This document shows, in pieces, positions 1-64,000 of a DNA stretch of 64,000 nucleotides. The DNA is taken from NCBI RefSeq assembly GCF_000178855.1, contig NZ_ADVG01000003.1, positions 2,467,341 to 2,531,340 on the forward strand, written 5' to 3'. The DNA comes from Ktedonobacter racemifer DSM 44963. Its GTDB lineage: Bacteria > Chloroflexota > Ktedonobacteria > Ktedonobacterales > Ktedonobacteraceae. Both the position numbers and the translations under genes were made by a program. The first letter of the stretch is position 1; the number at the start of each line of letters is the position of its first letter. The notes beneath the pieces were generated by a model. It made no database searches and had not been told where the DNA came from. It saw nothing but the letters and a program-made list of their open reading frames with translations.

Positions 1-451
1 TCAGTTTTTCCAGCTGATTCCCACGCTGACCGCGCTCGAAAATGTGCTCCTGGCGTTGGAACTGGGCGGAGGCGGAGGACTACCACGCAAGCAATGGCGC
101 GAACGGGCATTGACCTGCCTGGAGATTGTTGGATTACGCGACTATGGGCGTCGTCTCCCCAGTGAACTTTCTGGCGGGCAGCAGCAACGGGTCGCGGTCG
201 CTCGCGCCCTGGCGAACAATCCACCTGTCCTGGTGGCAGATGAGCCAACGGGCAATCTCGACTCTCGCACCGCGCAACAGGTCTTTGAGTTACTGGCAGA
301 ACTCATCAATCTTGGGAAAACCGTCGTCTACGTCACCCATGATCCCCAACTTGCCTCTCGCTCGACCGCGCATGTCACGCTCCTGGATGGGCAGATTGTC
401 GAGCAGAGCGGGGCACAGGCAGCCTTGACTTCGCAGGAGGGACGATCATGA
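1..451 (+). CDS. ABC transporter ATP-binding protein, 5' end outside the window
   Basis: This is the C-terminal part of an ABC ATPase of the LolD/MacB type, which energises a partner membrane protein at the inner face of the membrane. The reading frame is open from base 2. It shows the Q-loop ([14 protein letters not shown]), the signature [15 protein letters not shown], Walker B with [10 protein letters not shown], and the H-loop histidine in VTHD. The Walker A half lies upstream of the window. The stop overlaps the start of the FtsX-type permease gene by four bases, so the two are translationally coupled. The family is clear; the substrate is not visible. Confidence 0.95.
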
Positions 452-2823
452 GTATTGGCGGCGCGCTTTTGCGCAAAGCGTTTGCTGATGTGACCCGACG
501 GAAAACACGCACGCTGGGAGTCATCCTGGGGATCGTGATCGGGGTCTTTGGCCTCACTGCCATCACGATGTTTCAGGATACCTACTTCGCAGCGCTAGCC
601 TACACGAATGCCGAGGTAAAGCAGGCCGATATCACCTTCGATGTTCAGGCAGTCGATCCAGCACTTGCGCCTCGACTGCTGGCTGTTCCAAATGTGCAAA
701 CGGCGGAATTTCACACCATTTCCCAAACAAGCTGGCACATTCAACGCGCTCCAGGGCGCATCTTCCTGGCTATCGTAGGCCTTCCCAACCCTACCCACAT
801 TGACATCAATGCATTTCAACTGCTCAGCGGGCATTATCCCGGCCCTGGGGAAATCGTGCTGGAGAGTGGAGATCGCGGCATTCAACCATTTGCCCTGGAT
901 GATGCGATTACGGTGGATACGCCACATGGCAGTTCCCAACTCCGCGTGGTTGGGATCGCACGTACACGAGGAAGCGGAGATCCGGCCACGAAAGGCAGCG
1001 CGCTTGCGTATATGAGTCAGCAGGGGCTTGCTCAATTCATGGATATTCAAGAGCCAAATGTCATTCAAATACGCGTGCATGATAAAGCTCAGGCTCAGGT
1101 AACGCAGGCTCAACTCCGCAACGTGCTCCAAGCATCTCATATCGCGATTATCGATAGCACCCTTCATACCGATAGTGTCAGCTCCAATCAACTCCTCGCG
1201 AATCTCTTCACACTCCTGCGTTTGCTTTCCATTGTAGCAATCGTGGTCTCCTGCTTTCTGGTTATCAATACGATCACGACTCTGCTTGCTGAGCAGATGC
1301 ATATCATTGGAACGATGAAGGCCATTGGGGGAGTGCAGCGAGCAATCTTTTTGAGTTACCTGCTCTCAGTTGGACTCTATACCATTGTAGGAACAATTTT
1401 AGGTCTCGCCTGTGGTATTGCAGGGGGATATATTCTTGCCGGAAAACTGGCCACCATTCACAATCTGGACCTGGGAGCTTTTACTATCCCGCCGGATGTT
1501 CTTGCCTTAGGACTGGCCGCTGGTTTATTGACACCAATACTGGCAGCGCTGCTGCCCTTATGGAATGGAACGCGTATCACGGTTCGTGATGCAGTCTCGG
1601 CCTATGGCATTTCTAGTATTGGGACACCTGCGCACCAGCGCTTGCGACAAGCTATCACCGAACGGCTGACCTGGGTTCCCCAAACAACCTGGCTGGGATT
1701 GCGGACGATCTTCCGCAAACGTGGGCGGGCGATCCTGACGATCCTGGCATTAGCCCTCTCTGGTACAACCTTTCTTGCCATTGCCAATGCAACCTACGCC
1801 ATCGATGCCCAGGTGACGAAACGTTATGAAGACTATCATTTCGATGTGAAGATTAATCAAGTGGCTGGAACACCTGAAGACGAGACTCATTTCCAGCATT
1901 GGATGCTGACGGTCCCCAATGTGCGCTCTATCGAGCGTTCTGGAACCGTGCAGATTCACACCCAATGGGGCAATGTGGACCTCTCTGGTGTCGATGAAGA
2001 TACGAGCATGTATCACCCTTCCATCGTTGCCGGGCGTTGGTTTCTGCCACATGAACGCCAGGTGCTGTTAGTGAGCGATGATGTTGCGAACCAGGCAGGG
2101 CTGCATGTTGGCGAAACGATCACTTTTTCAGCGCAAGAACATGCTGCAATCTGGAAGATCATCGGGATCATCCACGATCCCAATGTATCTATAGGTAGCA
2201 GCGGAAGCGCGGTGACCACACCGGAAAACCTCAATGCCCTGGTCGGTCTGCCACAAGAGGCGGGAGTGCAATGGTATCTACAAGCCAGCAATTCTTCACC
2301 TGCCGCAGTTGACGCCCTGGCAAGACGCCTGGATGCCACATTGAATCAGGGAAGGGGATCTTTACAGTTCGCCGTGACTCCCGTACAACAGGTCATCCAA
2401 AGTTCGCAGAACGAATTTAGTGATCTCTACATGATGTTCTATGTCGTCGCGCTGGTTGTCGCGCTAGTGGGTGCGCTCAGCCTGTACACGACTCTCACCT
2501 CGTCAGTGCTGGAACGGCGGCGTGAAATTGGCATCTGGCGCTCAATGGGAGCCAGTGGCAGGCGGATTGCCGGTATCTTCTGGACCGAGAGTCTGGCTCT
2601 GGGTATACTTGCCTGGGGAACTGGCCTGCTCTGTAGTATCCCATTGGCGTATGGGTTCCTCCAACTCCTCGGGCTTGTGCTGATCCATGCGTCGTTCACC
2701 TTTGATCCCTGGTTGTTTGTAGAAATGCTCATCGCGATTCTGGCCACTGCATCGCTAGCCAGCCTGAGTCCGATGCTGCGAGCGGCACGCGTGAGGATTG
2801 TCGATTTGCTCCACTACGAGTAA
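448..2823 (+). CDS. FtsX/MacB-type ABC transporter permease
   Basis: A 791-residue membrane protein that with the preceding ATPase forms a MacB-like exporter. An N-terminal transmembrane segment (about residues 22-45) is followed by a periplasmic MacB_PCD-like region, a first FtsX core (about 255-385, with the loop MHIIGTMKAIGG), a second N-anchored extracytoplasmic domain, and a second FtsX core (about 665-785, with REIGIWRSMGAS). The duplicated layout is usual for long FtsX permeases of Gram-positive bacteria and Chloroflexota. The ATG overlaps the ATPase stop (ATGA) behind the Shine-Dalgarno sequence AGGAGG. The substrate could be a lipoprotein, peptide or drug. Confidence 0.93.
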   Translation: MSIGGALLRKAFADVTRRKTRTLGVILGIVIGVFGLTAITMFQDTYFAALAYTNAEVKQADITFDVQAVDPALAPRLLAVPNVQTAEFHTISQTSWHIQRAPGRIFLAIVGLPNPTHIDINAFQLLSGHYPGPGEIVLESGDRGIQPFALDDAITVDTPHGSSQLRVVGIARTRGSGDPATKGSALAYMSQQGLAQFMDIQEPNVIQIRVHDKAQAQVTQAQLRNVLQASHIAIIDSTLHTDSVSSNQLLANLFTLLRLLSIVAIVVSCFLVINTITTLLAEQMHIIGTMKAIGGVQRAIFLSYLLSVGLYTIVGTILGLACGIAGGYILAGKLATIHNLDLGAFTIPPDVLALGLAAGLLTPILAALLPLWNGTRITVRDAVSAYGISSIGTPAHQRLRQAITERLTWVPQTTWLGLRTIFRKRGRAILTILALALSGTTFLAIANATYAIDAQVTKRYEDYHFDVKINQVAGTPEDETHFQHWMLTVPNVRSIERSGTVQIHTQWGNVDLSGVDEDTSMYHPSIVAGRWFLPHERQVLLVSDDVANQAGLHVGETITFSAQEHAAIWKIIGIIHDPNVSIGSSGSAVTTPENLNALVGLPQEAGVQWYLQASNSSPAAVDALARRLDATLNQGRGSLQFAVTPVQQVIQSSQNEFSDLYMMFYVVALVVALVGALSLYTTLTSSVLERRREIGIWRSMGASGRRIAGIFWTESLALGILAWGTGLLCSIPLAYGFLQLLGLVLIHASFTFDPWLFVEMLIAILATASLASLSPMLRAARVRIVDLLHYE

Positions 2824-2850
2824 TCAGAGCAGAGAACACCCTGGCTCCCG

Positions 2851-2902
2851 AGAAAGAGAGAGGGGCTGCCCTTTCATCCACAGCCTTCTCTCGCTTTCTT
2901 TT
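2851..2902 (+). terminator. possible terminator after the ABC permease gene
   Basis: An imperfect hairpin pairs AGAAAGAGAGAGG with CCTTCTCTCGCTTTCT and is followed by a short T run. It lies 28 bases after the permease stop, where an operon terminator is expected. The stem contains mismatches, so support is modest. Confidence 0.35.
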
Positions 2903-3167
2903 GGGCAGTGTTTATCACGGCAAAGTGCTCTATCCAGAGAAATGACCGGTCCAACTGACCCTATCTGACTTAGCCAAGGAGGAATTGGTCCGATCATTTT
3001 CACTGTTCGGCTTTCAACCTTAGGGAGATCTGTACTAGGTGTAGTATCGCTGTGTAGACGTGAAGGATGGACGGTTGCTTGTAACAACGGAAAGCGTGAG
3101 GCGACAGACAGACATCTCACGTATCAATAGTAGTGTTCTTCGTTCACTACCGAAAAAGGATGATACG

Positions 3168-3563
3168 ATGCTTCAGCCAAGAGAAAAAGTAATCCACTCT
3201 GCTGCAAAAGCCGTGCTCGTAGTGGAAGATGATACACACGTTGGAGCATTTCTCGTTCAAGCTGTTCGAGAGGAGACGTCATATCAAGCGATGCTTGCGG
3301 TGACCGGGGCACAAGCGTTAGATCTGCTTCACTATCTGCGACCAGGCTTGATTGTCTGTGATTATCGGCTTCCTGATATGGACGGCTTTACGTTGCATGA
3401 TCTGCTTCGTGCGAGAGAAGAGTTCACAAATACCCCTATTATCCTGATGAGTGGCATGCCGCGAGTGATGACAAGGACCATTGAGCATGAAAAGCTGCTT
3501 CGTTTGAAGAAACCTTTTGGCCTGGATAGGTTCTTGAGCCTCGTCAATAACATCCTGGAATAG
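3168..3563 (+). CDS. single-domain response regulator (CheY-like receiver)
   Basis: A 131-residue receiver domain without an output domain. It should be phosphorylated by a histidine kinase and act by protein contact. The acidic pocket is E20-D21-D22, the phosphoacceptor is D65 in VCDYRLPDMDG, the switch residue is S95 in MSG, and the conserved lysine is K115 in KKPF. I chose the ATG preceded by AAAGGA at seven bases; an in-frame start 108 bases earlier adds residues unlike the family. No kinase gene is adjacent; the nearest kinase fragment is 6 kb away. Confidence 0.85.
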   Translation: MLQPREKVIHSAAKAVLVVEDDTHVGAFLVQAVREETSYQAMLAVTGAQALDLLHYLRPGLIVCDYRLPDMDGFTLHDLLRAREEFTNTPIILMSGMPRVMTRTIEHEKLLRLKKPFGLDRFLSLVNNILE

Positions 3564-3625
3564 GAGAAAAGGAGATACCAGCGTCTTGTCATGCTTTCCG
3601 ATAACATATTTCTGAAGAAGTTTTG

Positions 3626-3976
3626 CTAACGCTCCTGGGAGGTTTTGCGGCGGCCCTTTCCAGCCGAGGACGCACCCATACCCAGCAATTGAGGCGGCTG
3701 GGAGATGCCTGGTATGTCAATCCCGGTAGCGTCGATCTGGCTTATAACTGGCTGCTTCCGGCTGACACCTTTCATACCGATCCTTAGGCTGATTATGCTA
3801 TTGTTACCTCTGAAGGCGAGAGGATCACTATCGAATTCCTGCGCGTCCCATTTGACGTCAGGAGGCTTATCGAGTTGATCAAAGCCAGCGGCAGACCTTA
3901 TCCTGAAACAGTTCAGATATTGTATCAAGCGAAAGCACCGCATGTCGAGAGAAGGATCCTCTTCCCTGAGTACTGA
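3626..3976 (+). pseudogene. metallophosphoesterase remnant (C-terminal part)
   Basis: One frame reads as the end of a calcineurin-like (YfcE/MJ0936-type) phosphoesterase: THTQ followed by LRRLGDAWYVNPGSV, a typical metal-binding histidine motif and VNPGSV turn, then a C-terminal tail ending at a TGA. An in-frame TAG follows the HTDP residues (3785-3787), and no N-terminal half with the other metal ligands is present upstream. It is therefore a decayed fragment. Family assignment rests on the HTHT...VNPGS spacing only. Confidence 0.6.
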
Positions 3977-4535
3977 AAGTGCGGGAGATCGGCTACACCA
4001 GGGGAAAGTCATTGAGGTGATACTTGTATGCTTCTTGCCGTCCTTTTTGAGAGACCTTTCTCTCTCCTACTTCTGCACACTTCTGCTTCTCTTTCCTGCT
4101 GTTTTCTGTTAGACTGCTTGTACACAAGGTGGTCTCCTCCTGACTGGTCTGACACGACGGCAGTTGGATGGCATGCACCTGCATCCATGAGGAGACCACC
4201 GCTTTTCGTTGAAGGCACGTATGAAACAGAGACACTCACTCCGTTAGTGACCCCACGAGTAAATTGGGGGCTTGTCTCTCAACTCCACCGCAATTCTAAG
4301 TATCGGCGTCAGCATCCTCTTGTCATCCAGGATATCGCGCGATGGTAATAGCTCACCTCTACGACAAACTTGCCAGACATGATGCTCATCTCGGGCAAGC
4401 TATTGGCTCCTCCTCGACTTTGGGCTTCTCGGTGTTTCAAACAGGAACGCACCGAGAGCCCTATACAGGATCGTTCTCGCCCGCTTTTGATGCTATCATA
4501 TCGAGTGAGACACATGAAGAAAGGAGATATGCAGT
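3977..4535. other. intergenic region without a recognised gene
   Basis: Open frames of about 80-130 codons exist on both strands, but none has a recognisable domain or a good ribosome binding site. The last bases carry GAAAGGAGATAT, which serves the following hydrolase gene. Confidence 0.5.
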
Positions 4536-5390
4536 ATGTCGGACACACAACGCGTACAGACTGGCTTTGCAGCGGTCAATGGGACAACGCTGTATTATGA
4601 GGTTGCAGGGGCAGGGCATCCATTCATTCTCATACACGGACACCTTCTGGATAGAAGATCGTGGGACGATCAGTTCGCCGTCTTCGCTCAACGATACAGG
4701 GTCATCCGCTACGATCAGCGAGGCTTTGGCGACTCGGGGCTGATTACCAAAGGGGAGTCGTATTCTGATCGCCAGGATCTCTACGACTTGATGCACTTTC
4801 TGGGCATCGAGAGCGCTTATCTGATGGGAGTCTCTGGAGGAGGCGCGCTGGCTATCGATTTTACGCTTGAGCATCCTGAGATGGTCGATGCGCTGATCCC
4901 GGTCACGGCAGGTGTCAGCGGATTTCGGCCATCCGAAGAAATGATGAAACAGCATCCAGATGTGGTGCGTCTGTATGCGAACCTGAATGAAGCCTTTGAA
5001 CAGCACGACATCGCGCGAGCCGTTGAGATCTCGCTCCAATTGTGGACGGATGGGCCGGGCCGGCTTCCGGGGCAGGCGGAACCCGACGTGCGCGAGCGCG
5101 TACGCCAGATGACGACGCGCAACTGGGAGCGCCCGGATGGCGAGGCGCAGGCCCAGACGCCGCCAGTGCCGTTGGAGCCGCCAGCGATTGGACGTCTTTC
5201 GGAGATTAGCGTGCCGACGCTCGTCATTCTCGGAGCATGGGACGGGCCAAATCCGCTGGAACAGCTCACCGCAGAGATCCCGGGAGCGAAAAAGGTGATC
5301 ATGGCAGAGACAGCACATCATCCTTTTCTGGAGAAGCCAGCCGAGTTCAACCAGATCGTACTGGATTTTCTGGAATCACTCAAGCCGTAA
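4536..5390 (+). CDS. alpha/beta hydrolase
   Basis: A 284-residue cytosolic hydrolase of the alpha/beta fold. The oxyanion strand reads ILIHGHLLD (about 31-39), the nucleophile elbow is GVSGG with S100, the acid is probably D236 in GAWDGP, and the general base is H261 in ETAHH. RYDQRGFGDSG (about 58-68) is typical of small esterases, haloperoxidases and C-C hydrolases. The start has the strong ribosome binding site AAGGAG. It stands alone between a pseudogene and a large palindrome. The substrate cannot be predicted. Confidence 0.9.
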   Translation: MSDTQRVQTGFAAVNGTTLYYEVAGAGHPFILIHGHLLDRRSWDDQFAVFAQRYRVIRYDQRGFGDSGLITKGESYSDRQDLYDLMHFLGIESAYLMGVSGGGALAIDFTLEHPEMVDALIPVTAGVSGFRPSEEMMKQHPDVVRLYANLNEAFEQHDIARAVEISLQLWTDGPGRLPGQAEPDVRERVRQMTTRNWERPDGEAQAQTPPVPLEPPAIGRLSEISVPTLVILGAWDGPNPLEQLTAEIPGAKKVIMAETAHHPFLEKPAEFNQIVLDFLESLKP

Positions 5391-5413
5391 CAGACCAGTC
5401 ATGAACCCCATGT

Positions 5414-5487
5414 TTCTATCTGGCATTGATGGGCAAGGCGCAACATATAGCTATATGCCGCGCCTTGCCCATCAATGCCAGATAGAA
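5414..5487. repeat. 74-bp near-perfect palindrome
   Basis: Two 28-base arms (5414-5441 and 5460-5487) are exact reverse complements. The 18-base loop between them contains the self-complementary core CATATAGCTATATG. It lies 24 bases after the hydrolase stop. There is no T run, so it is either a strong RNA hairpin at the operon end or a small palindromic mobile sequence. Confidence 0.85.
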
Positions 5488-5715
5488 CACGACAGACCCG
5501 ATGGCCTCTCTAGAAGGTGGCAAGAAATGTAGGGGGGCCCATTCCTAATGTGCAGAGAGCTCTTGTTAGCCAGCCTCAACGGTATGAGCCGTGTATGACT
5601 CATTTGCCTATGGGCCTGGGCCGGATCAGCGGGGTTGCCCTCCCCGGACTTCTCCCGCCTGACCTCTCGCTACAGTGGTCTTCACAAAGGTTGGGCCTTA
5701 TGACAAAATGAAAGC

Positions 5716-6597
5716 ATGCAAACATATTCTCACGATTTACGACAGCGTATTCTGCGCGCGGTTGACCAGGGAAAGCCACGTGCAGAGATTATCCAAACAT
5801 TTGCGGTGTCCCGATCCACAATCAAACGCTACCTCAAGTTGAGACGCGAGACCGGTGATGTCAAGCCCAAGGTCATTCCCGGACGCCCATCAAAGAAAGG
5901 GGCTGCTCTGCATGCGGGACTGCTCCTTCAACTCGAAGCACACCCTGATGCGACGCTGGTCGAGCATTGCCAGTTCTGGGAAACCACGCACGGCATGCAG
6001 GTCAGTTCCGCGACCATGAGTCGAGCCATCCGGCGTCTGAACTAGACCCGCAAGAAAAAAACGATATGTGCGAGTGAGCAGAATGAAGCCGACCGCGCCG
6101 CCTGGCGAGAACAAGCCCAAACGCTGGATGCCCGCAAACTGGTGTTCATTGATGAATGTGGCTCGAACATCGCCTTAACTCGTCTGCATGCTCGATCCCC
6201 GAAGGGAGAACGCGTCTACGGGTCTGTGCCGCGAAACAAACGAGCGAATATCACGTTGCTCGCCGCGCTCTCGCTTTAAGGCATGGGTGAAGTGTTCATC
6301 CTGGAAGGCTCAGCGGATACTGCTGTGTTTGAACTCTACATGGAACAGATCCTGGCTCCGAGTTTACACCCAGGACACATTGTCATCTTAGACAATTTAC
6401 ACACGCATACCGGAGAAAAAGTTCGACAGGCCATCGAAGCACGGGGATGCCAGCTCCTGTTCCTCCCCTCCTACTCTCCCGACTTGTCACCCATTGAAGA
6501 GGCTTTCTCCAAACTCAAAGCCGTTTTACGTCTGGTAGGAGCTCGAACACCAGAGGGCTTACAAGAGGCGATTGGGCAAGCGCTCCTCACCATCTAA
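5716..6597 (+). pseudogene. IS630-family transposase with two in-frame stop codons
   Basis: A single frame of about 293 codons encodes an IS630/Tc1-type DDE transposase: N-terminal helix-turn-helix (SRSTIKRYLKLRRETG), then the catalytic motifs FIDECG, ILDNLHTH and SPIEEAFSKLK. The frame is broken by TAG at 6043-6045 and TAA at 6278-6280, with no shift of frame, so point mutations rather than indels inactivated it. The flanking TA dinucleotides expected for IS630 targets were not resolved. Confidence 0.85.
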
Positions 6598-6601
6598 AAA
6601 T

Positions 6602-6651
6602 TGCGCCATACGGGGACCCCTGGCTTTAGCCATGGGGAGGAGCATGGCGCA
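6602..6651. repeat. stem-loop at the right end of the IscB element
   Basis: The outer arms TGCGCCA/TGGCGCA enclose an inner hairpin of CCCCTGGC and GCCATGGGG. It overlaps the 3' end of iscB and lies just after the IS630 remnant. IS200/IS605-type elements end in such subterminal hairpins. The same layout recurs at 15910-15960. Confidence 0.6.
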
Positions 6652-7915
6652 CTCCTTTCTGTGTATACTCATAGCCATCGGATCGTTGCACACAACGCAT
6701 ATATTTGGGGTGAATATCGACCTTCTCCAGTCGGAATGAAGGCCGATGACGAATGGCTATCCGTCCTTCAAATGTTCCTTTGGGCGTGATGGCTTTGACC
6801 AGATCACCCGTTTGATACCCAAGAAATGTCTTTTTGCGCTCTTTGTGCTGCTTCGGGAATCCATACTTGTCAGGCACACACATTTGCCTCCTCCCATGCC
6901 CTGTCGCTTTGATGCGCAGTGGGATGACTCCCTTCTGCAAAAGCACATCAGGTGTGCTCTTGCCTACGCAAGCTGCATCGAGCCAGTGGGTTTTGGGGAG
7001 TCCTCGCGTGGTACGATTAAACTTCGTCAATCCACCGCTCCCACACTCGACAGGCAAGCCGAGGGCTTTCAGCCGTTCGAGCAAAGCACATCGTGTGCTA
7101 TTGACAGCGCTGGCATCCTTGAGTGGCTTTTTGACCTGAGCGAGAAGACGCTTGAGCACGTCAGGTTTCTTTTGCAAGAAGACTTCGATCTCCTGAGTGC
7201 CTTTGGCAGTATTGCATGCTTCGCAAGCCAAGGTAAGATTGCTCATCCTGTTCGTACCACTACGGGCACGTGGATGGATATGCTCTACCTGAAGCGGGAC
7301 ATCTTGTTTGCCACAATAGGCACACGTGCGTTCCCATTTTTCCAGCAAGTATTCCCTGACCTCATAGCCTTGCAAGGTTCCTTGCTGGTATTCCACACCT
7401 GCAATGTCGGGATTCTCCATCAATTGCATATCAAACTTCACAAGCTCCTGACTGAGAGTGGCAATGGGAGCATATCGACACAGGCGAGCTACCCACGTCA
7501 GAATGTTGGCAAGGCGACTTTCTAACGATGGTGGCAACCATCCCTTCTTCCTCCGTCGATTGTCAAATCGCGGCTTGCGGTAGCGTGTTTTACGCTGCCT
7601 ACGCCCCTGGCGACTTGCACGACGACTATCAAGACTGTCTTTAATTGCATGCCCTCGATGTGAGAGTTCAGCTGCGAACACAATTTTGCCGTTGGTGCCG
7701 TTCACCAGGGCAATTCCCGTCGTTTTACTGCCTGGATCGAGCTTGAGGTGCAAGGGTTGTACCTCTGGCTGTTCTACCACTCGTTTGAGCACAATGGTAA
7801 ACGGATACCGTCTAAACACGGCTGCTTTCCCTTGCCTGAGCAAGCGCCTCGCGTGTCCTGGATGCACCGGATTTAAAGGTTTATAGTCACTATCAATCAC
7901 AAAAACATTGCTCAA
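6626..7915 (-). CDS. iscB: IscB RNA-guided endonuclease (Cas9 ancestor family)
   Basis: A 429-residue IscB, the transposon-encoded nuclease that uses an omega RNA guide. Order of parts: PLMP-like N-terminal segment (VFVIDSDYKPLNPVHPGHAR), RuvC-I with D in KLDPGSKTTGIAL, an arginine-rich bridge helix (SRRASRQGRRQRKTRYRK), RuvC-II with E in SQELVKFD, an HNH domain with two CxxC pairs (CAYCG, CEACN) and the VEHIHPRA histidines, and RuvC-III in THWLDAACVG. I chose the TTG start behind AGGAGG with six bases spacing; residues before it do not resemble the family and lie in the omega RNA region. All catalytic residues seem intact, so it may be active. Confidence 0.93.
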   Translation of the reverse strand: MSNVFVIDSDYKPLNPVHPGHARRLLRQGKAAVFRRYPFTIVLKRVVEQPEVQPLHLKLDPGSKTTGIALVNGTNGKIVFAAELSHRGHAIKDSLDSRRASRQGRRQRKTRYRKPRFDNRRRKKGWLPPSLESRLANILTWVARLCRYAPIATLSQELVKFDMQLMENPDIAGVEYQQGTLQGYEVREYLLEKWERTCAYCGKQDVPLQVEHIHPRARSGTNRMSNLTLACEACNTAKGTQEIEVFLQKKPDVLKRLLAQVKKPLKDASAVNSTRCALLERLKALGLPVECGSGGLTKFNRTTRGLPKTHWLDAACVGKSTPDVLLQKGVIPLRIKATGHGRRQMCVPDKYGFPKQHKERKKTFLGYQTGDLVKAITPKGTFEGRIAIRHRPSFRLEKVDIHPKYMRCVQRSDGYEYTQKGVRHAPPHG

Positions 7916-8185
7916 GTTGAGCCTCCTGTTTCCAGGGTAATGTTTGCCTCGACAATGATAGAGGGCGGTACTTTTCCCTGAGCACTGCATAGACCCCGCT
8001 TTGCTGTTTAACCCAGAGATTCTAGAGCTACCGGCTGGCACACACCTGTAGGTAGGAACTTGAACACTTCTCCTCTATCGTAGTCTGATAACCTCCTGCC
8101 TCGCGCAGAAGGTCCATGGCTAAGTCTGGACAGGTCCGAGCTTGCTTTCACAAGCCCCTGCCTTTAGGCATGGGGTACCTGACTA
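7916..8185 (-). ncRNA. predicted omega RNA upstream of iscB
   Basis: IscB loci carry a structured guide RNA directly upstream of the gene. Here the 270 bases before the TTG start have no convincing reading frame, several self-complementary blocks, and end at the hairpin CCCCTGCC/GGCATGGGG (about 8157-8176) that marks the element's left end. By analogy the guide would be copied from sequence just outside that hairpin, near 8177-8200. Boundaries are approximate. Confidence 0.5.
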
Positions 8186-8222
8186 CCCCTTTCTCGATCG
8201 GTACTCCGAACCGGGAAAAGGG
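8186..8222 (-). terminator. possible terminator of the MBL-fold gene
   Basis: Read on the minus strand, CCCTTTTCCCGGT pairs imperfectly with ACCGATCGAGAAAGGGG, 12 bases after the stop of the hydrolase gene. It lacks a clear T run, so the call is weak. Confidence 0.3.
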
Positions 8223-8233
8223 TGCTTGCATCC

Positions 8234-8938
8234 TCACTCGTAATACTCCGGCAGCTTTTTCAGCCCTTCCCACTGCTCCTTGTCATGACCGAAAATCACA
8301 AGCCCGATATGCTCCCGTTCGACCAGATCAAGCAGTTTAATCGTACTGGCGCGGATCGCTTCGGCGTCCGGGTTGCTACCGTCGTCCTGCTCGTCACGGG
8401 TAAAGCCCTTGCCGAAGGGTACAGCGTCAATCGGCAATAAAATCGCCCCCGTTTTGGGCAGCCGCACCAGCACCGATTGATGTCCCGGCACATGCCCGCT
8501 CGTCTCAATCAGCTCCAGCCCCGGCAGCAGTTCCGTGTCCCCGTCCACCAGCCGGATGCGCTCCATTGGCTGATCCCATTGGGGTCGATTGGCAGCAAAA
8601 CGTGGGTTGCTCGCCGCATCCAAATGATGCACACGCTGAACAACATATTGCGCCTTCGTGAATGCCGCGTGTCTTCCGGCATGGTCGATATCATAATGCG
8701 TCGAAATGACTGTATCAATATCGTCCGGTTTTAAGCCAATGCTCGCCAACTGCTCGATAACGTCCTGCCCATTCTCGAACTCCGATTCTCCTTCAGGCAT
8801 AATCTCCGGTAGACCACTGTCAATCAGAATATTCTTGCCGTCACCCGTTTGCACCAGATAGCACACAATCGGAATCTGGTATTCCGGCATGGACCCAACC
8901 TGCATCAGATAAAGACGCTTCATGGCATTCTGGCTCAT
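8234..8938 (-). CDS. MBL-fold metallohydrolase, N-acyl homoserine lactonase-like
   Basis: A 234-residue metallo-beta-lactamase fold enzyme similar in size and layout to AiiA-type lactonases. The first metal motif is H81-Y-D-I-D-H86, in which the usual second histidine of HxHxDH is an aspartate, as in some lactonase-like subfamilies. Further ligands fit SGHVPGH, PIDAVPF and the C-terminal FGHD. The TTG/ATG region is preceded by GGAGGAGC. Substrate could be a lactone or another ester. It borders the IscB element and may itself be old chromosomal DNA. Confidence 0.85.
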   Translation of the reverse strand: MSQNAMKRLYLMQVGSMPEYQIPIVCYLVQTGDGKNILIDSGLPEIMPEGESEFENGQDVIEQLASIGLKPDDIDTVISTHYDIDHAGRHAAFTKAQYVVQRVHHLDAASNPRFAANRPQWDQPMERIRLVDGDTELLPGLELIETSGHVPGHQSVLVRLPKTGAILLPIDAVPFGKGFTRDEQDDGSNPDAEAIRASTIKLLDLVEREHIGLVIFGHDKEQWEGLKKLPEYYE

Positions 8939-9000
8939 AAGCTCCTCCTCGGAATTGAAACATATATTCTATCATATCAATCGTGTTGGCATTCGTATCG

Positions 9001-9220
9001 GCCCGGCGTTAGCTTTCTGCTAACACAATCTAACAGCTCACGTTGGCCCGTTCATAGAGCGGGCCGAAGCTGATCGCCTCTTCCTGCTCATGTGCGAGAA
9101 TCGCCAGGATGGGCTTTACAAAGGAGAGCGGCAAAGCCTGAATTGATGCGGCCCCGATCATAGCATGCTTGCTAGTTATCGGGTACATTAGATTTCGTCA
9201 GCAGAAAGCTAACGCCGGGC
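9001..9220. repeat. 220-bp MITE-like element with terminal inverted repeats
   Basis: GCCCGGCGTTAGCTTTCTGC at the left is matched by its exact reverse complement at 9201-9220, and a further 16 bases match at about 12 positions. No transposase fits inside. The minus strand holds a 44-codon open frame starting MIGAASIQALPLSF that fills much of the interior; its meaning is unknown. Confidence 0.7.
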
Positions 9221-9560
9221 CTGTCAGTCTTGCGCACAAAGGTCTTCCGCTCCCTCATTGCATGCAAGACATTCTACCGTCAAACCTGCGCAAAAACTTC
9301 TCCTATCTTGCTCTTTTGGCCATGCAGCATTACCGCCTCGCATTCCAAAACAGTTTCTGAGTCTGGACCACTTATGAAATTGACCCATATCATGTCTAAG
9401 TTCTTTTGACCCATATTGTGTCCGAGGCGGCTAAAACTTTTGGCAAATCACAGGTAGCAAGACCAGCAGAATCTTGATGCATGAGAGAATAGGAGAGCAG
9501 GGATTGAGGCCACTCGACGCTTTACACATCTGGAGTGGGACCAGCAGTCTGTATTCGCGC
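9221..9560. other. intergenic region without a recognised gene
   Basis: No open frame here has a recognisable domain. Two similar phrases (ATTGACCCATATCATGTC and TTTTGACCCATATTGTGTC, about 9380-9423) form a short direct repeat of the type seen at ends of IS3- or IS21-like elements, but no transposase is attached. Confidence 0.4.
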
Positions 9561-10077
9561 TCATTTGACCATGGGCAAGGTAAACCAGAAGGTAGAACCC
9601 TCCCCAGGCATGCTCTCTACACCCACCTCTCCGTGATGTTGGGCGATGAGTGTACGACAGATATATAAACCCAGGCCCAACCCTTTCCCTGAACCACTCT
9701 GGACTGGTACTCCCTTGACCTGGTGAAAGCGTTGCCATAGTTCCTTTTGAGCCTCTTCGGTGAGGCCTGGCCCGTGGTCTCGCACCCAAACACGAGCCAT
9801 GCCCTCCCGGATGGTCAGTCCAATGTGGATCGGCTGATCTGCGCTCGAATAGCGGATCGCGTTGGTCAGATAGTTCGTCACCACCTGGCTGATCCGAGCT
9901 CGGTCGGCAAGCACCATGACCGTGGTGTGCTCCGGCAATTCGAGCAGGAGTGAGCGCTCCGGCGCGGTCACCCGCAGATCCTCGACGGTTTCGCGCACGA
10001 TCGAGGCCAGATCGCAGTGGTCCAATGAGAGTTCCAGCGTATTGGCCATGAGGTAGTGGATCACATGAAGCTGATGG
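9561..10077 (-). pseudogene. histidine kinase, ATPase-domain fragment
   Basis: This encodes only the C-terminal part of a sensor kinase: the end of the dimerisation region and a HATPase_c domain with N-box NYLTNAIRYS, G1 DHGPGL, and G2 GLGLGLYICR. The phosphoacceptor histidine and sensor part are missing because an IS1-family element abuts the fragment upstream. The catalytic domain is otherwise intact up to a normal stop. No matching N-terminal half was found on the other side of the IS, so more than a simple insertion occurred. Confidence 0.8.
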
Positions 10078-10798
10078 CCCTTTCCAGATTGTAGCGATGT
10101 AGAAAGAGGTCCAAGCAAGCAGTATGCATCAGAGAAGATTTTGAGAAAGAGAGCGTTTTGCGAACAAATATGCTAAGACGCTGTCTGAGTGTATTATTCC
10201 AGCGCTCCACATGAGCCGTTTCACCTGTTTCCTTACTGACTGCCATATGTTGCTTTTCAGGAATGACTACTTGATATGCACTCCAGAAATCGGTAGAGCA
10301 ATGCCCAGCACGATACATTTCAGGAATAGCATTCCATAATTCTTGACAGGTCTTCTGGCTTCTCTCTCCAATAGCTCGTGCAACCACTTGCCGAGTCTCT
10401 CGGCAAAGAGCAATCCAAATCCATACTTGATTTGTCTTCTGCAAAACAAATGACCATAATTCATCAAGTTCTCATGTTTTTGCTTCTGGATTATTTGCAT
10501 CGGGCTGAACAAGTGTTTCCCTCAAGAGAGGCAGCTCCGCTGCTTTTTTTACCCATTTCGTCACCGTGTAACGCGAGACGCCAAATGTCCGCTCAAGACC
10601 TCTTAAACTACTTTGCTCTTGATACGCTCGCAGTATCTCTTCCTTGCGTTCCTCGGAATATCCACGAGATGAGGGATTTTCCCAACTATGCCGCTTACAC
10701 TCCTGGCAGAAGTATCTCTGCTTTCCATTGGGAGCATGCCCGTTACGCACCAACTTATCACTCTCGCAGTAGGGACACAAAAGGGTGATCGCGACCAT
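10061..10798 (-). mobile_element. IS1-family transposase (InsA-InsB in one frame, interrupted by TGA)
   Basis: The first segment (about 108 codons) is InsA-like with a zinc ribbon (CPYCESDKLVRNG, CQEC) and helix-turn-helix; the second (about 135 codons) is InsB-like with WIWIALCRETR, the DFWSAY aspartate and AHVERWNNTLRQR glutamate. Both lie in the same frame, separated by a TGA at 10472-10474 directly followed by ELDELWSFV. Classical IS1 joins the two parts by a -1 frameshift, while many IS1 relatives have one uninterrupted frame. So the TGA is either a mutation or a read-through signal. Confidence 0.85.
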
Positions 10799-11184
10799 GT
10801 TCTTTTCTCCTGCTCTCTTCTTTGATCGACTCCTTTCAGTCTATCAGCTCATGATTATCCACCACCGTCTCTCGCTTGTTACCATCGTAATCTACTCTAC
10901 GCAACCTTACAGGTAGAGAGCCTCTGGGGCTTGGTTGCGGAAAGCGCCAATCAGTCGCCCCAATTAGATATGCTTTCTTGGACGCATAGAGAGTGCTTAA
11001 ACAGAGCTGTTGATAGGCTCTATGGAGGTACCAGCGGGACGTACCGCACGTGGAGCGTGCGCGCGCAGATTGAACAAAATAACATGGTTCCAATCATCAA
11101 CAAGATCAGGAGCAAATTTAATCTGGATCCGCTGTTTAGTCCCGAAAAAAACAATCCCTTTTTTCTTTCCGAAGATGATTTTTT
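10799..11184. other. region without a recognised gene between two IS remnants
   Basis: The minus strand has an 85-codon open frame with no known domain and biased composition. The region probably consists of decayed ends of the IS1 and IS6 elements. No promoter or hairpin stands out. Confidence 0.4.
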
Positions 11185-11520
11185 CTAGGCAACTAGCGTA
11201 TCATGCGTAGCGTTCAAGTGGGATTCCAGTGCATTCCCATGGGAATCCACAGCTTGATACAAGTACATCCAGACGCCCTTGATTTTCATGTACATCTCGT
11301 CAACTTGCCAGGAATCGCTCGCGCACTTGAGATGCAGATGACTGCGCTTCTCCAGTTCAGGCCGTATCGCTGGATCCAACGGGAGATGGTCGTATGATCC
11401 ACATGCAGCCCTCGTTCCAACATGCGTTCTTCGAGATCGCGGTAGCTCAAAGCATATCGTAGATATCATCTCACGCAAAAAAGAATGATTCGTGCATGAC
11501 GACATTCATAGCATGTTTTT
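11185..11520 (-). pseudogene. IS6-family (IS26/IS240-like) transposase remnant
   Basis: The central stretch reads LEKRSHLHLKCASDSWQVDE then MYMKIKGVWMYLYQAVDSHG, which matches the core of IS6-family transposases (first two aspartates of the DDE triad at DSWQVDE and AVDSHGN). The upstream part continues in another frame with LSYRDLEERMLERGLHVDHT, so at least one frameshift is present. The C-terminal third with the glutamate is missing. It is a decayed fragment. Confidence 0.75.
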
Positions 11521-11559
11521 TTTGCTGAATGGCAATCTTACCCTGAGGTAAGCTCGTTT

Positions 11560-11785
11560 TGAGGGGAGGAAAGAGACCATTTCAAGTGAAGGGCATACCT
11601 TGCCCCCAAGCATGGGCGTGGTGGCTTCTGGCAAAGCTGCCCGTGCGAGAGCGCGTCGGCTCGAAAGTCCTGCCTATCCCCACCAAGAGCCGCTCTCCCT
11701 TTTTAGGGAGAACGGAAGCGTTGGGTGAGCAACAGGAACCCCCGCGCATTCATGCCGGGGAGGTCTCAGAAATAGGCCTTCTTGA
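11560..11785 (+). ncRNA. orphan IS200/IS605-type right end or reRNA-like sequence
   Basis: A run of GC-rich stems ends in CCCCCGCG...GCCGGGGAGG, the hairpin plus AGG tail typical of IS605 right ends. The plus-strand frame before it resembles the degenerate tails of TnpB proteins (SRSPFLGRTEALGEQQEPP). No TnpB or IscB body is attached. It may be a solo guide-RNA locus or simply the end of a deleted element. Confidence 0.4.
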
Positions 11786-11788
11786 GTG

Positions 11789-13600
11789 TTACTCCGTAGA
11801 ACTCGTCAGTTGTTCGAGTCGCTCAACATAGTCGGCCAGTACAGCAAAGGTGGCCTCGATTGGCTCAGGTGTGCGCAGATCGACGCCTGCCTGCTGAAGG
11901 ACATCCAGCGGATAACGAGCGTTGCCGGTGCGCAAAAATGCAAGGTAGCGTTCAACCGCTTGAGGCTGGGAGGCGAGAATTGAACGCGCCAGGGCGTTCG
12001 CAGCAGCGATACCTGTTGTGTACTGGAAGACGTAGAAGTTCGCATACAGATGGCCAAAGGTAGCCCAGGTAATGCCATCACGCGCGGCATCCACTTCAAC
12101 CTCACTGCCGTAGCCCTCCGCCAGGAAGTCAGCAAAAAGACCATTGAGAACATCGGCGGTCAGGGCCTCGCCGCGCTCCACACGCTCATACATTTCCAAC
12201 TCAAGGCGGGCCAGCAGGGGCATGATAAAGTAATAACGGTGGAAATTGTTCATGGCCTCATCCAGCAGCCCGATCTGGAAATCGCGCTCAAGGCGCGTGC
12301 GCAACAGATGCGCCCGCACCATAGCCTGGTGAAAGTTTGAAGCAGTCTCAGCCACAAACATCGAATAATCGCTGTATACAAGCGGCTGCGTCTGCCAGGT
12401 CAGATAGGAATGCATCGAGTGCCCAAGTTCGTGCGCCAGGGTGCTCATGCCTTTCAGAGAGTCATCGTAGCTCATGAAGATAAAAGGATGTGTCCCCGGA
12501 CAGCCAGAGGAGAATGCCCCAAGGCGTTTACCCTGATTGGGATAGATATCCACCCAGCGTTCTTGCAGACAGCCCCGGCGCAGAATCTGCACATACTCAT
12601 CGCCGAGCGGCTGAAGTCCTTCAGCAATCCAATCGACCGCCTGTGTATAGGGCAGAGCAGGCAGTTCCGTGGTCAACGGCGAATAGAGATCGTAGGTATG
12701 CAGAGTTTTATATCCCAACACGCGCCGCCGCAGTGCCCAGTAGCGATGCCAGGTGGGTAGGTTCCGACGAAAGGCCTGGATGACGTTGTGATAGACCTCA
12801 ACGGGGATATTGTCAACCGCGAGCCGCGCTTCCAGGGCGGAGCGATAGCCATGCGCGCGCGCGAAAAAGAGATACTGCTTAATCCGGCCCTCCAGGTTGC
12901 TGGCCAGTGTTTTTTTGAAAGCGAGATAGCCATCATGGTAATTTTTCCAGGCGGTGCGGCGCGTCTCGCGGTCAGCGCTGGACCAAAGTGCGACAGTTGT
13001 GCCCTGAGCGACCGGGTACTCCTCGCCATTACTCGATTTTGCGGGCTGAAAGCGCATCTCGGCACTGGTCAGAGATCTCATAACGCTCTGTGTCGTCGCA
13101 AAGGGATCGTTGAGCGCGCCCAATAGCTCTTCAACTTCAGGCGAGCGCACATGGGCCTGCAAGCGCAAAAGATCCTCTAAATAGTGAGTATACGCAGCCA
13201 GGCGTGAGTCTGAGCAGGCCCACTGCGAGAGATTTTCTGCGCCATTCGCCAGAAGCTCTGGTTTGATAAAGGCCAGTGCCGCGCTCACCTGCCCATTGAG
13301 CGTCGCTGCCCTGCTGATCAGAGCTGCCGCCTCTTCATTGCTGGTATCGACGCTCGTCAAAAGCTCGGCATACATAGACAACTTCTGGACACGCACGATG
13401 ACCTGAAAGAATGCATCGAGCGCCTCGGCCAGGATCGCGGGACCATTCAGCTTACCATGATACTTTTCAAAGGCCGGCAATTCCGCTTGCACCAGCTGAT
13501 ATTCAGTTTCCCATGCCGCGGGATTGGGAAATACACTGGCAACGTCCCAGGTGTCCTCCTGGCGTTGCGCGCTACGTGGGGGAAGAGTAGTTTTTGGCAT
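11789..13600 (-). CDS. pepF: oligoendopeptidase F (M3B metallopeptidase)
   Basis: A 603-residue cytosolic zinc peptidase that cleaves oligopeptides. The PepF N-terminal domain spans about residues 115-185 and the M3 catalytic domain about 205-585. The zinc motif HELGHSMHS is in the expected place (about 385), followed by the third ligand in VAETASNFHQ, and the C-terminal tyrosine region YVFQYTTGIAAA. Length fits the family. It starts MPKTTLPPRS behind AAAGGTAACAG. It appears intact and monocistronic. Confidence 0.95.
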   Translation of the reverse strand: MPKTTLPPRSAQRQEDTWDVASVFPNPAAWETEYQLVQAELPAFEKYHGKLNGPAILAEALDAFFQVIVRVQKLSMYAELLTSVDTSNEEAAALISRAATLNGQVSAALAFIKPELLANGAENLSQWACSDSRLAAYTHYLEDLLRLQAHVRSPEVEELLGALNDPFATTQSVMRSLTSAEMRFQPAKSSNGEEYPVAQGTTVALWSSADRETRRTAWKNYHDGYLAFKKTLASNLEGRIKQYLFFARAHGYRSALEARLAVDNIPVEVYHNVIQAFRRNLPTWHRYWALRRRVLGYKTLHTYDLYSPLTTELPALPYTQAVDWIAEGLQPLGDEYVQILRRGCLQERWVDIYPNQGKRLGAFSSGCPGTHPFIFMSYDDSLKGMSTLAHELGHSMHSYLTWQTQPLVYSDYSMFVAETASNFHQAMVRAHLLRTRLERDFQIGLLDEAMNNFHRYYFIMPLLARLELEMYERVERGEALTADVLNGLFADFLAEGYGSEVEVDAARDGITWATFGHLYANFYVFQYTTGIAAANALARSILASQPQAVERYLAFLRTGNARYPLDVLQQAGVDLRTPEPIEATFAVLADYVERLEQLTSSTE

Positions 13601-13630
13601 TTTGGTCTGTTACCTTTCTGTCTGTGGAAT

Positions 13631-13667
13631 TGACCCGAAAAAATGGGCCTTCCGCAACTTTCGTACT
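13631..13667. repeat. inverted repeat, left copy
   Basis: GACCCG...GGGCCT and CCGCAACTTTCGT recur in reverse orientation at 17443-17480, about 80 percent identical. The pair brackets the HPF1-like fragment, an IS630 and a TnpB element. No transposase obviously owns it. Confidence 0.5.
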
Positions 13668-13865
13668 CAGCTGAAGTATATGCATCCTGAACTTTTTTGG
13701 AACACGACACCAGAAGCGACCCTCCCACTACTGATCTCTGCGTAGCTTTCTAAACCAGTGATGATGAGGCTCGCTGAGTCCCTCAAACCCCTTTCTCCGT
13801 AGGAGAAAAATCGCGAACTGTGAGAGTGGAAGGGAAGCAAAGGGACAGCCAAAACGCGTCCACTC

Positions 13866-14810
13866 TTACACAGGTCGTTTGGCATCACACGATTTGCGAT
13901 ATTCAATGGCCATGATGAGCAGCTTTCTTAAAGGCTCTCGGTTCAAGGCTGCATATGCAGCATCCAGTAAAGCATAACTCGTTTCCCTGAAGTTCGCATA
14001 GATCCAGAGATCTTTCCCCAATTTCAAGGCTGCTCCAGGATAGCCTTGCGCCAGCAAATGCATCGCTTCTTCAGCTTTTTTCTGAATCTCTTGATGCGTG
14101 GGCCGATAATGTCGGATGTGGCAGATGTCGTCACCACTCAAGGGACGATACATTTCTTCTGGGATGACAATGCCCATCCCACCATGTGTGGGCGCGATGA
14201 CGTGTTGTCTGCTCCCATACATCTCTCCATATTTCGCCACATATGCTTTGCCTACCTCACCTCGTTCCCCCGTCTCATATGTTTTCAGTGCCTCTCTCAA
14301 GAGAGAGAGCTGGTCGAGGTGTCGCTCATATGTATCCTTTGCAGCCGGGTCATCTTGCATCCATTCCAGACAGCCATCATAGTACCGTTCTAACTCCTCT
14401 CGCGTTGCTTCAAACAGTGTCTCCCCTACGAGTGTGAGGTCGAAAGCGTCATTGCTATAGTAAGCAACCACTAGAAACGTAGGGGAATGGGGATCATCAA
14501 TATAGTACCCCCAATGCAATCCATCCGTTCTTCCAAACGCAACAGTCAGAAATTCTGGGGGGTCGTCATAATAGCGAGCCTCCCAGAGGGGATTGCCCTG
14601 GATATGATCTGACTCCTTTAAGAAGTCAAATGGGCCTATCATTTCTCTCCCAGCGAGAACCATTCCACAGATCTCGTCTCCCAAGTATTTGAGAAGGGAG
14701 GAATGCGTGTTCGCAAATTCCCAAAAGGTAAAAAAGTGGTCAGGAAAGGCAAGGCCATAGCTTTGCTCTAAAAGCGCCTTTTGTTTTATATCGTAAAAAA
14801 ACTCCTGCTC
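13866..14810 (-). pseudogene. HPF1-like (DUF2228) protein, 5' end damaged
   Basis: The 315-codon open region resembles HPF1, the cofactor that directs eukaryotic PARP1/2 to serine. Shared features in order: FPDHFFTFWEF near the start, GPFDFL, RYYDDPPEF, HWGYYIDDP, GETLFEA, GGMGIVIPEEMYRPL and the C-terminal LKLGKDLWIYANF. The conserved match begins at about codon 15, yet no ATG, GTG or TTG occurs before LGDEICGM, and a TAA lies just upstream at 14811-14813. The gene thus lost its start, probably through the adjacent IS630 insertion. A shorter 272-residue product from a TTG would lack the first conserved block. The HPF1 catalytic Asp-Glu pair aligns with Ala-Gln here. Bacterial function is unknown. 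Confidence 0.7.
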
Positions 14811-14874
14811 TTACTTTTCCGCTTTTCAATGCGTTCTTTATGCTTGCTTCATCTCGGTTATGTGCCTCATGGGC

Positions 14875-15942
14875 CTAAGCCTGCTCGATTACCTCGCCGA
14901 GTGCATGAGTAAAACAGGACTGAAGGATCTCTCTGCGGTGGCGGAGACGTTTTTTGGCTCGCACCAGTGCTTCTCGTACACAAGAAAGGTTCCTACAGCA
15001 GAGATTTTTCAACTCCCGACGTTTGAGCAAATTCCAAACCCCCTCTTGCGGATTTAACTCGGGAGCATACCCTGGAAGACGCTCCAGATGAAGCCGCCTG
15101 GCTGCCCCAGCTGCGAGAAACTCTTTGATTGCCTTGGCTCGGTGGATTGGGGAACCATCCCAGATTACCAGCAGTTTGCCTGAGAGTTTGCGTAACAGCA
15201 TCCGTAAAAACTCGACCACGTGCTCTGCGCGATAAGCACACGTTTGCATCTGCATGAAGATCCGCCCTTCTGGGGTAATGCCACCAATGGTTGAGAGATG
15301 ATCGCGGGTCAGTGGGACGCGCAAGGTTGGCGTATGCCCCACCGGGGAATACGTGCGTACCAACGTGGGCAGCAAATAAAAACCTGCTTCATCGACAAAA
15401 ATGATCGTTCTGCCCTCTTGTTGGGCTTTTTTTAGTTTTGGCCACTGTACCTCTTTCCAGATCCTGATGGTTTCTTCGTTCCGCTGCGTGGCCCGCTCGA
15501 TCGGCTGTTGCACACTGTAGTTGAGCTGTTTGAGTAAGCGACTCATATGGGCCGGGTGATAGCGCACACCGAACTGCTTTTTGATCAGCGCTGCCACTCG
15601 CTTAGTCGTCCAGACTTGTCCCTGAAATCCATGAGCCTCTGCTCCTTGCTCCAGCAAAGTGGGAAGTTGCTCCAACTGCTCTTCAGTCAGCTGCGGTTGG
15701 GGTCCAGCTGTGATTCTCCCATGCAATCCCTCTTCTCCCTGCTCACGTCCCCTCTTCATCCATTGGCTCACGGCTCCTTCCGTCACCCCCAGGGCTTCCG
15801 CGATCTTCTTTTGACTCCATCCTTGTTGCGCTAACTTCCACGCTCTCAGTCTTCGCCACTTTCTCCAATCTCCTCGCTGCTCATCAGTTCTTCTCCTGCT
15901 TTCACCCAAAACGCCGCAGGATGCCCCTGCCCTTTCAGGCAT
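14875..15942 (-). mobile_element. IS630-family transposase
   Basis: About 330-355 residues with a full IS630 layout: winged HTH (GWSQKKIAEALGVTEGAVSQ), HTH_32/33 region (VWTTKRVAALIKKQFGVRYH), and the DDE motifs FVDEAGF, IWDGSPIHR and LNPQEGVWNLLKR. All three catalytic residues are present. The exact start is unclear because no ATG with a ribosome site precedes the HTH; the first ATG lies inside the hairpin of the neighbouring TnpB element. It seems to have disrupted the 5' end of the HPF1-like gene. Confidence 0.9.
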
Positions 15943-15960
15943 GGGGAGGAATGCGGCGTT
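15910..15960. repeat. stem-loop at the left end of the TnpB element
   Basis: Outer arms AACGCCGC/GCGGCGTT enclose CCCCTGCC...GGCATGGGG. The design matches the hairpin at the IscB element's end (6602-6651), down to the GGGGAGGA phrase, which suggests a shared TnpA for mobilisation. Confidence 0.55.
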
Positions 15961-16020
15961 CCTTTGTCGGTGGCTTGGGTGGAATACGCCGTAGACATTC
16001 TCTCATCTGCTCATGTATTG

Positions 16021-16057
16021 TTGACAGTCAGATGAAAACTATGGTATAATTTAGCGT
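16021..16057 (+). promoter_or_regulatory. strong promoter of tnpB, apparently leaderless
   Basis: TTGACA (16021-16026) and TATAAT (16045-16050) are both consensus boxes with an 18-base spacer. The tnpB ATG begins eight bases after the -10 box, so the transcript would start at or next to the start codon. No Shine-Dalgarno sequence is present between. Confidence 0.8.
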
Positions 16058-17290
16058 ATGCAAACGGTATTAACAGCGAAACTCAAATTAAATACAACGC
16101 CCGAGCAATTCAAGGCATTACGTACAACGCAACTGGCGTATCGGGATTCTCTCAACTATGTGAGCCAGTACGCCTTTGAGCATGGCAAGATGAGCAATGC
16201 TGTTCGTTTGCAAGATGCCACCTACGAAGAGATCCGCCTCCGTTTTCATCTTCCTTCGCAAATGGCCTGTTCTGTTCCTCGCCAAGTTGGAGCCTCGTAT
16301 AAAACCCTCTGGACAAAGGTCAAGAACAATGCTGTTCATCGTAAGGAAGGTAAGACCAAGAAACGCTACAAAGGGCTTGATAAGGCTCCCAAGTTCATCT
16401 CCCCCACGTTGACCTATCAGTACAAGAAAGACTACACCTTCAAGAAAGAGCAGCAGGTGAGCATCCTGACCCTTGAGGGACGTGTTATCGTGCCCTATAC
16501 TGGCTACAATAAGCATGTGGCATTGATCCAGCGTGGAGCGGAGATTGGTGCATCGAAACTCTGGTATGACAAGCCCAAGAAACAATTTTACCTCCTTGTC
16601 TCTCTTGCAATTGAGACGGCTGATCCTACACCTGAAACACACAAGCAAGTCGTTGGCGTGGATGTGGGGATGCGATACCTTGCCGTCACGGCGACGATGC
16701 AAGGGGATTGCACCTTCCATTCAGGCAAACAGATTGTCCCCAAGGCAAACCACTCCGCACGACTGAGAAAATGTCTGCAAAAGAAAGGCACTCGTTCAGC
16801 GACAAGAAGGCTCGTTGCCATCAGTGGACGAGAGAGACGGTTGAAGCAGAATACCAATCATGTCGTGAGTAAGCGGATTGTCCTACAGCACCCTCAAAGC
16901 TTGATTGGACTGGAGCATCTGACAGACATTCGAGAGCGTACCAAACGACGCAAAGGCAAAAATGCAAAACAGCGAAAAGCCAATCGTACCTTCTCCAAAT
17001 GGTCCTTCGCTGAGTTGCATAGCATGATTGCCTATAAAGCGCTCTTGCATCGAAGTATGGCGATCAAGGTCGATGCCAACTACACCTCGCAAGCGTGCCC
17101 CAAATGTGGGCACACCTGCAAAGAGAATAGACCCAACAAAGGATTGCTCTTCGTCTGTCAGAATTGTCAGTACACGCTCCATGCCGATCTGGTTGGTGCA
17201 AGAAACATTGCGATGCGAACGCTTCTTCTCCGGCAAGACTGGAGAGGAACGGGCCTCTTGTCAGTACGCGCCTTCTGTGTCGGACGATGA
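16058..17290 (+). CDS. tnpB: TnpB RNA-guided nuclease (solo IS605-type element)
   Basis: A 410-residue TnpB. The N-terminal wedge and HTH_OrfB-like region reach about residue 200; the RuvC parts follow with D in VVGVDVGMRYLAV, E in LIGLEHLTDI and D in LHADLVGARN. The zinc ribbon is CPKCGH plus CQNCQY. All catalytic residues are intact. No TnpA lies nearby, so transposition would need one in trans. The 3' end of the gene merges into the presumed guide RNA. Confidence 0.93.
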   Translation: MQTVLTAKLKLNTTPEQFKALRTTQLAYRDSLNYVSQYAFEHGKMSNAVRLQDATYEEIRLRFHLPSQMACSVPRQVGASYKTLWTKVKNNAVHRKEGKTKKRYKGLDKAPKFISPTLTYQYKKDYTFKKEQQVSILTLEGRVIVPYTGYNKHVALIQRGAEIGASKLWYDKPKKQFYLLVSLAIETADPTPETHKQVVGVDVGMRYLAVTATMQGDCTFHSGKQIVPKANHSARLRKCLQKKGTRSATRRLVAISGRERRLKQNTNHVVSKRIVLQHPQSLIGLEHLTDIRERTKRRKGKNAKQRKANRTFSKWSFAELHSMIAYKALLHRSMAIKVDANYTSQACPKCGHTCKENRPNKGLLFVCQNCQYTLHADLVGARNIAMRTLLLRQDWRGTGLLSVRAFCVGR

Positions 17291-17395
17291 AGCCAAAGCC
17301 GCACGCCTGAAACGGTATGCTGAATTGCGGTGGAGTTCAGACACAACTCCAAGCCCTCGGCTTTCGCCGTAGGGTACTGACTTTATCATAGTTTA
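17180..17395 (+). ncRNA. predicted reRNA/omega RNA at the 3' end of tnpB
   Basis: TnpB guide RNAs arise from the gene's 3' end and right element end. Here the sequence after the last zinc motif continues into stems and ends with CCCTCGGCTTTCGCCGTAGGG, hairpin-like, then TACTGAC. The guide would begin directly after the element end near 17390. Extent is inferred from the family. Confidence 0.45.
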
Positions 17396-17442
17396 GCAAC
17401 CTGGGTAGAGCTCAGTAAGAGGTGCGTCCGATACCTCTCAAT

Positions 17443-17480
17443 AGCACGAAAGTTGCGGTAGGCCCGTGAAAACGGGTCGA
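17443..17480. repeat. inverted repeat, right copy
   Basis: Reverse-complement partner of 13631-13667; AGCACGAAAGTTGCGG and GGCCCG...CGGGTC are the matching parts. Confidence 0.5.
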
Positions 17481-17543
17481 GATCAATCTTCGAGCAGGTA
17501 AATTTACGGCACGCGGGGAATAAGCAGCCTCTCTGCGTACTTC

Positions 17544-17725
17544 CTATTCTGGCGCAACCGCGATGGCCTCGATCTCAATCAAGAAGTCTTCTCGGCCAAG
17601 CTTTCGCACCTCCACCAGCGTGTTTGCTGGGGGGTGGAGGGGATTCACATAGCCGTCGTGGATTTCGCGCAGGATGGGACGCAGGGACATATCCAACAAA
17701 TAGATATTCAGTTTGGCCACGTGAG
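17544..17725 (-). pseudogene. ridA: ridA, 3' part (interrupted)
   Basis: Encodes the C-terminal half of a RidA/YjgF-family enamine/imine deaminase: AKLNIYLLDMS, then HPPANTLVEVRKLG and IEIEAIAVAPE at a normal stop. The N-terminal half is at 20250-20489. Deleting the 2524-bp insertion plus one copy of the CACGTGAG duplication joins GLDFTHV to AKLNIYL exactly in frame, giving about 132 residues. RidA detoxifies reactive 2-aminoacrylate. Confidence 0.9.
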
Positions 17726-17790
17726 GTAACTACTCAGGTCCCTTTCCAAGCTCGCCTGAGGCGAGCTTGGAAAGGGACCTGAGTAGTTAC
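17726..17790. repeat. perfect palindrome made of two IS66-type ends
   Basis: Two 31-base arms, exact reverse complements with a 3-base spacer (TGA), each beginning as an IS66 terminal repeat (GTAACTACTCAGG). It forms the left edge of the transposon. Confidence 0.9.
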
Positions 17791-17804
17791 GACTGGGAAG
17801 TTAC

Positions 17805-18404
17805 CTATTTCTTCACAACACGGTACCTGATATGAGTTACCAATTGTGTGCCGCTTATTTCAACAGGTTCAAGATCGAGATCGGGAACCCCCTCAAAGAG
17901 CCGTGCTCCAGAACCTATGGTGACGGGGACTATGTGGAGCCATAACTCATCAATAAGTCCGGCCGACAAATATTGATTGATCGTATTTGCGCCGCCAGCT
18001 ATCGCAATAGGTCTCTCCCCGGCCACTTCTTTTGCTCGCGACAGCGCTGCTTCAATACCGTCTGCAATGAAGAAGAATGTGGTGCTACCCTCCATAGCAA
18101 TAGGGTCTCTCCGATTTTGAGACAAAACAAAGACAGGCGCATGGTAGGGGGGATTCTCTCCCCACCAGCCCTTCCAGTCGGTGCTCCCTCGCTTTTCTTT
18201 TGGGCCAAACATGTTGCTCCCCATAATGAACGCACCCGCATCTTGCAATGCATCCAATTCAGCCTGGTGTTTTTCTGGCTCATCGAACATCCAGTGGTGG
18301 AGTAAATTTTCAGGGATGTCCCCAAAAGGTTTTTCAAAACTCTGGTTGGGTCCTGCAACGAAAGCATCTAATGACATTGCAATTGAGCAGGTAACTTTAT
18401 TCAT
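17805..18404 (-). CDS. dihydrofolate reductase family protein (RibD C-terminal-like)
   Basis: A 199-residue reductase-fold protein. SLDAFVAGPNQ near residue 11, an IMGSNMFG strand near 60 and the nucleotide-binding stretch IAIAGGANTINQYLSAGLIDELWLHIVPV are typical of the DHFR-like proteins related to RibD. These enzymes bind NADPH; the substrate is rarely known. The start ATG follows AGGAGA. It is carried as a passenger inside an IS66-type transposon, which is unusual, and could give the host a selectable reductase activity. Confidence 0.9.
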   Translation of the reverse strand: MNKVTCSIAMSLDAFVAGPNQSFEKPFGDIPENLLHHWMFDEPEKHQAELDALQDAGAFIMGSNMFGPKEKRGSTDWKGWWGENPPYHAPVFVLSQNRRDPIAMEGSTTFFFIADGIEAALSRAKEVAGERPIAIAGGANTINQYLSAGLIDELWLHIVPVTIGSGARLFEGVPDLDLEPVEISGTQLVTHIRYRVVKK

Positions 18405-18516
18405 GCGATTTTCTCCTATCGGTGACAGTTACAGCCCTCAAATCCCGGTGGAGCGAGAACATTTGCATATCTATCAGCCCCCTACATGTTTTTGAGAAGG
18501 CCTAGCCTCTAGCTTA

Positions 18517-18651
18517 TCACGCGTCCACGGGAAAAACTTCTTCCAGCTTGCTCTCCGATGCTTCGTCAGATCGCGACTGGAGGACCTGTTTCATAGCCCA
18601 GAGCTCATTCTCATACCATGAGAGCAGAAAATCAGGACCGCTTGGGCAGTT
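18517..18651 (-). pseudogene. unidentified gene fragment (C-terminal end)
   Basis: A minus-strand frame reads CPSGPDFLLSWYENELWAMK and continues with an acidic tail ending VFPVDA at a TGA. Its composition is protein-like, but the frame has no start and no known domain. It looks like the end of a gene captured between the DHFR gene and tnpC. Confidence 0.35.
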
Positions 18652-18729
18652 GAATACTTCTCCTGGGTAACTCCTCCTTCAGCACCAGCTCTGGGAGAAT
18701 CTCCATATTTGCGGCGAGGAGATAACTAC

Positions 18730-20196
18730 TCAGGTCCCTGGTTCCCAGGCAATGGGAAAAGGAGTCCCTTCAAAGACCGCTGCCATGGCGGCCAGCATGG
18801 AGCGGCCTTGCTTTCTCATGGTCGAAAGATAACTGCGAATGACACAGAAAGCCGTAGCCCCTTCGCTACTGCAAAAGGTTCCAGAAATCTTTTGTTGGAC
18901 TTTGATCATCCGTAAATCGCGTTCCGCAAGGTTGTTGCTAAAAGGCAGAGTCAATTCGTCCAGGAAAGCAAGCACCTGTTCAGCCCTTGCCAGAAGAGCA
19001 TCCAGAAGATTTTTCGCCTCCGCTTGTTTGCGCCGCCCGGGTTTCTTGGGAACCGGCTTACTCGGCGGGGAAGCAAGGGTCTGCTGGGCGGCAAAGCCCT
19101 GTCGGAGGATCTCAAAATACTGGAGCACCAAGGAGTCACGTTCCGCTTGAGGAAGCACGCGGGCACCCATGGCACGAAAACGAGCAGTCGTCTCTGCCAT
19201 GCGTCGCAGCAAATCGTGCATCTCTCGCGCCCAGAGTTGGTGGTCACGTTCGGCGATCAGCAAGCAATCCCGTAAGAGGTGGGCCCCACAGATGCTATGC
19301 TCACATACGTAGTGATCGTAGCTGCTCAAACGATCATGCATCGCTCTTCCCGAATACTGCGGCAAGATGCCAATCGCATCCATTGCTTTCTGTCCCCGGT
19401 TACGGTGCCAGTGGTAGAGGGTCAACCACCTTGTGGCATTGACATGAAACCAATGCCACAGCCCTTTGACTCGCCCGCCCGTTTCATCCACATGATCCAG
19501 CCTCTGTGCCAGCAACAACTCTTTGATCCGCAGTATTGTTGGGCTAAGCGTGCGAGCTGCCTCCTGGATCCAGTTGGCCAGCGTCCCCTCCGAGATCCTA
19601 CAGGAGAGCAGATCAAGAAAGAGTTCGCCGATGCGATCCATCGGCAGCAATTGGTACTGCGACAAGTACACCCCGAGGGCTTGCACGCGCGGTCCATAGC
19701 CAGCGGGTGCATTCACTCCCATGGGAAAGCTTCCAACGCTCTGATGTTGACACACTGGACACCTGATGACTTCCACCTGATGTTCCGTCACCGAGAGACG
19801 CAGCACGGGGATCTCATGGATTTGTCGGCGTTCCTTCACCTGCCCGGCAACCTCTCCCAGATCGCAGTGGCACGCCTCGCAATGACTTGGTCGATGGATG
19901 ATCACCTCATCGGGGTTCTCCACCTGCTGGAGCGCGTGTCCAGGGTGACCTGCTTGCCCACCGTTCAGCTTGCTGCTCGCTGCATGTGGCTTTCCGTGGC
20001 GTTTGAAGCCGTCACTCGACGGCGGCTTGTGACTGTTGTGACTATCTTTGGCCAACCGTCGCTCTAACTCTTCAATCCGCAGCAGCGCACTCATGAGCAG
20101 CCCTTCGAGCTCCTCAATGCGCTGAGTTTTCCGCGTCACTTCTTCTTTGAGTTCGGCGTTTTCTTTTCTCAGTTGGCTCGCTTCTTCTTCTGTCAT
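18730..20196 (-). CDS. tnpC: IS66-family transposase TnpC
   Basis: A complete 488-residue IS66 transposase. N-terminal leucine zipper (about 5-65, with KDSHNSHKPPSSDG after it), zinc-finger domain with CEACHCDLG and CPVC, the DDE core with HVDETGGRVKG, GRAMHDRLSSYDHY and the late glutamate in NNLAERDLRMIKVQQKISG, then the C-terminal SYLSTMRKQG. It is the transposase of the surrounding element. IS66 accessory proteins are not encoded here, so mobility may need them in trans. Confidence 0.95.
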   Translation of the reverse strand: MTEEEASQLRKENAELKEEVTRKTQRIEELEGLLMSALLRIEELERRLAKDSHNSHKPPSSDGFKRHGKPHAASSKLNGGQAGHPGHALQQVENPDEVIIHRPSHCEACHCDLGEVAGQVKERRQIHEIPVLRLSVTEHQVEVIRCPVCQHQSVGSFPMGVNAPAGYGPRVQALGVYLSQYQLLPMDRIGELFLDLLSCRISEGTLANWIQEAARTLSPTILRIKELLLAQRLDHVDETGGRVKGLWHWFHVNATRWLTLYHWHRNRGQKAMDAIGILPQYSGRAMHDRLSSYDHYVCEHSICGAHLLRDCLLIAERDHQLWAREMHDLLRRMAETTARFRAMGARVLPQAERDSLVLQYFEILRQGFAAQQTLASPPSKPVPKKPGRRKQAEAKNLLDALLARAEQVLAFLDELTLPFSNNLAERDLRMIKVQQKISGTFCSSEGATAFCVIRSYLSTMRKQGRSMLAAMAAVFEGTPFPIAWEPGT

Positions 20197-20249
20197 GCTC
20201 GTAGTGTATCAGCCTTGTCTATCCCTCCTGAGGAGACCTAAGTAGTTAC

Positions 20250-20489
20250 CACGTGAGTGAAATCAAGGCCAACCGAGGCCAGTGCCATCTTGAGATTTTC
20301 AAAGACTTGTTGAGTTTGAGCGCGGAAATCATGGGGGCCAACGACCTGCCCTGCCAAATCAAGAGCGACTTGACCAGCAATGAAAATGATTCGCCCCCGC
20401 GTGATCTCAACCACGTGGCTATAGCCTGCCGCAGAAGTCGACAAAGTGGATGGATTCAAGAAGCGCATATTGGTTGGATGAGTTGCCAT
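20250..20489 (-). pseudogene. ridA: ridA, 5' part (interrupted)
   Basis: Encodes the first 80 or so residues of RidA: FLNPSTLSTSAAGYSHVVEI, IIFIAGQVALDLAGQVVG and TQQVFENLKMALASVGLDF. The frame runs into the transposon end, adding a few foreign codons before a stop. Start ATG follows AGGAAAGGAAACACT. It sits 14 bases before the PhzF gene on the same strand, so the two may once have formed an operon. Confidence 0.9.
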
Positions 20490-20503
20490 AGTGTTTCCTT
20501 TCC

Positions 20504-21406
20504 TTAGAGCCGTAGCACGCCCTCAGCCACCGTCACACCTGAGCCACAGATGCTCACCTCATCGCCATGCAAACGTATCTCAATACGGCTTGGCCGCGCC
20601 AGATCATACCCCTGCTCGATCGTTATCGTTACCCAAGAGCCGATGCGGCCATACTTTGCCAAGTAGCAGGCGAGCGGGCCAGCCGCAGTCCCCGTAGCGG
20701 GATCTTCGACAATCCCTTCCGTAGGATTGAAGAAACGTGTATAGGCTGCGGCAAGCGGATCAACTGTGTCCAGGCTGAAGAGATAGCAGCCTTGACCACC
20801 GACCGAGCGAAGATGTTGATACAGACGTTTCGCGTCTGGTTGAGCGCGACTTATGGCTTCACGGCTCTGCACCGGTACCATCATATGTGTAGCCCCTGTG
20901 GAAACGACCTGCGCAGGTAAGCCCTCGACAAACAGATCGGATGACTCCAGGCCAAGCGCTGCTGCTAACGCCGCTGGATCTGTATGGATGGCTCCAAATG
21001 ATGGTGCGGTCTGTCTCATGCTGATGGTCGTTGGCTGCCACGGTGCTCCCTCTTCTCTTTTTTCCGCCAATACTTCCACTGCGAGAACCTGTTCCCCTAT
21101 CTCCTGTTGAAAGACGGTCCGAGGTCCAGACAACTTCAGTTGGCCTGCTTCAGCCAACCACCACCAGGCCCCGAGCGCATTATGGCCGGCACCTCCAACC
21201 TCTATACCCACTGGAGTGAACGAACGTAGACGCCAATCGGTCTCCTGCCTGGTTGGAGGGAGCAGAAAGGTGGTCTCAGACTGGTTAAACTCGCGGGCGA
21301 TCCTCTGCATGGTCTCTTGGCTCAAGTCCTGCGCATTCACCACCAGAGCGAGCGGATTTCCGCTCAGTGGCTCCTGTGCAAAGACATCAATTATGTAGAA
21401 ATGAAT
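20504..21406 (-). CDS. PhzF-family isomerase, without a canonical start codon
   Basis: PhzF-type epimerase/isomerase (diaminopimelate-epimerase fold). The family start, HFYIIDVFAQEPLSGNPLAL, is present, but between the preceding in-frame TAA and this motif there is no ATG, GTG or TTG. An ATT (21404-21406) lies eight bases after AGGAG and would give 300 residues, the usual length. A GTG start 21 codons downstream would remove the catalytic region near the N terminus. GIVEDPATGTAAGPL near the C terminus is the family signature. Either a rare ATT start is used or the start was lost by mutation. Confidence 0.85.
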   Translation of the reverse strand: MHFYIIDVFAQEPLSGNPLALVVNAQDLSQETMQRIAREFNQSETTFLLPPTRQETDWRLRSFTPVGIEVGGAGHNALGAWWWLAEAGQLKLSGPRTVFQQEIGEQVLAVEVLAEKREEGAPWQPTTISMRQTAPSFGAIHTDPAALAAALGLESSDLFVEGLPAQVVSTGATHMMVPVQSREAISRAQPDAKRLYQHLRSVGGQGCYLFSLDTVDPLAAAYTRFFNPTEGIVEDPATGTAAGPLACYLAKYGRIGSWVTITIEQGYDLARPSRIEIRLHGDEVSICGSGVTVAEGVLRL

Positions 21407-21719
21407 ATGTTGTTCTCCTATTAGCTTCTCCTTCTCTTACCTTATGGCGGCTCATCTCATGCTGTGATGGTACTCTGATCCCTTGGTGGTAAAGTGCAAG
21501 GTCTCGTGATGATGTGCGCCCAAAATCCCATCCAGCAGGCACGCATACCCTTCTTTCTTTCTCTCGGAGAGTAACAAAAGGCAGAAAGATATTCTCAATG
21601 GCTTTGCGGACAACCTGCTTGTTCTGCATTCCCAGTATAGCGTCATTTTGTGATAAAGTGGAGGGTAAAATGCAAGCACTGATCCCAGAAAACTTCAGAT
21701 ATCAAAGGAAAAGTAAAGC
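21407..21719. other. divergent intergenic region between the PhzF and Lrp genes
   Basis: No gene is convincing here. It should hold promoters for the PhzF gene (minus) and the Lrp-type gene (plus), and Lrp regulators often control such a neighbour. I see no consensus -35/-10 pair. Confidence 0.4.
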
Positions 21720-22213
21720 ATGGCTTTAGAAACCAAAAAAATCCTTGATGAGACGAATTGGCAACTGATCGAGGCATTGCAGCAGAATGCGCGCCTCTCC
21801 TATAGTGAATTGGGGCAACGGGTAGGACTGACTGCGCCCGCTGTCGCCGAACGTATGCGCAAGATGGAGGAGCAGGGAATCATTAGGGGCTATCGCGCTG
21901 AGGTAGACCTTGCTCAGCTCGGTTTGCCCATTGTGGCTCTGGTTCGCTTAGTGCCAGCGGCAGACTTCACTGTCGGAGCATAGCTTCCGCTGTCAGTGAA
22001 TTACCAGAGGTCCTTGAGTGTTATCGCATGGCAGGTAATGATCAGGTGTTAGTCAAGGTAGCCGCAACCGCAATCGATCACTTGGACCGCGTCCTTGACC
22101 AACTTGCGGTCTATGGCCAACCTTCTACCTCGATTACGTTCTCCCAGCCCCTGAAGCAGCATGTCGTCACCAATGAGATGCTGGAGCAAGAGAAAAAGGA
22201 AGTGAACGCCTGA
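21720..22213 (+). pseudogene. Lrp/AsnC-family regulator with a frameshift
   Basis: The N-terminal part is a normal Lrp helix-turn-helix (LIEALQQNARLSYSELGQRV then LTAPAVAERMRKMEEQG). It ends early at a TAG (21981-21983). A second frame then supplies the missing RAM domain: SIASAVSELPEVLECYRMAG, NDQVLVKVAA and the C terminus. A one-base indel near 21970 joins them. It may be a pseudogene, or a sequencing or recoding event. Confidence 0.8.
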
Positions 22214-22235
22214 GTGCTTCGACGAATATGAGATT

Positions 22236-22522
22236 GTAAATCCCAAAATTCAGTGGGGCAATTTCTGTATCGCTAGGTGAAAGAGGCGACCTCTCCAGTG
22301 TCAGACGTCTGAGCTGCAAGAGGAGGCGATCTGCTCTCTATCCCTACCTCAGATAATTATACAGAAATTACCTCACTGAATGGCTCTGGCCCAATTTAGG
22401 TGAATGATGAGCTTATCTTTCTGGCTTCTACTATTTTTCAAGCTCGGATTCATGACATCGGCGAGCTTATTGAAGACCTTATCACCTAAATTGAGCCAGA
22501 GCCACTGAATTTTGGGATTTAC
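22236..22522. repeat. 287-bp nested MITE
   Basis: Terminal repeat GTAAATCCCAAAATTCAGTG (22236 on) is matched exactly, for 21 bases, by the reverse complement at 22502-22522. Two more inverted pairs lie inside: CAATTTCTGTAT near 22259 with ATACAGAAATTACC near 22361, and TGGCTCTGGCCCAATTTAGG near 22381 with CCTAAATTGAGCCAGAGCCA near 22486. The whole can fold into a three-armed structure. No protein is encoded. Confidence 0.75.
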
Positions 22523-22543
22523 ACTAGTGTAATAGAGGTGTAA

Positions 22544-23311
22544 ATGTCCCGAGTATTCATAACCGGCTCGACTGACGGCCTTGGTCTTCTGGCAGCAAAG
22601 CTTTTGGTTGAGCAAGGGCATGCAGTGGTGCTGCATGCACGCAACAGTGAGCGAGCTACTTCTGCACAAGCAACGCTCTCTGAGGCAGAAGCAGTGGTGA
22701 TTGGTGACCTTGCGAGTAGAGCGGCGATGATGCACGTTGCAGAGCAGGTGAATGCGCTTGGAACCTTTGATGCGGTTATCCATAATGCTGGTGCCCGCTA
22801 TGATGAACCTCGAATTGAAACGGCAGATGGTCTGGAGCATATGTTTGCTGTCAATGTCCTTGCTCCCTACATTCTTACTGCTCTTATTGCACGACCCGCA
22901 CGCTTGATTTATCTGAGTTCCGATCTGCATCGTAGGGGGGAGCCTGACTTTAAGGATTTGCAATGGATGCATCGTCACTGGGATGGGACGCAAGCATATG
23001 CTGATTCAAAGCTCTTTGATGCGGTATTGGCTGCTGCGATCGCTCGGCGATGGCCAAATGTCTTCTCAAATGCCGTTGGACCAGGTTGGGTGCCCACGAA
23101 AATGGGTGGACCAGATGCTCCCGATGATATGGCACAAGCTTCGGCCACACAGGTCTGGTTGGCGACGAGCAATGAGCCAGCCGCCCACGTATCTGGTAAA
23201 TTCTTCTATCATAAGAAGTTAAGCGAGACTCACCCGGCTGTTCACGACGTAAAGGTACAAAATCAGCTGCTCGCTGCGTGTGAATCGTTGAGCGGCGTAT
23301 CCCTATCATAG
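22544..23311 (+). CDS. short-chain dehydrogenase/reductase
   Basis: A 255-residue SDR with a Rossmann fold. Cofactor motif TGSTDGLG at residues 7-14, NAGA near 86, catalytic serine in IYLSSD and the YxxxK pair in AYADSKLF. HARNSER after the second strand favours NADP(H). C-terminal residues diverge from the classical family. It starts immediately after the nested MITE, whose last bases may contribute to its leader; GAGGTG is a modest ribosome site. Substrate unknown. Confidence 0.9.
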   Translation: MSRVFITGSTDGLGLLAAKLLVEQGHAVVLHARNSERATSAQATLSEAEAVVIGDLASRAAMMHVAEQVNALGTFDAVIHNAGARYDEPRIETADGLEHMFAVNVLAPYILTALIARPARLIYLSSDLHRRGEPDFKDLQWMHRHWDGTQAYADSKLFDAVLAAAIARRWPNVFSNAVGPGWVPTKMGGPDAPDDMAQASATQVWLATSNEPAAHVSGKFFYHKKLSETHPAVHDVKVQNQLLAACESLSGVSLS

Positions 23312-23316
23312 TTTGT

Positions 23317-23670
23317 ATAGTAAACGAGGGACGTGCGAACTTCGGTGGGCCATACGTGACCGGAGGTGGAGGTGCTTCCGCAAGTTCATCTTCGTCAGTC
23401 GTGGGAGCTTCGATTTCCTGCGCGGGAGCAAATTCGGTGGTGCGCAGGTCAGACGGAGAAAACGCTTGCCCCAGTTCCAGTCGGATATTCCATACCCACT
23501 GTGCCAGGAGTTGGGCAAACTCCTGGCCCCACGGCGTGTGCGAGTACCAGCGATCTGCGTCTTGCTCTTCATCTTCATCGGCCAGCACCGTCTCAAACGA
23601 GCCACGATGCAGATACAAGTCAAGGGTGTCCGAAGCCGTAAACGCCGGGGAGGGAAGGGTACTCATAAAG
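23317..23670 (-). pseudogene. DDE transposase, C-terminal fragment (split gene, part 2)
   Basis: Reads FMSTLPSPAFTASDTLDLYL, HRGSFETVLADEDEEQDADR and a tail to YGPPKFARPSFT. It matches the middle of the transposase at 53898-56087. The N-terminal part is at 25078-26123; a TnpB element lies between. The last ~200 residues are missing at the junction with the SDR gene. Confidence 0.85.
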
Positions 23671-23796
23671 AGTTTGGAACAGTATTGAAAAAGCGATGAG
23701 AATGCATTAAAATGTAGGAACGGAGAATAGCCATTCTCTTGCAGAATACAGGAATGTGATAGAAGCGAGCGGCCGTGTTGGAAAGGGAAGATCAGG

Positions 23797-24951
23797 ATGA
23801 TCAAAGCCCACAAAATACGCCTTCATCCTACAGAGGAGCAAAAAACCTATTTTGCCAAAGCTGCAGGCACCTCGCGCTTCGTTTGGAACTGGGCACTCGC
23901 TGAGTGGAATCGGCAATACGAGGCTGGCGAAAAACCTACCGCCTTCAAGCTCAAGAAGCAGTTTAATGAGATCCGGAGAGCGCAGTATCCCTGGACGTGG
24001 GAGGTCACCAAGAATGCCTCTGATCAACCCTTCCTCGATCTGGCAAAAGCCTGGGCCGCGTATTTTGACGGCTTGAAACAGGGAAAAAAGACCGGTCGGC
24101 CCACATTCAAGAGCAAGAAGAAAAGCAAACTGAGCTTTTATCTCGCCAACGATCAATTCGAGCTTGGAGACCATCGGATCTGGATCCCCAAGCTCGGCTG
24201 GGTGAATATGGCAGAGACGTTACGTTTTGTGGGCAACGTGAGAGGTGCGCGCATCACCAAAACAGCAGACTGGTGGTTTGTCTCCATTCAGGTCGAACTC
24301 CCCGACCCTGTCCCAGTGAAGAAACCAGTCGCTGTTGGCATCGACGTGGGGCTGAACCGACTGGCCACCTTGAGCACAGGAGAGAAGGTCGAGAACCAAG
24401 CCTTCCTCAAAACCGCGCTCAAGAAACTTCGTCAGGCGAACAAGCGGCTCCATCGTCGCAAACTCGGCTCAAAAAATCGAGAGAAAGCTCGCAGACAGGT
24501 GGCACGACTCCACTATAAAGTGACCTGTCTGCGTGATGATGTGCTCCACAAGCTCACGACCCAGCTTGCCAACTGTTATGGGATCATTGGCATCGAGGAT
24601 CTCAACCTCAAGGGGTTGCTCAAGAATCGGCAGTTAGCTCGCTCGTTCTCCGATGCTGGGCTAGGCAAACTGTTGAACCTGCTTCTCAGCAAAGTCGGGC
24701 AGCGCGGTGGACAGGTAATCAAGGTAGGACGCTTCTTCCCTTCGAGTAAGGCCTGCCACTGCTGTGGGTGGAAATGGGAAGCGATGACGCTGAACGATCG
24801 CACCTTGGTCTGCCTGAATCCATCATGCCCCTATTATCAGTGCGCGCAGGACCGCGATCATAACGCAAGTCTGAATATCTTGAATGAAGCCCTTCGCTTG
24901 ATCGGGCTCATTGATCAAGCCGTCGGCGGTACTGGCTCGGACGCGACGTGA
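23797..24951 (+). CDS. tnpB: TnpB RNA-guided nuclease
   Basis: A 384-residue TnpB with N-terminal MIKAHKIRLHPTEEQKTYFA, RuvC-I D in VGIDVGLNRLA, RuvC-II E in IGIEDLNLKGL, zinc ribbon CHCCGW...CLNPSC, and RuvC-III D in CAQDRDHNASLN. It seems complete. ATG follows AAGATCAGG, a weak ribosome site. A close relative at 47032-49385 is truncated and intron-interrupted. Confidence 0.93.
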   Translation: MIKAHKIRLHPTEEQKTYFAKAAGTSRFVWNWALAEWNRQYEAGEKPTAFKLKKQFNEIRRAQYPWTWEVTKNASDQPFLDLAKAWAAYFDGLKQGKKTGRPTFKSKKKSKLSFYLANDQFELGDHRIWIPKLGWVNMAETLRFVGNVRGARITKTADWWFVSIQVELPDPVPVKKPVAVGIDVGLNRLATLSTGEKVENQAFLKTALKKLRQANKRLHRRKLGSKNREKARRQVARLHYKVTCLRDDVLHKLTTQLANCYGIIGIEDLNLKGLLKNRQLARSFSDAGLGKLLNLLLSKVGQRGGQVIKVGRFFPSSKACHCCGWKWEAMTLNDRTLVCLNPSCPYYQCAQDRDHNASLNILNEALRLIGLIDQAVGGTGSDAT

Positions 24952-25077
24952 AACGTGCCTGTGGACTTGGTGTAAGACGGCTCACATTGCGGTGTGAGCG
25001 CGACTGGGAACGAAGCAGGAACAACGAAAGGTGTGGTAGAGCTATGCGTGCATATGTTTTACTACATTAATTGGAGC
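24890..25077 (+). ncRNA. predicted reRNA/omega RNA of the TnpB element
   Basis: The ~125 bases after the tnpB stop are conserved nearly base for base with those after the second copy (49386-49510), for example GCCTGTGGACTTGGTGTAAG and GGGAACGAAGCAGGAACAAC, although non-coding. Such conservation fits the guide RNA scaffold known to overlap the tnpB 3' end. Confidence 0.6.
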
Positions 25078-26123
25078 AGTTCGTAGACTACCCTGTCGCG
25101 GAGGGTGCCAACAGTGGGGTCAGCGGATGCCCCCGCATGAGTCGCAATGACCAGGCGCATCTCAGGTCCAGTCGGCGTCAAGGGCATAGACGCGCAATCG
25201 TAGAGCGAGCGCTGCATGTGACTCTCTGGATGAGTGCTCACGTGATCTGGGGGACGAGCAAGTATCTGCTGGACAAGGTCCAGATCGAGGAGAAGGTAGG
25301 CGCGACTTCTGGTAATGACACCGAGGCCAGCCGAGAGCACATCAAGCAGAGGCGCTGCGTCACCATACAACCCGTCTAATCGCACGAGCATGAAGGCAGG
25401 GGAAAGGCCAAGTTGTTTTGCATAGCTCGCGATGACTGCGATGGCTCGTCGCAACTCCCCCCGGTAATCCCCGTTGCCAGGACTGCCGAACGTGCCGAGA
25501 AACTGGTGCGTATGTGCCTGAAGCACAACAGTACGGGTACGAACCACTTCTCCTCGCTTGCGACCCTGATAGCCCGGCGCGCAGACCTGATCAAACCGAC
25601 GATGAGGAGCAGGTAAGGAGTCTGTTTGTGGCAACGCGCGTTGACGAACTGCTTGTCGGGTTCCATCGACATCCATCACCAACCACTGCGCCCCTCGCCG
25701 ATCAAACAGGCCACCAGGGGAGGAAAACGGCGAGCGCGCAAGCAGATCCTTTTGAAAAAGCGTCCGCAAGGCTTCTACGGTAGGCTGATCAAGGGCAGCG
25801 AGAAAGCGGGAGAGCGTGGAGCGATGGGGCAAGTGGTTGCGCCCAAAGAGAGCCATGTAAGCTTCTGCAAATGGGGCGAGCCGTTCATAAAAAGCCTGCA
25901 GGGTGGGTTCGCCCGAAATCGCATAGCCGAGCAGTACGACGGCAAAATCGATGAGGTCATAGGTGCCAAAGCGGGTCCGGGCGAAGCGCACCTGTTCCTC
26001 AATCGCTTTCAGGATTCCTGTATGCGAAAGTACCTGAGCAAAGGCTGCCACTTCTCCCATCCAGGATGGGGTTGAGGGCGAGAGTTCCGTCGTAATCTGG
26101 ATGGTAACGGAAGGATGTGTCAT
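25078..26123 (-). pseudogene. DDE transposase, N-terminal fragment (split gene, part 1)
   Basis: About 348 codons of an IS4-superfamily-like transposase: SWMGEVAAFAQVL, LPHRSTLSRFLAALDQPTVE, the first aspartate in VMDVDGTRQA, the second in LVRLDGLYGDAAPL, ending at VYEL where the TnpB element begins. It is about 80 percent identical by eye to the copy at 53898-56087. A further copy begins at 63071. Confidence 0.9.
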
Positions 26124-26222
26124 TTGGCCAGCTTGTCCTCCAGGCGCGCAGAAGGAAGCTCTTGATAGATACGGTCTCGCACATCAAGTTGCCTTCCACG
26201 CGCATGTGCAATGGGTTCTTCC

Positions 26223-27137
26223 TCACACCGGCTTGGAAGAAGGAAAAGGCTCGGTCCCCACTGCTTGCCCTATCCCTTCCTGGAAGAGCAGATACGCTTC
26301 TTCCAGGGTGGGAGTCGCCGGGAGGGCCTGGGGATGCGGCTGATGTGCAGCCAGGATGCGTGTCTCAATGCTGCCGCCACGAGGAATGGCACTGCTCACG
26401 CGGTAGCGTGCGCGCATGCGCTCAAATTCGGCCTGGGGAACGATCAGGGTCCACAGAGCCTCGGCGGCGTCAGCCAGCAGCGCCTCTGGTGTGCCTGTCC
26501 AACTCAGGCGTCCGTGATTCAGCAGCGCAAGGTGGGTTGCCGTTGCCTCGATATCGCCGATGATGTGCGTCGAGAAAATGACCGTGCGCTCGCCGGAGAG
26601 CGAGGGGAGCAGTTCGCGAAACCGGACACGCTCGGCTGGATCAAGGCCCACAGTTGGCTCATCAAGCACGAGCAAGCGTGGTTCGTTGAGCAGCGCCTGG
26701 GCAATGCCGAGGCGGCGGACCATGCCGCCAGAGAAGGTTTTCAATCGCCGCTCAGCGTCCGCAGAGAGACCGACCATCTCCAGCACTGCTTCGACCCGCC
26801 GACGCAGCTGTGCCCCACGCAGCCCCTTGAGTTCGCCGAGATAGTGCAGTAACACCCGCGCGCTGATCTGCGGGTAGACACCAAAGTCCTGGGGGACGTA
26901 TCCCAGCACGCGGCGCACTGTCTCGGGATGACGAAGGATATCCTGACCATTCCAGATAATATGGCCCTCTGCGGGCCGTAGCAGGGTCGCCAGCATCTTG
27001 AGCAGGGTGGTCTTGCCTGCGCCATTGGGACCCACCAGGCCAAGCACACCGGCCTCCATGCGCAGCGAGAACTCGCGCAAGGCCCAGCGGTTGCGCTCAT
27101 AGCGTTTGCTGACAGTATCGATAATTAGTGTTGGCAT
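26223..27137 (-). CDS. ABC transporter ATP-binding protein
   Basis: A 304-residue ATPase. Walker A GPNGAGKTT near residue 37, Q-loop GYVPQDFG, signature FSGGMVRRLGIAQAL, Walker B LLVLDEPTVGLDP and H-loop FSTHI. The tail beyond residue 220 is the extension usual in CcmA/YxlF-type exporters. It is the last gene of a four-gene operon with a permease and ECF sigma factor, 16 bases after the permease gene. Probably moves a drug, peptide or other envelope-stress compound. Confidence 0.93.
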   Translation of the reverse strand: MPTLIIDTVSKRYERNRWALREFSLRMEAGVLGLVGPNGAGKTTLLKMLATLLRPAEGHIIWNGQDILRHPETVRRVLGYVPQDFGVYPQISARVLLHYLGELKGLRGAQLRRRVEAVLEMVGLSADAERRLKTFSGGMVRRLGIAQALLNEPRLLVLDEPTVGLDPAERVRFRELLPSLSGERTVIFSTHIIGDIEATATHLALLNHGRLSWTGTPEALLADAAEALWTLIVPQAEFERMRARYRVSSAIPRGGSIETRILAAHQPHPQALPATPTLEEAYLLFQEGIGQAVGTEPFPSSKPV

Positions 27138-27153
27138 GATCGCTTTCCTTTCC

Positions 27154-28032
27154 TCATGCGTGACGGCGCAGTGTATGCGTCCCGTAGATGGTCAGAACGA
27201 GTAACAGCAAGGAGAGGCACAGGAAGAACAGGCGATTCCAGAGAAACATGGTGGGAGTAGGCGAAGGCGGTATTTCTGCCAGGGAAAGGTGCATGACTGG
27301 CTGAATGAGATTGGCTGGCGGTGGACCATCCTGGCGCAAAACCGGATGTTGAAGTAGGAACTGCATGATTGGAGTGGGGCTTGTGACAGGTCTCGCTGGT
27401 GCGAGAGAAAAATGGGAAAAAAAGGCGGCGGTAATATCGAGCAGTTGGGGAATGGATTGGGTGAGAAACAAAGGCAGAACCCAGATGAGGAGGACGGCCA
27501 GAGAGGCAATGGCCCGCTGGCCGTGTGTGAGCGTAATACAGGCGAGCATGAAGGTTGCACCAAAGGTGATCGGCGTCAGCATCAGCCAGGCCCAGCCGGT
27601 GAGATAGACTTGTGCTCCCATCGGCGGGTAGTACGCAGGCGCAAACAGCAGAAAGGCGGATGAATTCGTGGCAAAATGATCGATCAACAAGGCAGAAAGC
27701 AGGCCAGAGCCAGCGAGCAAGATCAGGCTGGCCAGTCCAGCAAGGTATTTGCCGCAGACGTAGCTCTGTGTTGCGACAGGAGTACTCAGAACAATCCCAT
27801 CCAGGCGCTGGGCATGATCGCGGCGGATCTGGTTGCCGGTGTAGAACGTCAGGATGACCGAGAGGAAGAAGCTCGTCGTCCCCAGGTGCGCCCAACTCGA
27901 CCAGGGTTCGTTGCGATTACTGGAAGCGCAGAGGGCTCCGAGGAAGAGCATGACCAGCACCATGAGCCAGGCGCCCCAGTTGCGCCAGATCAGCCTGAAT
28001 TCCAGTTTCATGACGACCCAGAAGTTGTACAT
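27154..28032 (-). CDS. ABC transporter permease
   Basis: A 292-residue protein with six or more hydrophobic segments (LMVLVMLFLGALCAS, FFLSVILTFYTG, LILLAGSGLLSALLI, IASLAVLLIWVLPLFL and a C-terminal anchor). The segment NQIRRDHAQRLDGIVLSTPV is typical of ABC-2 permeases. I chose MYNFWVV, the ATG preceded by AAAGGAT; the longer start would overlap the preceding gene by 25 bases. It pairs with the ATPase that follows. Confidence 0.88.
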   Translation of the reverse strand: MYNFWVVMKLEFRLIWRNWGAWLMVLVMLFLGALCASSNRNEPWSSWAHLGTTSFFLSVILTFYTGNQIRRDHAQRLDGIVLSTPVATQSYVCGKYLAGLASLILLAGSGLLSALLIDHFATNSSAFLLFAPAYYPPMGAQVYLTGWAWLMLTPITFGATFMLACITLTHGQRAIASLAVLLIWVLPLFLTQSIPQLLDITAAFFSHFSLAPARPVTSPTPIMQFLLQHPVLRQDGPPPANLIQPVMHLSLAEIPPSPTPTMFLWNRLFFLCLSLLLLVLTIYGTHTLRRHA

Positions 28033-28052
28033 ACATAATCCTTTCATGGTTT

Positions 28053-28886
28053 CTAAAAAGCGCAGAAGCGCTGCCATTTTGGGGCAAAAGTGGTAAATAC
28101 AATCAGAAGCAGGAGGCCGAGCGCGATCGTTGCCAGGTGAGAGGCAAGCGAAAGCGTGTCCTGCGGCAGAGAGAAGAATGGCTTCACGATGCCTGGTCCG
28201 TTTTGTTCAGCCAGGGCAAGCAAGCCCAGGAGCATCCAGGGCAGGCCGCCGATCAATGCGGCCAGGCGTACATTGCACAGGAGCGCGATGGGCAGCGAGA
28301 TGGCCGTGAGCAGGAGCAGCGGAGCCAGCCAGGCTAGCAAGAGATTCCAGAAGGGGGCGAAGTGCGCCAGGGCAAAGCCAAGCGTGGCAACAAGACCAAG
28401 CAGGCTATCAAAAACCAGCAGAACCAGACCCAGGCTCATGCTGGTTTGCACGAACGTGACCGGGCAGCTTGCCTCCACAGCGCGTAATCCCGCCGATGGC
28501 GCGTGTAACGCGTGTGTCAGGCCGAACACGGCAGCCAGAGGAAGCAGGAGAATCAACAGCGTTATGAGGTCAGAGACCGAGAGAGACCGGGAAAGCCCGA
28601 TACCAGCCAGGAGCAGCAGAACGCTAGCCATCCAGAACCAGGGGCCGAGCAGGTACACGCGCCAGCGTGTCAGAACAGCTATGCGCCAGAGATGAGGAGT
28701 TCCCTCCTTGTGCGTGTCTTGTGCCTGAAAAGCGGCCTCTGTCAGCAGTGTGTGGATCAAGCGCGCCGTCTCGGTTGAGGACGGGCGTGGGACCGGTTGG
28801 GCCGCATAGCTGTTGACGACGGTTTGCAAGTCAGGAGGGAGTTCATCGCGCTGAGTGAGAGGCTGATCGAACGAATGGTTATCCAT
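28053..28886 (-). CDS. membrane protein, probable anti-sigma factor
   Basis: A 277-residue protein with a cytoplasmic N-terminal region of about 75 residues, then six transmembrane helices. Its ATG overlaps the stop of the ECF sigma gene (ATGGATAA), so they are translationally coupled, which suggests that it is the anti-sigma partner or a sensor. No zinc-finger HxxxCxxC motif is visible, so it is not the common ZAS type. It might instead be a third subunit of the ABC transporter. Confidence 0.7.
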   Translation of the reverse strand: MDNHSFDQPLTQRDELPPDLQTVVNSYAAQPVPRPSSTETARLIHTLLTEAAFQAQDTHKEGTPHLWRIAVLTRWRVYLLGPWFWMASVLLLLAGIGLSRSLSVSDLITLLILLLPLAAVFGLTHALHAPSAGLRAVEASCPVTFVQTSMSLGLVLLVFDSLLGLVATLGFALAHFAPFWNLLLAWLAPLLLLTAISLPIALLCNVRLAALIGGLPWMLLGLLALAEQNGPGIVKPFFSLPQDTLSLASHLATIALGLLLLIVFTTFAPKWQRFCAF

Positions 28887-29457
28887 GGCGTGGTCCTCCT
28901 TGTGTGCTCCCCGTGTCGCGTGCTTCCCCTTCCAGCGAAGCACGCAGCAGACGCAGGGCGGTGAACGTCCGGCTTTTGACGGTGCCGGGTGGGATCGAGA
29001 GAATTGCTGCGGTTTCCTGAATGCTCAACTCCTGTCCAAAGCGCAGGCTGAGCACCTCGCGCTGCTCCATACTGAGATGCGCGAGCGCTTTGCGCAGATG
29101 ATGGCGTCGTTCCCAGCGCTCGAACCATTCCGCTGGGTCTGGGTCGCGAGCCTGGATGGCGGGCATCTGGGCACGCAGTTCGACACGGCGGGCATAGGCG
29201 CTGGTGTAATAGTGGCTGGCCAGATGATGAGCGATGGTGTAGAGCCAGGGACGGAATGGGCGAGGATACTGATAGCTCTGCGCCTCGCGAATCAGCCGGA
29301 GGAAAGTCTCCTGAACCAGATCTTCGGCCAGGTGCGTATCGGTCAAAACCCGATACAGGTGCGCGAGTAAAGGGGCGTGGTACCGCTGGACCAGCGTTTC
29401 CAATGCTCCTGTATCGCCGTGCTGCCAGGCGCGAAACAGATCTTCGTCGGTGACCAT
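28879..29457 (-). CDS. ECF-type RNA polymerase sigma factor
   Basis: A 192-residue sigma-70 of the extracytoplasmic-function group. Region 2 spans about residues 15-80 (HLAEDLVQETFLRLIREAQ, PFRPWLYTIAHHLASHYY) and region 4 about 115-175 (LSMEQREVLSLRFGQELSIQ, then GTVKSRTFTALRLLR). I use the ATG behind AGGAGAAGCC; a start six codons earlier would include this ribosome site in the protein. It leads the operon with membrane protein, permease and ATPase and probably drives it. Confidence 0.93.
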   Translation of the reverse strand: MVTDEDLFRAWQHGDTGALETLVQRYHAPLLAHLYRVLTDTHLAEDLVQETFLRLIREAQSYQYPRPFRPWLYTIAHHLASHYYTSAYARRVELRAQMPAIQARDPDPAEWFERWERRHHLRKALAHLSMEQREVLSLRFGQELSIQETAAILSIPPGTVKSRTFTALRLLRASLEGEARDTGSTQGGPRHG

Positions 29458-29482
29458 GGCTTCTCCTGTGTCCATTGAAAAA

Positions 29483-29514
29483 TACAGAAGAGCAAGGATG
29501 TTTGCTCTTCTGTA
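29483..29514 (-). terminator. intrinsic terminator or attenuator before the sigma gene
   Basis: Thirteen-base arms (TACAGAAGAGCAA and its complement) with a six-base loop; on the minus strand they are followed by TATTTTTC. It lies only 26 bases before the sigma start. It can stop transcripts arriving from the upstream IS66 gene, or act as an attenuator of the sigma operon. Confidence 0.75.
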
Positions 29515-29582
29515 ATCTATACCGGACAGATGGAAAAAGGTTCATTCTCTCTGCCTTCTGGAAGTCAGGAGAGAGATGGCTT

Positions 29583-30833
29583 TCACCTTTTGCTGATGAG
29601 CTTATCTCGTTGCGTAACTCGTGGGAGCAAGGCGTCCAAGAGATTTTTGGCTGCACTCTGTTTGCGCCGGCCTTTGCGCTTTTGGCCTGCATCCTCAAGA
29701 GGAGGTGGTTGGGCGGCATACCCTGCCGCCAGGATCTCAAAATAGCGTGCCACCCATTCATCACGCTCAATAGGCGCCATGGCAGGAACGCGCCGGGTGC
29801 TCCACTCTTGGGTGGCCGCATGCAAATCAAGCAAGAAGGTGTGCATGTCTGCCGCCCATAGCTCTTGGTCTTGCTCGGCCAAGGCAGCGCAATCACGCAG
29901 GAGGTGAGCCCTACAGATGCTGTAAGCGCAAGGGTACGCGTCGTAGCTCGCCCATCGATCATGCATTCCCCGGCCTGCAAAGCGCGGCCAGATGCCGATT
30001 CGCTGCATGGCTTCTCGCCCTCGCGAGGCGTGCCAGGACAGGTGGGTCAACCAGCGTGTACAACTGACATGGAGCCAATGGAGCAGGCCATAGACGTGGA
30101 TGCCTGTCTCGTTCCCGTGCAGCAAGCGGCTTTGGGTGACCAATTCAGCGATACGCTCTGTTGGCTCCAGACGCGAAGCCGCCTGTTGTACCCAACGCAA
30201 GAGCGTGCCTTGCGAGATCGAGGCTCCACACATCTCTGCGAGCACATCGCAGGTCCGAGCGACCGGAAGCAGTTGGCCCTGGTGCAAATACACCGCCAAG
30301 GCTTGCACGTGAGGCCCATATTGCGCCGGAGCGCTCACCTCTTTGGGAAACCCTCCCAGCGTGAGATGGTGACAGTTGGGGCAGCACACCGCTTTCACCT
30401 GATGTTCTCGGGCCAACAAGCGGATGGCTGGCAGATCCAGCACCTGACGGTGCTCGACAATCACACCTATCACCTGGTGCAAATCGGTTTGGCACTGCTC
30501 ACATGCATGTGGTCGGTGGGACATGATCTCATCGGGAATGGGGACCTGCGCGAGCGTGTGTCCAGGATGACCAGGTTGGCCTCCTGTCGTTTTCGTGCTG
30601 GCTTGCCGCGTGCTGCGAGGCCGCTGCTTAAGTCCGTCGCTCGATGGCGGTTTACTCGATGTTCGGCTGTCTTTGGACAAGCGCTTTTCCAACTGCTTCA
30701 CGTGCGCTTTGAGGCCCTCGACCTGCTCTCTCAAAGGAAGCAATTCGGCAACCAGTGCCTTGAGCAGGACATTTTCTTCTCGGACAGCCTGCAATTCTTC
30801 CCGAAGGGCTTGCAGTTCTTCTTCTTGCGTCAT
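29583..30833 (-). pseudogene. tnpC: IS66-family transposase TnpC, C-terminally truncated
   Basis: 416 codons of IS66 TnpC: coiled-coil N terminus, KDSRTSSKPPSSDG, zinc-finger cysteines (CEQCQ, CPNC), GNETGIHVYGLLHW and GRGMHDRWASYDAY. It stops being homologous at KNLLDALL, where the intact copy (18730-20196) continues with the catalytic NNLAERD region. The replacement tail PRVTQRDKL comes from a repeat found at several other broken transposases. The third catalytic residue is lost, so it is inactive. The right IS66 end GGGGACCTAGGTGGTTAC remains at 30876-30893. Confidence 0.9.
29598..29626. repeat. junction repeat, copy a
   Basis: GAGCTTATCTCGTTGCGTAA followed by CTCGTGGGA. This copy marks the exact point where the IS66 gene is truncated. 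Related copies: 52185, 56231, 59295, 60268 and 61925. Confidence 0.65.
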
Positions 30834-30907
30834 ACGTTTACTGTAGCTGGTTTTTCTGGTTTTGACAAATCCCAAGGGGACCTAGGTGGTTACAAAATTT
30901 GCATAAT

Positions 30908-31198
30908 TCAATTTACAATGTAATCGAGATACGGGAAGCGATGGGAAACGACCAATTCAAGCATGCGTGGCAGAAAATGTTTCAAATCGTTCACATCTCC
31001 CCAGGTAGTCAGGGCTTTGAGTGTGTAGCGCCGAAGATCCTCTTCGGTAAGTTCGCGTAGGGGTTTCGAGGCGATTCGCTCTTGGTCCTCGTGTGAAATG
31101 CAATGTGGGCAGCCTTCCACAGGATGGTGCAAGAGATAGCTTGAAAAGGTCGTATAGATATGCTCGATTGTTTCTTGCAGTGTTATCGTAGCATTCAT
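30908..31198 (-). CDS. hypothetical protein, probably truncated
   Basis: A 96-residue protein with a conserved-looking core: a CPHC pair (residues 30-33) followed by HEDQERIASKPLRELTEEDL and TTWGDVNDLKHFLPRMLELV. I do not recognise the family. The start is the ATG behind AAGGTTGAGCATT. The C-terminal end lies 15 bases from the IS66 end, so the gene may once have been longer and was cut by that insertion. Confidence 0.6.
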   Translation of the reverse strand: MNATITLQETIEHIYTTFSSYLLHHPVEGCPHCISHEDQERIASKPLRELTEEDLRRYTLKALTTWGDVNDLKHFLPRMLELVVSHRFPYLDYIVN

Positions 31199-31675
31199 AA
31201 TGCTCAACCTTCTGAAATATCTTGCCTTTTCCAGTTGGGACGATCATCAGCATCTCTGCTGCACAAGCGGTAGATGAAGCGTTCTTACGGACAATCAGCT
31301 TGCGATAAAGAACGCAATTTACAACTCTCACAGGGAGTATACCAAATAGAGAACGCCTTTCCCAGAGACTTTCGTACCTGTGTTCACGCTTCCCGCCGAG
31401 TGCTCGCTCTTCTCCCTAAAACCTGCTCGCTCTTCTTCGCCTTAATTACCAGTTGGAAACGCTAGCGTTGTCATCCGGTCCATGAGTGCTCGAGGGTCAT
31501 TGTAGCACGGTGCTTTTTCCTGTGCTCTGCCTCACGCAAAAAACTTGCTGCACCCCAGGTGAAAGGGCGAGGTCGTGAGCCTTTCTCGTGGTCGAGGCCG
31601 TCCAGCGGCTGTGTGCTCTGGTGGACTGTATGAGCCTGGAGATTGAGTAGGTGAGTCAAGAAGTTCGGCAAGGCA

Positions 31676-32296
31676 GTGAACGAGGCGGTAGAACGGCGCT
31701 ATGGCAATCTGAAGGAGTTGGTGCGTGCCACGCGCGAGAAAGTCAGTGTGCATAACTTTCGTGGGATGTATGCCCGCATTGCCTGTTTCTGGTCTGTGCC
31801 CCCGATGGTGGCCGATATCACGTATATGGCACAGATCCAGGGCCATCGCTTTGTGCTGGAGCCGCGAGTGGAACCCGGGACGTCACCCGAAGAAGTCGAG
31901 AAGATCCGCCTCCATTATGCCAGTCATGCCAATTATGCGGATTATAAAATTGCTGATAAAGATGGCAACATTGACGGACGCCCGGGCGTGCGGTTAGGGC
32001 AGCCTGGCGTCACGGTCCTCGATGCCTTCCGCAAGGAGTATGAAACGTGGGAGGAAAAAGAGCATCCAGAGCAGCTTCACCCCACAGTCATGCTGAAGAA
32101 AGGTCGAAAGAAAGCGGCCAAAGAGAACAAAACGGGGTATTCGACCTTCAAGCCGACCATCCAGACACGAGCATGGGGTGATGATTTGCGCGAAGGGATG
32201 GCTCGTCACGAGAAGCGTGAGATCAAGGATGATGAACTCTTGCGCCGAGCTTTTGCGGTGTATAAGAAGTGTACAAGACAGGATAGAGAAGATTAA
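31676..32296 (+). pseudogene. tyrosine-recombinase-like fragment, possibly protelomerase type
   Basis: 206 codons that resemble the C-terminal catalytic half of a tyrosine recombinase: an arginine in NFRGMYARIA, a histidine 28 residues later in QIQGH, and tyrosines in HYASHANYADYKIADKDGN. The long insert between the GH and Y motifs and the YKI-D-DGN ending are what I remember of telomere resolvase (protelomerase) families. No N-terminal DNA-binding half precedes it in frame; a TGA lies a few codons upstream. It seems a 5'-truncated gene. A plain phage-type integrase is the alternative. Confidence 0.4.
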
Positions 32297-32508
32297 AGAC
32301 TTATGACGAGCAAGGCGATTCTGTATGCTGGTTGTCATAGCCGTATATTTATGATACAATATACAATATACAATATACCAAGTCAATAGTTCTGCATCAG
32401 GAATGCGCCATTCAGCAAAAAATCGGGGAGTATTCAAAACAGGACTGAAGCGTCTTGATACAGTAAAATATTCATAAATAGAATCAAAAATCCTGATGGA
32501 GGAACTCA

Positions 32509-33204
32509 ATGGAAGAGAGTACTGCGATGGACGAATTGGAGCATCATCCTCTCAATCGACGCATCTACTATAAAGTTCGTGATCTGATCGCGTCGGGCCG
32601 TATCCCACCGGGGACACAACTCGATGAGCGCTCATTAGCAAATGATCTGGCGGTAAGCAGGACTCCCCTGCGCGAGGCTATTGCCACGCTTGTCGAAGAG
32701 GGGCTTGTCGAACGTCGCCCGTATCGCGGCAACTTCGTGCGTATGTTCACTGCCAAACAGGTGAACGATCTGTATGTGGTGCGCAAAGTCCTTGAAGGGT
32801 TGTCCACACGTCTGGCAGTTCTTTCGTTAACGGAAGAAGACCTGGACAAGATTCGCTCTATTCTTGATGAGGCACAACAGGCCCTGGAAGCGGGCGACAT
32901 GGCGGCGTATAGCACTGCCGATGCACATTTTCACGATACTATCGCCCAGATGTCGAGAAACGAGACACTGATAGAATCCATTGGTCGCCTCAAACGTCAG
33001 ATCCAGATCGTACGTTTGGGAGCCAATCGTGATCCCCAGGTTGTGGCACGAACTGCGCTTGAAAGACCTCACATTCTGGCGGCACTGGAAGCACGCGATG
33101 CTGATCTGGCGGCTCGGTTGATGGAGGAACACATCGATGGAGTTCGTCGTTCGATGGTAGCACAACTCCAGTCATTGGAGACACCAGAGGAGAATCTCTC
33201 CTGA
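32509..33204 (+). CDS. GntR-family transcriptional regulator (FadR subfamily)
   Basis: A 231-residue regulator. The winged helix spans about residues 14-80 (IYYKVRDLIASGRIPPGTQL, then VSRTPLREAIATLVEEGLV) and the FCD ligand-binding domain about 90-215, with metal-binding histidines in ADAHFHDTI and the late H in EEHIDG. ATG follows TGGAGGAA. It precedes the cupin, dehydrogenase and isomerase genes on the same strand and probably controls them in response to a sugar acid or similar ligand. It could also act on the purine genes nearby. Confidence 0.92.
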   Translation: MEESTAMDELEHHPLNRRIYYKVRDLIASGRIPPGTQLDERSLANDLAVSRTPLREAIATLVEEGLVERRPYRGNFVRMFTAKQVNDLYVVRKVLEGLSTRLAVLSLTEEDLDKIRSILDEAQQALEAGDMAAYSTADAHFHDTIAQMSRNETLIESIGRLKRQIQIVRLGANRDPQVVARTALERPHILAALEARDADLAARLMEEHIDGVRRSMVAQLQSLETPEENLS

Positions 33205-33335
33205 TCTTTCTGTATTCATCCCGATGGTAGTGGTATGGACTATCCGCTCTGGTATAGCAGTAAACATCTACTGCCATTTTCATACATATATTGCCCATAT
33301 ATTCATGACGCCCATTATGAAAGGAGCCTTTGCTG

Positions 33336-33716
33336 TTGGATAAAAATGTTGTAATCAGACAGGTACAAGAGGAGAACACCGATCGACTCGGTTGGGGAAG
33401 CCTCTCATGGCTGGTTGGTGCTACTCAGATGCCGGGGGCAGAGCAAACATTCGGGATTGTTACGATCTATCCAGGGAAACGTAATCCATTGCACCTCCAT
33501 CCCAATTGTGAGGAACTGCTCTACGTCATCTCTGGCGAGTGTGAGCACAAATTGGGAGATGAATTCTTCTCACTGACCCCTGGCTCGGTCATTCGTATTC
33601 CTCGTGGTATTCCCCACTGGGCCCGATGCACCAGCACTGAACCATTGGTAGCCGTCGTCTCTTTCTCGTCAGCAGATCGACAGGCGGAGAGCCTGGAAGG
33701 GGAAGAAATCGCTTAA
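33336..33716 (+). CDS. cupin-domain protein
   Basis: A 126-residue single-domain cupin. The first motif is PLHLHPNCEELLYVISGECE (metal-binding H, H, E), the second is GSVIRIPRGIPHWARC with the fourth ligand H. Such proteins can be isomerases, dioxygenases or binding proteins. The start is a TTG (or the CTG three bases earlier) after AAGGAG. It lies between a GntR gene and a dehydrogenase gene and probably works in the same sugar pathway. Confidence 0.85.
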   Translation: MDKNVVIRQVQEENTDRLGWGSLSWLVGATQMPGAEQTFGIVTIYPGKRNPLHLHPNCEELLYVISGECEHKLGDEFFSLTPGSVIRIPRGIPHWARCTSTEPLVAVVSFSSADRQAESLEGEEIA

Positions 33717-33780
33717 GAGTAGAGATCAGTACAGCTAGACGTAGAAGTCTTAACGACAAGGTAAAGGAGGTCGATCAAAG

Positions 33781-34788
33781 ATGAAGCAATTTCGTATCGC
33801 CATTGTTGGTTGTGGTAATATTTCGCGTATGCATTTTGATGCTTACTTGCCCCATCCTGAACGGATTCAGATTGTCGCGGCATGCGACACCGTTCCCGAA
33901 CATGTGCAGGAGGCACGACAGAAATATGGTTTTGCTCAGGGCTTTTCTTCTCTTGAAGAGATGATCGAAGGAGCCGAATGGGAAGTCGCGGTGGTATGTA
34001 CCCCAACAAATGTTCGTAAGCAGGTCGTCGATACGCTTGCCGCCGCAGGCAAACATATCTTCGTTGAGAAGCCCTTCGCTGATAGCTATCAGGGTGCTCA
34101 ACATATGGTCGATACATGCTTACAGGCTGACGTGAAGCTTGCGGTCAACCAGAACTTCCGCTATCACTATCCCTTTGAGATGGCTCGTCAACAAGTAGCA
34201 CAAGGAAGAATTGGCCACGTGGCTGCTATTGTGCATCAGGATCTGATGTTCCGTCAGGATGCTGGATGGCGCATCCTGCAGCAACGGCACGCGCTGGCTA
34301 TTATGGGTATTCACTGGTTCGATGGTTTTCGCTGGATTCTGGGCGACGAAGCAACATCGTTGACCTGCACGCTCAATTCATCGAAGGCCATTCAGTGCAC
34401 AGGCGAGACTGAGGCATCAATTACGGTGAATTTTGCCCAGGGTACCTTGGTCTCTTATGTGGAAAGCTTTTCAGCTCCCAGGGGAAGAACGGAAACGATT
34501 ATTCTTGGTGAAACAGGTGAACTGGTCCTCAACTATAAGGAGATGAGTTTGTTTGACCGAGACAACCGCGATACCCCTCGTGAACAATGGGAGAATCCCT
34601 ATCGTGGCGCCAATAAACCAAAGGCGTCTTTTACTGGCCTAGACCAGTTGTTGACAGCGATTGAACGGGGTGGTGAACCGGCGAATAGTGGTCGCGATAA
34701 TCTGAAGACAGTTGCTCTACTGGATGGTTCCTACAGATCAGCGGAGACACTGCAAGCAGTAAATTTTCGTGAGGGGATGCCACTATGA
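33781..34788 (+). CDS. Gfo/Idh/MocA-family oxidoreductase
   Basis: A 335-residue NAD(P)-dependent sugar or inositol dehydrogenase. N-terminal Rossmann motif IVGCGNISRMH (residues 7-17), ACDTVPE acid after strand two, the lysine of VEKPFA near residue 98, and a C-terminal alpha/beta domain with the catalytic histidine in MGIHWFDGFRW. AGGAGG precedes the ATG. Its stop overlaps the next gene by four bases. Substrate not predictable beyond a polyol or sugar. Confidence 0.92.
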   Translation: MKQFRIAIVGCGNISRMHFDAYLPHPERIQIVAACDTVPEHVQEARQKYGFAQGFSSLEEMIEGAEWEVAVVCTPTNVRKQVVDTLAAAGKHIFVEKPFADSYQGAQHMVDTCLQADVKLAVNQNFRYHYPFEMARQQVAQGRIGHVAAIVHQDLMFRQDAGWRILQQRHALAIMGIHWFDGFRWILGDEATSLTCTLNSSKAIQCTGETEASITVNFAQGTLVSYVESFSAPRGRTETIILGETGELVLNYKEMSLFDRDNRDTPREQWENPYRGANKPKASFTGLDQLLTAIERGGEPANSGRDNLKTVALLDGSYRSAETLQAVNFREGMPL

Positions 34789-35534
34789 AGATGGCTTTTT
34801 CCAAACCAACGGCCGATGCAGATGAGCAACAATTGTTGTTCTCGCACTTTCGATCCGCTGGTTATGGTGGACTACAGTTGAAGGCTGGTCAGTACCGCGA
34901 GTATGTTGCTCAGTCGGAGCGCTTCCTTGAGAAGTGGGGAGATGATGCCAGAGACCTTGCTTCTGGATTGATCACGGGAGGGTTGCTAGACGAAGCGGGC
35001 ATTGCTGATCTGCGCGCTCTTTTCAAGTTCGCCCAGGCCGTTGGATCTGAACGGATCATCTTTTGCCATGCACAACCCAGAGAGGGCCTGTCAAATGCTG
35101 ATATCCAGAGCTATGCGTGCATTCTCTCAGATCTGGGTAAAGAAGCGCAACAGTATGGAATTGCTTTATCGCTACATCATCACTATAACCAGCCGGTCAT
35201 GTATCGCCAGGACTTCGCAGTATTTTTTGATGCCGTGAGCGATCAGACAATCAAACTTACAGTTGATACCGCGCACCTTATCAAGTCTGGCATCGATGAT
35301 ATTGCGGGCATCATCCGAGATTACCGGATGGTCCTCGACAACATGCATATCAAAGACATTGCCGATAATGAATTCAAAGTCCTTGGTAAGGGAACTATTG
35401 ACTTCACGCCGGTATTCGCCGCGCTGCATGATGTTGGATACCAGGGATGGCTCTGCGCCGATGAAGAAAGTGGCGACGACCTTACCGGTGCGATGGAAAC
35501 CTGTGCACAGTTTCTTACATCCCACTATGTGTAA
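34785..35534 (+). CDS. sugar phosphate isomerase/epimerase (xylose-isomerase-like TIM barrel)
   Basis: A 249-residue TIM-barrel protein of the AP-endonuclease-2 superfamily. Metal ligands fit LSLHHHYNQP, LTVDTAHLIKSG, NMHIKDI and CADEESGDDL. Translationally coupled (ATGA) to the Gfo/Idh/MocA gene, an arrangement typical of inositol- or hexose-type catabolic operons in which the dehydrogenase product is epimerised. Slightly shorter than the usual 270-300 residues. Confidence 0.9.
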   Translation: MKMAFSKPTADADEQQLLFSHFRSAGYGGLQLKAGQYREYVAQSERFLEKWGDDARDLASGLITGGLLDEAGIADLRALFKFAQAVGSERIIFCHAQPREGLSNADIQSYACILSDLGKEAQQYGIALSLHHHYNQPVMYRQDFAVFFDAVSDQTIKLTVDTAHLIKSGIDDIAGIIRDYRMVLDNMHIKDIADNEFKVLGKGTIDFTPVFAALHDVGYQGWLCADEESGDDLTGAMETCAQFLTSHYV

Positions 35535-35535
35535 T

Positions 35536-35730
35536 ATGTTGGCATTCAATCAACGACTAGCTTGCGGTCGGCGCGCGGGTCTTTCCCTGACGGCGGATGC
35601 ATTTTTGCACATTGATGCATTGGTCGCTCCACTCCCAACGCTCGCCGCTGACGCCGTGACTGAGCTCCAGCGGCTGCTTGCTGCAATTCCTGGTCGTGTT
35701 GTGCGTTACGCATTTCATTGGCGCGCATGA
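35536..35730 (+). CDS. small open frame after the isomerase gene
   Basis: 64 codons starting two bases after the isomerase stop, ending AVTELQRLLAAIPGRVVRYA then FHWRA. The composition is protein-like but there is no ribosome site and no known domain. It could be a remnant. Confidence 0.2.
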   Translation: MLAFNQRLACGRRAGLSLTADAFLHIDALVAPLPTLAADAVTELQRLLAAIPGRVVRYAFHWRA

Positions 35731-36331
35731 GCGCGCGTTGTACCGCGGGAAATCGTACCTATTGGTATGATTTCCATCCTCGCGTCTCTCGACCATTCTG
35801 AAAACGGTATTGTCAACTTAATCAAAACTGTGGAGCTTATACATGAGAAAGGGACCGCAAAGTGGGGATAGCGCCCTTTTTCTGGCCCTGGTTACTGGAG
35901 AATCATGGCTCATGTGGCGTCGAAGTGGTGAAAGCTCATCAACAGAATTTTTTACGTTGACAATACCCTCGCGTCCCCATCACGGATACCGTGACTTTTC
36001 CCTGGCTCCTCTCCCTTGATGGTTCGCGTGACAACGCGAAGCCAACGCTTCCTTCGACGCGCTTCGTTGCGCGATCTGGATACAGAAGACTCACATCATC
36101 AACGCGGCTCATTCATCAACCCATCCAATAACAGGGGGGGCCAACAAGACCTTTTCCCTACCATTCTGATGGAGCGTTCTGCGTTTTGATGAAGCGTGCA
36201 GCTCGCCTTTCACCGTCTTCCGAGACTCACACTTCATAGTGCATCCCCCCTTTTTCAGAGGCGCCGCAGGCGGCGTGAGTGAAGTTCCTGAGTAGTGAGG
36301 AAAAATAATAAAGGAGATACATACTAGATGC
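35731..36331. other. 600-bp region without a recognised gene
   Basis: Open frames here look like chance. GC-rich short palindromes (GCGCCGCAGGCGGCG near 36260; CGACGCGCTTCGTTGCGCGA near 36056) suggest decayed insertion-element ends. This is the convergent gap between the sugar operon and the purine operon, so terminators are expected. Confidence 0.4.
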
Positions 36332-36748
36332 TTACATGCTCTCAAAGAGAATGTCTTGCGCTCCCTCCCAGAGCACTTTCTTTCCCAAATCTTTGAACTG
36401 TTCATTCCCAGAAATAATGGTTAAGAAATGATTGCCAGCTAACTGACCTACCTTACTGGCAAACATAGCTGATCCATAAGGAAACAGGATCTCAGTCTCA
36501 CTGTATCCACCGGGATAAAGGAGCAACTGACCCGCACTCGGATGACTGGTATGGTTCTCAAAGTCAACACCAATGTTGAAATCACCTAGGGGAATCCAGG
36601 CAGCCTCCCCACTCCAACGTGCATGAATCACTTTGTTTTGAAACGGGAGAAGTTTGCTAAAAGCCTGGCACGTTTTGGGTGCATCCTCCTCTTCAATACG
36701 AGCAATAAATTCAAATTGATTACCAACTATTATGCGTAATTTACTCAT
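36332..36748 (-). CDS. DUF3830 family protein (cyclophilin-like fold)
   Basis: A 138-residue protein with the DUF3830 pattern: FEFIARIEEEDAPKTCQAF at the N terminus, VIHARWSGEAAWIPLGDF, and PSAGQLLLYPGGYSETEILF. The family has a cyclophilin-like barrel and often lies in purine, hydantoin or allantoin gene clusters, where its role is unknown. It is the last gene of the purine-degradation operon here, 46 bases after the xanthine-dehydrogenase-like subunit gene. Confidence 0.85.
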   Translation of the reverse strand: MSKLRIIVGNQFEFIARIEEEDAPKTCQAFSKLLPFQNKVIHARWSGEAAWIPLGDFNIGVDFENHTSHPSAGQLLLYPGGYSETEILFPYGSAMFASKVGQLAGNHFLTIISGNEQFKDLGKKVLWEGAQDILFESM

Positions 36749-36794
36749 CGACTTTACCTTTTAACCTCCTACTAAAACTATCAAAAGAAGAATG

Positions 36795-38999
36795 TTACGT
36801 AGTTTCTCGCTCCCGATCGGCCTTCATAGAAATTGCTTTCAAAACACGTTCGGGCGTCATTGGCTGTTGCGTTAACCAGACGCCGGTTGCTTCATGAATA
36901 GCGTGAGCAACCGCGGCAGCAAAAGGTACCAACGGCATTTCCGCCATACCTCGTGCCCCAAAGGGTCCATGAGGATCTCCAAGTTCTAGAATGACGGGTG
37001 TGATCTCAACTGGCATGTCAAGGACAGTCGGTAAAAGATAGGTACTCAAATGAGAAGTGAGAACACGTCCATTCTGCACCTGAAAGTGCTCCAAAAGCGC
37101 ATAACCTAGCGCCTGCGCCAGACATCCTTCTACCTGACCAGTAACCTGCTGCATATTAATTGCCTTACCAACATCGTGCACGCTGATGACACGCAGTACC
37201 TGCACTTGACCAGTCAGCAGATTTACCTCTACTTCAACAGCCTGTGCCGCATAACCATAACAATAATTCGGCGTGCCAGTATAGGTAGCAGGATCAATGG
37301 GCGTTGTAGCTGGTGCCTGGTACTGCACAGTTGCTCGCGCCTGATAATCATCCACATAACTCCACTGCTCACGCGCTTGCTTAGCGGCATCATGGACAGC
37401 GCGACCAGCCATAAAGGTGAGGCGCGAAGCCGAAGCACTACCCGCATTTGGTGCTTCATGACTGTCATCACAAATTAAGGTAATGTTGTCGGGTGATAAT
37501 TTGAGGACCTCCGCCGCAATCTGCCGTAACGCCATTTGCGACCCCTGCCCAACATCAGCCGCTCCGATACGGATTTCCGCTCGCTCTAATTCCGCTTCGC
37601 CAAAAAGATCTACGGTCGCCGTGGAGCGATCTTGAAAGCCAAATGAATAACCAACATTTTTGATACCACAGGCCAGGCCGATGCCACGTCGTAGATGTGC
37701 TTCTGCAGGCTGTTTCGCACGGAACGGCTCTCGACTTACCCGTTCATAGCCCCACCGCAGGCGTACCTCCTCAAGACAACGTTCAAGGGCAGGAGTGGAA
37801 CTAACTCCTTCTGGCAGAGGTAAATTCGTGGGCTCAAGGCTCCCCTCACGATAAAGGTTACGCAGACGTAACTCAGCGGGATCCATATCCAAAGCTTGAG
37901 CCAGGCGCGTGACCATAGTTTCGCACGCAAAATGAGCCTGAGGAGCACCAAAACCGCGAAAAGCTCCACTAGGTAGATTGTTGGTGTAGACGGCATACGC
38001 ATCTACAAAAATATTAGGGATTTCATATGCTCCAGTGACGAATACTGCGATATCTTTGACAACTTCGACACTTGTAGAGGCATATGCTCCCCCATCAGCG
38101 ATGGCTTTCGCCTTAACTGCGGTAATTTGGCCCGCTCGCGTAGCACCCCAACGGCAATAAATATGTACAGGATGCCGCTTGTGATGAGCAATGATCGATT
38201 CTTCACGGCTCCAGACAAGCGCGACCGGATGGCGAAGTTTCCAGGCTGCCAGCGCGAGAAGATGTTGAATTGAGAGATCCTCACGTCCGCCAAACGCCCC
38301 CCCAATAGCTGCATAGCGCACAATTACGGACTCTTCCGGTAATTCTAATATAGCCGCAATCTGCCGGCGATCCTCATGCAACCACTGGCCAGCGGACACT
38401 ATGACGACGCGCCCCTGCTCATCGATATAAGCCATACCTGCTTCGGGTTGTAAAAACGCATGCTCCTGCCAGGATGTCGTAAATGTTTCTTCGAGGACGA
38501 CATCCGCCTGTGCAAAGCCCTGATGAGTATCACCTTTCCGTAGAGGAAAATGAAAAAGTTGATTGCTCCCTCGCTCCTGATGAACCAGCGGCGCATCCGG
38601 AGCCAATGCAGTATGCACATCGGTAACAGCAGGCAGATCTTCGTAGGTAACTCGTACATACTGGGCGCCTCGTATTGCTGCTTGCTTTGTCCTAGCAACA
38701 ACTACTGCAACCTTATCCCCTTCGAAGCGCACCACATCATCACAGAGCACCGGCTGGTCGGCTTCAATCAAGCCAAACGCGTTATACGGTACATCCCGTG
38801 CGGTCAACACAGCAATGACATCCGGCTGCGCTAGGGCTTCACTTGTATCGATGGCAAGGATACGAGCATGAGGGCGCAGCGCGAAAACGACCTGAAGCTG
38901 GTACATATCTGGTTTCACCAGGTCAGCGGGATAATGGCTTTCTCCGGTAACTTTGCTAAAAGCATCGGAACGTGGCAAAGCAGTGCCTATGATACTCAT
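36795..38999 (-). CDS. xanthine dehydrogenase-type molybdopterin-binding subunit
   Basis: A 734-residue large subunit of the xanthine dehydrogenase/aldehyde oxidase family. The a/b hammerhead domain covers about residues 15-120. Molybdopterin-binding motifs are GGAFGGRED (about 230), RGFGAPQAHFACE (about 340) and VGQGSQMALRQIAAEVL, and the catalytic glutamate fits GARGMAEMPLVP near residue 695. With the FAD/2Fe-2S subunit, whose gene overlaps it by four bases, it should oxidise hypoxanthine or xanthine to urate, matching the uricase genes upstream. A CO- or aldehyde-type substrate cannot be excluded from sequence alone. Confidence 0.9.
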   Translation of the reverse strand: MSIIGTALPRSDAFSKVTGESHYPADLVKPDMYQLQVVFALRPHARILAIDTSEALAQPDVIAVLTARDVPYNAFGLIEADQPVLCDDVVRFEGDKVAVVVARTKQAAIRGAQYVRVTYEDLPAVTDVHTALAPDAPLVHQERGSNQLFHFPLRKGDTHQGFAQADVVLEETFTTSWQEHAFLQPEAGMAYIDEQGRVVIVSAGQWLHEDRRQIAAILELPEESVIVRYAAIGGAFGGREDLSIQHLLALAAWKLRHPVALVWSREESIIAHHKRHPVHIYCRWGATRAGQITAVKAKAIADGGAYASTSVEVVKDIAVFVTGAYEIPNIFVDAYAVYTNNLPSGAFRGFGAPQAHFACETMVTRLAQALDMDPAELRLRNLYREGSLEPTNLPLPEGVSSTPALERCLEEVRLRWGYERVSREPFRAKQPAEAHLRRGIGLACGIKNVGYSFGFQDRSTATVDLFGEAELERAEIRIGAADVGQGSQMALRQIAAEVLKLSPDNITLICDDSHEAPNAGSASASRLTFMAGRAVHDAAKQAREQWSYVDDYQARATVQYQAPATTPIDPATYTGTPNYCYGYAAQAVEVEVNLLTGQVQVLRVISVHDVGKAINMQQVTGQVEGCLAQALGYALLEHFQVQNGRVLTSHLSTYLLPTVLDMPVEITPVILELGDPHGPFGARGMAEMPLVPFAAAVAHAIHEATGVWLTQQPMTPERVLKAISMKADRERETT

Positions 39000-40396
39000 C
39001 GTTCTTGACCTCCCGCCTGAGGTTGTGCCAGAGCATCCAGAATTTTACGATAACCAGTACAACGACAGATATTTCCGCTGAGCGCACTACGCATTTGCTC
39101 CTCATTGGGAGAAGGACACTCGTCCAGTAGTTTCGCTCCCGCCATAAGCATGCCAGGAATACAAAAACCACATTGAACAGCCGCGCTGTCAATAAAAGCT
39201 TGCTGTAGAGGATGCAGTTGTCCGGACGTACCCAGACCTTCAATCGTGGTTACTGATCGTTGATGTACCTGGACAGCTGGCACTAGGCAGGACATGACTA
39301 CCTGCCCATCTAACCAAACAGAACAAGCGCCACATTCTCCTTCAGCACATCCTTCCTTCGTCCCTGTCAGACGCGCATCTTCTCGTAATAGATTGAGCAA
39401 TGTTTTCTGTTGTGCATTAGAAAAACTATATGACCGACCATTAATAATTGTTTCGATGGTGCCACGGAAAGGGACAACTTCACTCCCTTGCGCATACGCA
39501 TCGACAATTGTCTCAAGCAAGATTGGACGAGACCGTGTATCACGCTCTTTCCTGGAAAGCGTCACCAGTCCTTGCTCGAGCAGATTTGTTACTGTAAGCA
39601 AACGATATGCAGCGGAGGCGCGCACATCATCAATAGGTGCGCAATCATGCACGACGAGTTGTGCTGCTTGCTGACAAATGGCGGCTTGTAATCTTTTCCC
39701 TAGCAGAAATTTCTCCACGTTCATCGCACGCACGACGGTAGGCGCGACACAGCCAAGCGTAATACGAGCATCACACACGAAATCGCCTTCAAATGAGAGC
39801 ATCAATGCAAGATTAATAACAGAGATAGCCTGTGCGCGTCGTAGACCTAATTTACTAAAGAGCCCACGCCGTTCAGCAGCGACGATAGGTACGCGAATCT
39901 CTCGCAAGAACTCATTACTTCGTAGTTCCGTCCGACGTACGCCACGGTAAAATTGACACAATGGTATTACTCGCTCACCAGCACTGGTAGCAAGCACCAG
40001 TTCGGAGTCCAGAGCCAGTAGTGGAGGAATGGTATCATTCGCAGGCGAAGCCGTCAGGATATTACCGGCAACCGTCGCCCGGGTGCGGATCTGTGGAGCT
40101 CCCACTTCACGACATGCCTGAACCAGTGGAATGGCATACTCCTGACAGAGAGAGGATTGCAGAATATCGTTATGAGTTGTCAGTGCCCCCATAGAAAGAT
40201 AATGATCATTGATTCGTATGTACTTAAGTTCACGCAGCGCACTGACATCAATAAGTGTCGTTGCCGGCCTCACACCGCGTTGAAGTTCCACTAACACATC
40301 TGTGCCACCCGCGACAAGTCGCGCTTCCGCACCATATTGTTGCAGAAGTTCTAACGTTTCAACCATGGTGGTTGGTTGTAGACATGTCTGCCACAT
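38996..40396 (-). CDS. xanthine dehydrogenase-type FAD and 2Fe-2S subunit (fused)
   Basis: A 466-residue fusion. The FAD-binding domain is first (about 1-290; AGGTDVLVELQ, TVAGNILTASPANDTIPPLL), the 2Fe-2S ferredoxin-like part second (about 305-460; CAEGECGACSVWLDG and SC, then CGFCIPGMLMA and CRCTGYRKILD). Most bacteria keep these as two subunits, and in eukaryotic XDH the Fe-S part comes first, so this order is a notable fusion. It carries electrons from the molybdenum subunit to NAD or another acceptor. Confidence 0.92.
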   Translation of the reverse strand: MWQTCLQPTTMVETLELLQQYGAEARLVAGGTDVLVELQRGVRPATTLIDVSALRELKYIRINDHYLSMGALTTHNDILQSSLCQEYAIPLVQACREVGAPQIRTRATVAGNILTASPANDTIPPLLALDSELVLATSAGERVIPLCQFYRGVRRTELRSNEFLREIRVPIVAAERRGLFSKLGLRRAQAISVINLALMLSFEGDFVCDARITLGCVAPTVVRAMNVEKFLLGKRLQAAICQQAAQLVVHDCAPIDDVRASAAYRLLTVTNLLEQGLVTLSRKERDTRSRPILLETIVDAYAQGSEVVPFRGTIETIINGRSYSFSNAQQKTLLNLLREDARLTGTKEGCAEGECGACSVWLDGQVVMSCLVPAVQVHQRSVTTIEGLGTSGQLHPLQQAFIDSAAVQCGFCIPGMLMAGAKLLDECPSPNEEQMRSALSGNICRCTGYRKILDALAQPQAGGQER

Positions 40397-40418
40397 AAAA
40401 CAACCTTCTTTCTTCTAC

Positions 40419-41774
40419 CTACGCAATTCCTGGCGTAAGCAACCGCCCCTTCACACCCTCACGAAACACTCCACCCTGATACACAGTCACACCACGTACC
40501 AGTGTGCGTACCACTCTCCCCCGCATAGTCCTCCCTATAAATGGGCTATGTGCATGGCGATAGTGAAGATCTTCCGCTTGCAGCATCGTCTGCGACTGTA
40601 AATCCACGAATACCAGGTCCGCATCAGATCCCACAGCCAACTGTCCTTTTTGTGGTATGTGAAAGCGTCGCGCCACAGCCGCAGAGGCTAGTGAGACAAG
40701 CAATGATAATGGAATTTCACGGGCCACATAGCCCTCTGTGAGCAATAGTTGTAGCAAAGATTGACAACCAGAGATACCACCCCAGACCTGAAAAAAGTTA
40801 TCAGTGGCTTTCATCGAAGCAGGTGCAGGTGAATGATCCGAACTGATCAACTGGATATTCCCTTCACGCACTTGCTGCCACAATAACTCCTGTTCGCTTC
40901 GGGCACGCAAAGGAGGAGCACACTTCGCAACTGCCCCCAATCGCTCAACATCATCCTCAGTGAGAACCAGGTAATGCGGACAGGTTTCACAACTCACATC
41001 CACCCCTCGTTCACGAGCTTCAGCAATCAGAGCAACGCCACTTCCGCAACTTACGTGCACAATATGGAGCGCACAGCCAGTCTCCTCAGCGATGCTGATT
41101 GCACGCGTAATCGCATGTAATTCCGCAACAACGGGGCGAGAGCCAAGATAATCGCGCACGCCTGTACGGCCTTCAGCCATAGCCTTACGGGCTAATTCGC
41201 TCGTCATCAGGTCGTCTTCAGCGTGCACCGCGACCAGTTTTCCTAACAGTGCTGCTTGCTGCATACCTTTAGAAAGCACATCATCATCGACTGACGAAAA
41301 ATCCTCTATGCCACTCTGACTCATAAATGCTTTATAGCCAACGACTCCACATGCCGCCAATTCCTCAAGTTTGGAGAGATTCTCCGGGACCAGCCCACCC
41401 CAAAGTGCGAAATCAACCAGCGCCGACGCTTCTGCCGCTTTTCGCTTCAATGTGAAGCTTTTTGCATCCAGTGTTGGTGGTGAAGCGTTTAGAGGCATGT
41501 CAAAAAATGTGGTCGTCCCACCCGCAGCAAGAGCCCTCGTACCAGTTGCAAAGCCTTCCCATTCTGTACGTCCTGGTTCATTGAAATGAACGTGCGCATC
41601 TATCACACCTGGAAAAATGTGCAGACCCTGAGCGTCAATCTCTGCGCGAGCGCTACCTTCTAACTGTGGTCCAATCGCACGCAATCTACCTGCCTCTACC
41701 GCAATATCAGCAACTTCCATGCCAAGTGGTGTCACCAGCGTCCCATTGCGAATCAAGAGATCATATACGCTCAT
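40419..41774 (-). CDS. allB: allantoinase
   Basis: A 451-residue cyclic amidohydrolase that opens the allantoin ring to allantoate. Metal ligands: DAHVHFNEPGR (about 59-69), the carboxylated lysine in GYKAFMS (about 146), HAEDD (about 184), HIVHVSC (about 239) and the aspartate in SSDHSPAP (about 314). Length fits AllB. The start overlaps the end of allC by 14 bases, indicating one operon. A dihydropyrimidinase is the main alternative; the neighbouring genes favour allantoinase. Confidence 0.92.
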   Translation of the reverse strand: MSVYDLLIRNGTLVTPLGMEVADIAVEAGRLRAIGPQLEGSARAEIDAQGLHIFPGVIDAHVHFNEPGRTEWEGFATGTRALAAGGTTTFFDMPLNASPPTLDAKSFTLKRKAAEASALVDFALWGGLVPENLSKLEELAACGVVGYKAFMSQSGIEDFSSVDDDVLSKGMQQAALLGKLVAVHAEDDLMTSELARKAMAEGRTGVRDYLGSRPVVAELHAITRAISIAEETGCALHIVHVSCGSGVALIAEARERGVDVSCETCPHYLVLTEDDVERLGAVAKCAPPLRARSEQELLWQQVREGNIQLISSDHSPAPASMKATDNFFQVWGGISGCQSLLQLLLTEGYVAREIPLSLLVSLASAAVARRFHIPQKGQLAVGSDADLVFVDLQSQTMLQAEDLHYRHAHSPFIGRTMRGRVVRTLVRGVTVYQGGVFREGVKGRLLTPGIA

Positions 41775-43029
41775 CTTCTACCTCTTTCGCGGTCAGTTTT
41801 AGAAAGCGCTCTAGAGCGACAATCGCCGCTGCTACGTCTTCCTCCAGGACCGATTCCGCGGGATGATGACTGATGCCCCCTTTGCAACGCACAAACAACA
41901 TGGCAATGTCTGTCAATGTACTCATGGTCACCGCATCATGCCCTGCTCCACTGGGAAGCATAAAAACCGGATACTTCTCCTCTAGTAGAGCCTGTCGCCA
42001 ACGCTTGATCAAGCTAGGAGCGCAGGAGACAGTTGGACTACGCTGAACAGGTTGCCACGCCAATGTAATGCCTCGTTCTCTACAGATACGATCCACTCGT
42101 TCACGCAATTGGTCTGCATAAAGATCACGTTTCGTATCGTCTTCGTGACGTATATCCAGACTCAACGTAACCTCTCCGGGAATAACATTACTGGCACCGG
42201 GCTGCACCTGCAACTGACCCACCGTCGCAACCAATCCAGACTCACGCTGTCCCAGCATCTCAGCCGCCAGCACAAACTCAGCAGCCGCGCAGAGCGCATC
42301 ATGTCGTTGCTTCATAGGCAGAGTGCCCGCGTGACCTGCCTCACCCTTAAACGTTACAAGGATACGCTGTTGTCCAACAATACCAGTTACAACCGCTAGT
42401 GGCAGTTGCTTCGCTTCCAATACGGGTCCTTGTTCGATATGCACTTCACAATATCCGAGCAGCTCCTCGGGGGACCAGCGTGGCGACCTGAGGAGTGCAG
42501 GATCAGGATTTCCACCAAAAGCGCGCAGTGCATCCACCATTGCAATACCGTCTTCATCCCGCAACGCTAGAGCTTGCACATCGAACGTCCCCGTAATCGC
42601 TTTACTTCCGATATACACACTCTGGTAGCGCAGCCCCTCCTCCTCAGCGAATCCAAGCAACTCAATAGCAAAGGGCAAACGTTCACCACGGGCATACAAT
42701 CGTTCCAGACAAGCTAACGCGACAAGCACGCCGAGTAGACCATCGTATTTCCCCGCGTTCCGAACCGTATCCAGGTGAGAACCCAGCAACAATGTTTGCG
42801 CTCCCGCTCGATTGGATTCATAACGCCCAATCAAATTACCTACCGCATCAATCTGTACCGTCATTCCCGCTGTACGCATCCAATTGGCAAATAACTCATG
42901 AACCTGGTGCATAGGAGGTGTCGCGAAACGACGTGTCACACAACCTGCCTCCTCACTACAGGTAGCAAGCAAATCACAGCGCTCCATAACTGTATGGGCA
43001 ACGCTATCAGGCATCGCTATCTCTGACAT
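41761..43029 (-). CDS. allC: allantoate amidohydrolase (M20 family)
   Basis: A 422-residue Zn/Mn-dependent amidohydrolase of the HyuC/AllC group that splits ammonia from allantoate. Ligands fit GSHLDTVRNAGKYDG (about 82-96), EEEGLRYQ (about 126), HIEQGPVLE (about 192) and the final histidine in HHPAESV; GEAGHAGTLPM is the dimer-domain substrate motif. Four bases separate it from uraH. N-carbamoyl-amino acid hydrolases are close relatives, but the operon points to allantoate. Confidence 0.92.
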   Translation of the reverse strand: MSEIAMPDSVAHTVMERCDLLATCSEEAGCVTRRFATPPMHQVHELFANWMRTAGMTVQIDAVGNLIGRYESNRAGAQTLLLGSHLDTVRNAGKYDGLLGVLVALACLERLYARGERLPFAIELLGFAEEEGLRYQSVYIGSKAITGTFDVQALALRDEDGIAMVDALRAFGGNPDPALLRSPRWSPEELLGYCEVHIEQGPVLEAKQLPLAVVTGIVGQQRILVTFKGEAGHAGTLPMKQRHDALCAAAEFVLAAEMLGQRESGLVATVGQLQVQPGASNVIPGEVTLSLDIRHEDDTKRDLYADQLRERVDRICRERGITLAWQPVQRSPTVSCAPSLIKRWRQALLEEKYPVFMLPSGAGHDAVTMSTLTDIAMLFVRCKGGISHHPAESVLEEDVAAAIVALERFLKLTAKEVEDERI

Positions 43030-43032
43030 ACA

Positions 43033-43401
43033 CTAACTCCCCCTATAGGTACTATAGGCCCAGGGCGACACTAGCAAAGGTACATGATAGTGTGCCTCCA
43101 CGTCCGCAATACCAAAACGCACCGGTACCAAGTCAAGAAAAGGGGGGTTCGGTAGCAGCAGACCACGAGAGATAAAATAGGCATGCACCGCGAAAAGAAG
43201 TTCGTAATAACCCACGACAAGTTCCTCTCCTTGCAAGAGCGGAGTTGCCGTACGACCAGTATCTTTTGTATGCACGGTCTTCAAGAGTACTCGCTGCTCA
43301 TGCTCTCCTGATAGCGTCAGGCTCCAGAGCTGAATCTGCATATCAGCCGCAGGACAGCCATGCATCGTATCAAGAACATGTATCGTCAGCATGCCAGCCA
43401 T
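43033..43401 (-). CDS. uraH: 5-hydroxyisourate hydrolase
   Basis: A 122-residue transthyretin-like protein that hydrolyses 5-hydroxyisourate to OHCU. It has the N-terminal HVLDTMHGCPAADMQIQLW, the catalytic histidine in AHYHVPLLVSPWAYSTY and the diagnostic C-terminal YRGS. It forms a tetramer in the cytosol in known cases. Lies between the uricase and allantoate amidohydrolase genes. Confidence 0.96.
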   Translation of the reverse strand: MAGMLTIHVLDTMHGCPAADMQIQLWSLTLSGEHEQRVLLKTVHTKDTGRTATPLLQGEELVVGYYELLFAVHAYFISRGLLLPNPPFLDLVPVRFGIADVEAHYHVPLLVSPWAYSTYRGS

Positions 43402-43449
43402 AAGACTATCCCCAAACTACCAATAAACTCACGATAATGAAAAAAAAGA

Positions 43450-44391
43450 TCATACCTTTCGACTCAGCGTTAATTTAATATCACCATAGGCCGTAAAAGG
43501 ATCAGTATAGACTTTTACCTTATCATCCGATTCGGAGGTCATCACCAGGTCACGAGTATAATTTTGCGCGTCAAAACTGACTGTAGCCAGTTGTGGGAAA
43601 CGCTCAAGCAGGCGACATCCCATCTCATGCACTAGGTGCTGGATTGACTCACTCACGAAATCATCGAATACGACCTGAACGACATCACGCACCTGCTCAG
43701 CGGGGACATAGCCAGACATGTCCGCATTCAAGAGTGAAGCCGCATTAGTATAGGTCCAGTACACATTCAGATGAATAAAGAGTGGACGGTCAACGCGCTC
43801 AGCCAGGGTCGTATATTCATCACGAATAAAACTTGTAAAAGCACTGCCAGTAACCTTAAATAATTCCATATTAATACGTCCGCAACGATGGGTAGTCATG
43901 ACCGGCTGTTCACCATCGTGCGTGAATGCCATCGTTGCCACAGCAACATCATTGTGCGAACGAGAGAATAATACCGCGCTCTCAGTAATCCCTTTCCCAT
44001 CCTGTCCTGGTCGTTGGATAGGTAGAAACGAGAGTTCGCGTGCGGAGAGACTCAAATTCTCAATCTGGGGATAGGTGAGCAGAAACCGTCGGCCAAGGTG
44101 ATCGAGAAGTTGTTCAAGCGTAGAACCCTCAAAGTGTAATCCCTGGTGTAGAATAAAATTCTTCATACTGTCGGTCGCAACGACATTCCGATTATCACCC
44201 TCTGTATAGGAAGGTAAAAAATTGCGACCAGTAACCTCAACATCGACCTCGGTCGCAAAGAGTATATTAGAACGACCGGTGTAGGTCGATTCCGGAATTG
44301 CCTGAATACCGGACAACGGTTGAGCATAGACACGATACAGTGGGACGCGGATTTTCCCGTAGCTGATAGCGAAGTCATAACTCCTGTCCAT
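43450..44391 (-). CDS. urate oxidase (uricase)
   Basis: A 313-residue cofactor-free uricase. YGKIRVPLYRV near residue 11 carries the catalytic lysine, VVATDSMKNFIL the conserved threonine-aspartate-serine, and the second T-fold repeat follows with its HRC and NxY motifs. Product is 5-hydroxyisourate, the substrate of UraH. I use MDRSYDF; a start 15 codons upstream adds a cysteine-rich stretch without a ribosome site. An AAAGGG precedes the chosen ATG. Confidence 0.93.
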   Translation of the reverse strand: MDRSYDFAISYGKIRVPLYRVYAQPLSGIQAIPESTYTGRSNILFATEVDVEVTGRNFLPSYTEGDNRNVVATDSMKNFILHQGLHFEGSTLEQLLDHLGRRFLLTYPQIENLSLSARELSFLPIQRPGQDGKGITESAVLFSRSHNDVAVATMAFTHDGEQPVMTTHRCGRINMELFKVTGSAFTSFIRDEYTTLAERVDRPLFIHLNVYWTYTNAASLLNADMSGYVPAEQVRDVVQVVFDDFVSESIQHLVHEMGCRLLERFPQLATVSFDAQNYTRDLVMTSESDDKVKVYTDPFTAYGDIKLTLSRKV

Positions 44392-44496
44392 GACATACCC
44401 TTTAGTGTAAAAATAAGAGCAAGAATTGGGCAACAAAGCTGGCTAGAAGTCGCATCTCGATCTCATATCCTCATCAACGCATCTCAAGCAGCGCAA

Positions 44497-45048
44497 TCAA
44501 TGTGCCGTATCATCGGATTTAGTGTGCACTGTGCACACTAAATCCTGTAAGCGCAAAGCACAGATTTTCGCGACTTCACCCAGGGCAATGGTAATTTCTT
44601 GCTCACGTGTATGTTGCAGGCGCGTAACAAAACCGGCCAGGATACTATCCTTTTTGTTCTCGCGTGCACAAATAACAAATGGGAAACCAAAACGAGCACG
44701 ATAAGCCTGATTGTAGCGTTGAAAGTTCGCAATCTCTTCAGGCGTGAGACGATCAAGGCCAGCAGCAGCCTGTTCGCCCGTGGAAGCAGGAGAAAGTGTT
44801 CCAGCTAGAGCAGCTTGCCCCACCAGATCTGGATGCGCACATAACAACGCAACCTGTTGCTCAACTGGAGGCTGATACATAATGCTACACAATGTCTGAT
44901 AGAGCTGATCAACACTCTGAAAAGGGCGTGCGGACCATGCGCTGGCAACAATCCACGGTGGTCCCTCAAAGAGTCCACTCAACTCCTGAACAAAGGCACC
45001 CTTATCAAGAGCATTTATCTCTTGTAGGATAATCTTTTGTGTCGCCAT
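44497..45048 (-). CDS. uraD: OHCU decarboxylase
   Basis: A 183-residue 2-oxo-4-hydroxy-4-carboxy-5-ureidoimidazoline decarboxylase, giving S-allantoin. Family motifs: LCAHPDLVG (catalytic histidine), LTPEEIANFQRYNQAY and FGFPFVICAREN. ATG follows AAAGGAACCGGT. The protein normally ends soon after the LQDLV helix; here 12 further residues are encoded by a perfect 31-base palindrome. First gene of the minus-strand purine operon. Confidence 0.94.
   Translation of the reverse strand: MATQKIILQEINALDKGAFVQELSGLFEGPPWIVASAWSARPFQSVDQLYQTLCSIMYQPPVEQQVALLCAHPDLVGQAALAGTLSPASTGEQAAAGLDRLTPEEIANFQRYNQAYRARFGFPFVICARENKKDSILAGFVTRLQHTREQEITIALGEVAKICALRLQDLVCTVHTKSDDTAH
44515..44545. repeat. 31-bp perfect palindrome in the 3' end of uraD
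   Basis: GGATTTAGTGTGCAC and its reverse complement, with one base between. It lies within the last codons of uraD. No T run follows on the minus strand, so it is not a standard terminator. It may be a regulator-binding site or an mRNA-processing hairpin between uraD and uricase. Confidence 0.8.
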
Positions 45049-45640
45049 ACCGGTTCCTTTGAGTGAGCACAATGAAGGTTGAATGATTTATGGGGAGTAT
45101 CAATTGTGAGCACACGTCTTTCCAGTGCATCAATCACAAAGAGGCCCCTTTCATTCTTTACATCTTCATTAAGAGCCCTTAGCACAGATATGCAGGCATC
45201 ATAGGCTGCTCCCCATGCATAGGAAACATACTGGCTACCATCAGCATACCAACAGTGGTAAAATGCTCCATTGATTCAGCACAATCAGGACGTTACCATA
45301 TAACAGGTAATTAGAGATCTAGTATTGTGGAAAGAAATGAATCTAATACGTGGAAAGTCTTATTTCCATGCAGGCTAGTATACTCATAGGATTCACCTGT
45401 GTCAAGTAGAAAATGCGCGCATACCTATATAAAGCAAATAGCCTTTGCACGGCATGTATGGTAAAATAGAAACACAATATATTGAAACTGCATAGGGGGC
45501 GCGCCTTATGTCGCTCACAAAAAAACAGGATATGTTGCGACAAAACGGGCTAAACAGGAGATAAAAAAGCTTCCTATGCGATAGAGGTTTGACGTTGCTG
45601 CGATGAAACAGCCATTTATAGTGAAGACAGGAGAAAACAT
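45049..45640. promoter_or_regulatory. divergent intergenic region of the purine genes
   Basis: 590 bases separate uraD (minus) from the deaminase-like gene (plus). AT-rich, no convincing gene. It must hold the promoters of both units. A TTGACG near 45590 and a TATAGT near 45618 are too far apart (22 bases) for a normal promoter. No clear operator is visible. Confidence 0.5.
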
Positions 45641-47023
45641 ATGCTTTTCACCAATGCGACGGTTATCACGATGAATCCTCAACGCGACATCATCAATAAC
45701 GGAGCGATAGCCACCCAGGGAAATCGCATTGTTGCAATTGACAAAACTCCTGTTTTACGTGAACGCTATCCACTTGAAGAAGTCGTCGACGTTAGTGGGA
45801 AGGTGATCATTCCTGGACTGATTGATACGCATGTTCACTTGGCTCAGGCCCTCATTCGAGGCTGCGCTGATGACATGGCACTCATTCAATGGCTATGTGA
45901 CCGTGTATGGGTATTGCAGGGTAACTATACGCACGATGATGGCTATGTCAGTGCCCGACTCTGTATCGCCGAAATGCTGAAGTCGGGAACTACAACCTTC
46001 CTTGAATCTATGCTCGCTCATCGCTATGGCTTTGATGGTATCGCTCAAGCTGTAACCGAGAGCGGCATTCGCGCTTGCCTGGCAGGCATCGTTATGGATA
46101 TTGGTACCTACGCGACACAAGAGAGCTCGATGCATCCGGGTCTGATTGAGAGCCGTGAAACCAGTTTGCGTGGTGTACTGGACATGCATAGTAAGTGGCA
46201 GGGCGCGGCAAATGACCGCATTCATGTCTGGTTCGGCCCGCGCACGCCCGGTGGTGTTACCTCCGAACTCTACCGAGAGATGAGCGACTTGGCACGTCAA
46301 AGGGATATGGGCATCACTATGCACCTTGCTGAAGTCGAAGCCGATAAGATATTTCTCAATGAAAAATATGGCCTCTCTCCCGTTCTCTATGCCGAAAGCG
46401 TCGGCCTGCTCGGGCCGAAAACAGTACTTGTGCATATGGTTTGGCTCACAGAAGAAGATGTCAAACATTTAGCCGCAACAGGCACCCATGTCTCACACAA
46501 CCCTTCATCCAATAGTAAACTCGCCTCCGGTATCTGTAAGGTCCCGTTGATGCTTGAACACGGCGTCAATATCGCACTGGGCTGCGATGGTGGGCCAAGC
46601 AACAACGACTATGATATGATCCGCGAGATGAAATTAGCCGCGATCATCCACAAAGCTGTCACCTACGATCCATTGATCGTTCCCGCTGAGACTGTACTGG
46701 AGATGGCAACCATCAATGGCGCACGCGCGTTAGGTTTAGAACAAGAAATTGGTTCCCTGGAAATTGGCAAGAAAGCAGACCTCGTTGTGGTCGATCTCGA
46801 TCGCCTGCATACAACACCTTCACCCAACCTGGTCTCCACGCTTGTCTATGCTGCGACCGGTGGAGAAGTTGATACTGTTGTCGTCGATGGAAAGGTCGTC
46901 GTCAAAGAAGGACAACTGCTCAGCATGGATGAAAAAGAGATCAAGCGTCAGGCACGTGAACACGCCACGCAAGTCTATCGACGAGCGGGAATTGAAATTC
47001 ACTCGCGCTGGCCGATGAAATAA
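45641..47023 (+). CDS. amidohydrolase, guanine/8-oxoguanine deaminase-like (AtzB/TrzN group)
   Basis: A 460-residue metal-dependent deaminase of the amidohydrolase superfamily. Ligands: DTHVHLAQALIRG (about 63-75), MHLAEVEADK (about 227), HMVWLTEED (about 265) and the aspartate in LGCDGGPSNNDYDM (about 309). Similar proteins deaminate guanine, 8-oxoguanine, S-adenosylhomocysteine or chlorotriazines. The position next to the purine operon favours guanine or 8-oxoguanine, which would feed xanthine into it. Ribosome site AGGAG eight bases before the ATG. Confidence 0.85.
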   Translation: MLFTNATVITMNPQRDIINNGAIATQGNRIVAIDKTPVLRERYPLEEVVDVSGKVIIPGLIDTHVHLAQALIRGCADDMALIQWLCDRVWVLQGNYTHDDGYVSARLCIAEMLKSGTTTFLESMLAHRYGFDGIAQAVTESGIRACLAGIVMDIGTYATQESSMHPGLIESRETSLRGVLDMHSKWQGAANDRIHVWFGPRTPGGVTSELYREMSDLARQRDMGITMHLAEVEADKIFLNEKYGLSPVLYAESVGLLGPKTVLVHMVWLTEEDVKHLAATGTHVSHNPSSNSKLASGICKVPLMLEHGVNIALGCDGGPSNNDYDMIREMKLAAIIHKAVTYDPLIVPAETVLEMATINGARALGLEQEIGSLEIGKKADLVVVDLDRLHTTPSPNLVSTLVYAATGGEVDTVVVDGKVVVKEGQLLSMDEKEIKRQAREHATQVYRRAGIEIHSRWPMK

Positions 47024-47274
47024 CACTTCCGTTGAAACCAGAGAAAGAGTTCAACAAGATCAGGCGGGAGCAGTATCCCTGGACCTGGGAAGTGACCAAA
47101 AATGCCTCAGATCAGCCCTTCCTCGATCTGGCAAAAGCCTGGATCGCCTACTTTGAGGGCTTGAAGAACGGGAAAAAGACCGGTCGGCCCACATTCAAGA
47201 GCAAGAAGAAAAGCAGACCAGGCTTTTACCTGGCGAACGATCAATTTGAACTTGGGGACTATCGCATCTGGATT

Positions 47275-48626
47275 GTGCGCCGTGTCGGTGCAGAGAGTAA
47301 TACCTGTCACAGACAGGAGAGGTCGAGAGTGAAAACCTCTAGGACAAGAGCTAACCCGGAGGGGAAACCCAAAGGCGACTGTAGCATGCTCATAAAGCGA
47401 GAAATATCAGAAGGCATGTATGATAGAGTCTCGCAAGTCCTGTGTGCATGAAGCCCCGCTAGGGGGAGAGGTGAAACTGGCCAATTGTTGAACCTACGTT
47501 TCCGTGCGATGAAATGCGCATCCATCCCACCATGCCCAAAGGGATGACACTGAGAATACATCATAGGGGATCCAGATGATGGAAACACTCTCTCCAGTGA
47601 GCAGCGGGTAATGAACCCGATAGGAAACAAACGGGCACCTAAACACACTCAACGTTCTCTTTGCGCAAAAGCGGGATCGCCTAAAAGACGCGAGTCTCAT
47701 GGCGACGGAGTTGCCATAGTAGTGCGCCCATGTGGCACAAGAATCTCTCTCACCCGTCGGGGTGGGTCCACTGAAGCAGTGTGGATAAACCAGCAACTTA
47801 CTTTCGCTCGAAAGAGTCGAGGGGACCGTAGCATGTTGTATCAAAGGCGAGTGAAGTCCCAGTACCAGGGGCCAGAGGCTCGTCAGGTAAGTCGTGTATG
47901 GTGAAGACTGATTGTCTGAAGCCCAGTCAAGGCGGAACCGGGGCAGCCCACAGGAAACGGTACTAGCGCCTGTGTTCGACGTTGCCGGGAACGGTACTAC
48001 TTCCTGACAAAGCTTCCGTCGGAGCCTACCCGTAAGGAACGGGAAAAGACGTAAAGGACACCTGGAGCACGAACTGAGATTCTTGGAGGCAACTTGGGGT
48101 TGCCCTAACCACCGCGAGGTGTATGGGTACAGAGGGACCGAAGTAGTCGCGGAAGTCACGCCCCGCCGGGGCCTGTGAGAAAGACACAGACAGGGCGAAG
48201 GGTCCCAGGAACTCGTCTCAGCGGCAGAGGTTGGCCTGGATGGGCCACACGATCTTTGCGCAACGAGGCAAAGGGTTCTGGAGAGCTACAGTGCCATGAA
48301 AGTGGCCCGCTGGGTTCGGGAAGAGACCGTTGGAAAAGGGCTGAGTCCAGGAAACCACCTGAAACATCAGGCAGGTCAGGACAGCATCAGTACCTCGCTG
48401 GCGGTCTACTTCATCTCAAAGGCTTGGAGTAATGTCCGAGACATGGGGAAGGGCAACAGGTTATATGGGAGCGGAAAGGCAAGGGACGCGAAATGCGAAG
48501 AGCCAAACCTGAAAACTCCCAGAAGCTGGAGAGCCGGATGCTACGGAAACGGGCATGTCCGGTTCGGTGGGGGGCCGAGGGAAAAGGGCTGCCACAAGGC
48601 AATACCTCGCCCGCGGCCTACCCAAC
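47275..48626 (+). ncRNA. outer group II intron (ORF-less, contains a second intron)
   Basis: Begins with GTGCGCC and ends with a domain VI whose bulged A (48620) lies seven bases from the 3' end CTACCCAAC. Domain V is at 48531-48565 (GAGCCGGATG...GTCCGGTTC). The block GGCGACTGTAGCATG stands 99 bases from the 5' end, as in the other two introns of this window. Without the inner intron it would be 659 bases. No reverse transcriptase is encoded, so splicing or mobility help must come from elsewhere. Confidence 0.85.
47722..48414 (+). ncRNA. inner group II intron (ORF-less, 693 bases)
   Basis: Starts GTGCGCCCATG, has GGGGACCGTAGCATG at base 99, a domain V at 48283-48317 (GAGC TACAGTG, loop GAAA, closing GGGTTC), and a domain VI with GAAG-A-GACCG paired to CGGTC-TA-CTTC and a bulged A at 48408, ending CTTCAT. 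It interrupts the 5' half of the outer intron, making a twintron. No protein is encoded. Confidence 0.8.
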
Positions 48627-49385
48627 CCCAAGCTCGGCTGGGTCAACATGGCAGAGAAGCTTCGCTTCACAGGAAAAGTCACTGGGGTGCGTCTTACACG
48701 TCAAGCTGACTGGTGGTTTGTGAGTGTGACCGTCGAGGTGCCAGATGAATTTCCCCTGAGGAAGGGGCGCCCCAGTGTTGGCATCGATGTTGGCTTAAAT
48801 CACCTGGCGACCTTGAGCGATGGAACGGAATTTGAGAACCAAAGATTCCTGAAAACAGCGCTGAAGAAGCTTCGTCAAGCCAATAAGCGGCTCCATCGTC
48901 GAAAACCTGGATCCAAGAATCGTGAGAAGGCCCGTCGCAAAGTCGCCCGACTCCACTATAAAGTGGCATGCATGCGTGAGGATGTGCTGCAGAAACTGAC
49001 GACAAAAGCGGCGAACACCTTTGCGCTGGTTGGCATCGAAGACCTGCACATCAAGGGGCTGATGAAGAACCGGAAACTGTCTCGCTCCTTCTCTGACGCG
49101 GCTCTGGGTCGATTGCTCAGGCTCTTGAGCATGAAAGTGACTCATCGAGGTGGGGTAGTCGTCAAGGTGGATCGTTACTTTCCCAGCAGCCAACTCTGCT
49201 CACGGTGTGGGTGGCGTTGGAAGGATATTCGCCTCTCTGATCGCGTCTTTGTGTGCAAGAGCTGCGGTCTGGTGGCGGACCGCGACAAAAATGCCGCGCT
49301 CAATCTCTTGCAGGAAGCGCAGCGCCTGGTAGCTGCATTCCCACCATGTGAAGTCGACCACGGTACTGGCTCGGACGGGTCGTAA

Positions 49386-49510
49386 AAGTCGCCTGTGGAC
49401 TTGGTGTAAGACGACTCACACTACGGTGGGAGCGCAACTGGGAACGAAGCAGGAACAACGAAAAATGCAGTAGAGCTATGCATGCATACGTTTTACTACA
49501 TTAATTGGAG
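49386..49510 (+). ncRNA. predicted reRNA/omega RNA end of the interrupted TnpB element
   Basis: Non-coding, but closely conserved with 24952-25077 (GTGGACTTGGTGTAAGACG, GGGAACGAAGCAGGAACAAC, TACATTAATTGGAGCAG). The two copies diverge right after GGAGCAG, which marks the right end of the element. Confidence 0.55.
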
Positions 49511-49921
49511 CAGAAGAACCTGGTTTGAGCCAATCACAACGTCATATTCCGACTGTCAAGTACTTTTTCTAAAATTACTGCGGATTCTGGCATGTTTTCT
49601 AATTTTATTGTGGATTTTTCTAAAGTTAGAAGGCCGCTTTTTGCCTCCTCGTGCTCATTCTATTCTAAAGATATTGCGGACGGCACACAGGTGAACAGAA
49701 TGGGAAGCAACTTTCTCATGCAGAAAAGATTGCTTCTGAGCAGAAGATGAGTGTTCGCCCACGCAAGCAGCAAAATATACGTCAGCCAGGCCTCTTTGAT
49801 CAGCCGTTGATGACGTTTATGGGCTTTAGCCCGCCGCAAGCCGCAGGGATTCATCCCTAGCGGTCAGGCGATTGCGGCTTTAGCCCTTGTGTCTCTGTTG
49901 AATATACTGTATACCACAACT
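49511..49921. other. AT-rich gap and left end of an IS200/IS605 element
   Basis: No gene is convincing up to about 49810. The last 100 bases hold hairpin-forming repeats (GGGCTTTAGCCC near 49820, GCCGCAAGCCGCAGGGATTC near 49831, GCGGCTTTAGCCC near 49873) typical of an IS200 left end, and a TATACT -10-like box 13 bases before the tnpA start. Confidence 0.5.
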
Positions 49922-50329
49922 ATGATTTCAACAGAAACAACCTATCAGCGTGATGAACATCGGGTGCATTTGATTTTGTATCATCTTATCTGGTGTCCCA
50001 AACGCCGCAAGCCCATTCTTACGGGGAACATCAAAGAACGTTGTGAGCAGCTTTTACAAGAAACGTGTGAGAGCAAGGGTTGGCAGATCATTGAACTCGC
50101 CATTGAGCCCGACCACATCCATCTGTTTGTGCGTGTCTGGACGACCGACAGCGCCGCTGATGTCGTCAAGGAGTTGAAGGGCGTTACCTCTTTTGCCTTG
50201 CGAAAAGAGTTTGCCCCCATTCTCAAGAAGTTGCCGTCGTTGTGGACGCGTTCCTACTTTGCTTGTACGGTTGGGCAAGTGAGTGCAGAAGGTATCAAAG
50301 CCTATATTGAAGCACAGAAAGGCGTGTAG
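49922..50329 (+). CDS. tnpA: IS200/IS605-family transposase TnpA (Y1 HUH)
   Basis: A 135-residue single-strand transposase. HUH motif in AIEPDHIHLFV, and the catalytic tyrosine in GIKAYIEAQKG near the C terminus. N-terminal strand YHLIWCPKRRKPIL is typical. Short, as usual for the family. It is followed one base after its stop by tnpB. It could mobilise in trans the solo TnpB and IscB elements elsewhere in the window. Confidence 0.93.
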   Translation: MISTETTYQRDEHRVHLILYHLIWCPKRRKPILTGNIKERCEQLLQETCESKGWQIIELAIEPDHIHLFVRVWTTDSAADVVKELKGVTSFALRKEFAPILKKLPSLWTRSYFACTVGQVSAEGIKAYIEAQKGV

Positions 50330-50330
50330 C

Positions 50331-51566
50331 GTGTATCAGATCAAACGGGTCAAGATCGGCAAGACTCCTCAAGTTGAGGAGTTGGCTCATGCCTGTGGTG
50401 AAGTCTATACTGCTACCCTCGTCTCTTTCTGGCGGACGGTCAGAAAAAAGGGCATCTGGCTCAAGCCCAAGCATCTGATGCGCTGGCATACCTCCAACAA
50501 ACTCCACGCTCATACGGCTGATGCTTGCGTACAAGCCTTCTTTGCTTCACTCAAGAGTTGGAGAGAACGACGAAAAACGGACCCGACTGCCAAGCCACCA
50601 CGGCGGCGTAAGTGGTACTTTCGCATTGAGTACAAACGCTCTGCCATGAGGGTGAAGAATGGCAAGCTCGTGTTGTCCAATGGCAAAGGCAATGAACCTC
50701 TTGTCCTCGATTGGGCCTGGACCATTCCACAAACCCTAGTGATTTGCTGGACTGGCATCGAGTATGAAGCCATTGCGACCTATGAACCCTGTTATCTGCC
50801 TGTCCCTGAAAATGGCGACAAGGTGGCAGGGATCGACTTAGGCGAAATTCACATGGCTGTCAGTCACGATGGGGAACACACCTATATCCTCAATGGGCGT
50901 CTCCTACGCTCAAAGAGGCAGTATCGCAACAAGGTGTTAGCAAAATTGCAAAAGAAGATTGATGCGAAGAAGAAAGGCTCGCGTCGTCGCAAGAAACTTG
51001 TCAGATCAAAGCAAAAGCAACTCAAGAAATTAGCAAATCAGATCAAAACTATTGAGCATCAGAGTACGTCAAGATTCATCTCCACACTTCAGAGAAACGG
51101 TGTGCAGACCTTGGCAATTGGCGATGTGCGCGATATTCGGCAAGATTTGGATGTTGGCTCCAAAAATAATCAGAAACTCCACCAGTGGTCCTTTGGTTCT
51201 ATTCGCCACAAACTCACCTATAAGGCTGAAAGAGTTGGTATGCTGGTAGAAATACAGGAAGAATCGTATACCAGCAAGACGTGTCCTGTCTGTGGCAAAC
51301 GGCGGAAGAGCCCGGTTCAAGGACGCAATTTCTGTTGTACGAACAAAGCATGTGGGTGGAAAGGGCATCGTGATTTGGTAGGAGCCTGCAACATTCGGTA
51401 CAAGTATCGTGGGGAAATGGGTATCCCTCACGTAGTTGGGGCTGATATGGCTGCCCCCATCGGGCTGAGGTTCATGCCTCATATCGGTGTAGCTCGCAAG
51501 GAGAAAATGTACTTGCGAGAAGCCGCTGGTCTGCGAGACCACGCGGAGAAGTCACTCCATCATTAG
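50331..51566 (+). CDS. tnpB: TnpB RNA-guided nuclease of the IS605 element
   Basis: A 411-residue TnpB starting at a GTG one base after the tnpA stop. RuvC-I D in VAGIDLGEIHMA, zinc ribbon CPVCGK...CTNKACGW, RuvC-III D in HRDLVGACN. At the RuvC-II position the motif reads LAIGDVRDI, so the usual glutamate is not at its normal place. A basic stretch (KLQKKIDAKKKGSRRRKKLV) fits guide-RNA binding. The end LREAAGLRDHAEKSLHH merges into the presumed guide RNA region. Confidence 0.92.
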   Translation: MYQIKRVKIGKTPQVEELAHACGEVYTATLVSFWRTVRKKGIWLKPKHLMRWHTSNKLHAHTADACVQAFFASLKSWRERRKTDPTAKPPRRRKWYFRIEYKRSAMRVKNGKLVLSNGKGNEPLVLDWAWTIPQTLVICWTGIEYEAIATYEPCYLPVPENGDKVAGIDLGEIHMAVSHDGEHTYILNGRLLRSKRQYRNKVLAKLQKKIDAKKKGSRRRKKLVRSKQKQLKKLANQIKTIEHQSTSRFISTLQRNGVQTLAIGDVRDIRQDLDVGSKNNQKLHQWSFGSIRHKLTYKAERVGMLVEIQEESYTSKTCPVCGKRRKSPVQGRNFCCTNKACGWKGHRDLVGACNIRYKYRGEMGIPHVVGADMAAPIGLRFMPHIGVARKEKMYLREAAGLRDHAEKSLHH

Positions 51567-51569
51567 CAA

Positions 51570-51906
51570 ATGCGACAGCGAAAGGATGCTATGCTGATAG
51601 CGTATCGTCAACTGGAATCCTCAATTGATGAACTGGGTCAGCAGGTTGAAGAGGAACGACAGCTGATGGATGTGGCACTCCAGCAGTATGGTGACCCGGA
51701 GAAGCTGAGATAACGCATGCGAATATCCGGCAGATCTTTTCTCATCCTTCTTCGAAAGCCTCGACAAGGTGGGAGAGCAAGATGCCCCGGAACGATTGAA
51801 GGGAGAGGGAATTAAGTGGGTGAGAATCGGTACACGCGGTCGAGAACCAAGAAAAGATGCTCTCCGCTCCTTTGAGGCCCAAGATTACCAAAGTTTGGTA
51901 ATGTGA
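51570..51906 (+). pseudogene. unidentified gene remnant
   Basis: A 47-codon frame (AYRQLESSIDELGQQVEEER, coiled-coil-like, stop at 51711) is followed in another frame by DLFSSFFESLDKVGEQDAPE, KWVRIGTRGREPRKDALRSF and a stop at 51904. Both parts look like real protein sequence with a frameshift between them. I do not recognise the family. It lies directly after the right end of the IS605 element, which may have cut it. Confidence 0.35.
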
Positions 51907-52184
51907 TTATTTGTAGAATTGCTTGTGCAAAAAAGGCGTTCGGACGTAAAACGCTAAGGCTTTCCACGCTGCATTCTGAATGGCTTCAACATGTGAACGT
52001 GCCGACTGACCTGTAATCAGATATATAAGTAGAATAATGCTTCACAATGAACCCAGTCCTCTCCTGAGCTGATAGCCGTACCGGGAAAGTCGTAATACGT
52101 TTGTTGTTTCTTGCTCAAGAAACAACGACAAAACCAATTGAGTTCTGGCGGAGCGGGTGCAAAAATGGTGTATCGCGCGAGCAG

Positions 52185-52212
52185 CCCACGGGTTGCGCAA
52201 CGAGTTTAGCTC
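52185..52212. repeat. junction repeat, copy c
   Basis: CCCACGGGTTGCGCAACGAG then TTTAGCTC, the reverse orientation of copies a and b. Together with the opposite copy at 56231 it brackets the TetR, hydrolase and transposase genes. Confidence 0.65.
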
Positions 52213-52260
52213 ATCATTAACCACAAAAAAAGTTTCTTCTCTGTGTGAAAGAGATGCCTC

Positions 52261-52320
52261 TTGACACTTTCCACTCCCTGCTCTATACTTACATTGTAAG
52301 CTTACGATGTAAGTATAGAG
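52261..52320 (+). promoter_or_regulatory. promoter and palindromic operator of the tetR-hydrolase pair
   Basis: TTGACA (52261) and TATACT (52284) with a perfect 17-base spacer. The -10 box is embedded in a 40-base dyad: CTCTATACTTACAT and its complement as 14-base arms, with GTAAGCTTAC, itself a palindrome, in the centre. A TetR dimer bound there would block the promoter, so autorepression is expected. Confidence 0.85.
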
Positions 52321-52329
52321 AGGAAGAGA

Positions 52330-52962
52330 ATGATGGCGAAAACTGGTGATCCTCTCACGCGTCAACGCGTGTTGGAAGCGGCTTTGCAATTGATCGAGAG
52401 AGATGGCCTGGAAGGCTTTAGTATGCGCAAACTCGGAGCCATGTTAGGCGTCGAGGCGATGTCGCTGTACAATCACGTTGAGAATAAGAGAGCCTTGTTT
52501 GATGGGGTCATCGAACTGCTCATCGTCCAGGCTCCGTACCCTGAGCAACCTGATGCCACTCCACGCGAGGAATTGTGGGTCTTTGCCCACGCCTTTCGGG
52601 ACGTCTTACGTGCCCATCCACGGACGCTTCCCCTCGTGGCGACGAGTCCACTACGAACCCCAGCGACTCTGGCGCTTCTGGAGCGTCTTCTGGAGACCGT
52701 CCACCGCGCAAATGTCACTGGAGTTCAAGCGATCTATGCTTTACAGAGTATCGTTGGTTTTACGATTGGTAAGACGCTACTCGATGTTGGGGTGACGTCT
52801 GTGGCTGGCCTGGAGCCAGGGCCAAATGGCCCGACGGTGTGGCAACAATTTCCCGCAGAGCACTACCCGACGCTCCACGCGTTATTGCCGGACATTGCGC
52901 AGTGGAATCCTGATCGCGAGTTTGATTTTGGATTGCAGGCCCTGTTCCAGAGCTTGTTTTGA
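52330..52962 (+). CDS. TetR-family transcriptional regulator
   Basis: A 210-residue repressor. The helix-turn-helix lies at about residues 28-50 (FSMRKLGAMLGVEAMSLYNH) and the C-terminal ligand domain resembles the TetR_C/tetracycline-repressor class. GAGGAAGAGA precedes the ATG. A clear operator overlaps its promoter. The next gene, an alpha/beta hydrolase, is 25 bases downstream and is probably under its control. Confidence 0.93.
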   Translation: MMAKTGDPLTRQRVLEAALQLIERDGLEGFSMRKLGAMLGVEAMSLYNHVENKRALFDGVIELLIVQAPYPEQPDATPREELWVFAHAFRDVLRAHPRTLPLVATSPLRTPATLALLERLLETVHRANVTGVQAIYALQSIVGFTIGKTLLDVGVTSVAGLEPGPNGPTVWQQFPAEHYPTLHALLPDIAQWNPDREFDFGLQALFQSLF

Positions 52963-52987
52963 GGAAGAAAAAGAGAGGTACGAGAGC

Positions 52988-53803
52988 ATGAAAACACCGA
53001 GAAAACACTACAAGGTCCCAAACGGAGAGGTGCAACTCGCGGTCAGTGAGACCGGTCAGGGGCAGACGCTCCTGTTCTTCAACGGTGGTGGGGCAACACA
53101 AGTGTCCTGGAAGCGAATCATTGGCGAACTCAGGGGGCAGTATCGGCTCGTGACCTTCGATTTTCGCAATCATGGGAAAACCACCACCTCGCACAACACC
53201 TCCCTTGAGAGCTTCCTGACGGATGCGGAGGCCATGATGGACAAGGTTGCTCTCGATCGACCGATTCTGGTCGGCTGGTCTCTGGGGGCAGACCTGGCTG
53301 TCTGGTATGCGGCGAGCCATCCGGGGAAGGTGGCAGGACTGTTTCTCATAGACGGTGCGGTGCCGGTCAATCTCGTCAGTGATCCTCTTGATGTGAGGCG
53401 TCGACTCAACACCCCAGTGATGCGCATCGGGCCATTGCTCCTGTACCTGGTTGGCATGGGCTATCGCCTCACGCCTGACGAGTATGCGACTCTCACCATT
53501 GAGCTCAATAGACGCCGCGAGCAGCTTCTTTCGGCCTATGAAAAGCTCGACTGTCCAGTTGAGCTGGTTCTGGCAGCGAAAACAGCCGGGGAAAAGGGAG
53601 CGCGTGCTGAGCGAAACAATGCGTTGTGGCGGGCTGGCGGCGAGCAACTGGCAAGCGTACATCCAATGCTCTCTATCCAATGGCTGGACAACACCCACCT
53701 GCTCCCTTTCAAGGAACCGATAAAGCTCGCGCGATCTCTCGACGAGTTTGTGGGGCGGATTCAGGCTGGCGTGACCTTCGATGCGCAACGGATTCGTAGC
53801 TGA
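52988..53803 (+). CDS. alpha/beta hydrolase
   Basis: A 271-residue hydrolase. FFNGGGATQVSW is the oxyanion strand, FDFRNHGKT the typical loop, GWSLGA carries the nucleophile S98, and the base is the histidine in LDNTHLLPFKEP. The ATG follows GAGAGGTACGAGAGC. Cotranscribed with tetR. Substrate unknown; a compound that also induces the TetR repressor is a reasonable guess. Confidence 0.9.
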   Translation: MKTPRKHYKVPNGEVQLAVSETGQGQTLLFFNGGGATQVSWKRIIGELRGQYRLVTFDFRNHGKTTTSHNTSLESFLTDAEAMMDKVALDRPILVGWSLGADLAVWYAASHPGKVAGLFLIDGAVPVNLVSDPLDVRRRLNTPVMRIGPLLLYLVGMGYRLTPDEYATLTIELNRRREQLLSAYEKLDCPVELVLAAKTAGEKGARAERNNALWRAGGEQLASVHPMLSIQWLDNTHLLPFKEPIKLARSLDEFVGRIQAGVTFDAQRIRS

Positions 53804-53897
53804 GCAAAAGAATCTGCTGAAAAGAAGAAAGCTGTCTTGCGAACGCGCAAGGAGAGGAGGAGATCTCTTGAGAAACACAGAGGATATCCTTCCTCCC

Positions 53898-56087
53898 ATG
53901 GCGCAGGCTTCCGTCACCATCCAGATTACACCGGAATCAAAGCCTGCTATTCCATGCTGGATGGGCGAGGTAGCAGCCTTTGCTCAGATCCTCACCCATA
54001 CGGGAATCCTCAAACAAATCCAGGAGCAAGTGCGCTTCACGCGTGCCCGCTTCGGCCAGTACAATCTCATCGATTTTGTCACCGTGCTGATTGGCTACGT
54101 CCTTTCCGGTGAGCCAACGCTGCTGGCCTTTTACGAACGGTTGACTCCGTGGGCAGACGCCTTCATGGCCCTCTTTGGGCGAGACCAGTTGCCCCATCGA
54201 TCAACGTTGTCCCGGTTTCTCGCCGCTCTCGATCAACTAACGGTGGAAGCCCTGCGCACACGTTTTCAAGAGGATGTGCTTGCGCGCACTCCCTTTCCTT
54301 CCCCTGGTGGCCTGTTCGACCGGACAGGTGCGCGGTGGCTGGTCCTCGATGTGGATGGAACCCGACAAGCGGCTCGTCAACGAGCACTGCCGCAAACGGA
54401 CGCGTTGCCTGCTCCTCATTGGCGTTTCGATCAGGTGTGTGCCCCAGGGTATCAAGGACGCAAGCGGGGAGAAGTCGTCCGTACCAGAACTGTTGTGCTT
54501 CAGGCGCATACGCAGCAATTTCTCGGCACGTTTGGTGGGCCTGGCAACGGGGATTATCGTGGTGAGTTGCGACAAGCGATAGGGGTGATCAAGAACTACG
54601 CGACAAAATTTGGGCTTTCCACTGCTTCGGTGCTGCTTCGTCTGGATGGCCTCTATGGCGACGCCGCTCCGCTCATCGATGTCCTCACGGCTGGACTTGG
54701 CGTGATCGTCAGAAGTCGTGCTTACCACCTGCTCGATCTGGAAATGGTCAAGCAGACGCTTGCCAGCGCTTCGGATCACGTGTGTACCCATCCAGAAAGT
54801 GGGATGACGCGGACCCTCTACGATTGTGTGTCCGTCCCCTTGACGCCAACTGGCCCCGAGGTGCGCCTGGTGATCGCTACCCATGCCGTCACCTCCTCAC
54901 CCGCCGACGTCGGGGTGGAGCGAGACGGTATCGTCTACGAACTGTTTGTCAGCACACTTCCCTCTCCGGCGTCGGGGTGGAGCGAGACGGTATCGTCTAC
55001 GAACTGTTTGTCAGCACACTTCCCTCTCCGGCGTCGGGGTGGAGCGAGACGGTATCGTCTACGAACTGTTTGTCAGCACACTTCCCTCTCCGGCGTCGGG
55101 GTGGAGCGAGACGGTATCGTCTACGAACTGTTTGTCAGCACACTTCCCTCTCCGGCGTTTCCTGCCTCGGATGTGCTTGACCTCTACCTGCATCGCGGAT
55201 CGTTTGAGACGGTGCTCGCGGATGAGGATGTCGAACAGAACGCAGATCGGTGGTACTCTCATACCCAGTGCGGCCAGGAGTTTGCCCAGATCCTGGCGTA
55301 GTGGGTATGGAACCTGCGCCTAGAGATGGGGCAGAAGCTTTCTCCGGAAGACGCGCGTACCACCGAATTCGCCAAAGCTCTGGTGGTTGAACAACCATTT
55401 CCCATCGAGCCATCTCTCGCCGTCGAGCCTGTACCTTCGGAGAAGAAACCAATGCTGCAAGTTCAGTACGGCCCTCCGAAATTTGCTCGTCCTTCGTTTA
55501 CCAAAGGCTTCCCTGGGTCTGCGTTTCCCCCGCAACCCGATGGAACGCTGCGCTGCCCTGCCAACCATCCCCTGTATCCCCAGGAACGGCGTCCTGAGCG
55601 CGATGGCTCCTTGCGGATCTTGTATGCCGCACGCATCAGCCATTGCCGCTCCTGTCCCTTGTGGGCACAGTGTCAAGAGAGCAGCACCACGCGCAAACTG
55701 CGCCGGGTGAGTGCGGTGCTGTGGCCACTGGACGCTTCTCGCTCGGATGTCTCACCTCCTCAGGGAAAAGCGCCTCAAGAGCTTCCTCTTGCTCCGGTTC
55801 TCTGGAGAGATTGGCCACGCTGTGGCATCCGGCGTGCCTGGCTCAAAGTGGTCCGAAGCCAGACCGTCCGGTTGGAAAGCTCCATCCCTGCCAATCCTTC
55901 ACCTGCCCCCGCGCAGATCTTGCCCACCTTGACCCGAGCGAAGCGTGCGCATTGGCGTCTGTCCTGGGAGGAGCGGTTCGCTCGCAATGCCCGTCCATCC
56001 GATGCTCCCAGGCTTGTCGTCATGCTGCACGGTCTGCCGGCCACCTTTGCTCGCTCTTTTGGCTTTGATCTGCTCGCCACCGCTTAA
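53898..56087 (+). pseudogene. IS4-superfamily-like DDE transposase with tandem repeat and stop
   Basis: N-terminal region as in 25078-26123 (LPHRSTLSRFLAALDQLTVE), first aspartate in VLDVDGTRQAARQ, second in LLRLDGLYGDAAPL, then four 62-base tandem units. The frame survives the repeat but meets TAG at 55299-55301, where relatives have a glutamine codon (ILA-stop-WVWNL). It then continues in the same frame through a Cys-rich segment (CRSCPLWAQCQE) to the end. It is probably inactive. Family assignment beyond a DDE transposase is uncertain. Confidence 0.85.
54909..55156. repeat. four tandem copies of a 62-bp unit
   Basis: Units start at 54909, 54971, 55033 and 55095 and are almost identical. 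A single unit encodes VGVERDGIVYELFVSTLPSP in the normal protein. Because 62 is not a multiple of three, each copy is read in a new frame, but three extra copies (186 bases) restore the frame. Confidence 0.95.
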
Positions 56088-56230
56088 CCGCCAGTCACAG
56101 ACGTTGTTTCTTCCCTCGGCATGGTCTGACCTGCTCGCCTTTCTGTATCAATGGGCATCAATCGCTGGCGTTTTCCTCGGCTTTTTAACCATACAGCATC
56201 ACTGGCGGACTGTTCCTTTTCGCTCTGCTT

Positions 56231-56259
56231 GAGCTTATCTCGTTGCGTAACCCGTGGGA
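56231..56259. repeat. junction repeat, copy b
   Basis: GAGCTTATCTCGTTGCGTAA then CCCGTGGGA. Opposite in orientation to the copy at 52185. Confidence 0.65.
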
Positions 56260-56573
56260 GAATGTCACTCACTTCTGCTTACTCTACAGGGTAAGGGATA
56301 ATAACTATCCCTTGCCTTTCTTTCAGGAATTCTGACCTGCCTAAAGATCTGATCTATTTCGTCTGCTTAATGGTGAGCGTTCGCTCCTGGTAAAAGGCCT
56401 GAAACATGAGCTGGTATAGCCCTCAAACTAAGCTTTTGCCTTGAAACATGAGCAGTGCACCATCAAATAACAGGTGAAAGCGCTCTCCAAGCGATCCTCA
56501 ATGCTTGAAAATTGGAAATGCAGCGGGAATGAAGAGGGCTTGCGCAATTTCCTCTGCACGATATTTTAAGAGG
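56260..56573. other. region without a recognised gene
   Basis: Short open frames only, none with a known domain. AAGGGATAATAACTATCCCTT near 56292 is a 21-base palindrome-like sequence. Confidence 0.4.
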
Positions 56574-56870
56574 TTATGCTTCTTCAGGCGGCGCTTTCGC
56601 CGTTACGTTCACAGTACGTTGGAGAGTTGGAACGTTGCTGAAGACTTCCGGAGGAGTGTCCTCGAAGTAATCTAGCAACGGGCGATGGACAAACGCGTAT
56701 TGCCCTCCCTGGCGTTTAAGCAGTACTCGAGCCACAGCATCATCCAGGAATGGTTGAGCATGGAGCGGAGAGTTGCGGCTCCAAGCAAGCTGCAAGCGGA
56801 GCGTGTAATGGCGCAGAATGGTGAGACATCCAATAGTGGCCCAGACAATCAGCCACACACCAAAAGCCAC
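56574..56870 (-). pseudogene. NACHT/STAND-type protein, C-terminal remnant
   Basis: 98 codons that look like the end of a large NACHT NTPase: LTILRHYTLRLQLAW followed by FLDDAVARVLLKRQGGQYAF and VHRPLLDYFE. In such proteins this segment closes the helical part after the ATPase. Nothing of the NTPase is left upstream, and the start is a GTG with no ribosome site. The whole proteins often act in signalling or phage defence. Confidence 0.5.
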
Positions 56871-57024
56871 AGCTCAGCTCCAGATTAATCCCCTATTTAG
56901 TCCAATGCTGAACCAATACCTTCCTCCGCTCAGCTCAATGCTCGGCCCATCACTCAGTCCATAGCGCAACTCTACAGCGGCGAGCGAAAATATTGAGCCA
57001 TGAAATGGTCGCCGTTAAGATGAA

Positions 57025-57291
57025 ATGAGTCCCTTGCTTCTGGAGATCAAGCAACCTCTACTTTCTGTGATGTTTCCCAGGATACTTTTCGCTTTTCTCT
57101 CAGAAAACGGCTCTGGGACATATTCGGTGTGCCAGCTAGATGTAAGTAAACCGCAAGGTTTTTTTACCTCTTCATTACCATCGATAGCAGATGTTAAAAT
57201 CGCCGATGCAGATGAGATACAATATCCACAAAGGCAAGGCGTTTTATCAGGAAAAGGCCATACTTTTCTCGAAAAAGAGGGTCTGGCGTAA
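57025..57291 (+). CDS. hypothetical protein
   Basis: 88 residues, hydrophobic N-terminal part (LLSVMFPRILFAFLSENGSG) and polar C-terminal half (VKIADADEIQYPQRQGVLSG). No family recognised. It ends nine bases before the next gene, so the two form an operon. It could be the tail of a longer, lost toxin-like protein. Confidence 0.45.
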   Translation: MSPLLLEIKQPLLSVMFPRILFAFLSENGSGTYSVCQLDVSKPQGFFTSSLPSIADVKIADADEIQYPQRQGVLSGKGHTFLEKEGLA

Positions 57292-57300
57292 GGAAGCAAC

Positions 57301-57693
57301 ATGAGGGATCCCAAACCAAACTACATTATTCGCTACTTTTTTGATTGGGGGGCAGGATGCTGCTTTTGGAGTGCTAATGATGCAGCACGAGCACGGTTTG
57401 ACTATTCCATTGCCCCAGAGCAGTTACCGCTATCGGAGAGCACGATCAAGCGAGCGAACGAACTAATGGAGTGGCACGACCAAGCATTGAACTGGGAGTA
57501 TCCTCCTGATCCTGGTCCTTGGCGGCAAGAAGAGTGTGAGCGTTTTAACCAGGCGGCAAAGGATCTCCTAACCACTGTTCGTCAGGAATTGGGGAAACAT
57601 TTTGAAGTGATTGATGAGTTTGTGGAAGAGAAGGAAGATCCCGAACTTGACGCCTATTTACGAGATCCAAAGAGCTTTAAAAGAAAAGCGTAG
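57301..57693 (+). CDS. hypothetical protein, possible immunity-type
   Basis: 130 residues, acidic, tryptophan-rich: IIRYFFDWGAGCCFWSANDA, LPLSESTIKRANELMEWHDQ, NWEYPPDPGPW and a conserved-looking VRQELGKHFEVIDEFVEE. ATG behind AAGGAAGCAAC. I have seen similar short proteins in other bacteria without assigned function; the acidic, compact form would fit an immunity protein to the gene upstream. That is inference only. Confidence 0.6.
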   Translation: MRDPKPNYIIRYFFDWGAGCCFWSANDAARARFDYSIAPEQLPLSESTIKRANELMEWHDQALNWEYPPDPGPWRQEECERFNQAAKDLLTTVRQELGKHFEVIDEFVEEKEDPELDAYLRDPKSFKRKA

Positions 57694-57846
57694 CTTCCCT
57701 TTCTTTTTGTCTCTTCTCAGGCCACCTCTGCCGTTGTTTTTGAAGAGAATGCATGCTTCTGTGTTGGATGAAGCAGCACACGCCGTTGCAGCAGTGGAAA
57801 TCCTGCTTGCCCATACGAACTGCGTTTGATCCATTTTACTTTATTG

Positions 57847-57977
57847 GTAACTATTCAGAAGGGTGGAGTAAAAGCATTATTTCGTGCAAATGCTGTTATG
57901 TTCGCAGCCATATCAAGCTCAAAAGCGAAAGCGCATGCACGATTTGTGTCTTCTACACGGGTCTTCTGAATAGTTAC
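57847..57977. repeat. IS66-type MITE (131 bp) inside the ISL3 gene
   Basis: Terminal repeats GTAACTATTCAGAAG (15 bases, exact). It is flanked by a perfect 8-bp duplication CTTTATTG (57839-57846 and 57978-57985). Ends and duplication size are those of IS66, so an IS66 transposase probably moved it. No coding capacity. Confidence 0.9.
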
Positions 57978-59294
57978 CTTTATTGACGAATCCCTCGACC
58001 ATCCCGTTGCTCCAGGTCAGACTGCATCCATTGGCAACAGCCTCCGCATCATCGTCGAGTCCATTGACAAATGTGGTCAGTTCCGCAATCCCACTCGCTT
58101 GGACAGCAGCTTTCCATTGCTCCAGATGTATCCGTCCCTCGTGTTTTCGTAGGAGGCAGCCAAAGTCCTGCGCAAGCTTGAACACGAGAGCGATGGTCTC
58201 GTTGCTTTGGATGAGCTGATCCAGATAGACTGCTTGCTCTCTCGTACGGCTTTGTGCTGGCCTTACCATCATGAGCGCAACACCTCTGGGCGAAGGAGGC
58301 TTGTCCCAGATGACCATCTGTTTGGAGACAGGGCGTGCGACGTTCTGACGAAAGAGACGAAGTCGCATCTGAAGCGTGCGCTGCGTTCCCGTATATCCCT
58401 GTGCGACAATTTCCTCGTACAACCGGGCGACATTGTGGCACCCCTGGTTCCATCGAGAAGTTAGATAGGAAAGGTAGGGATCAACGATGGAAGAAGAGCG
58501 AGATCGTCGTCGCGGAGGCGGAGGTGTTTCTTGTTCGAGGGTACGGTAGACTTTGCTCGAACTGACGCCGACGAGCTGGGCAATCTGCTCTTTGTGGCAC
58601 CCTTGCCGATACAGTTTCCAGATCCGCTTATGAAGTTGTACTTGTTGGCGATGACGCGCCTGCCGCTCTTGTGCGACTTTTTCAGGGACTACTGTCCTCG
58701 CAGCTGGACGTGTTTTGCCTGTGCTGCATTGTATCGCCTTTTTGAGCGCACGATCCTGGGTGCGAAAGAACTTCTCCAAGGCTTCGGCAAAATTCTTTTG
58801 CAAGTGAAAGCGATCGACCACCTGTTTGGCCTGAGGCGCGCCCTCAGTGGCAGCTTCTCGGAAGATTTTGCCACGATCACGTGAGACCAAATCAATTTCG
58901 GGATGCGTGCACAACCATGCTTTACTCGTTTCGGCGGAACGCTCTGCTAACAACTGCACGATCCGCCGCTTTTCTAGGTCCACGAGAATGGTCCCATAGC
59001 GCTGGCCTTTTTTCCATGCCCACTCGTCTATTCCCACCTTCGCTACCTCGCCTTCATTGGGCAAGGGAAGCTGCAAGACGCGACGGATGATGGTTTTGGC
59101 AGTGGTGGGCATGCCAAGGGACGAAGCGATCCGCGCTGCATCGGCTCCATTGGTGGCCACTCCTAATGCTTGACGAGCCTTGACGAGCCGATCCGTCATC
59201 CGTGCGTAGCGCTGGACCAACTCTGGGAAGCGCTCGGCAAAGATGTGTTGGGGACAGGATACCTCACGACAGATCCACTTGCGCACCTGTAACT

Positions 59295-59323
59295 TCCCAC
59301 GGGTTGCGCAACGAGGTAAACTC
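59295..59323. repeat. junction repeat, copy d
   Basis: TCCCACGGGTTGCGCAACGA then GGTAAACTC, at the exact truncation point of the ISL3 gene. Confidence 0.65.
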
Positions 59324-59403
59324 AAGCAAAGAAGAAAGCAAAAGAGATCTATCGAGACGGAGACGAGCTGGTCTCCGCCTCGGGTGAATAACGGTGGATT
59401 TGC

Positions 59404-59895
59404 TTACAGGTCGATGGCAGCCAGACCATGCATACCGAGAATGAACGAGATCTCCCCCCCGTGATGCACATCATGTTCGATCAGATGCCAGATGACCCAT
59501 TGATGCGTAAAGGTTTCTTCTTCTCCATTCTCATCAGTCTCATGGAAAATCTCATCTAAATCGGCAATCGTCCAACGCTGAAGGGCATCCTGGATCACCT
59601 GCCAGGTCTTTTCCAGTCCGCTGACCAGTTCGGCGCCAGATTGATCAGGCTGATCTGCAGCATTCCGTGTATGGAGTGGAACGAGATTCTCGTCGTTCTC
59701 CTTTAGTGCATAGTACAGCCATCCGGCGCGTGCCCCAATGATATGGCTCGCAATGGCGCCAATAGAGCGCAGACGTGGCTCTGCACGCAGGGCAAGCTGC
59801 TCAGATGAAAGGGGCGCCAGAGCATGAACCAGGTGTTGCTGGTAACCATCCCAGCCTTTGTAGAAAGAGGCAACCGGGAAAGCATGTTCAGCCAT
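59404..59895 (-). CDS. DinB-family protein
   Basis: A 163-residue four-helix-bundle protein of the DinB/YfiT superfamily. Metal-binding histidines fit IASHIIGARAGW (about residue 50) and HDVHHGGEISFILGMHGL near the C terminus. Such proteins are stress-related or thiol-dependent transferases, mostly uncharacterised. The ATG has only a weak ribosome site. It appears intact between the ISL3 remnant and the minus-strand intron. Confidence 0.9.
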   Translation of the reverse strand: MAEHAFPVASFYKGWDGYQQHLVHALAPLSSEQLALRAEPRLRSIGAIASHIIGARAGWLYYALKENDENLVPLHTRNAADQPDQSGAELVSGLEKTWQVIQDALQRWTIADLDEIFHETDENGEEETFTHQWVIWHLIEHDVHHGGEISFILGMHGLAAIDL

Positions 59896-60426
59896 GAATA
59901 TTTTCTCATTTCTTGTGTGTCAAAACGCGAGGCGCGCTCCAGGGCATAAACTGCCCTGGGAAGTTCTTGTCGGAGATAGGAAAAGCAGAGGTGATGCACT
60001 CAGGATGGGCAAGCGAGGGAGATGATCTCTGTCAAAACGATTGGTTTTCACTTGCGACCGCTATGCAAGAAAGACGAGAATGCCTGAATATTCCCAAAAC
60101 GCGGTCCATTTTTGGAGTCGCGAATTCAGGCTAGTGCGCACATAGCTGGTGAGGTGCATAGCCTCATTGAGATGAGTGTTTTGTCCATGCATTTCTCCTC
60201 CTTTCAGCTATCGAAGAACATCATTCAGTGGGCTGAGTATATCATAGTGACCAGTACTTTACAATATTCCCACGGGTTGCGCACCAATGTGTCTACTTGT
60301 CAACCCCTTGGAAGGAGGCGAGCCGTAGGCGAATCCGCGCATCCTTGCGAGCTTGAGACTTGGGAGAGGTTGCTGAAATGCCCGTTCCAGCCAGGAGCGT
60401 GGAACAAGCGATCCCGAGCGCAGCGA
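59896..60426. other. region without a recognised gene
   Basis: No convincing coding sequence. A partial junction repeat (60268-60284, TCCCACGGGTTGCGCAC) lies here. Confidence 0.45.
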
Positions 60427-60477
60427 CCCTTGACTGGGGTGGGAAAACTGGCAGAGCGAGAGCGAGCAGGCCTGCGG
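60427..60477. repeat. left arm of an inverted repeat around the minus-strand intron
   Basis: CCCTTGACTGGGGTGGG and GCGAGAGCGAGCAGGCCTGC recur in reverse orientation at 61211-61262, the first block exactly. The intron occupies the loop between the arms. Confidence 0.7.
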
Positions 60478-60489
60478 TTTGTTTATCAA

Positions 60490-61209
60490 GTAGAGTAGGG
60501 GCCGGTCGCCCATTACTGGGTCGCCCGTACCCCTCTCTCCGAACCGGTACGTGCCGCTTCTCACGGCATACGGCTCTCCACTTCGCCTGAGTACTTGCTT
60601 CTGAGTTATCGGGACAGCATCAGCACATCCCACTTTCCTCTTCGGTGTTCTTCAGGCTCCGCTAGCTCACTTCCCCCCAGACAGAGTTGGTTTCGTCTGT
60701 GTTACCACAGCTTATCCCTCTTGCCGGTACTGCTCTATGCAGTCAGCACAAGCCATTACAGCCGCACATTGGGTAATATTGAGCTTCCGTCATCATGCAG
60801 GTGTAACCCTGTTTAGATGATCCCGCATTTTCAGCAGAGCGAGTTTAGACGTGCTCCAGGCGTCCCGTTCGTCCCGTATTGCCCTCGTAGAAAGGGTCTG
60901 CCAACATCGATGGATAAGGCCGCATCTGCATTCTACGTCCTTAGATGTTGGACCCAACGTTTGTAGTCACCTTCCGTTGGAGTCGCGGGTGAAGACCAGT
61001 AGGACTAGGATTGACGCAGTTTAGCATTCGCCATACACGTCTTGCACTAACCACCCAGAGGATTGGTGACTTCCTCTTACATGGCTGTCCTCGCATGCTA
61101 TGGTCGCCCTCCTCTTTCGAGGGTTGGGGTAAGCGAGGAGTGCATAGAACCGTCCATCAGTTCTAATACCTTTTTGGTACACTCACTTTCTGCCGCTGAT
61201 GCGGCGCAC
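60490..61209 (-). ncRNA. ORF-less group II intron (720 bases)
   Basis: On the minus strand it starts GTGCGCCGCATC, has GGGCGACCATAGCATG 100 bases from its 5' end, a domain V reading GAGCCGTATG...GTACCGGTTC, and a domain VI with a bulged A in CCCCTACTCTAC at its 3' end. These match the two introns at 47275-48626. No reverse transcriptase is encoded. The flanks are non-coding inverted repeats, not a gene. Confidence 0.85.
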
Positions 61210-61210
61210 T

Positions 61211-61262
61211 GCAGGACCCCGCTCGCTCTCGGCACCCAGCGCCCACCCACCCCAGTCAAGGG
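61211..61262. repeat. right arm of the inverted repeat around the minus-strand intron
   Basis: Reverse-complement partner of 60427-60477; CCCACCCCAGTCAAGGG is exact. Confidence 0.7.
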
Positions 61263-61431
61263 CGGGATCGCCCACGCGACTGGCTGACAGAAAGGAACTG
61301 GTGGTGTTGGTCGACCACTCCCAGGGCCAAAAACAGCACGAACTACCCATCTGTCAAGGCAGGAAGAACTGTGGGTTTACCCATGCCGTCTCACCTTGAC
61401 GGAGAAGAAGCAGTTGAATGAACCTCGCTGC

Positions 61432-61925
61432 TCATCCTCGCTGTTGTGTTGCTCGGAGCAACTTCTGTCGCGCAGACAGCCGATAGGTGGCCCCGTTGTA
61501 CTTGACCTCCTCTACTTCTTCACTCAACCCAAGCTGGTCGAGATACTGATACAAGAGCAGGAGCCGATCGCGCTTTTTGCCTGGTGTGGCTCCAGCGTAA
61601 CTAATCCAATTCAGCAATTTGCGTGTGACTGCCTCGACTTGCGCATGGCTATCAGCCTCCTGCTGGCTGAGTACATGCCAGATGGCCACGAGCAATTTCC
61701 GAGCAATGGCGACAATCGCTTCTGTTTGCCAATGCGCCGACTGAAACGCTCAAACTGGGCTTTCCAGTGCGGATGATGCTCGACAGCAACCCAGGCCGCC
61801 TCAACCATCACCCCGCGCAGATCACTACGCCCCTCCTTGGTGATGCGTCCCCCCGATTAGTTGCCCCAGACTGGTGGACACTGGCTCCTAAGCCAGCGTA
61901 GCCCACCATGTGCTTGGCCGAGGGA
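61432..61925 (-). pseudogene. IS110-family transposase, C-terminal remnant
   Basis: Reads VGYAGLGASVHQSG, then VMVEAAWVAVEHHPHWKAQF, RIGKQK, a one-base shift, and IVAIARKLLVAIWHVL to a stop. These are the transposase_20 and C-terminal motifs of IS110. The N-terminal DEDD domain is missing. Its truncation point coincides with another copy of the junction repeat (61925-61946). Confidence 0.85.
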
Positions 61926-61946
61926 CCCACGGAATGCGCAACGAGG
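61925..61946. repeat. junction repeat, copy e
   Basis: ACCCACGGAATGCGCAACGA then GG. Slightly diverged. It sits where the IS110 gene breaks off. Confidence 0.5.
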
Positions 61947-61980
61947 TTGCGACAAGAAAGACATCTTGCGTGAATCAGCT

Positions 61981-62466
61981 TCAGTAGTGGGATTGGTTCC
62001 CATCACATTCTGATGTGTTTCGAGAGAACAGAGCGCTTTGTTTGCTTTCGTTTGACGATGCAAGAACGGGTGAAAGTCCCTCGCTCTGGTATTCTTGAAG
62101 GCACTCTCCCAGATGAAGACAGCCACATTGTAACAAACGCTCCAACATCCGTTTGGTCTGCTGGGCATGAGTGATAATGGCCTCAACCTCTTTGAGTTTG
62201 GTTTGAGCAAGCTGCTGCCACCGCTCTGATGCTGGCGTTGAAGCGTCAAATCCTGCGACGAGCAAGTGCATTTCAGCCAGAGTAAACCCCGCCTGCCCGG
62301 CCATCCGCAGGATGGCCAACAACTCAAGAACACTGGCATCATAGCGACGATGCCCTCCAGAGGCTCGCCGAGGGGGTGGGAGTAAGCCCATACTTTCGTA
62401 GTAACGTACGGCGGAGGTTCGCATCCCTGCCCGGCGCGCCACTTCTCCAATGGTCAGTTCGTCCAT
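61981..62466 (-). CDS. MerR-family regulator with a CxCx5C motif
   Basis: A 161-residue regulator. MerR helix-turn-helix at the N terminus (IGEVARRAGMRTSAVRYYES), recognition wing GGHRRYD, a long dimerisation helix, and CGCLHLGEC near residue 115, similar to metal- or redox-sensing MerR proteins (SoxR has one more cysteine). I chose MDELTIG; earlier codons would cover the divergent promoter. A typical MerR promoter with 19-base spacer lies between it and the next gene. Confidence 0.92.
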   Translation of the reverse strand: MDELTIGEVARRAGMRTSAVRYYESMGLLPPPRRASGGHRRYDASVLELLAILRMAGQAGFTLAEMHLLVAGFDASTPASERWQQLAQTKLKEVEAIITHAQQTKRMLERLLQCGCLHLGECLQEYQSEGLSPVLASSNESKQSALFSRNTSECDGNQSHY

Positions 62467-62488
62467 CTCTCTGCTTTTCCTTTCCCTC

Positions 62489-62519
62489 TTGACTTCAAGT
62501 TCACTTGAAATTGTATGCT
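62489..62519 (+). promoter_or_regulatory. MerR-type promoter/operator
   Basis: TTGACT (62489) and TATGCT (62514) are separated by 19 bases, two more than normal. The spacer holds the dyad TTCAAGT-TC-ACTTGAA. That is the layout of promoters activated by MerR proteins through DNA twisting. It drives the divergent gene at 62559, and probably autoregulates merR. Confidence 0.88.
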
Positions 62520-62558
62520 TGGGACAAGAAATAGGCAAGACAAAGGGAGATTTCAACC

Positions 62559-62933
62559 ATGTCATATCAGCCATCTGACCCCGTCCTGGCATGCAATAGC
62601 GCAGCCATTCCGAAAGAGGTTCGACCGCTGCATCAAGCCAACACCAAACGCCTCTTTACTTCCGTTCAAGAAGTACGAGAACTCGAAACCGGCTATGCCT
62701 TGCGGCTTGCCGATGAGGCCGACCTTTTGCAATCGGTGATGGCGTTTCTTCGCTACGAACGCCTCTGTTGTCCTTTCTTTCACTTCAAACTGGAACTGGA
62801 GCCAGATCAAGGACCAGTCTGGCTCCATATTACGGGAGTGACTGATGTGAAAGCGTTTTTACGGAGTGAGGGATTTGCACCACCCGCCCCTCTTTCTCCG
62901 CATCGAGAGAGCGAGGAAGACCAACTCTGGTGA
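62559..62933 (+). CDS. hypothetical Cys-Cys protein divergent from merR
   Basis: A 124-residue protein of unknown function. The core is ALRLADEADLLQSVMAFLRY, ERLCCPFFHFKLEL and a WLHITGVTDVKAFL segment. The CCPF motif suggests a metal or thiol site. Its promoter is of the MerR type, so it is probably induced by the metal or redox signal that the regulator senses. Similar proteins occur next to merR genes elsewhere, as far as I recall. Confidence 0.75.
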   Translation: MSYQPSDPVLACNSAAIPKEVRPLHQANTKRLFTSVQEVRELETGYALRLADEADLLQSVMAFLRYERLCCPFFHFKLELEPDQGPVWLHITGVTDVKAFLRSEGFAPPAPLSPHRESEEDQLW

Positions 62934-62945
62934 ATTGTCCCTGAG

Positions 62946-62986
62946 AACAGGAAGCCGTTCTTTGGATCAGGACGGCTTCCTGTTTT
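62946..62986 (+). terminator. intrinsic terminator
   Basis: AACAGGAAGCCGT pairs exactly with ACGGCTTCCTGTT, followed by TTTT. It lies 13 bases after the stop of the Cys-Cys protein gene. Confidence 0.9.
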
Positions 62987-63070
62987 GCATTTCTCCTGTC
63001 TCTTTTTCTTTCATGGGGACTTTCCGCCCATGGGAAGGAGCATGCTTTTTCCTGGATTTAAGGAGGACCA

Positions 63071-64000
63071 ATGAGCGGTATTCCTTCTTCACCCGTCAGC
63101 ATCCAAACCTCCTCACAGTCCGTTCCTTCAACGCCATCCTGGTTTGGTGAAGTCGTGGTAATCAGCAGGTATCTTCAGAAGCACAAGGTTCTCAACAAGA
63201 TCAATGGGCAGGTGCGCTTTGCGCGGAAGCGTTTTGGGCGCTATGAGGTCATCGATTTTCTCGCGGTGCTCTTCGGCTACGCGATCAGTGGCGAGCGCAC
63301 CCTGGAGGAGTTCTACCAGAGACTTCAGCCGTTTGCCGTCCCATTCATGGCGTTGTTTGAGCGTGATCGGTTGCCCTCCCATTCAGCGCTCTCGCGTTTT
63401 TTAACAGCATTGACGCAGGAACCGGTCGAAGCCCTGCGGACGCTCTTTCGCGATGATCTGCTCGCGCGCCCACTCACTCCCGACAAGCAAACCGGAGGGC
63501 TGGTGGATCGAGTGGGAAACACCTGGATGGTGTTCGACATCGACGGCACGCGGGAAGCCGCCCGCCAACGCGCCTTACCCCAGGGGGAAGACTTCCCTCC
63601 GGCCTTTCGCCGATTGGATGACGTCTGTGCGCCAGGCTACCGGGGCCGCAAGCGGGGGGAAGTCGTCAGGACGCGGACAACGGTGTCGCAGGCGCACAGT
63701 TATCAGTGGCTCGGCAGTTTCGGGAACCGAGGGAACGGGCGCTATCGGGAGGAACTGCGCAAGGGGATCTCCGCCATTGGCCGGTATCTGGCGACCCATC
63801 AGCTCTCACCAGAACGCACACTGCTCCGGCTCGACGGCCAATATGGCAATGGAGCGGTGCTCTCCGATGTGGCTGGGTTCGCGTTTGTGACCCGTGGGAA
63901 AGACTATCACCTGCTTGATCATCCGAGCATCTCGGCCCGGTTGCACCTGCCTCCTGATCAGATACAGCAGCGTCCCGAAAGTCAGATGGAGCGCAGCCTC
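63071..64000 (+). CDS. IS4-superfamily-like DDE transposase, 3' end outside the window
   Basis: 310 codons, open at the window end. ATG follows AGGAGGACCA. It shares the layout of the copies at 53898 and 25078: WFGEVVVISRYLQKH, LPSHSALSRFLTALTQEPVE, the aspartates in VFDIDGTREAARQ and LLRLDGQYGNGAVL. It is more diverged (about half identical by eye), so it is a separate subgroup rather than a recent copy. No stop or shift is seen so far. Confidence 0.9.
   Translation, partial: MSGIPSSPVSIQTSSQSVPSTPSWFGEVVVISRYLQKHKVLNKINGQVRFARKRFGRYEVIDFLAVLFGYAISGERTLEEFYQRLQPFAVPFMALFERDRLPSHSALSRFLTALTQEPVEALRTLFRDDLLARPLTPDKQTGGLVDRVGNTWMVFDIDGTREAARQRALPQGEDFPPAFRRLDDVCAPGYRGRKRGEVVRTRTTVSQAHSYQWLGSFGNRGNGRYREELRKGISAIGRYLATHQLSPERTLLRLDGQYGNGAVLSDVAGFAFVTRGKDYHLLDHPSISARLHLPPDQIQQRPESQMERSL

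Follow-up and report, generated by a model that had tools for sequence, protein, structure and literature searches.

An ORF-less group II intron nested within another ORF-less group II intron in a tnpB gene of Ktedonobacter racemifer

Twintrons, and even the preference of an intron for a site within another intron, are already known. In Thermosynechococcus elongatus the intron TeI3 resides in TeI4 (Mohr et al. 2010; PMC2882425). There, as in Ktedonobacter racemifer, the mobile units are ORF-less introns that stem from a relative with an ORF. They home to a single conserved site in further group II introns of the same genome, the IEP acts in trans (which is inferred for Ktedonobacter) and there are multiple nests. 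However, the T. elongatus site lies in domain IV between two IEP start codons, whereas we assign the Ktedonobacter site to the internal loop of domain III, and five described nests compare with 37 loci, four ORF-less inner types and approximately 14 kinds of outer intron. Sequential splicing has been shown for a twintron of Trichodesmium erythraeum (Pfreundt and Hess 2015; PMC4649490), which is likewise a group II twintron in a protein-coding gene with the inner intron inside the ribozyme part of the outer one. It differs in being a single case, in the location of the inner intron in domain I and in the IEPs encoded by both introns. For the nested arrays of Methanosarcina acetivorans (Dai and Zimmerly 2003), we rely on the account given in PMC4424553. 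As far as this account goes, group II introns have there, as in Ktedonobacter, repeatedly homed to specific sites in other group II introns and formed stacks; the arrays lack coding exons, and by the title of the original report their targets are related intron ORFs. In the plastid of Porphyridium, one inner intron occupies the same target in two different outer introns (PMC4476101), a situation similar to ours, except for the plastid location, the insertion in domain IV and the IEP remnants of the outer introns. The genome paper of K. racemifer counted 34 reverse transcriptases and did not mention twintrons (PMC3236041). The open-access literature, to which we were restricted, was searched for Ktedonobacter introns and for TnpB in connection with ORF-less group II introns; it contained no description of these nests, nor of an intron family that targets domain III. 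A cultured bacterium is available which offers natural filled and empty alleles for testing ordered multi-step splicing, trans-acting maturases and the invasion of ribozymes by ribozymes. The nests also bear on the origin of intron-rich genomes and on the dependence on splicing.

In the window, i.e., the whole stretch of 64,000 nucleotides analyzed here, the interval 47275-48626 was confirmed as a real group II twintron in which an ORF-less intron lies inside another ORF-less intron, as far as this can be judged from sequence; splicing itself is inferred. The features of the locus are:

23944..24906 (+), uninterrupted tnpB relative (70% identity), which shows the exon junction without an intron
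47032..47274 (+), 5' exon, N-terminally truncated tnpB fragment (LKPEKEFNKIRR...DYRIWI), by comparison with the full-length relatives L090 and L029
47265..47274 (+), predicted outer IBS1 CATCTGGATT, complementary to 47569-47578
47275-47721 plus 48415-48626 (+), outer intron O1 in total, ORF-less group II, 659 nt
47275..47721 (+), 5' part of O1, domain I up to the 5' strand of domain III; approximately 100% identity at 9 loci with different exons
47569..47578 (+), predicted outer EBS1 GATCCAGATG, 10 bp with IBS1 including one G-U
47710..47715 (+), basal helix of outer domain III, 5' strand GTTGCC, supported by covariation
47716..47721 (+), predicted inner IBS1 ATAGTA, within the internal loop of outer domain III
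47722..48414 (+), inner intron type A, ORF-less group II, 693 nt; 15 copies, 95-100% identity, with exactly these ends
47995..48000 (+), predicted inner EBS1 TACTAC (TACTA pairs with TAGTA), at the homologous position in A, B, C, D and P
48281..48414 (+), inner domain V/VI, Rfam RF00029, 39.6 bits, E=7.8e-6 (local scan)
48408 (+), predicted inner branch-point A, 7 nt from the 3' end, read from the sequence
48415..48626 (+), 3' part of O1, remainder of domain III followed by domains IV, V and VI; 100% identity at 9 loci
48452..48457 (+), basal helix of outer domain III, 3' strand GGCAAC, supported by covariation
48529..48626 (+), outer domain V/VI, Rfam RF00029, 51.6 bits
48620 (+), predicted outer branch-point A, 7 nt from the 3' end, read from the sequence
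48627..49385 (+), 3' exon, tnpB with OrfB/RuvC-type domain and TNB zinc finger (Pfam PF01385 and PF07282 on the joined protein)

The original prediction had proposed an intron within an intron on the basis of two GTGCGCC 5' ends and two sets of domains V/VI. Both 5' ends were located (47275 and 47722), and the covariance search gave two domains V, not one. Measured by the curated cut-off of Rfam Intron_gpII (RF00029), which is 40 bits, the match of O1 was clearly above and that of the inner intron 0.4 bits below the limit, the lower stem of the latter being mismatched; the related inner introns C (L090) and P (L032) scored 47.9 and 60.8 bits, respectively. The ends of O1 fit the group II rule (GUGYG at the 5' end, AY at the 3' end and a branch A 7-8 nt away) with GTGCGCC at 47275, AC at 48626 and A48620. 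The block GTAGCATG, said to stand 99 bases from both 5' ends, occurs only twice in the window (47381 and 47828). Its distance is indeed the same in both introns but amounts to 106 bases from the respective GTGCGCC, the lower number being a counting error. Neither intron encodes a reverse transcriptase, as had been claimed, since both units are too short for approximately 600 residues.

That the inner ends are genuine intron boundaries, a further point of the prediction, was confirmed by natural empty sites and by other copies of the inner family, which possess the same ends; eight other copies of the outer intron independently confirmed the outer ends. A search of the whole genome with the twintron yielded dozens of partial matches that broke off exactly at the intron ends. 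The 15 copies of inner A have identical ends in different outer introns and thus mark a unit with its own exact boundaries and mobility. For a twintron, the inner intron has to lie wholly inside the outer one and each has to be complete after removal of the inner intron. This is borne out by an empty/filled pair of another outer intron, which is empty in L021, L049, L050 and L076 and filled with inner B in L071: without inner B, L071 could be aligned to the empty L050 without gaps over 1161 bp (98.9%). It is also borne out by the domain III helix, which is restored in the outer introns on removal of the inner ones.

Removal of 47275-48626 joins DYRIWI^PKLGWVN in frame, as foreseen, and the uninterrupted tnpB gene at 23944-24906 has the same junction. 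The statement that the twintron sits in the nuclease gene of a transposon was right as to tnpB, but the copy found here is a 5'-truncated relic. It is devoid of about 70 N-terminal residues present in the full-length relatives, and an amidohydrolase-type ORF terminates at 47023, ahead of the tnpB fragment (47032). As the TnpB product would be N-terminally truncated, the locus is more an intron harbor than a working nuclease gene, and there is no selection for splicing through this gene. The same outer intron with inner C is situated in a full-length, frame-intact tnpB gene in L090; in several of the remaining tnpB hosts, the frame is shifted.

O1 was present at nine genomic places with approximately 100% identity and differing exons. 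Seven of the hosts are tnpB genes (the one in the window and six with exons 66-84% alike to its own), while L066 and L083 lie elsewhere. All nine copies are occupied at the same base. Inner A is found in L066 and in L051, the locus of the window, inner B (651 nt) in L026 and L083, and inner C (653 nt) in L029, L067, L089, L090 and L092. No empty O1 was detected in the assembly: a query with the joined junction detected the two O1 halves nine times but never joined. The pairing of EBS1 GATCCAGATG with IBS1 CATCTGGATT of the 5' exon satisfies the expectation for a group II intron, and TGGRTH directly precedes the intron at all nine sites, including the two outside tnpB. A cognate IEP of O1 was not identified by blastn of O1, A, B and C against GIIM-type IEP introns. 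Because the only match was a P-like part in L094, no cognate protein was named.

Within the genome (13,661,586 bases, 13.66 Mb, assembled in 10 contigs with many repeats), the inner family comprises 49 copies, namely the ORF-less types A (15), B (12), C (6) and D (12) and the intron P (4). According to our own reading of the flanks, 42 of the 49 copies are either inserted into the domain III of a different group II intron or stacked upon a copy so inserted, at 37 loci and in approximately 14 kinds of outer intron. Types A, C and P were nested without exception; some copies of B and D lie outside introns. Inner D was detected in a transposase gene and, at L040 and L057, in a pair of paralogous Ser/Thr kinase-WD40 genes (TEALQ^YAHDRKVIHRD), and its removal closes the frames. 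In the kinase genes, it is located just before the HRD motif (intron 2505-3155 of the oriented locus). Stacks were found in the arrangements B-A (L031), B-cctac-A (L025) and B-cctac-B-A (L022), and L081 is a nest of three levels, in which an outer intron contains B and A is inserted three bases into the latter. The original prediction had recommended looking for an intron-encoded protein acting in trans. The candidate in this genome is that of intron P, which has a length of 2480 nt and harbors a reverse transcriptase frame of 644 aa, intact in three of the four copies. The LtrA-like protein contains the domains RVT_1 and Intron_maturas2, matches HNH weakly and is similar to LtrA over 590 residues (4e-96). 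Probably, the related intron P supplies the reverse transcriptase for the inner family, although its action in trans is inferred. In some outer introns, a maturase gene follows 3' of the nest.

The fold of the outer intron without the inner one places the insertion site in the 5' strand of an internal loop, within the stem-loop that follows domain II. From the order of the domains and from this fold, we assigned the site to the internal loop of domain III; the assignment is our own. It was examined for covariation in 12 distinct outer introns, one of them empty. In the basal and distal helices, 98.6% of the cells were paired, compared to 74% after shuffling, and for 10 of 12 pairs, compensatory changes of both partners occurred in one or more of the sequences. 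The covariation score was 0.80 versus 0.29 for shuffled sequences (reached in none of 500 shuffles), and covariation was lost on sliding by one base. The inner intron separates the two strands of the basal helix, which has thus been preserved in spite of the insertion. In L031, the 5' strand GTTGCC of outer domain III no longer matches the 3' strand (GGGAAT), while the near-identical outer intron in L022 does match; the former looks like a chimera that may have arisen by recombination at the insertion site.

The target of the inner introns is the strand RTAGTA^CTCAAA, which is conserved in the internal loop of outer domain III. The corresponding EBS1 is TACTAC in A, B and D and TACTAT in C. 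Intron P possesses the EBS1 TCATAT and sits at ATATGA, whereas its relative in genome G001 combines TACTATT with the site AATAGTA. The difference is a natural compensatory change. In B, C and D, domain III contains CATACGAG or CATAGGAG where other introns carry the target TAGTA. We infer that loss of the target would protect B, C and D from one another.

Other Ktedonobacteraceae likewise contain related nests. The relatives of the K. racemifer genome include Ktedonobacter sp. SOSP1-85 and Ktedonospora formicarum. Among 84,980 genomes, the exact motif (left half of domain III followed by KTGCGMC) was found in only two other species, both Ktedonobacteraceae. By our reading, G001 and G003 have comparable nests, and a member of a different genus (G022) has one with a changed site. 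No relatives of the P protein were detected in viral contigs and no inner intron in plasmids.

We are confident, short of certainty, that the interval is a true group II twintron for which O1 homed to tnpB and inner A to domain III of O1, with the reverse transcriptase probably coming in trans from P. The boundaries, the nesting, the empty and filled sites and the exchange of inner introns at one base were observed, and so were the covariation of domain III, the complementarity of EBS1 and IBS1 and the existence of a candidate IEP. In this pathway, the ORF-less O1 would have homed to the conserved ATCTGGATT site of tnpB via EBS1/IBS1 pairing, and the ORF-less inner A via its EBS1 (TACTA) to the RTAGTA^CTCAAA strand in the internal loop of outer domain III. 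Since the insertion splits domain III, excision of the inner RNA, likely aided in trans by P or a different maturase, is expected to precede that of the outer one; it would restore domain III, whereupon the outer intron could be spliced and the tnpB exons joined. Splicing in vivo, the order of splicing and retrohoming in trans by the P protein are inferred in the absence of transcript data. Single nests may also be misjoins of an assembly with 10 contigs and many repeats; for the whole set this could hardly be the case. In the same reading, the inner family is a lineage specialized on the domain III site of other group II introns, and the genome contains at least 37 nests because this one family always enters its host introns at a single position of their folded core. 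Going further, this mostly ORF-less Ktedonobacteraceae lineage may consist of hyperparasites whose main niche is the domain III, in the ribozyme core, of others. The host intron would then be held hostage, because it could splice only after the inner intron, and B, C and D, lacking a target of their own, would spare one another. We incline to this extension with some reservation.

In introns of the Clostridium tetani type, which have multiple domains V/VI, several 3' ends share a single 5' part. Two domain V/VI sets in a row on one strand would also be expected from one larger intron of this kind, whose duplicated domains provide alternative 3' splice sites as in C.te.I1. Yet the interval contains two complete 5' parts, the inner intron possesses a 5' end and a domain I of its own, and its family is found alone in other genes. 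The natural empty sites and the exchange of the inner intron for others at the same base refute this reading, to which we concede practically no chance. The complete occupancy of O1, also at the two places outside tnpB, might indicate that outer and inner intron move as one composite unit with the inner intron as passive cargo instead of a homing element. We hold this to be quite improbable, since identical O1 copies carry three different inner introns and the same inner introns are shared by numerous unrelated outer introns and have relatives within genes.

It is also conceivable that the nests are fossils, i.e., that broken introns, having lost the ability to splice or move, were spread by composite transposition or by recombination between repeats. 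The truncated tnpB gene of the window and the frameshifts in several other host tnpB genes would agree with this, and the stacks (B-A, B-cctac-B-A and A in B) do not all look like clean, splice-competent nests. However, inner and outer copies are near-identical at unrelated sites, the domain III helix is preserved across the insertion, EBS1 and IBS1 agree at the sites, the IEP frames of P are intact, and the ORF-less D insertions in kinase genes restore the frame on removal. Fossil nests are therefore unlikely in our opinion, though they deserve to be kept in mind.

Group II introns are abundant in this genome, with at least 147 domain V matches and 61 maturase-domain matches. The window itself harbors a second ORF-less group II intron at 60490-61209 (-), in which GTGCGCC lies approximately 631 bases before domain V (49.7 bits); two further domain V matches of the same score are located elsewhere in the genome. 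HEARO RNA is the RNA partner of IscB-type nucleases, and a match to it (RF02033, 122.5 bits) was found at 7937-8183 (-). A transposase-like frame at 53781-55301 (+) shows repeats of GVGVERDGIVYELFVSTLPSPA and frame-shifted readings from approximately 54860; the repeats represent a short tandem DNA repeat inside this gene.
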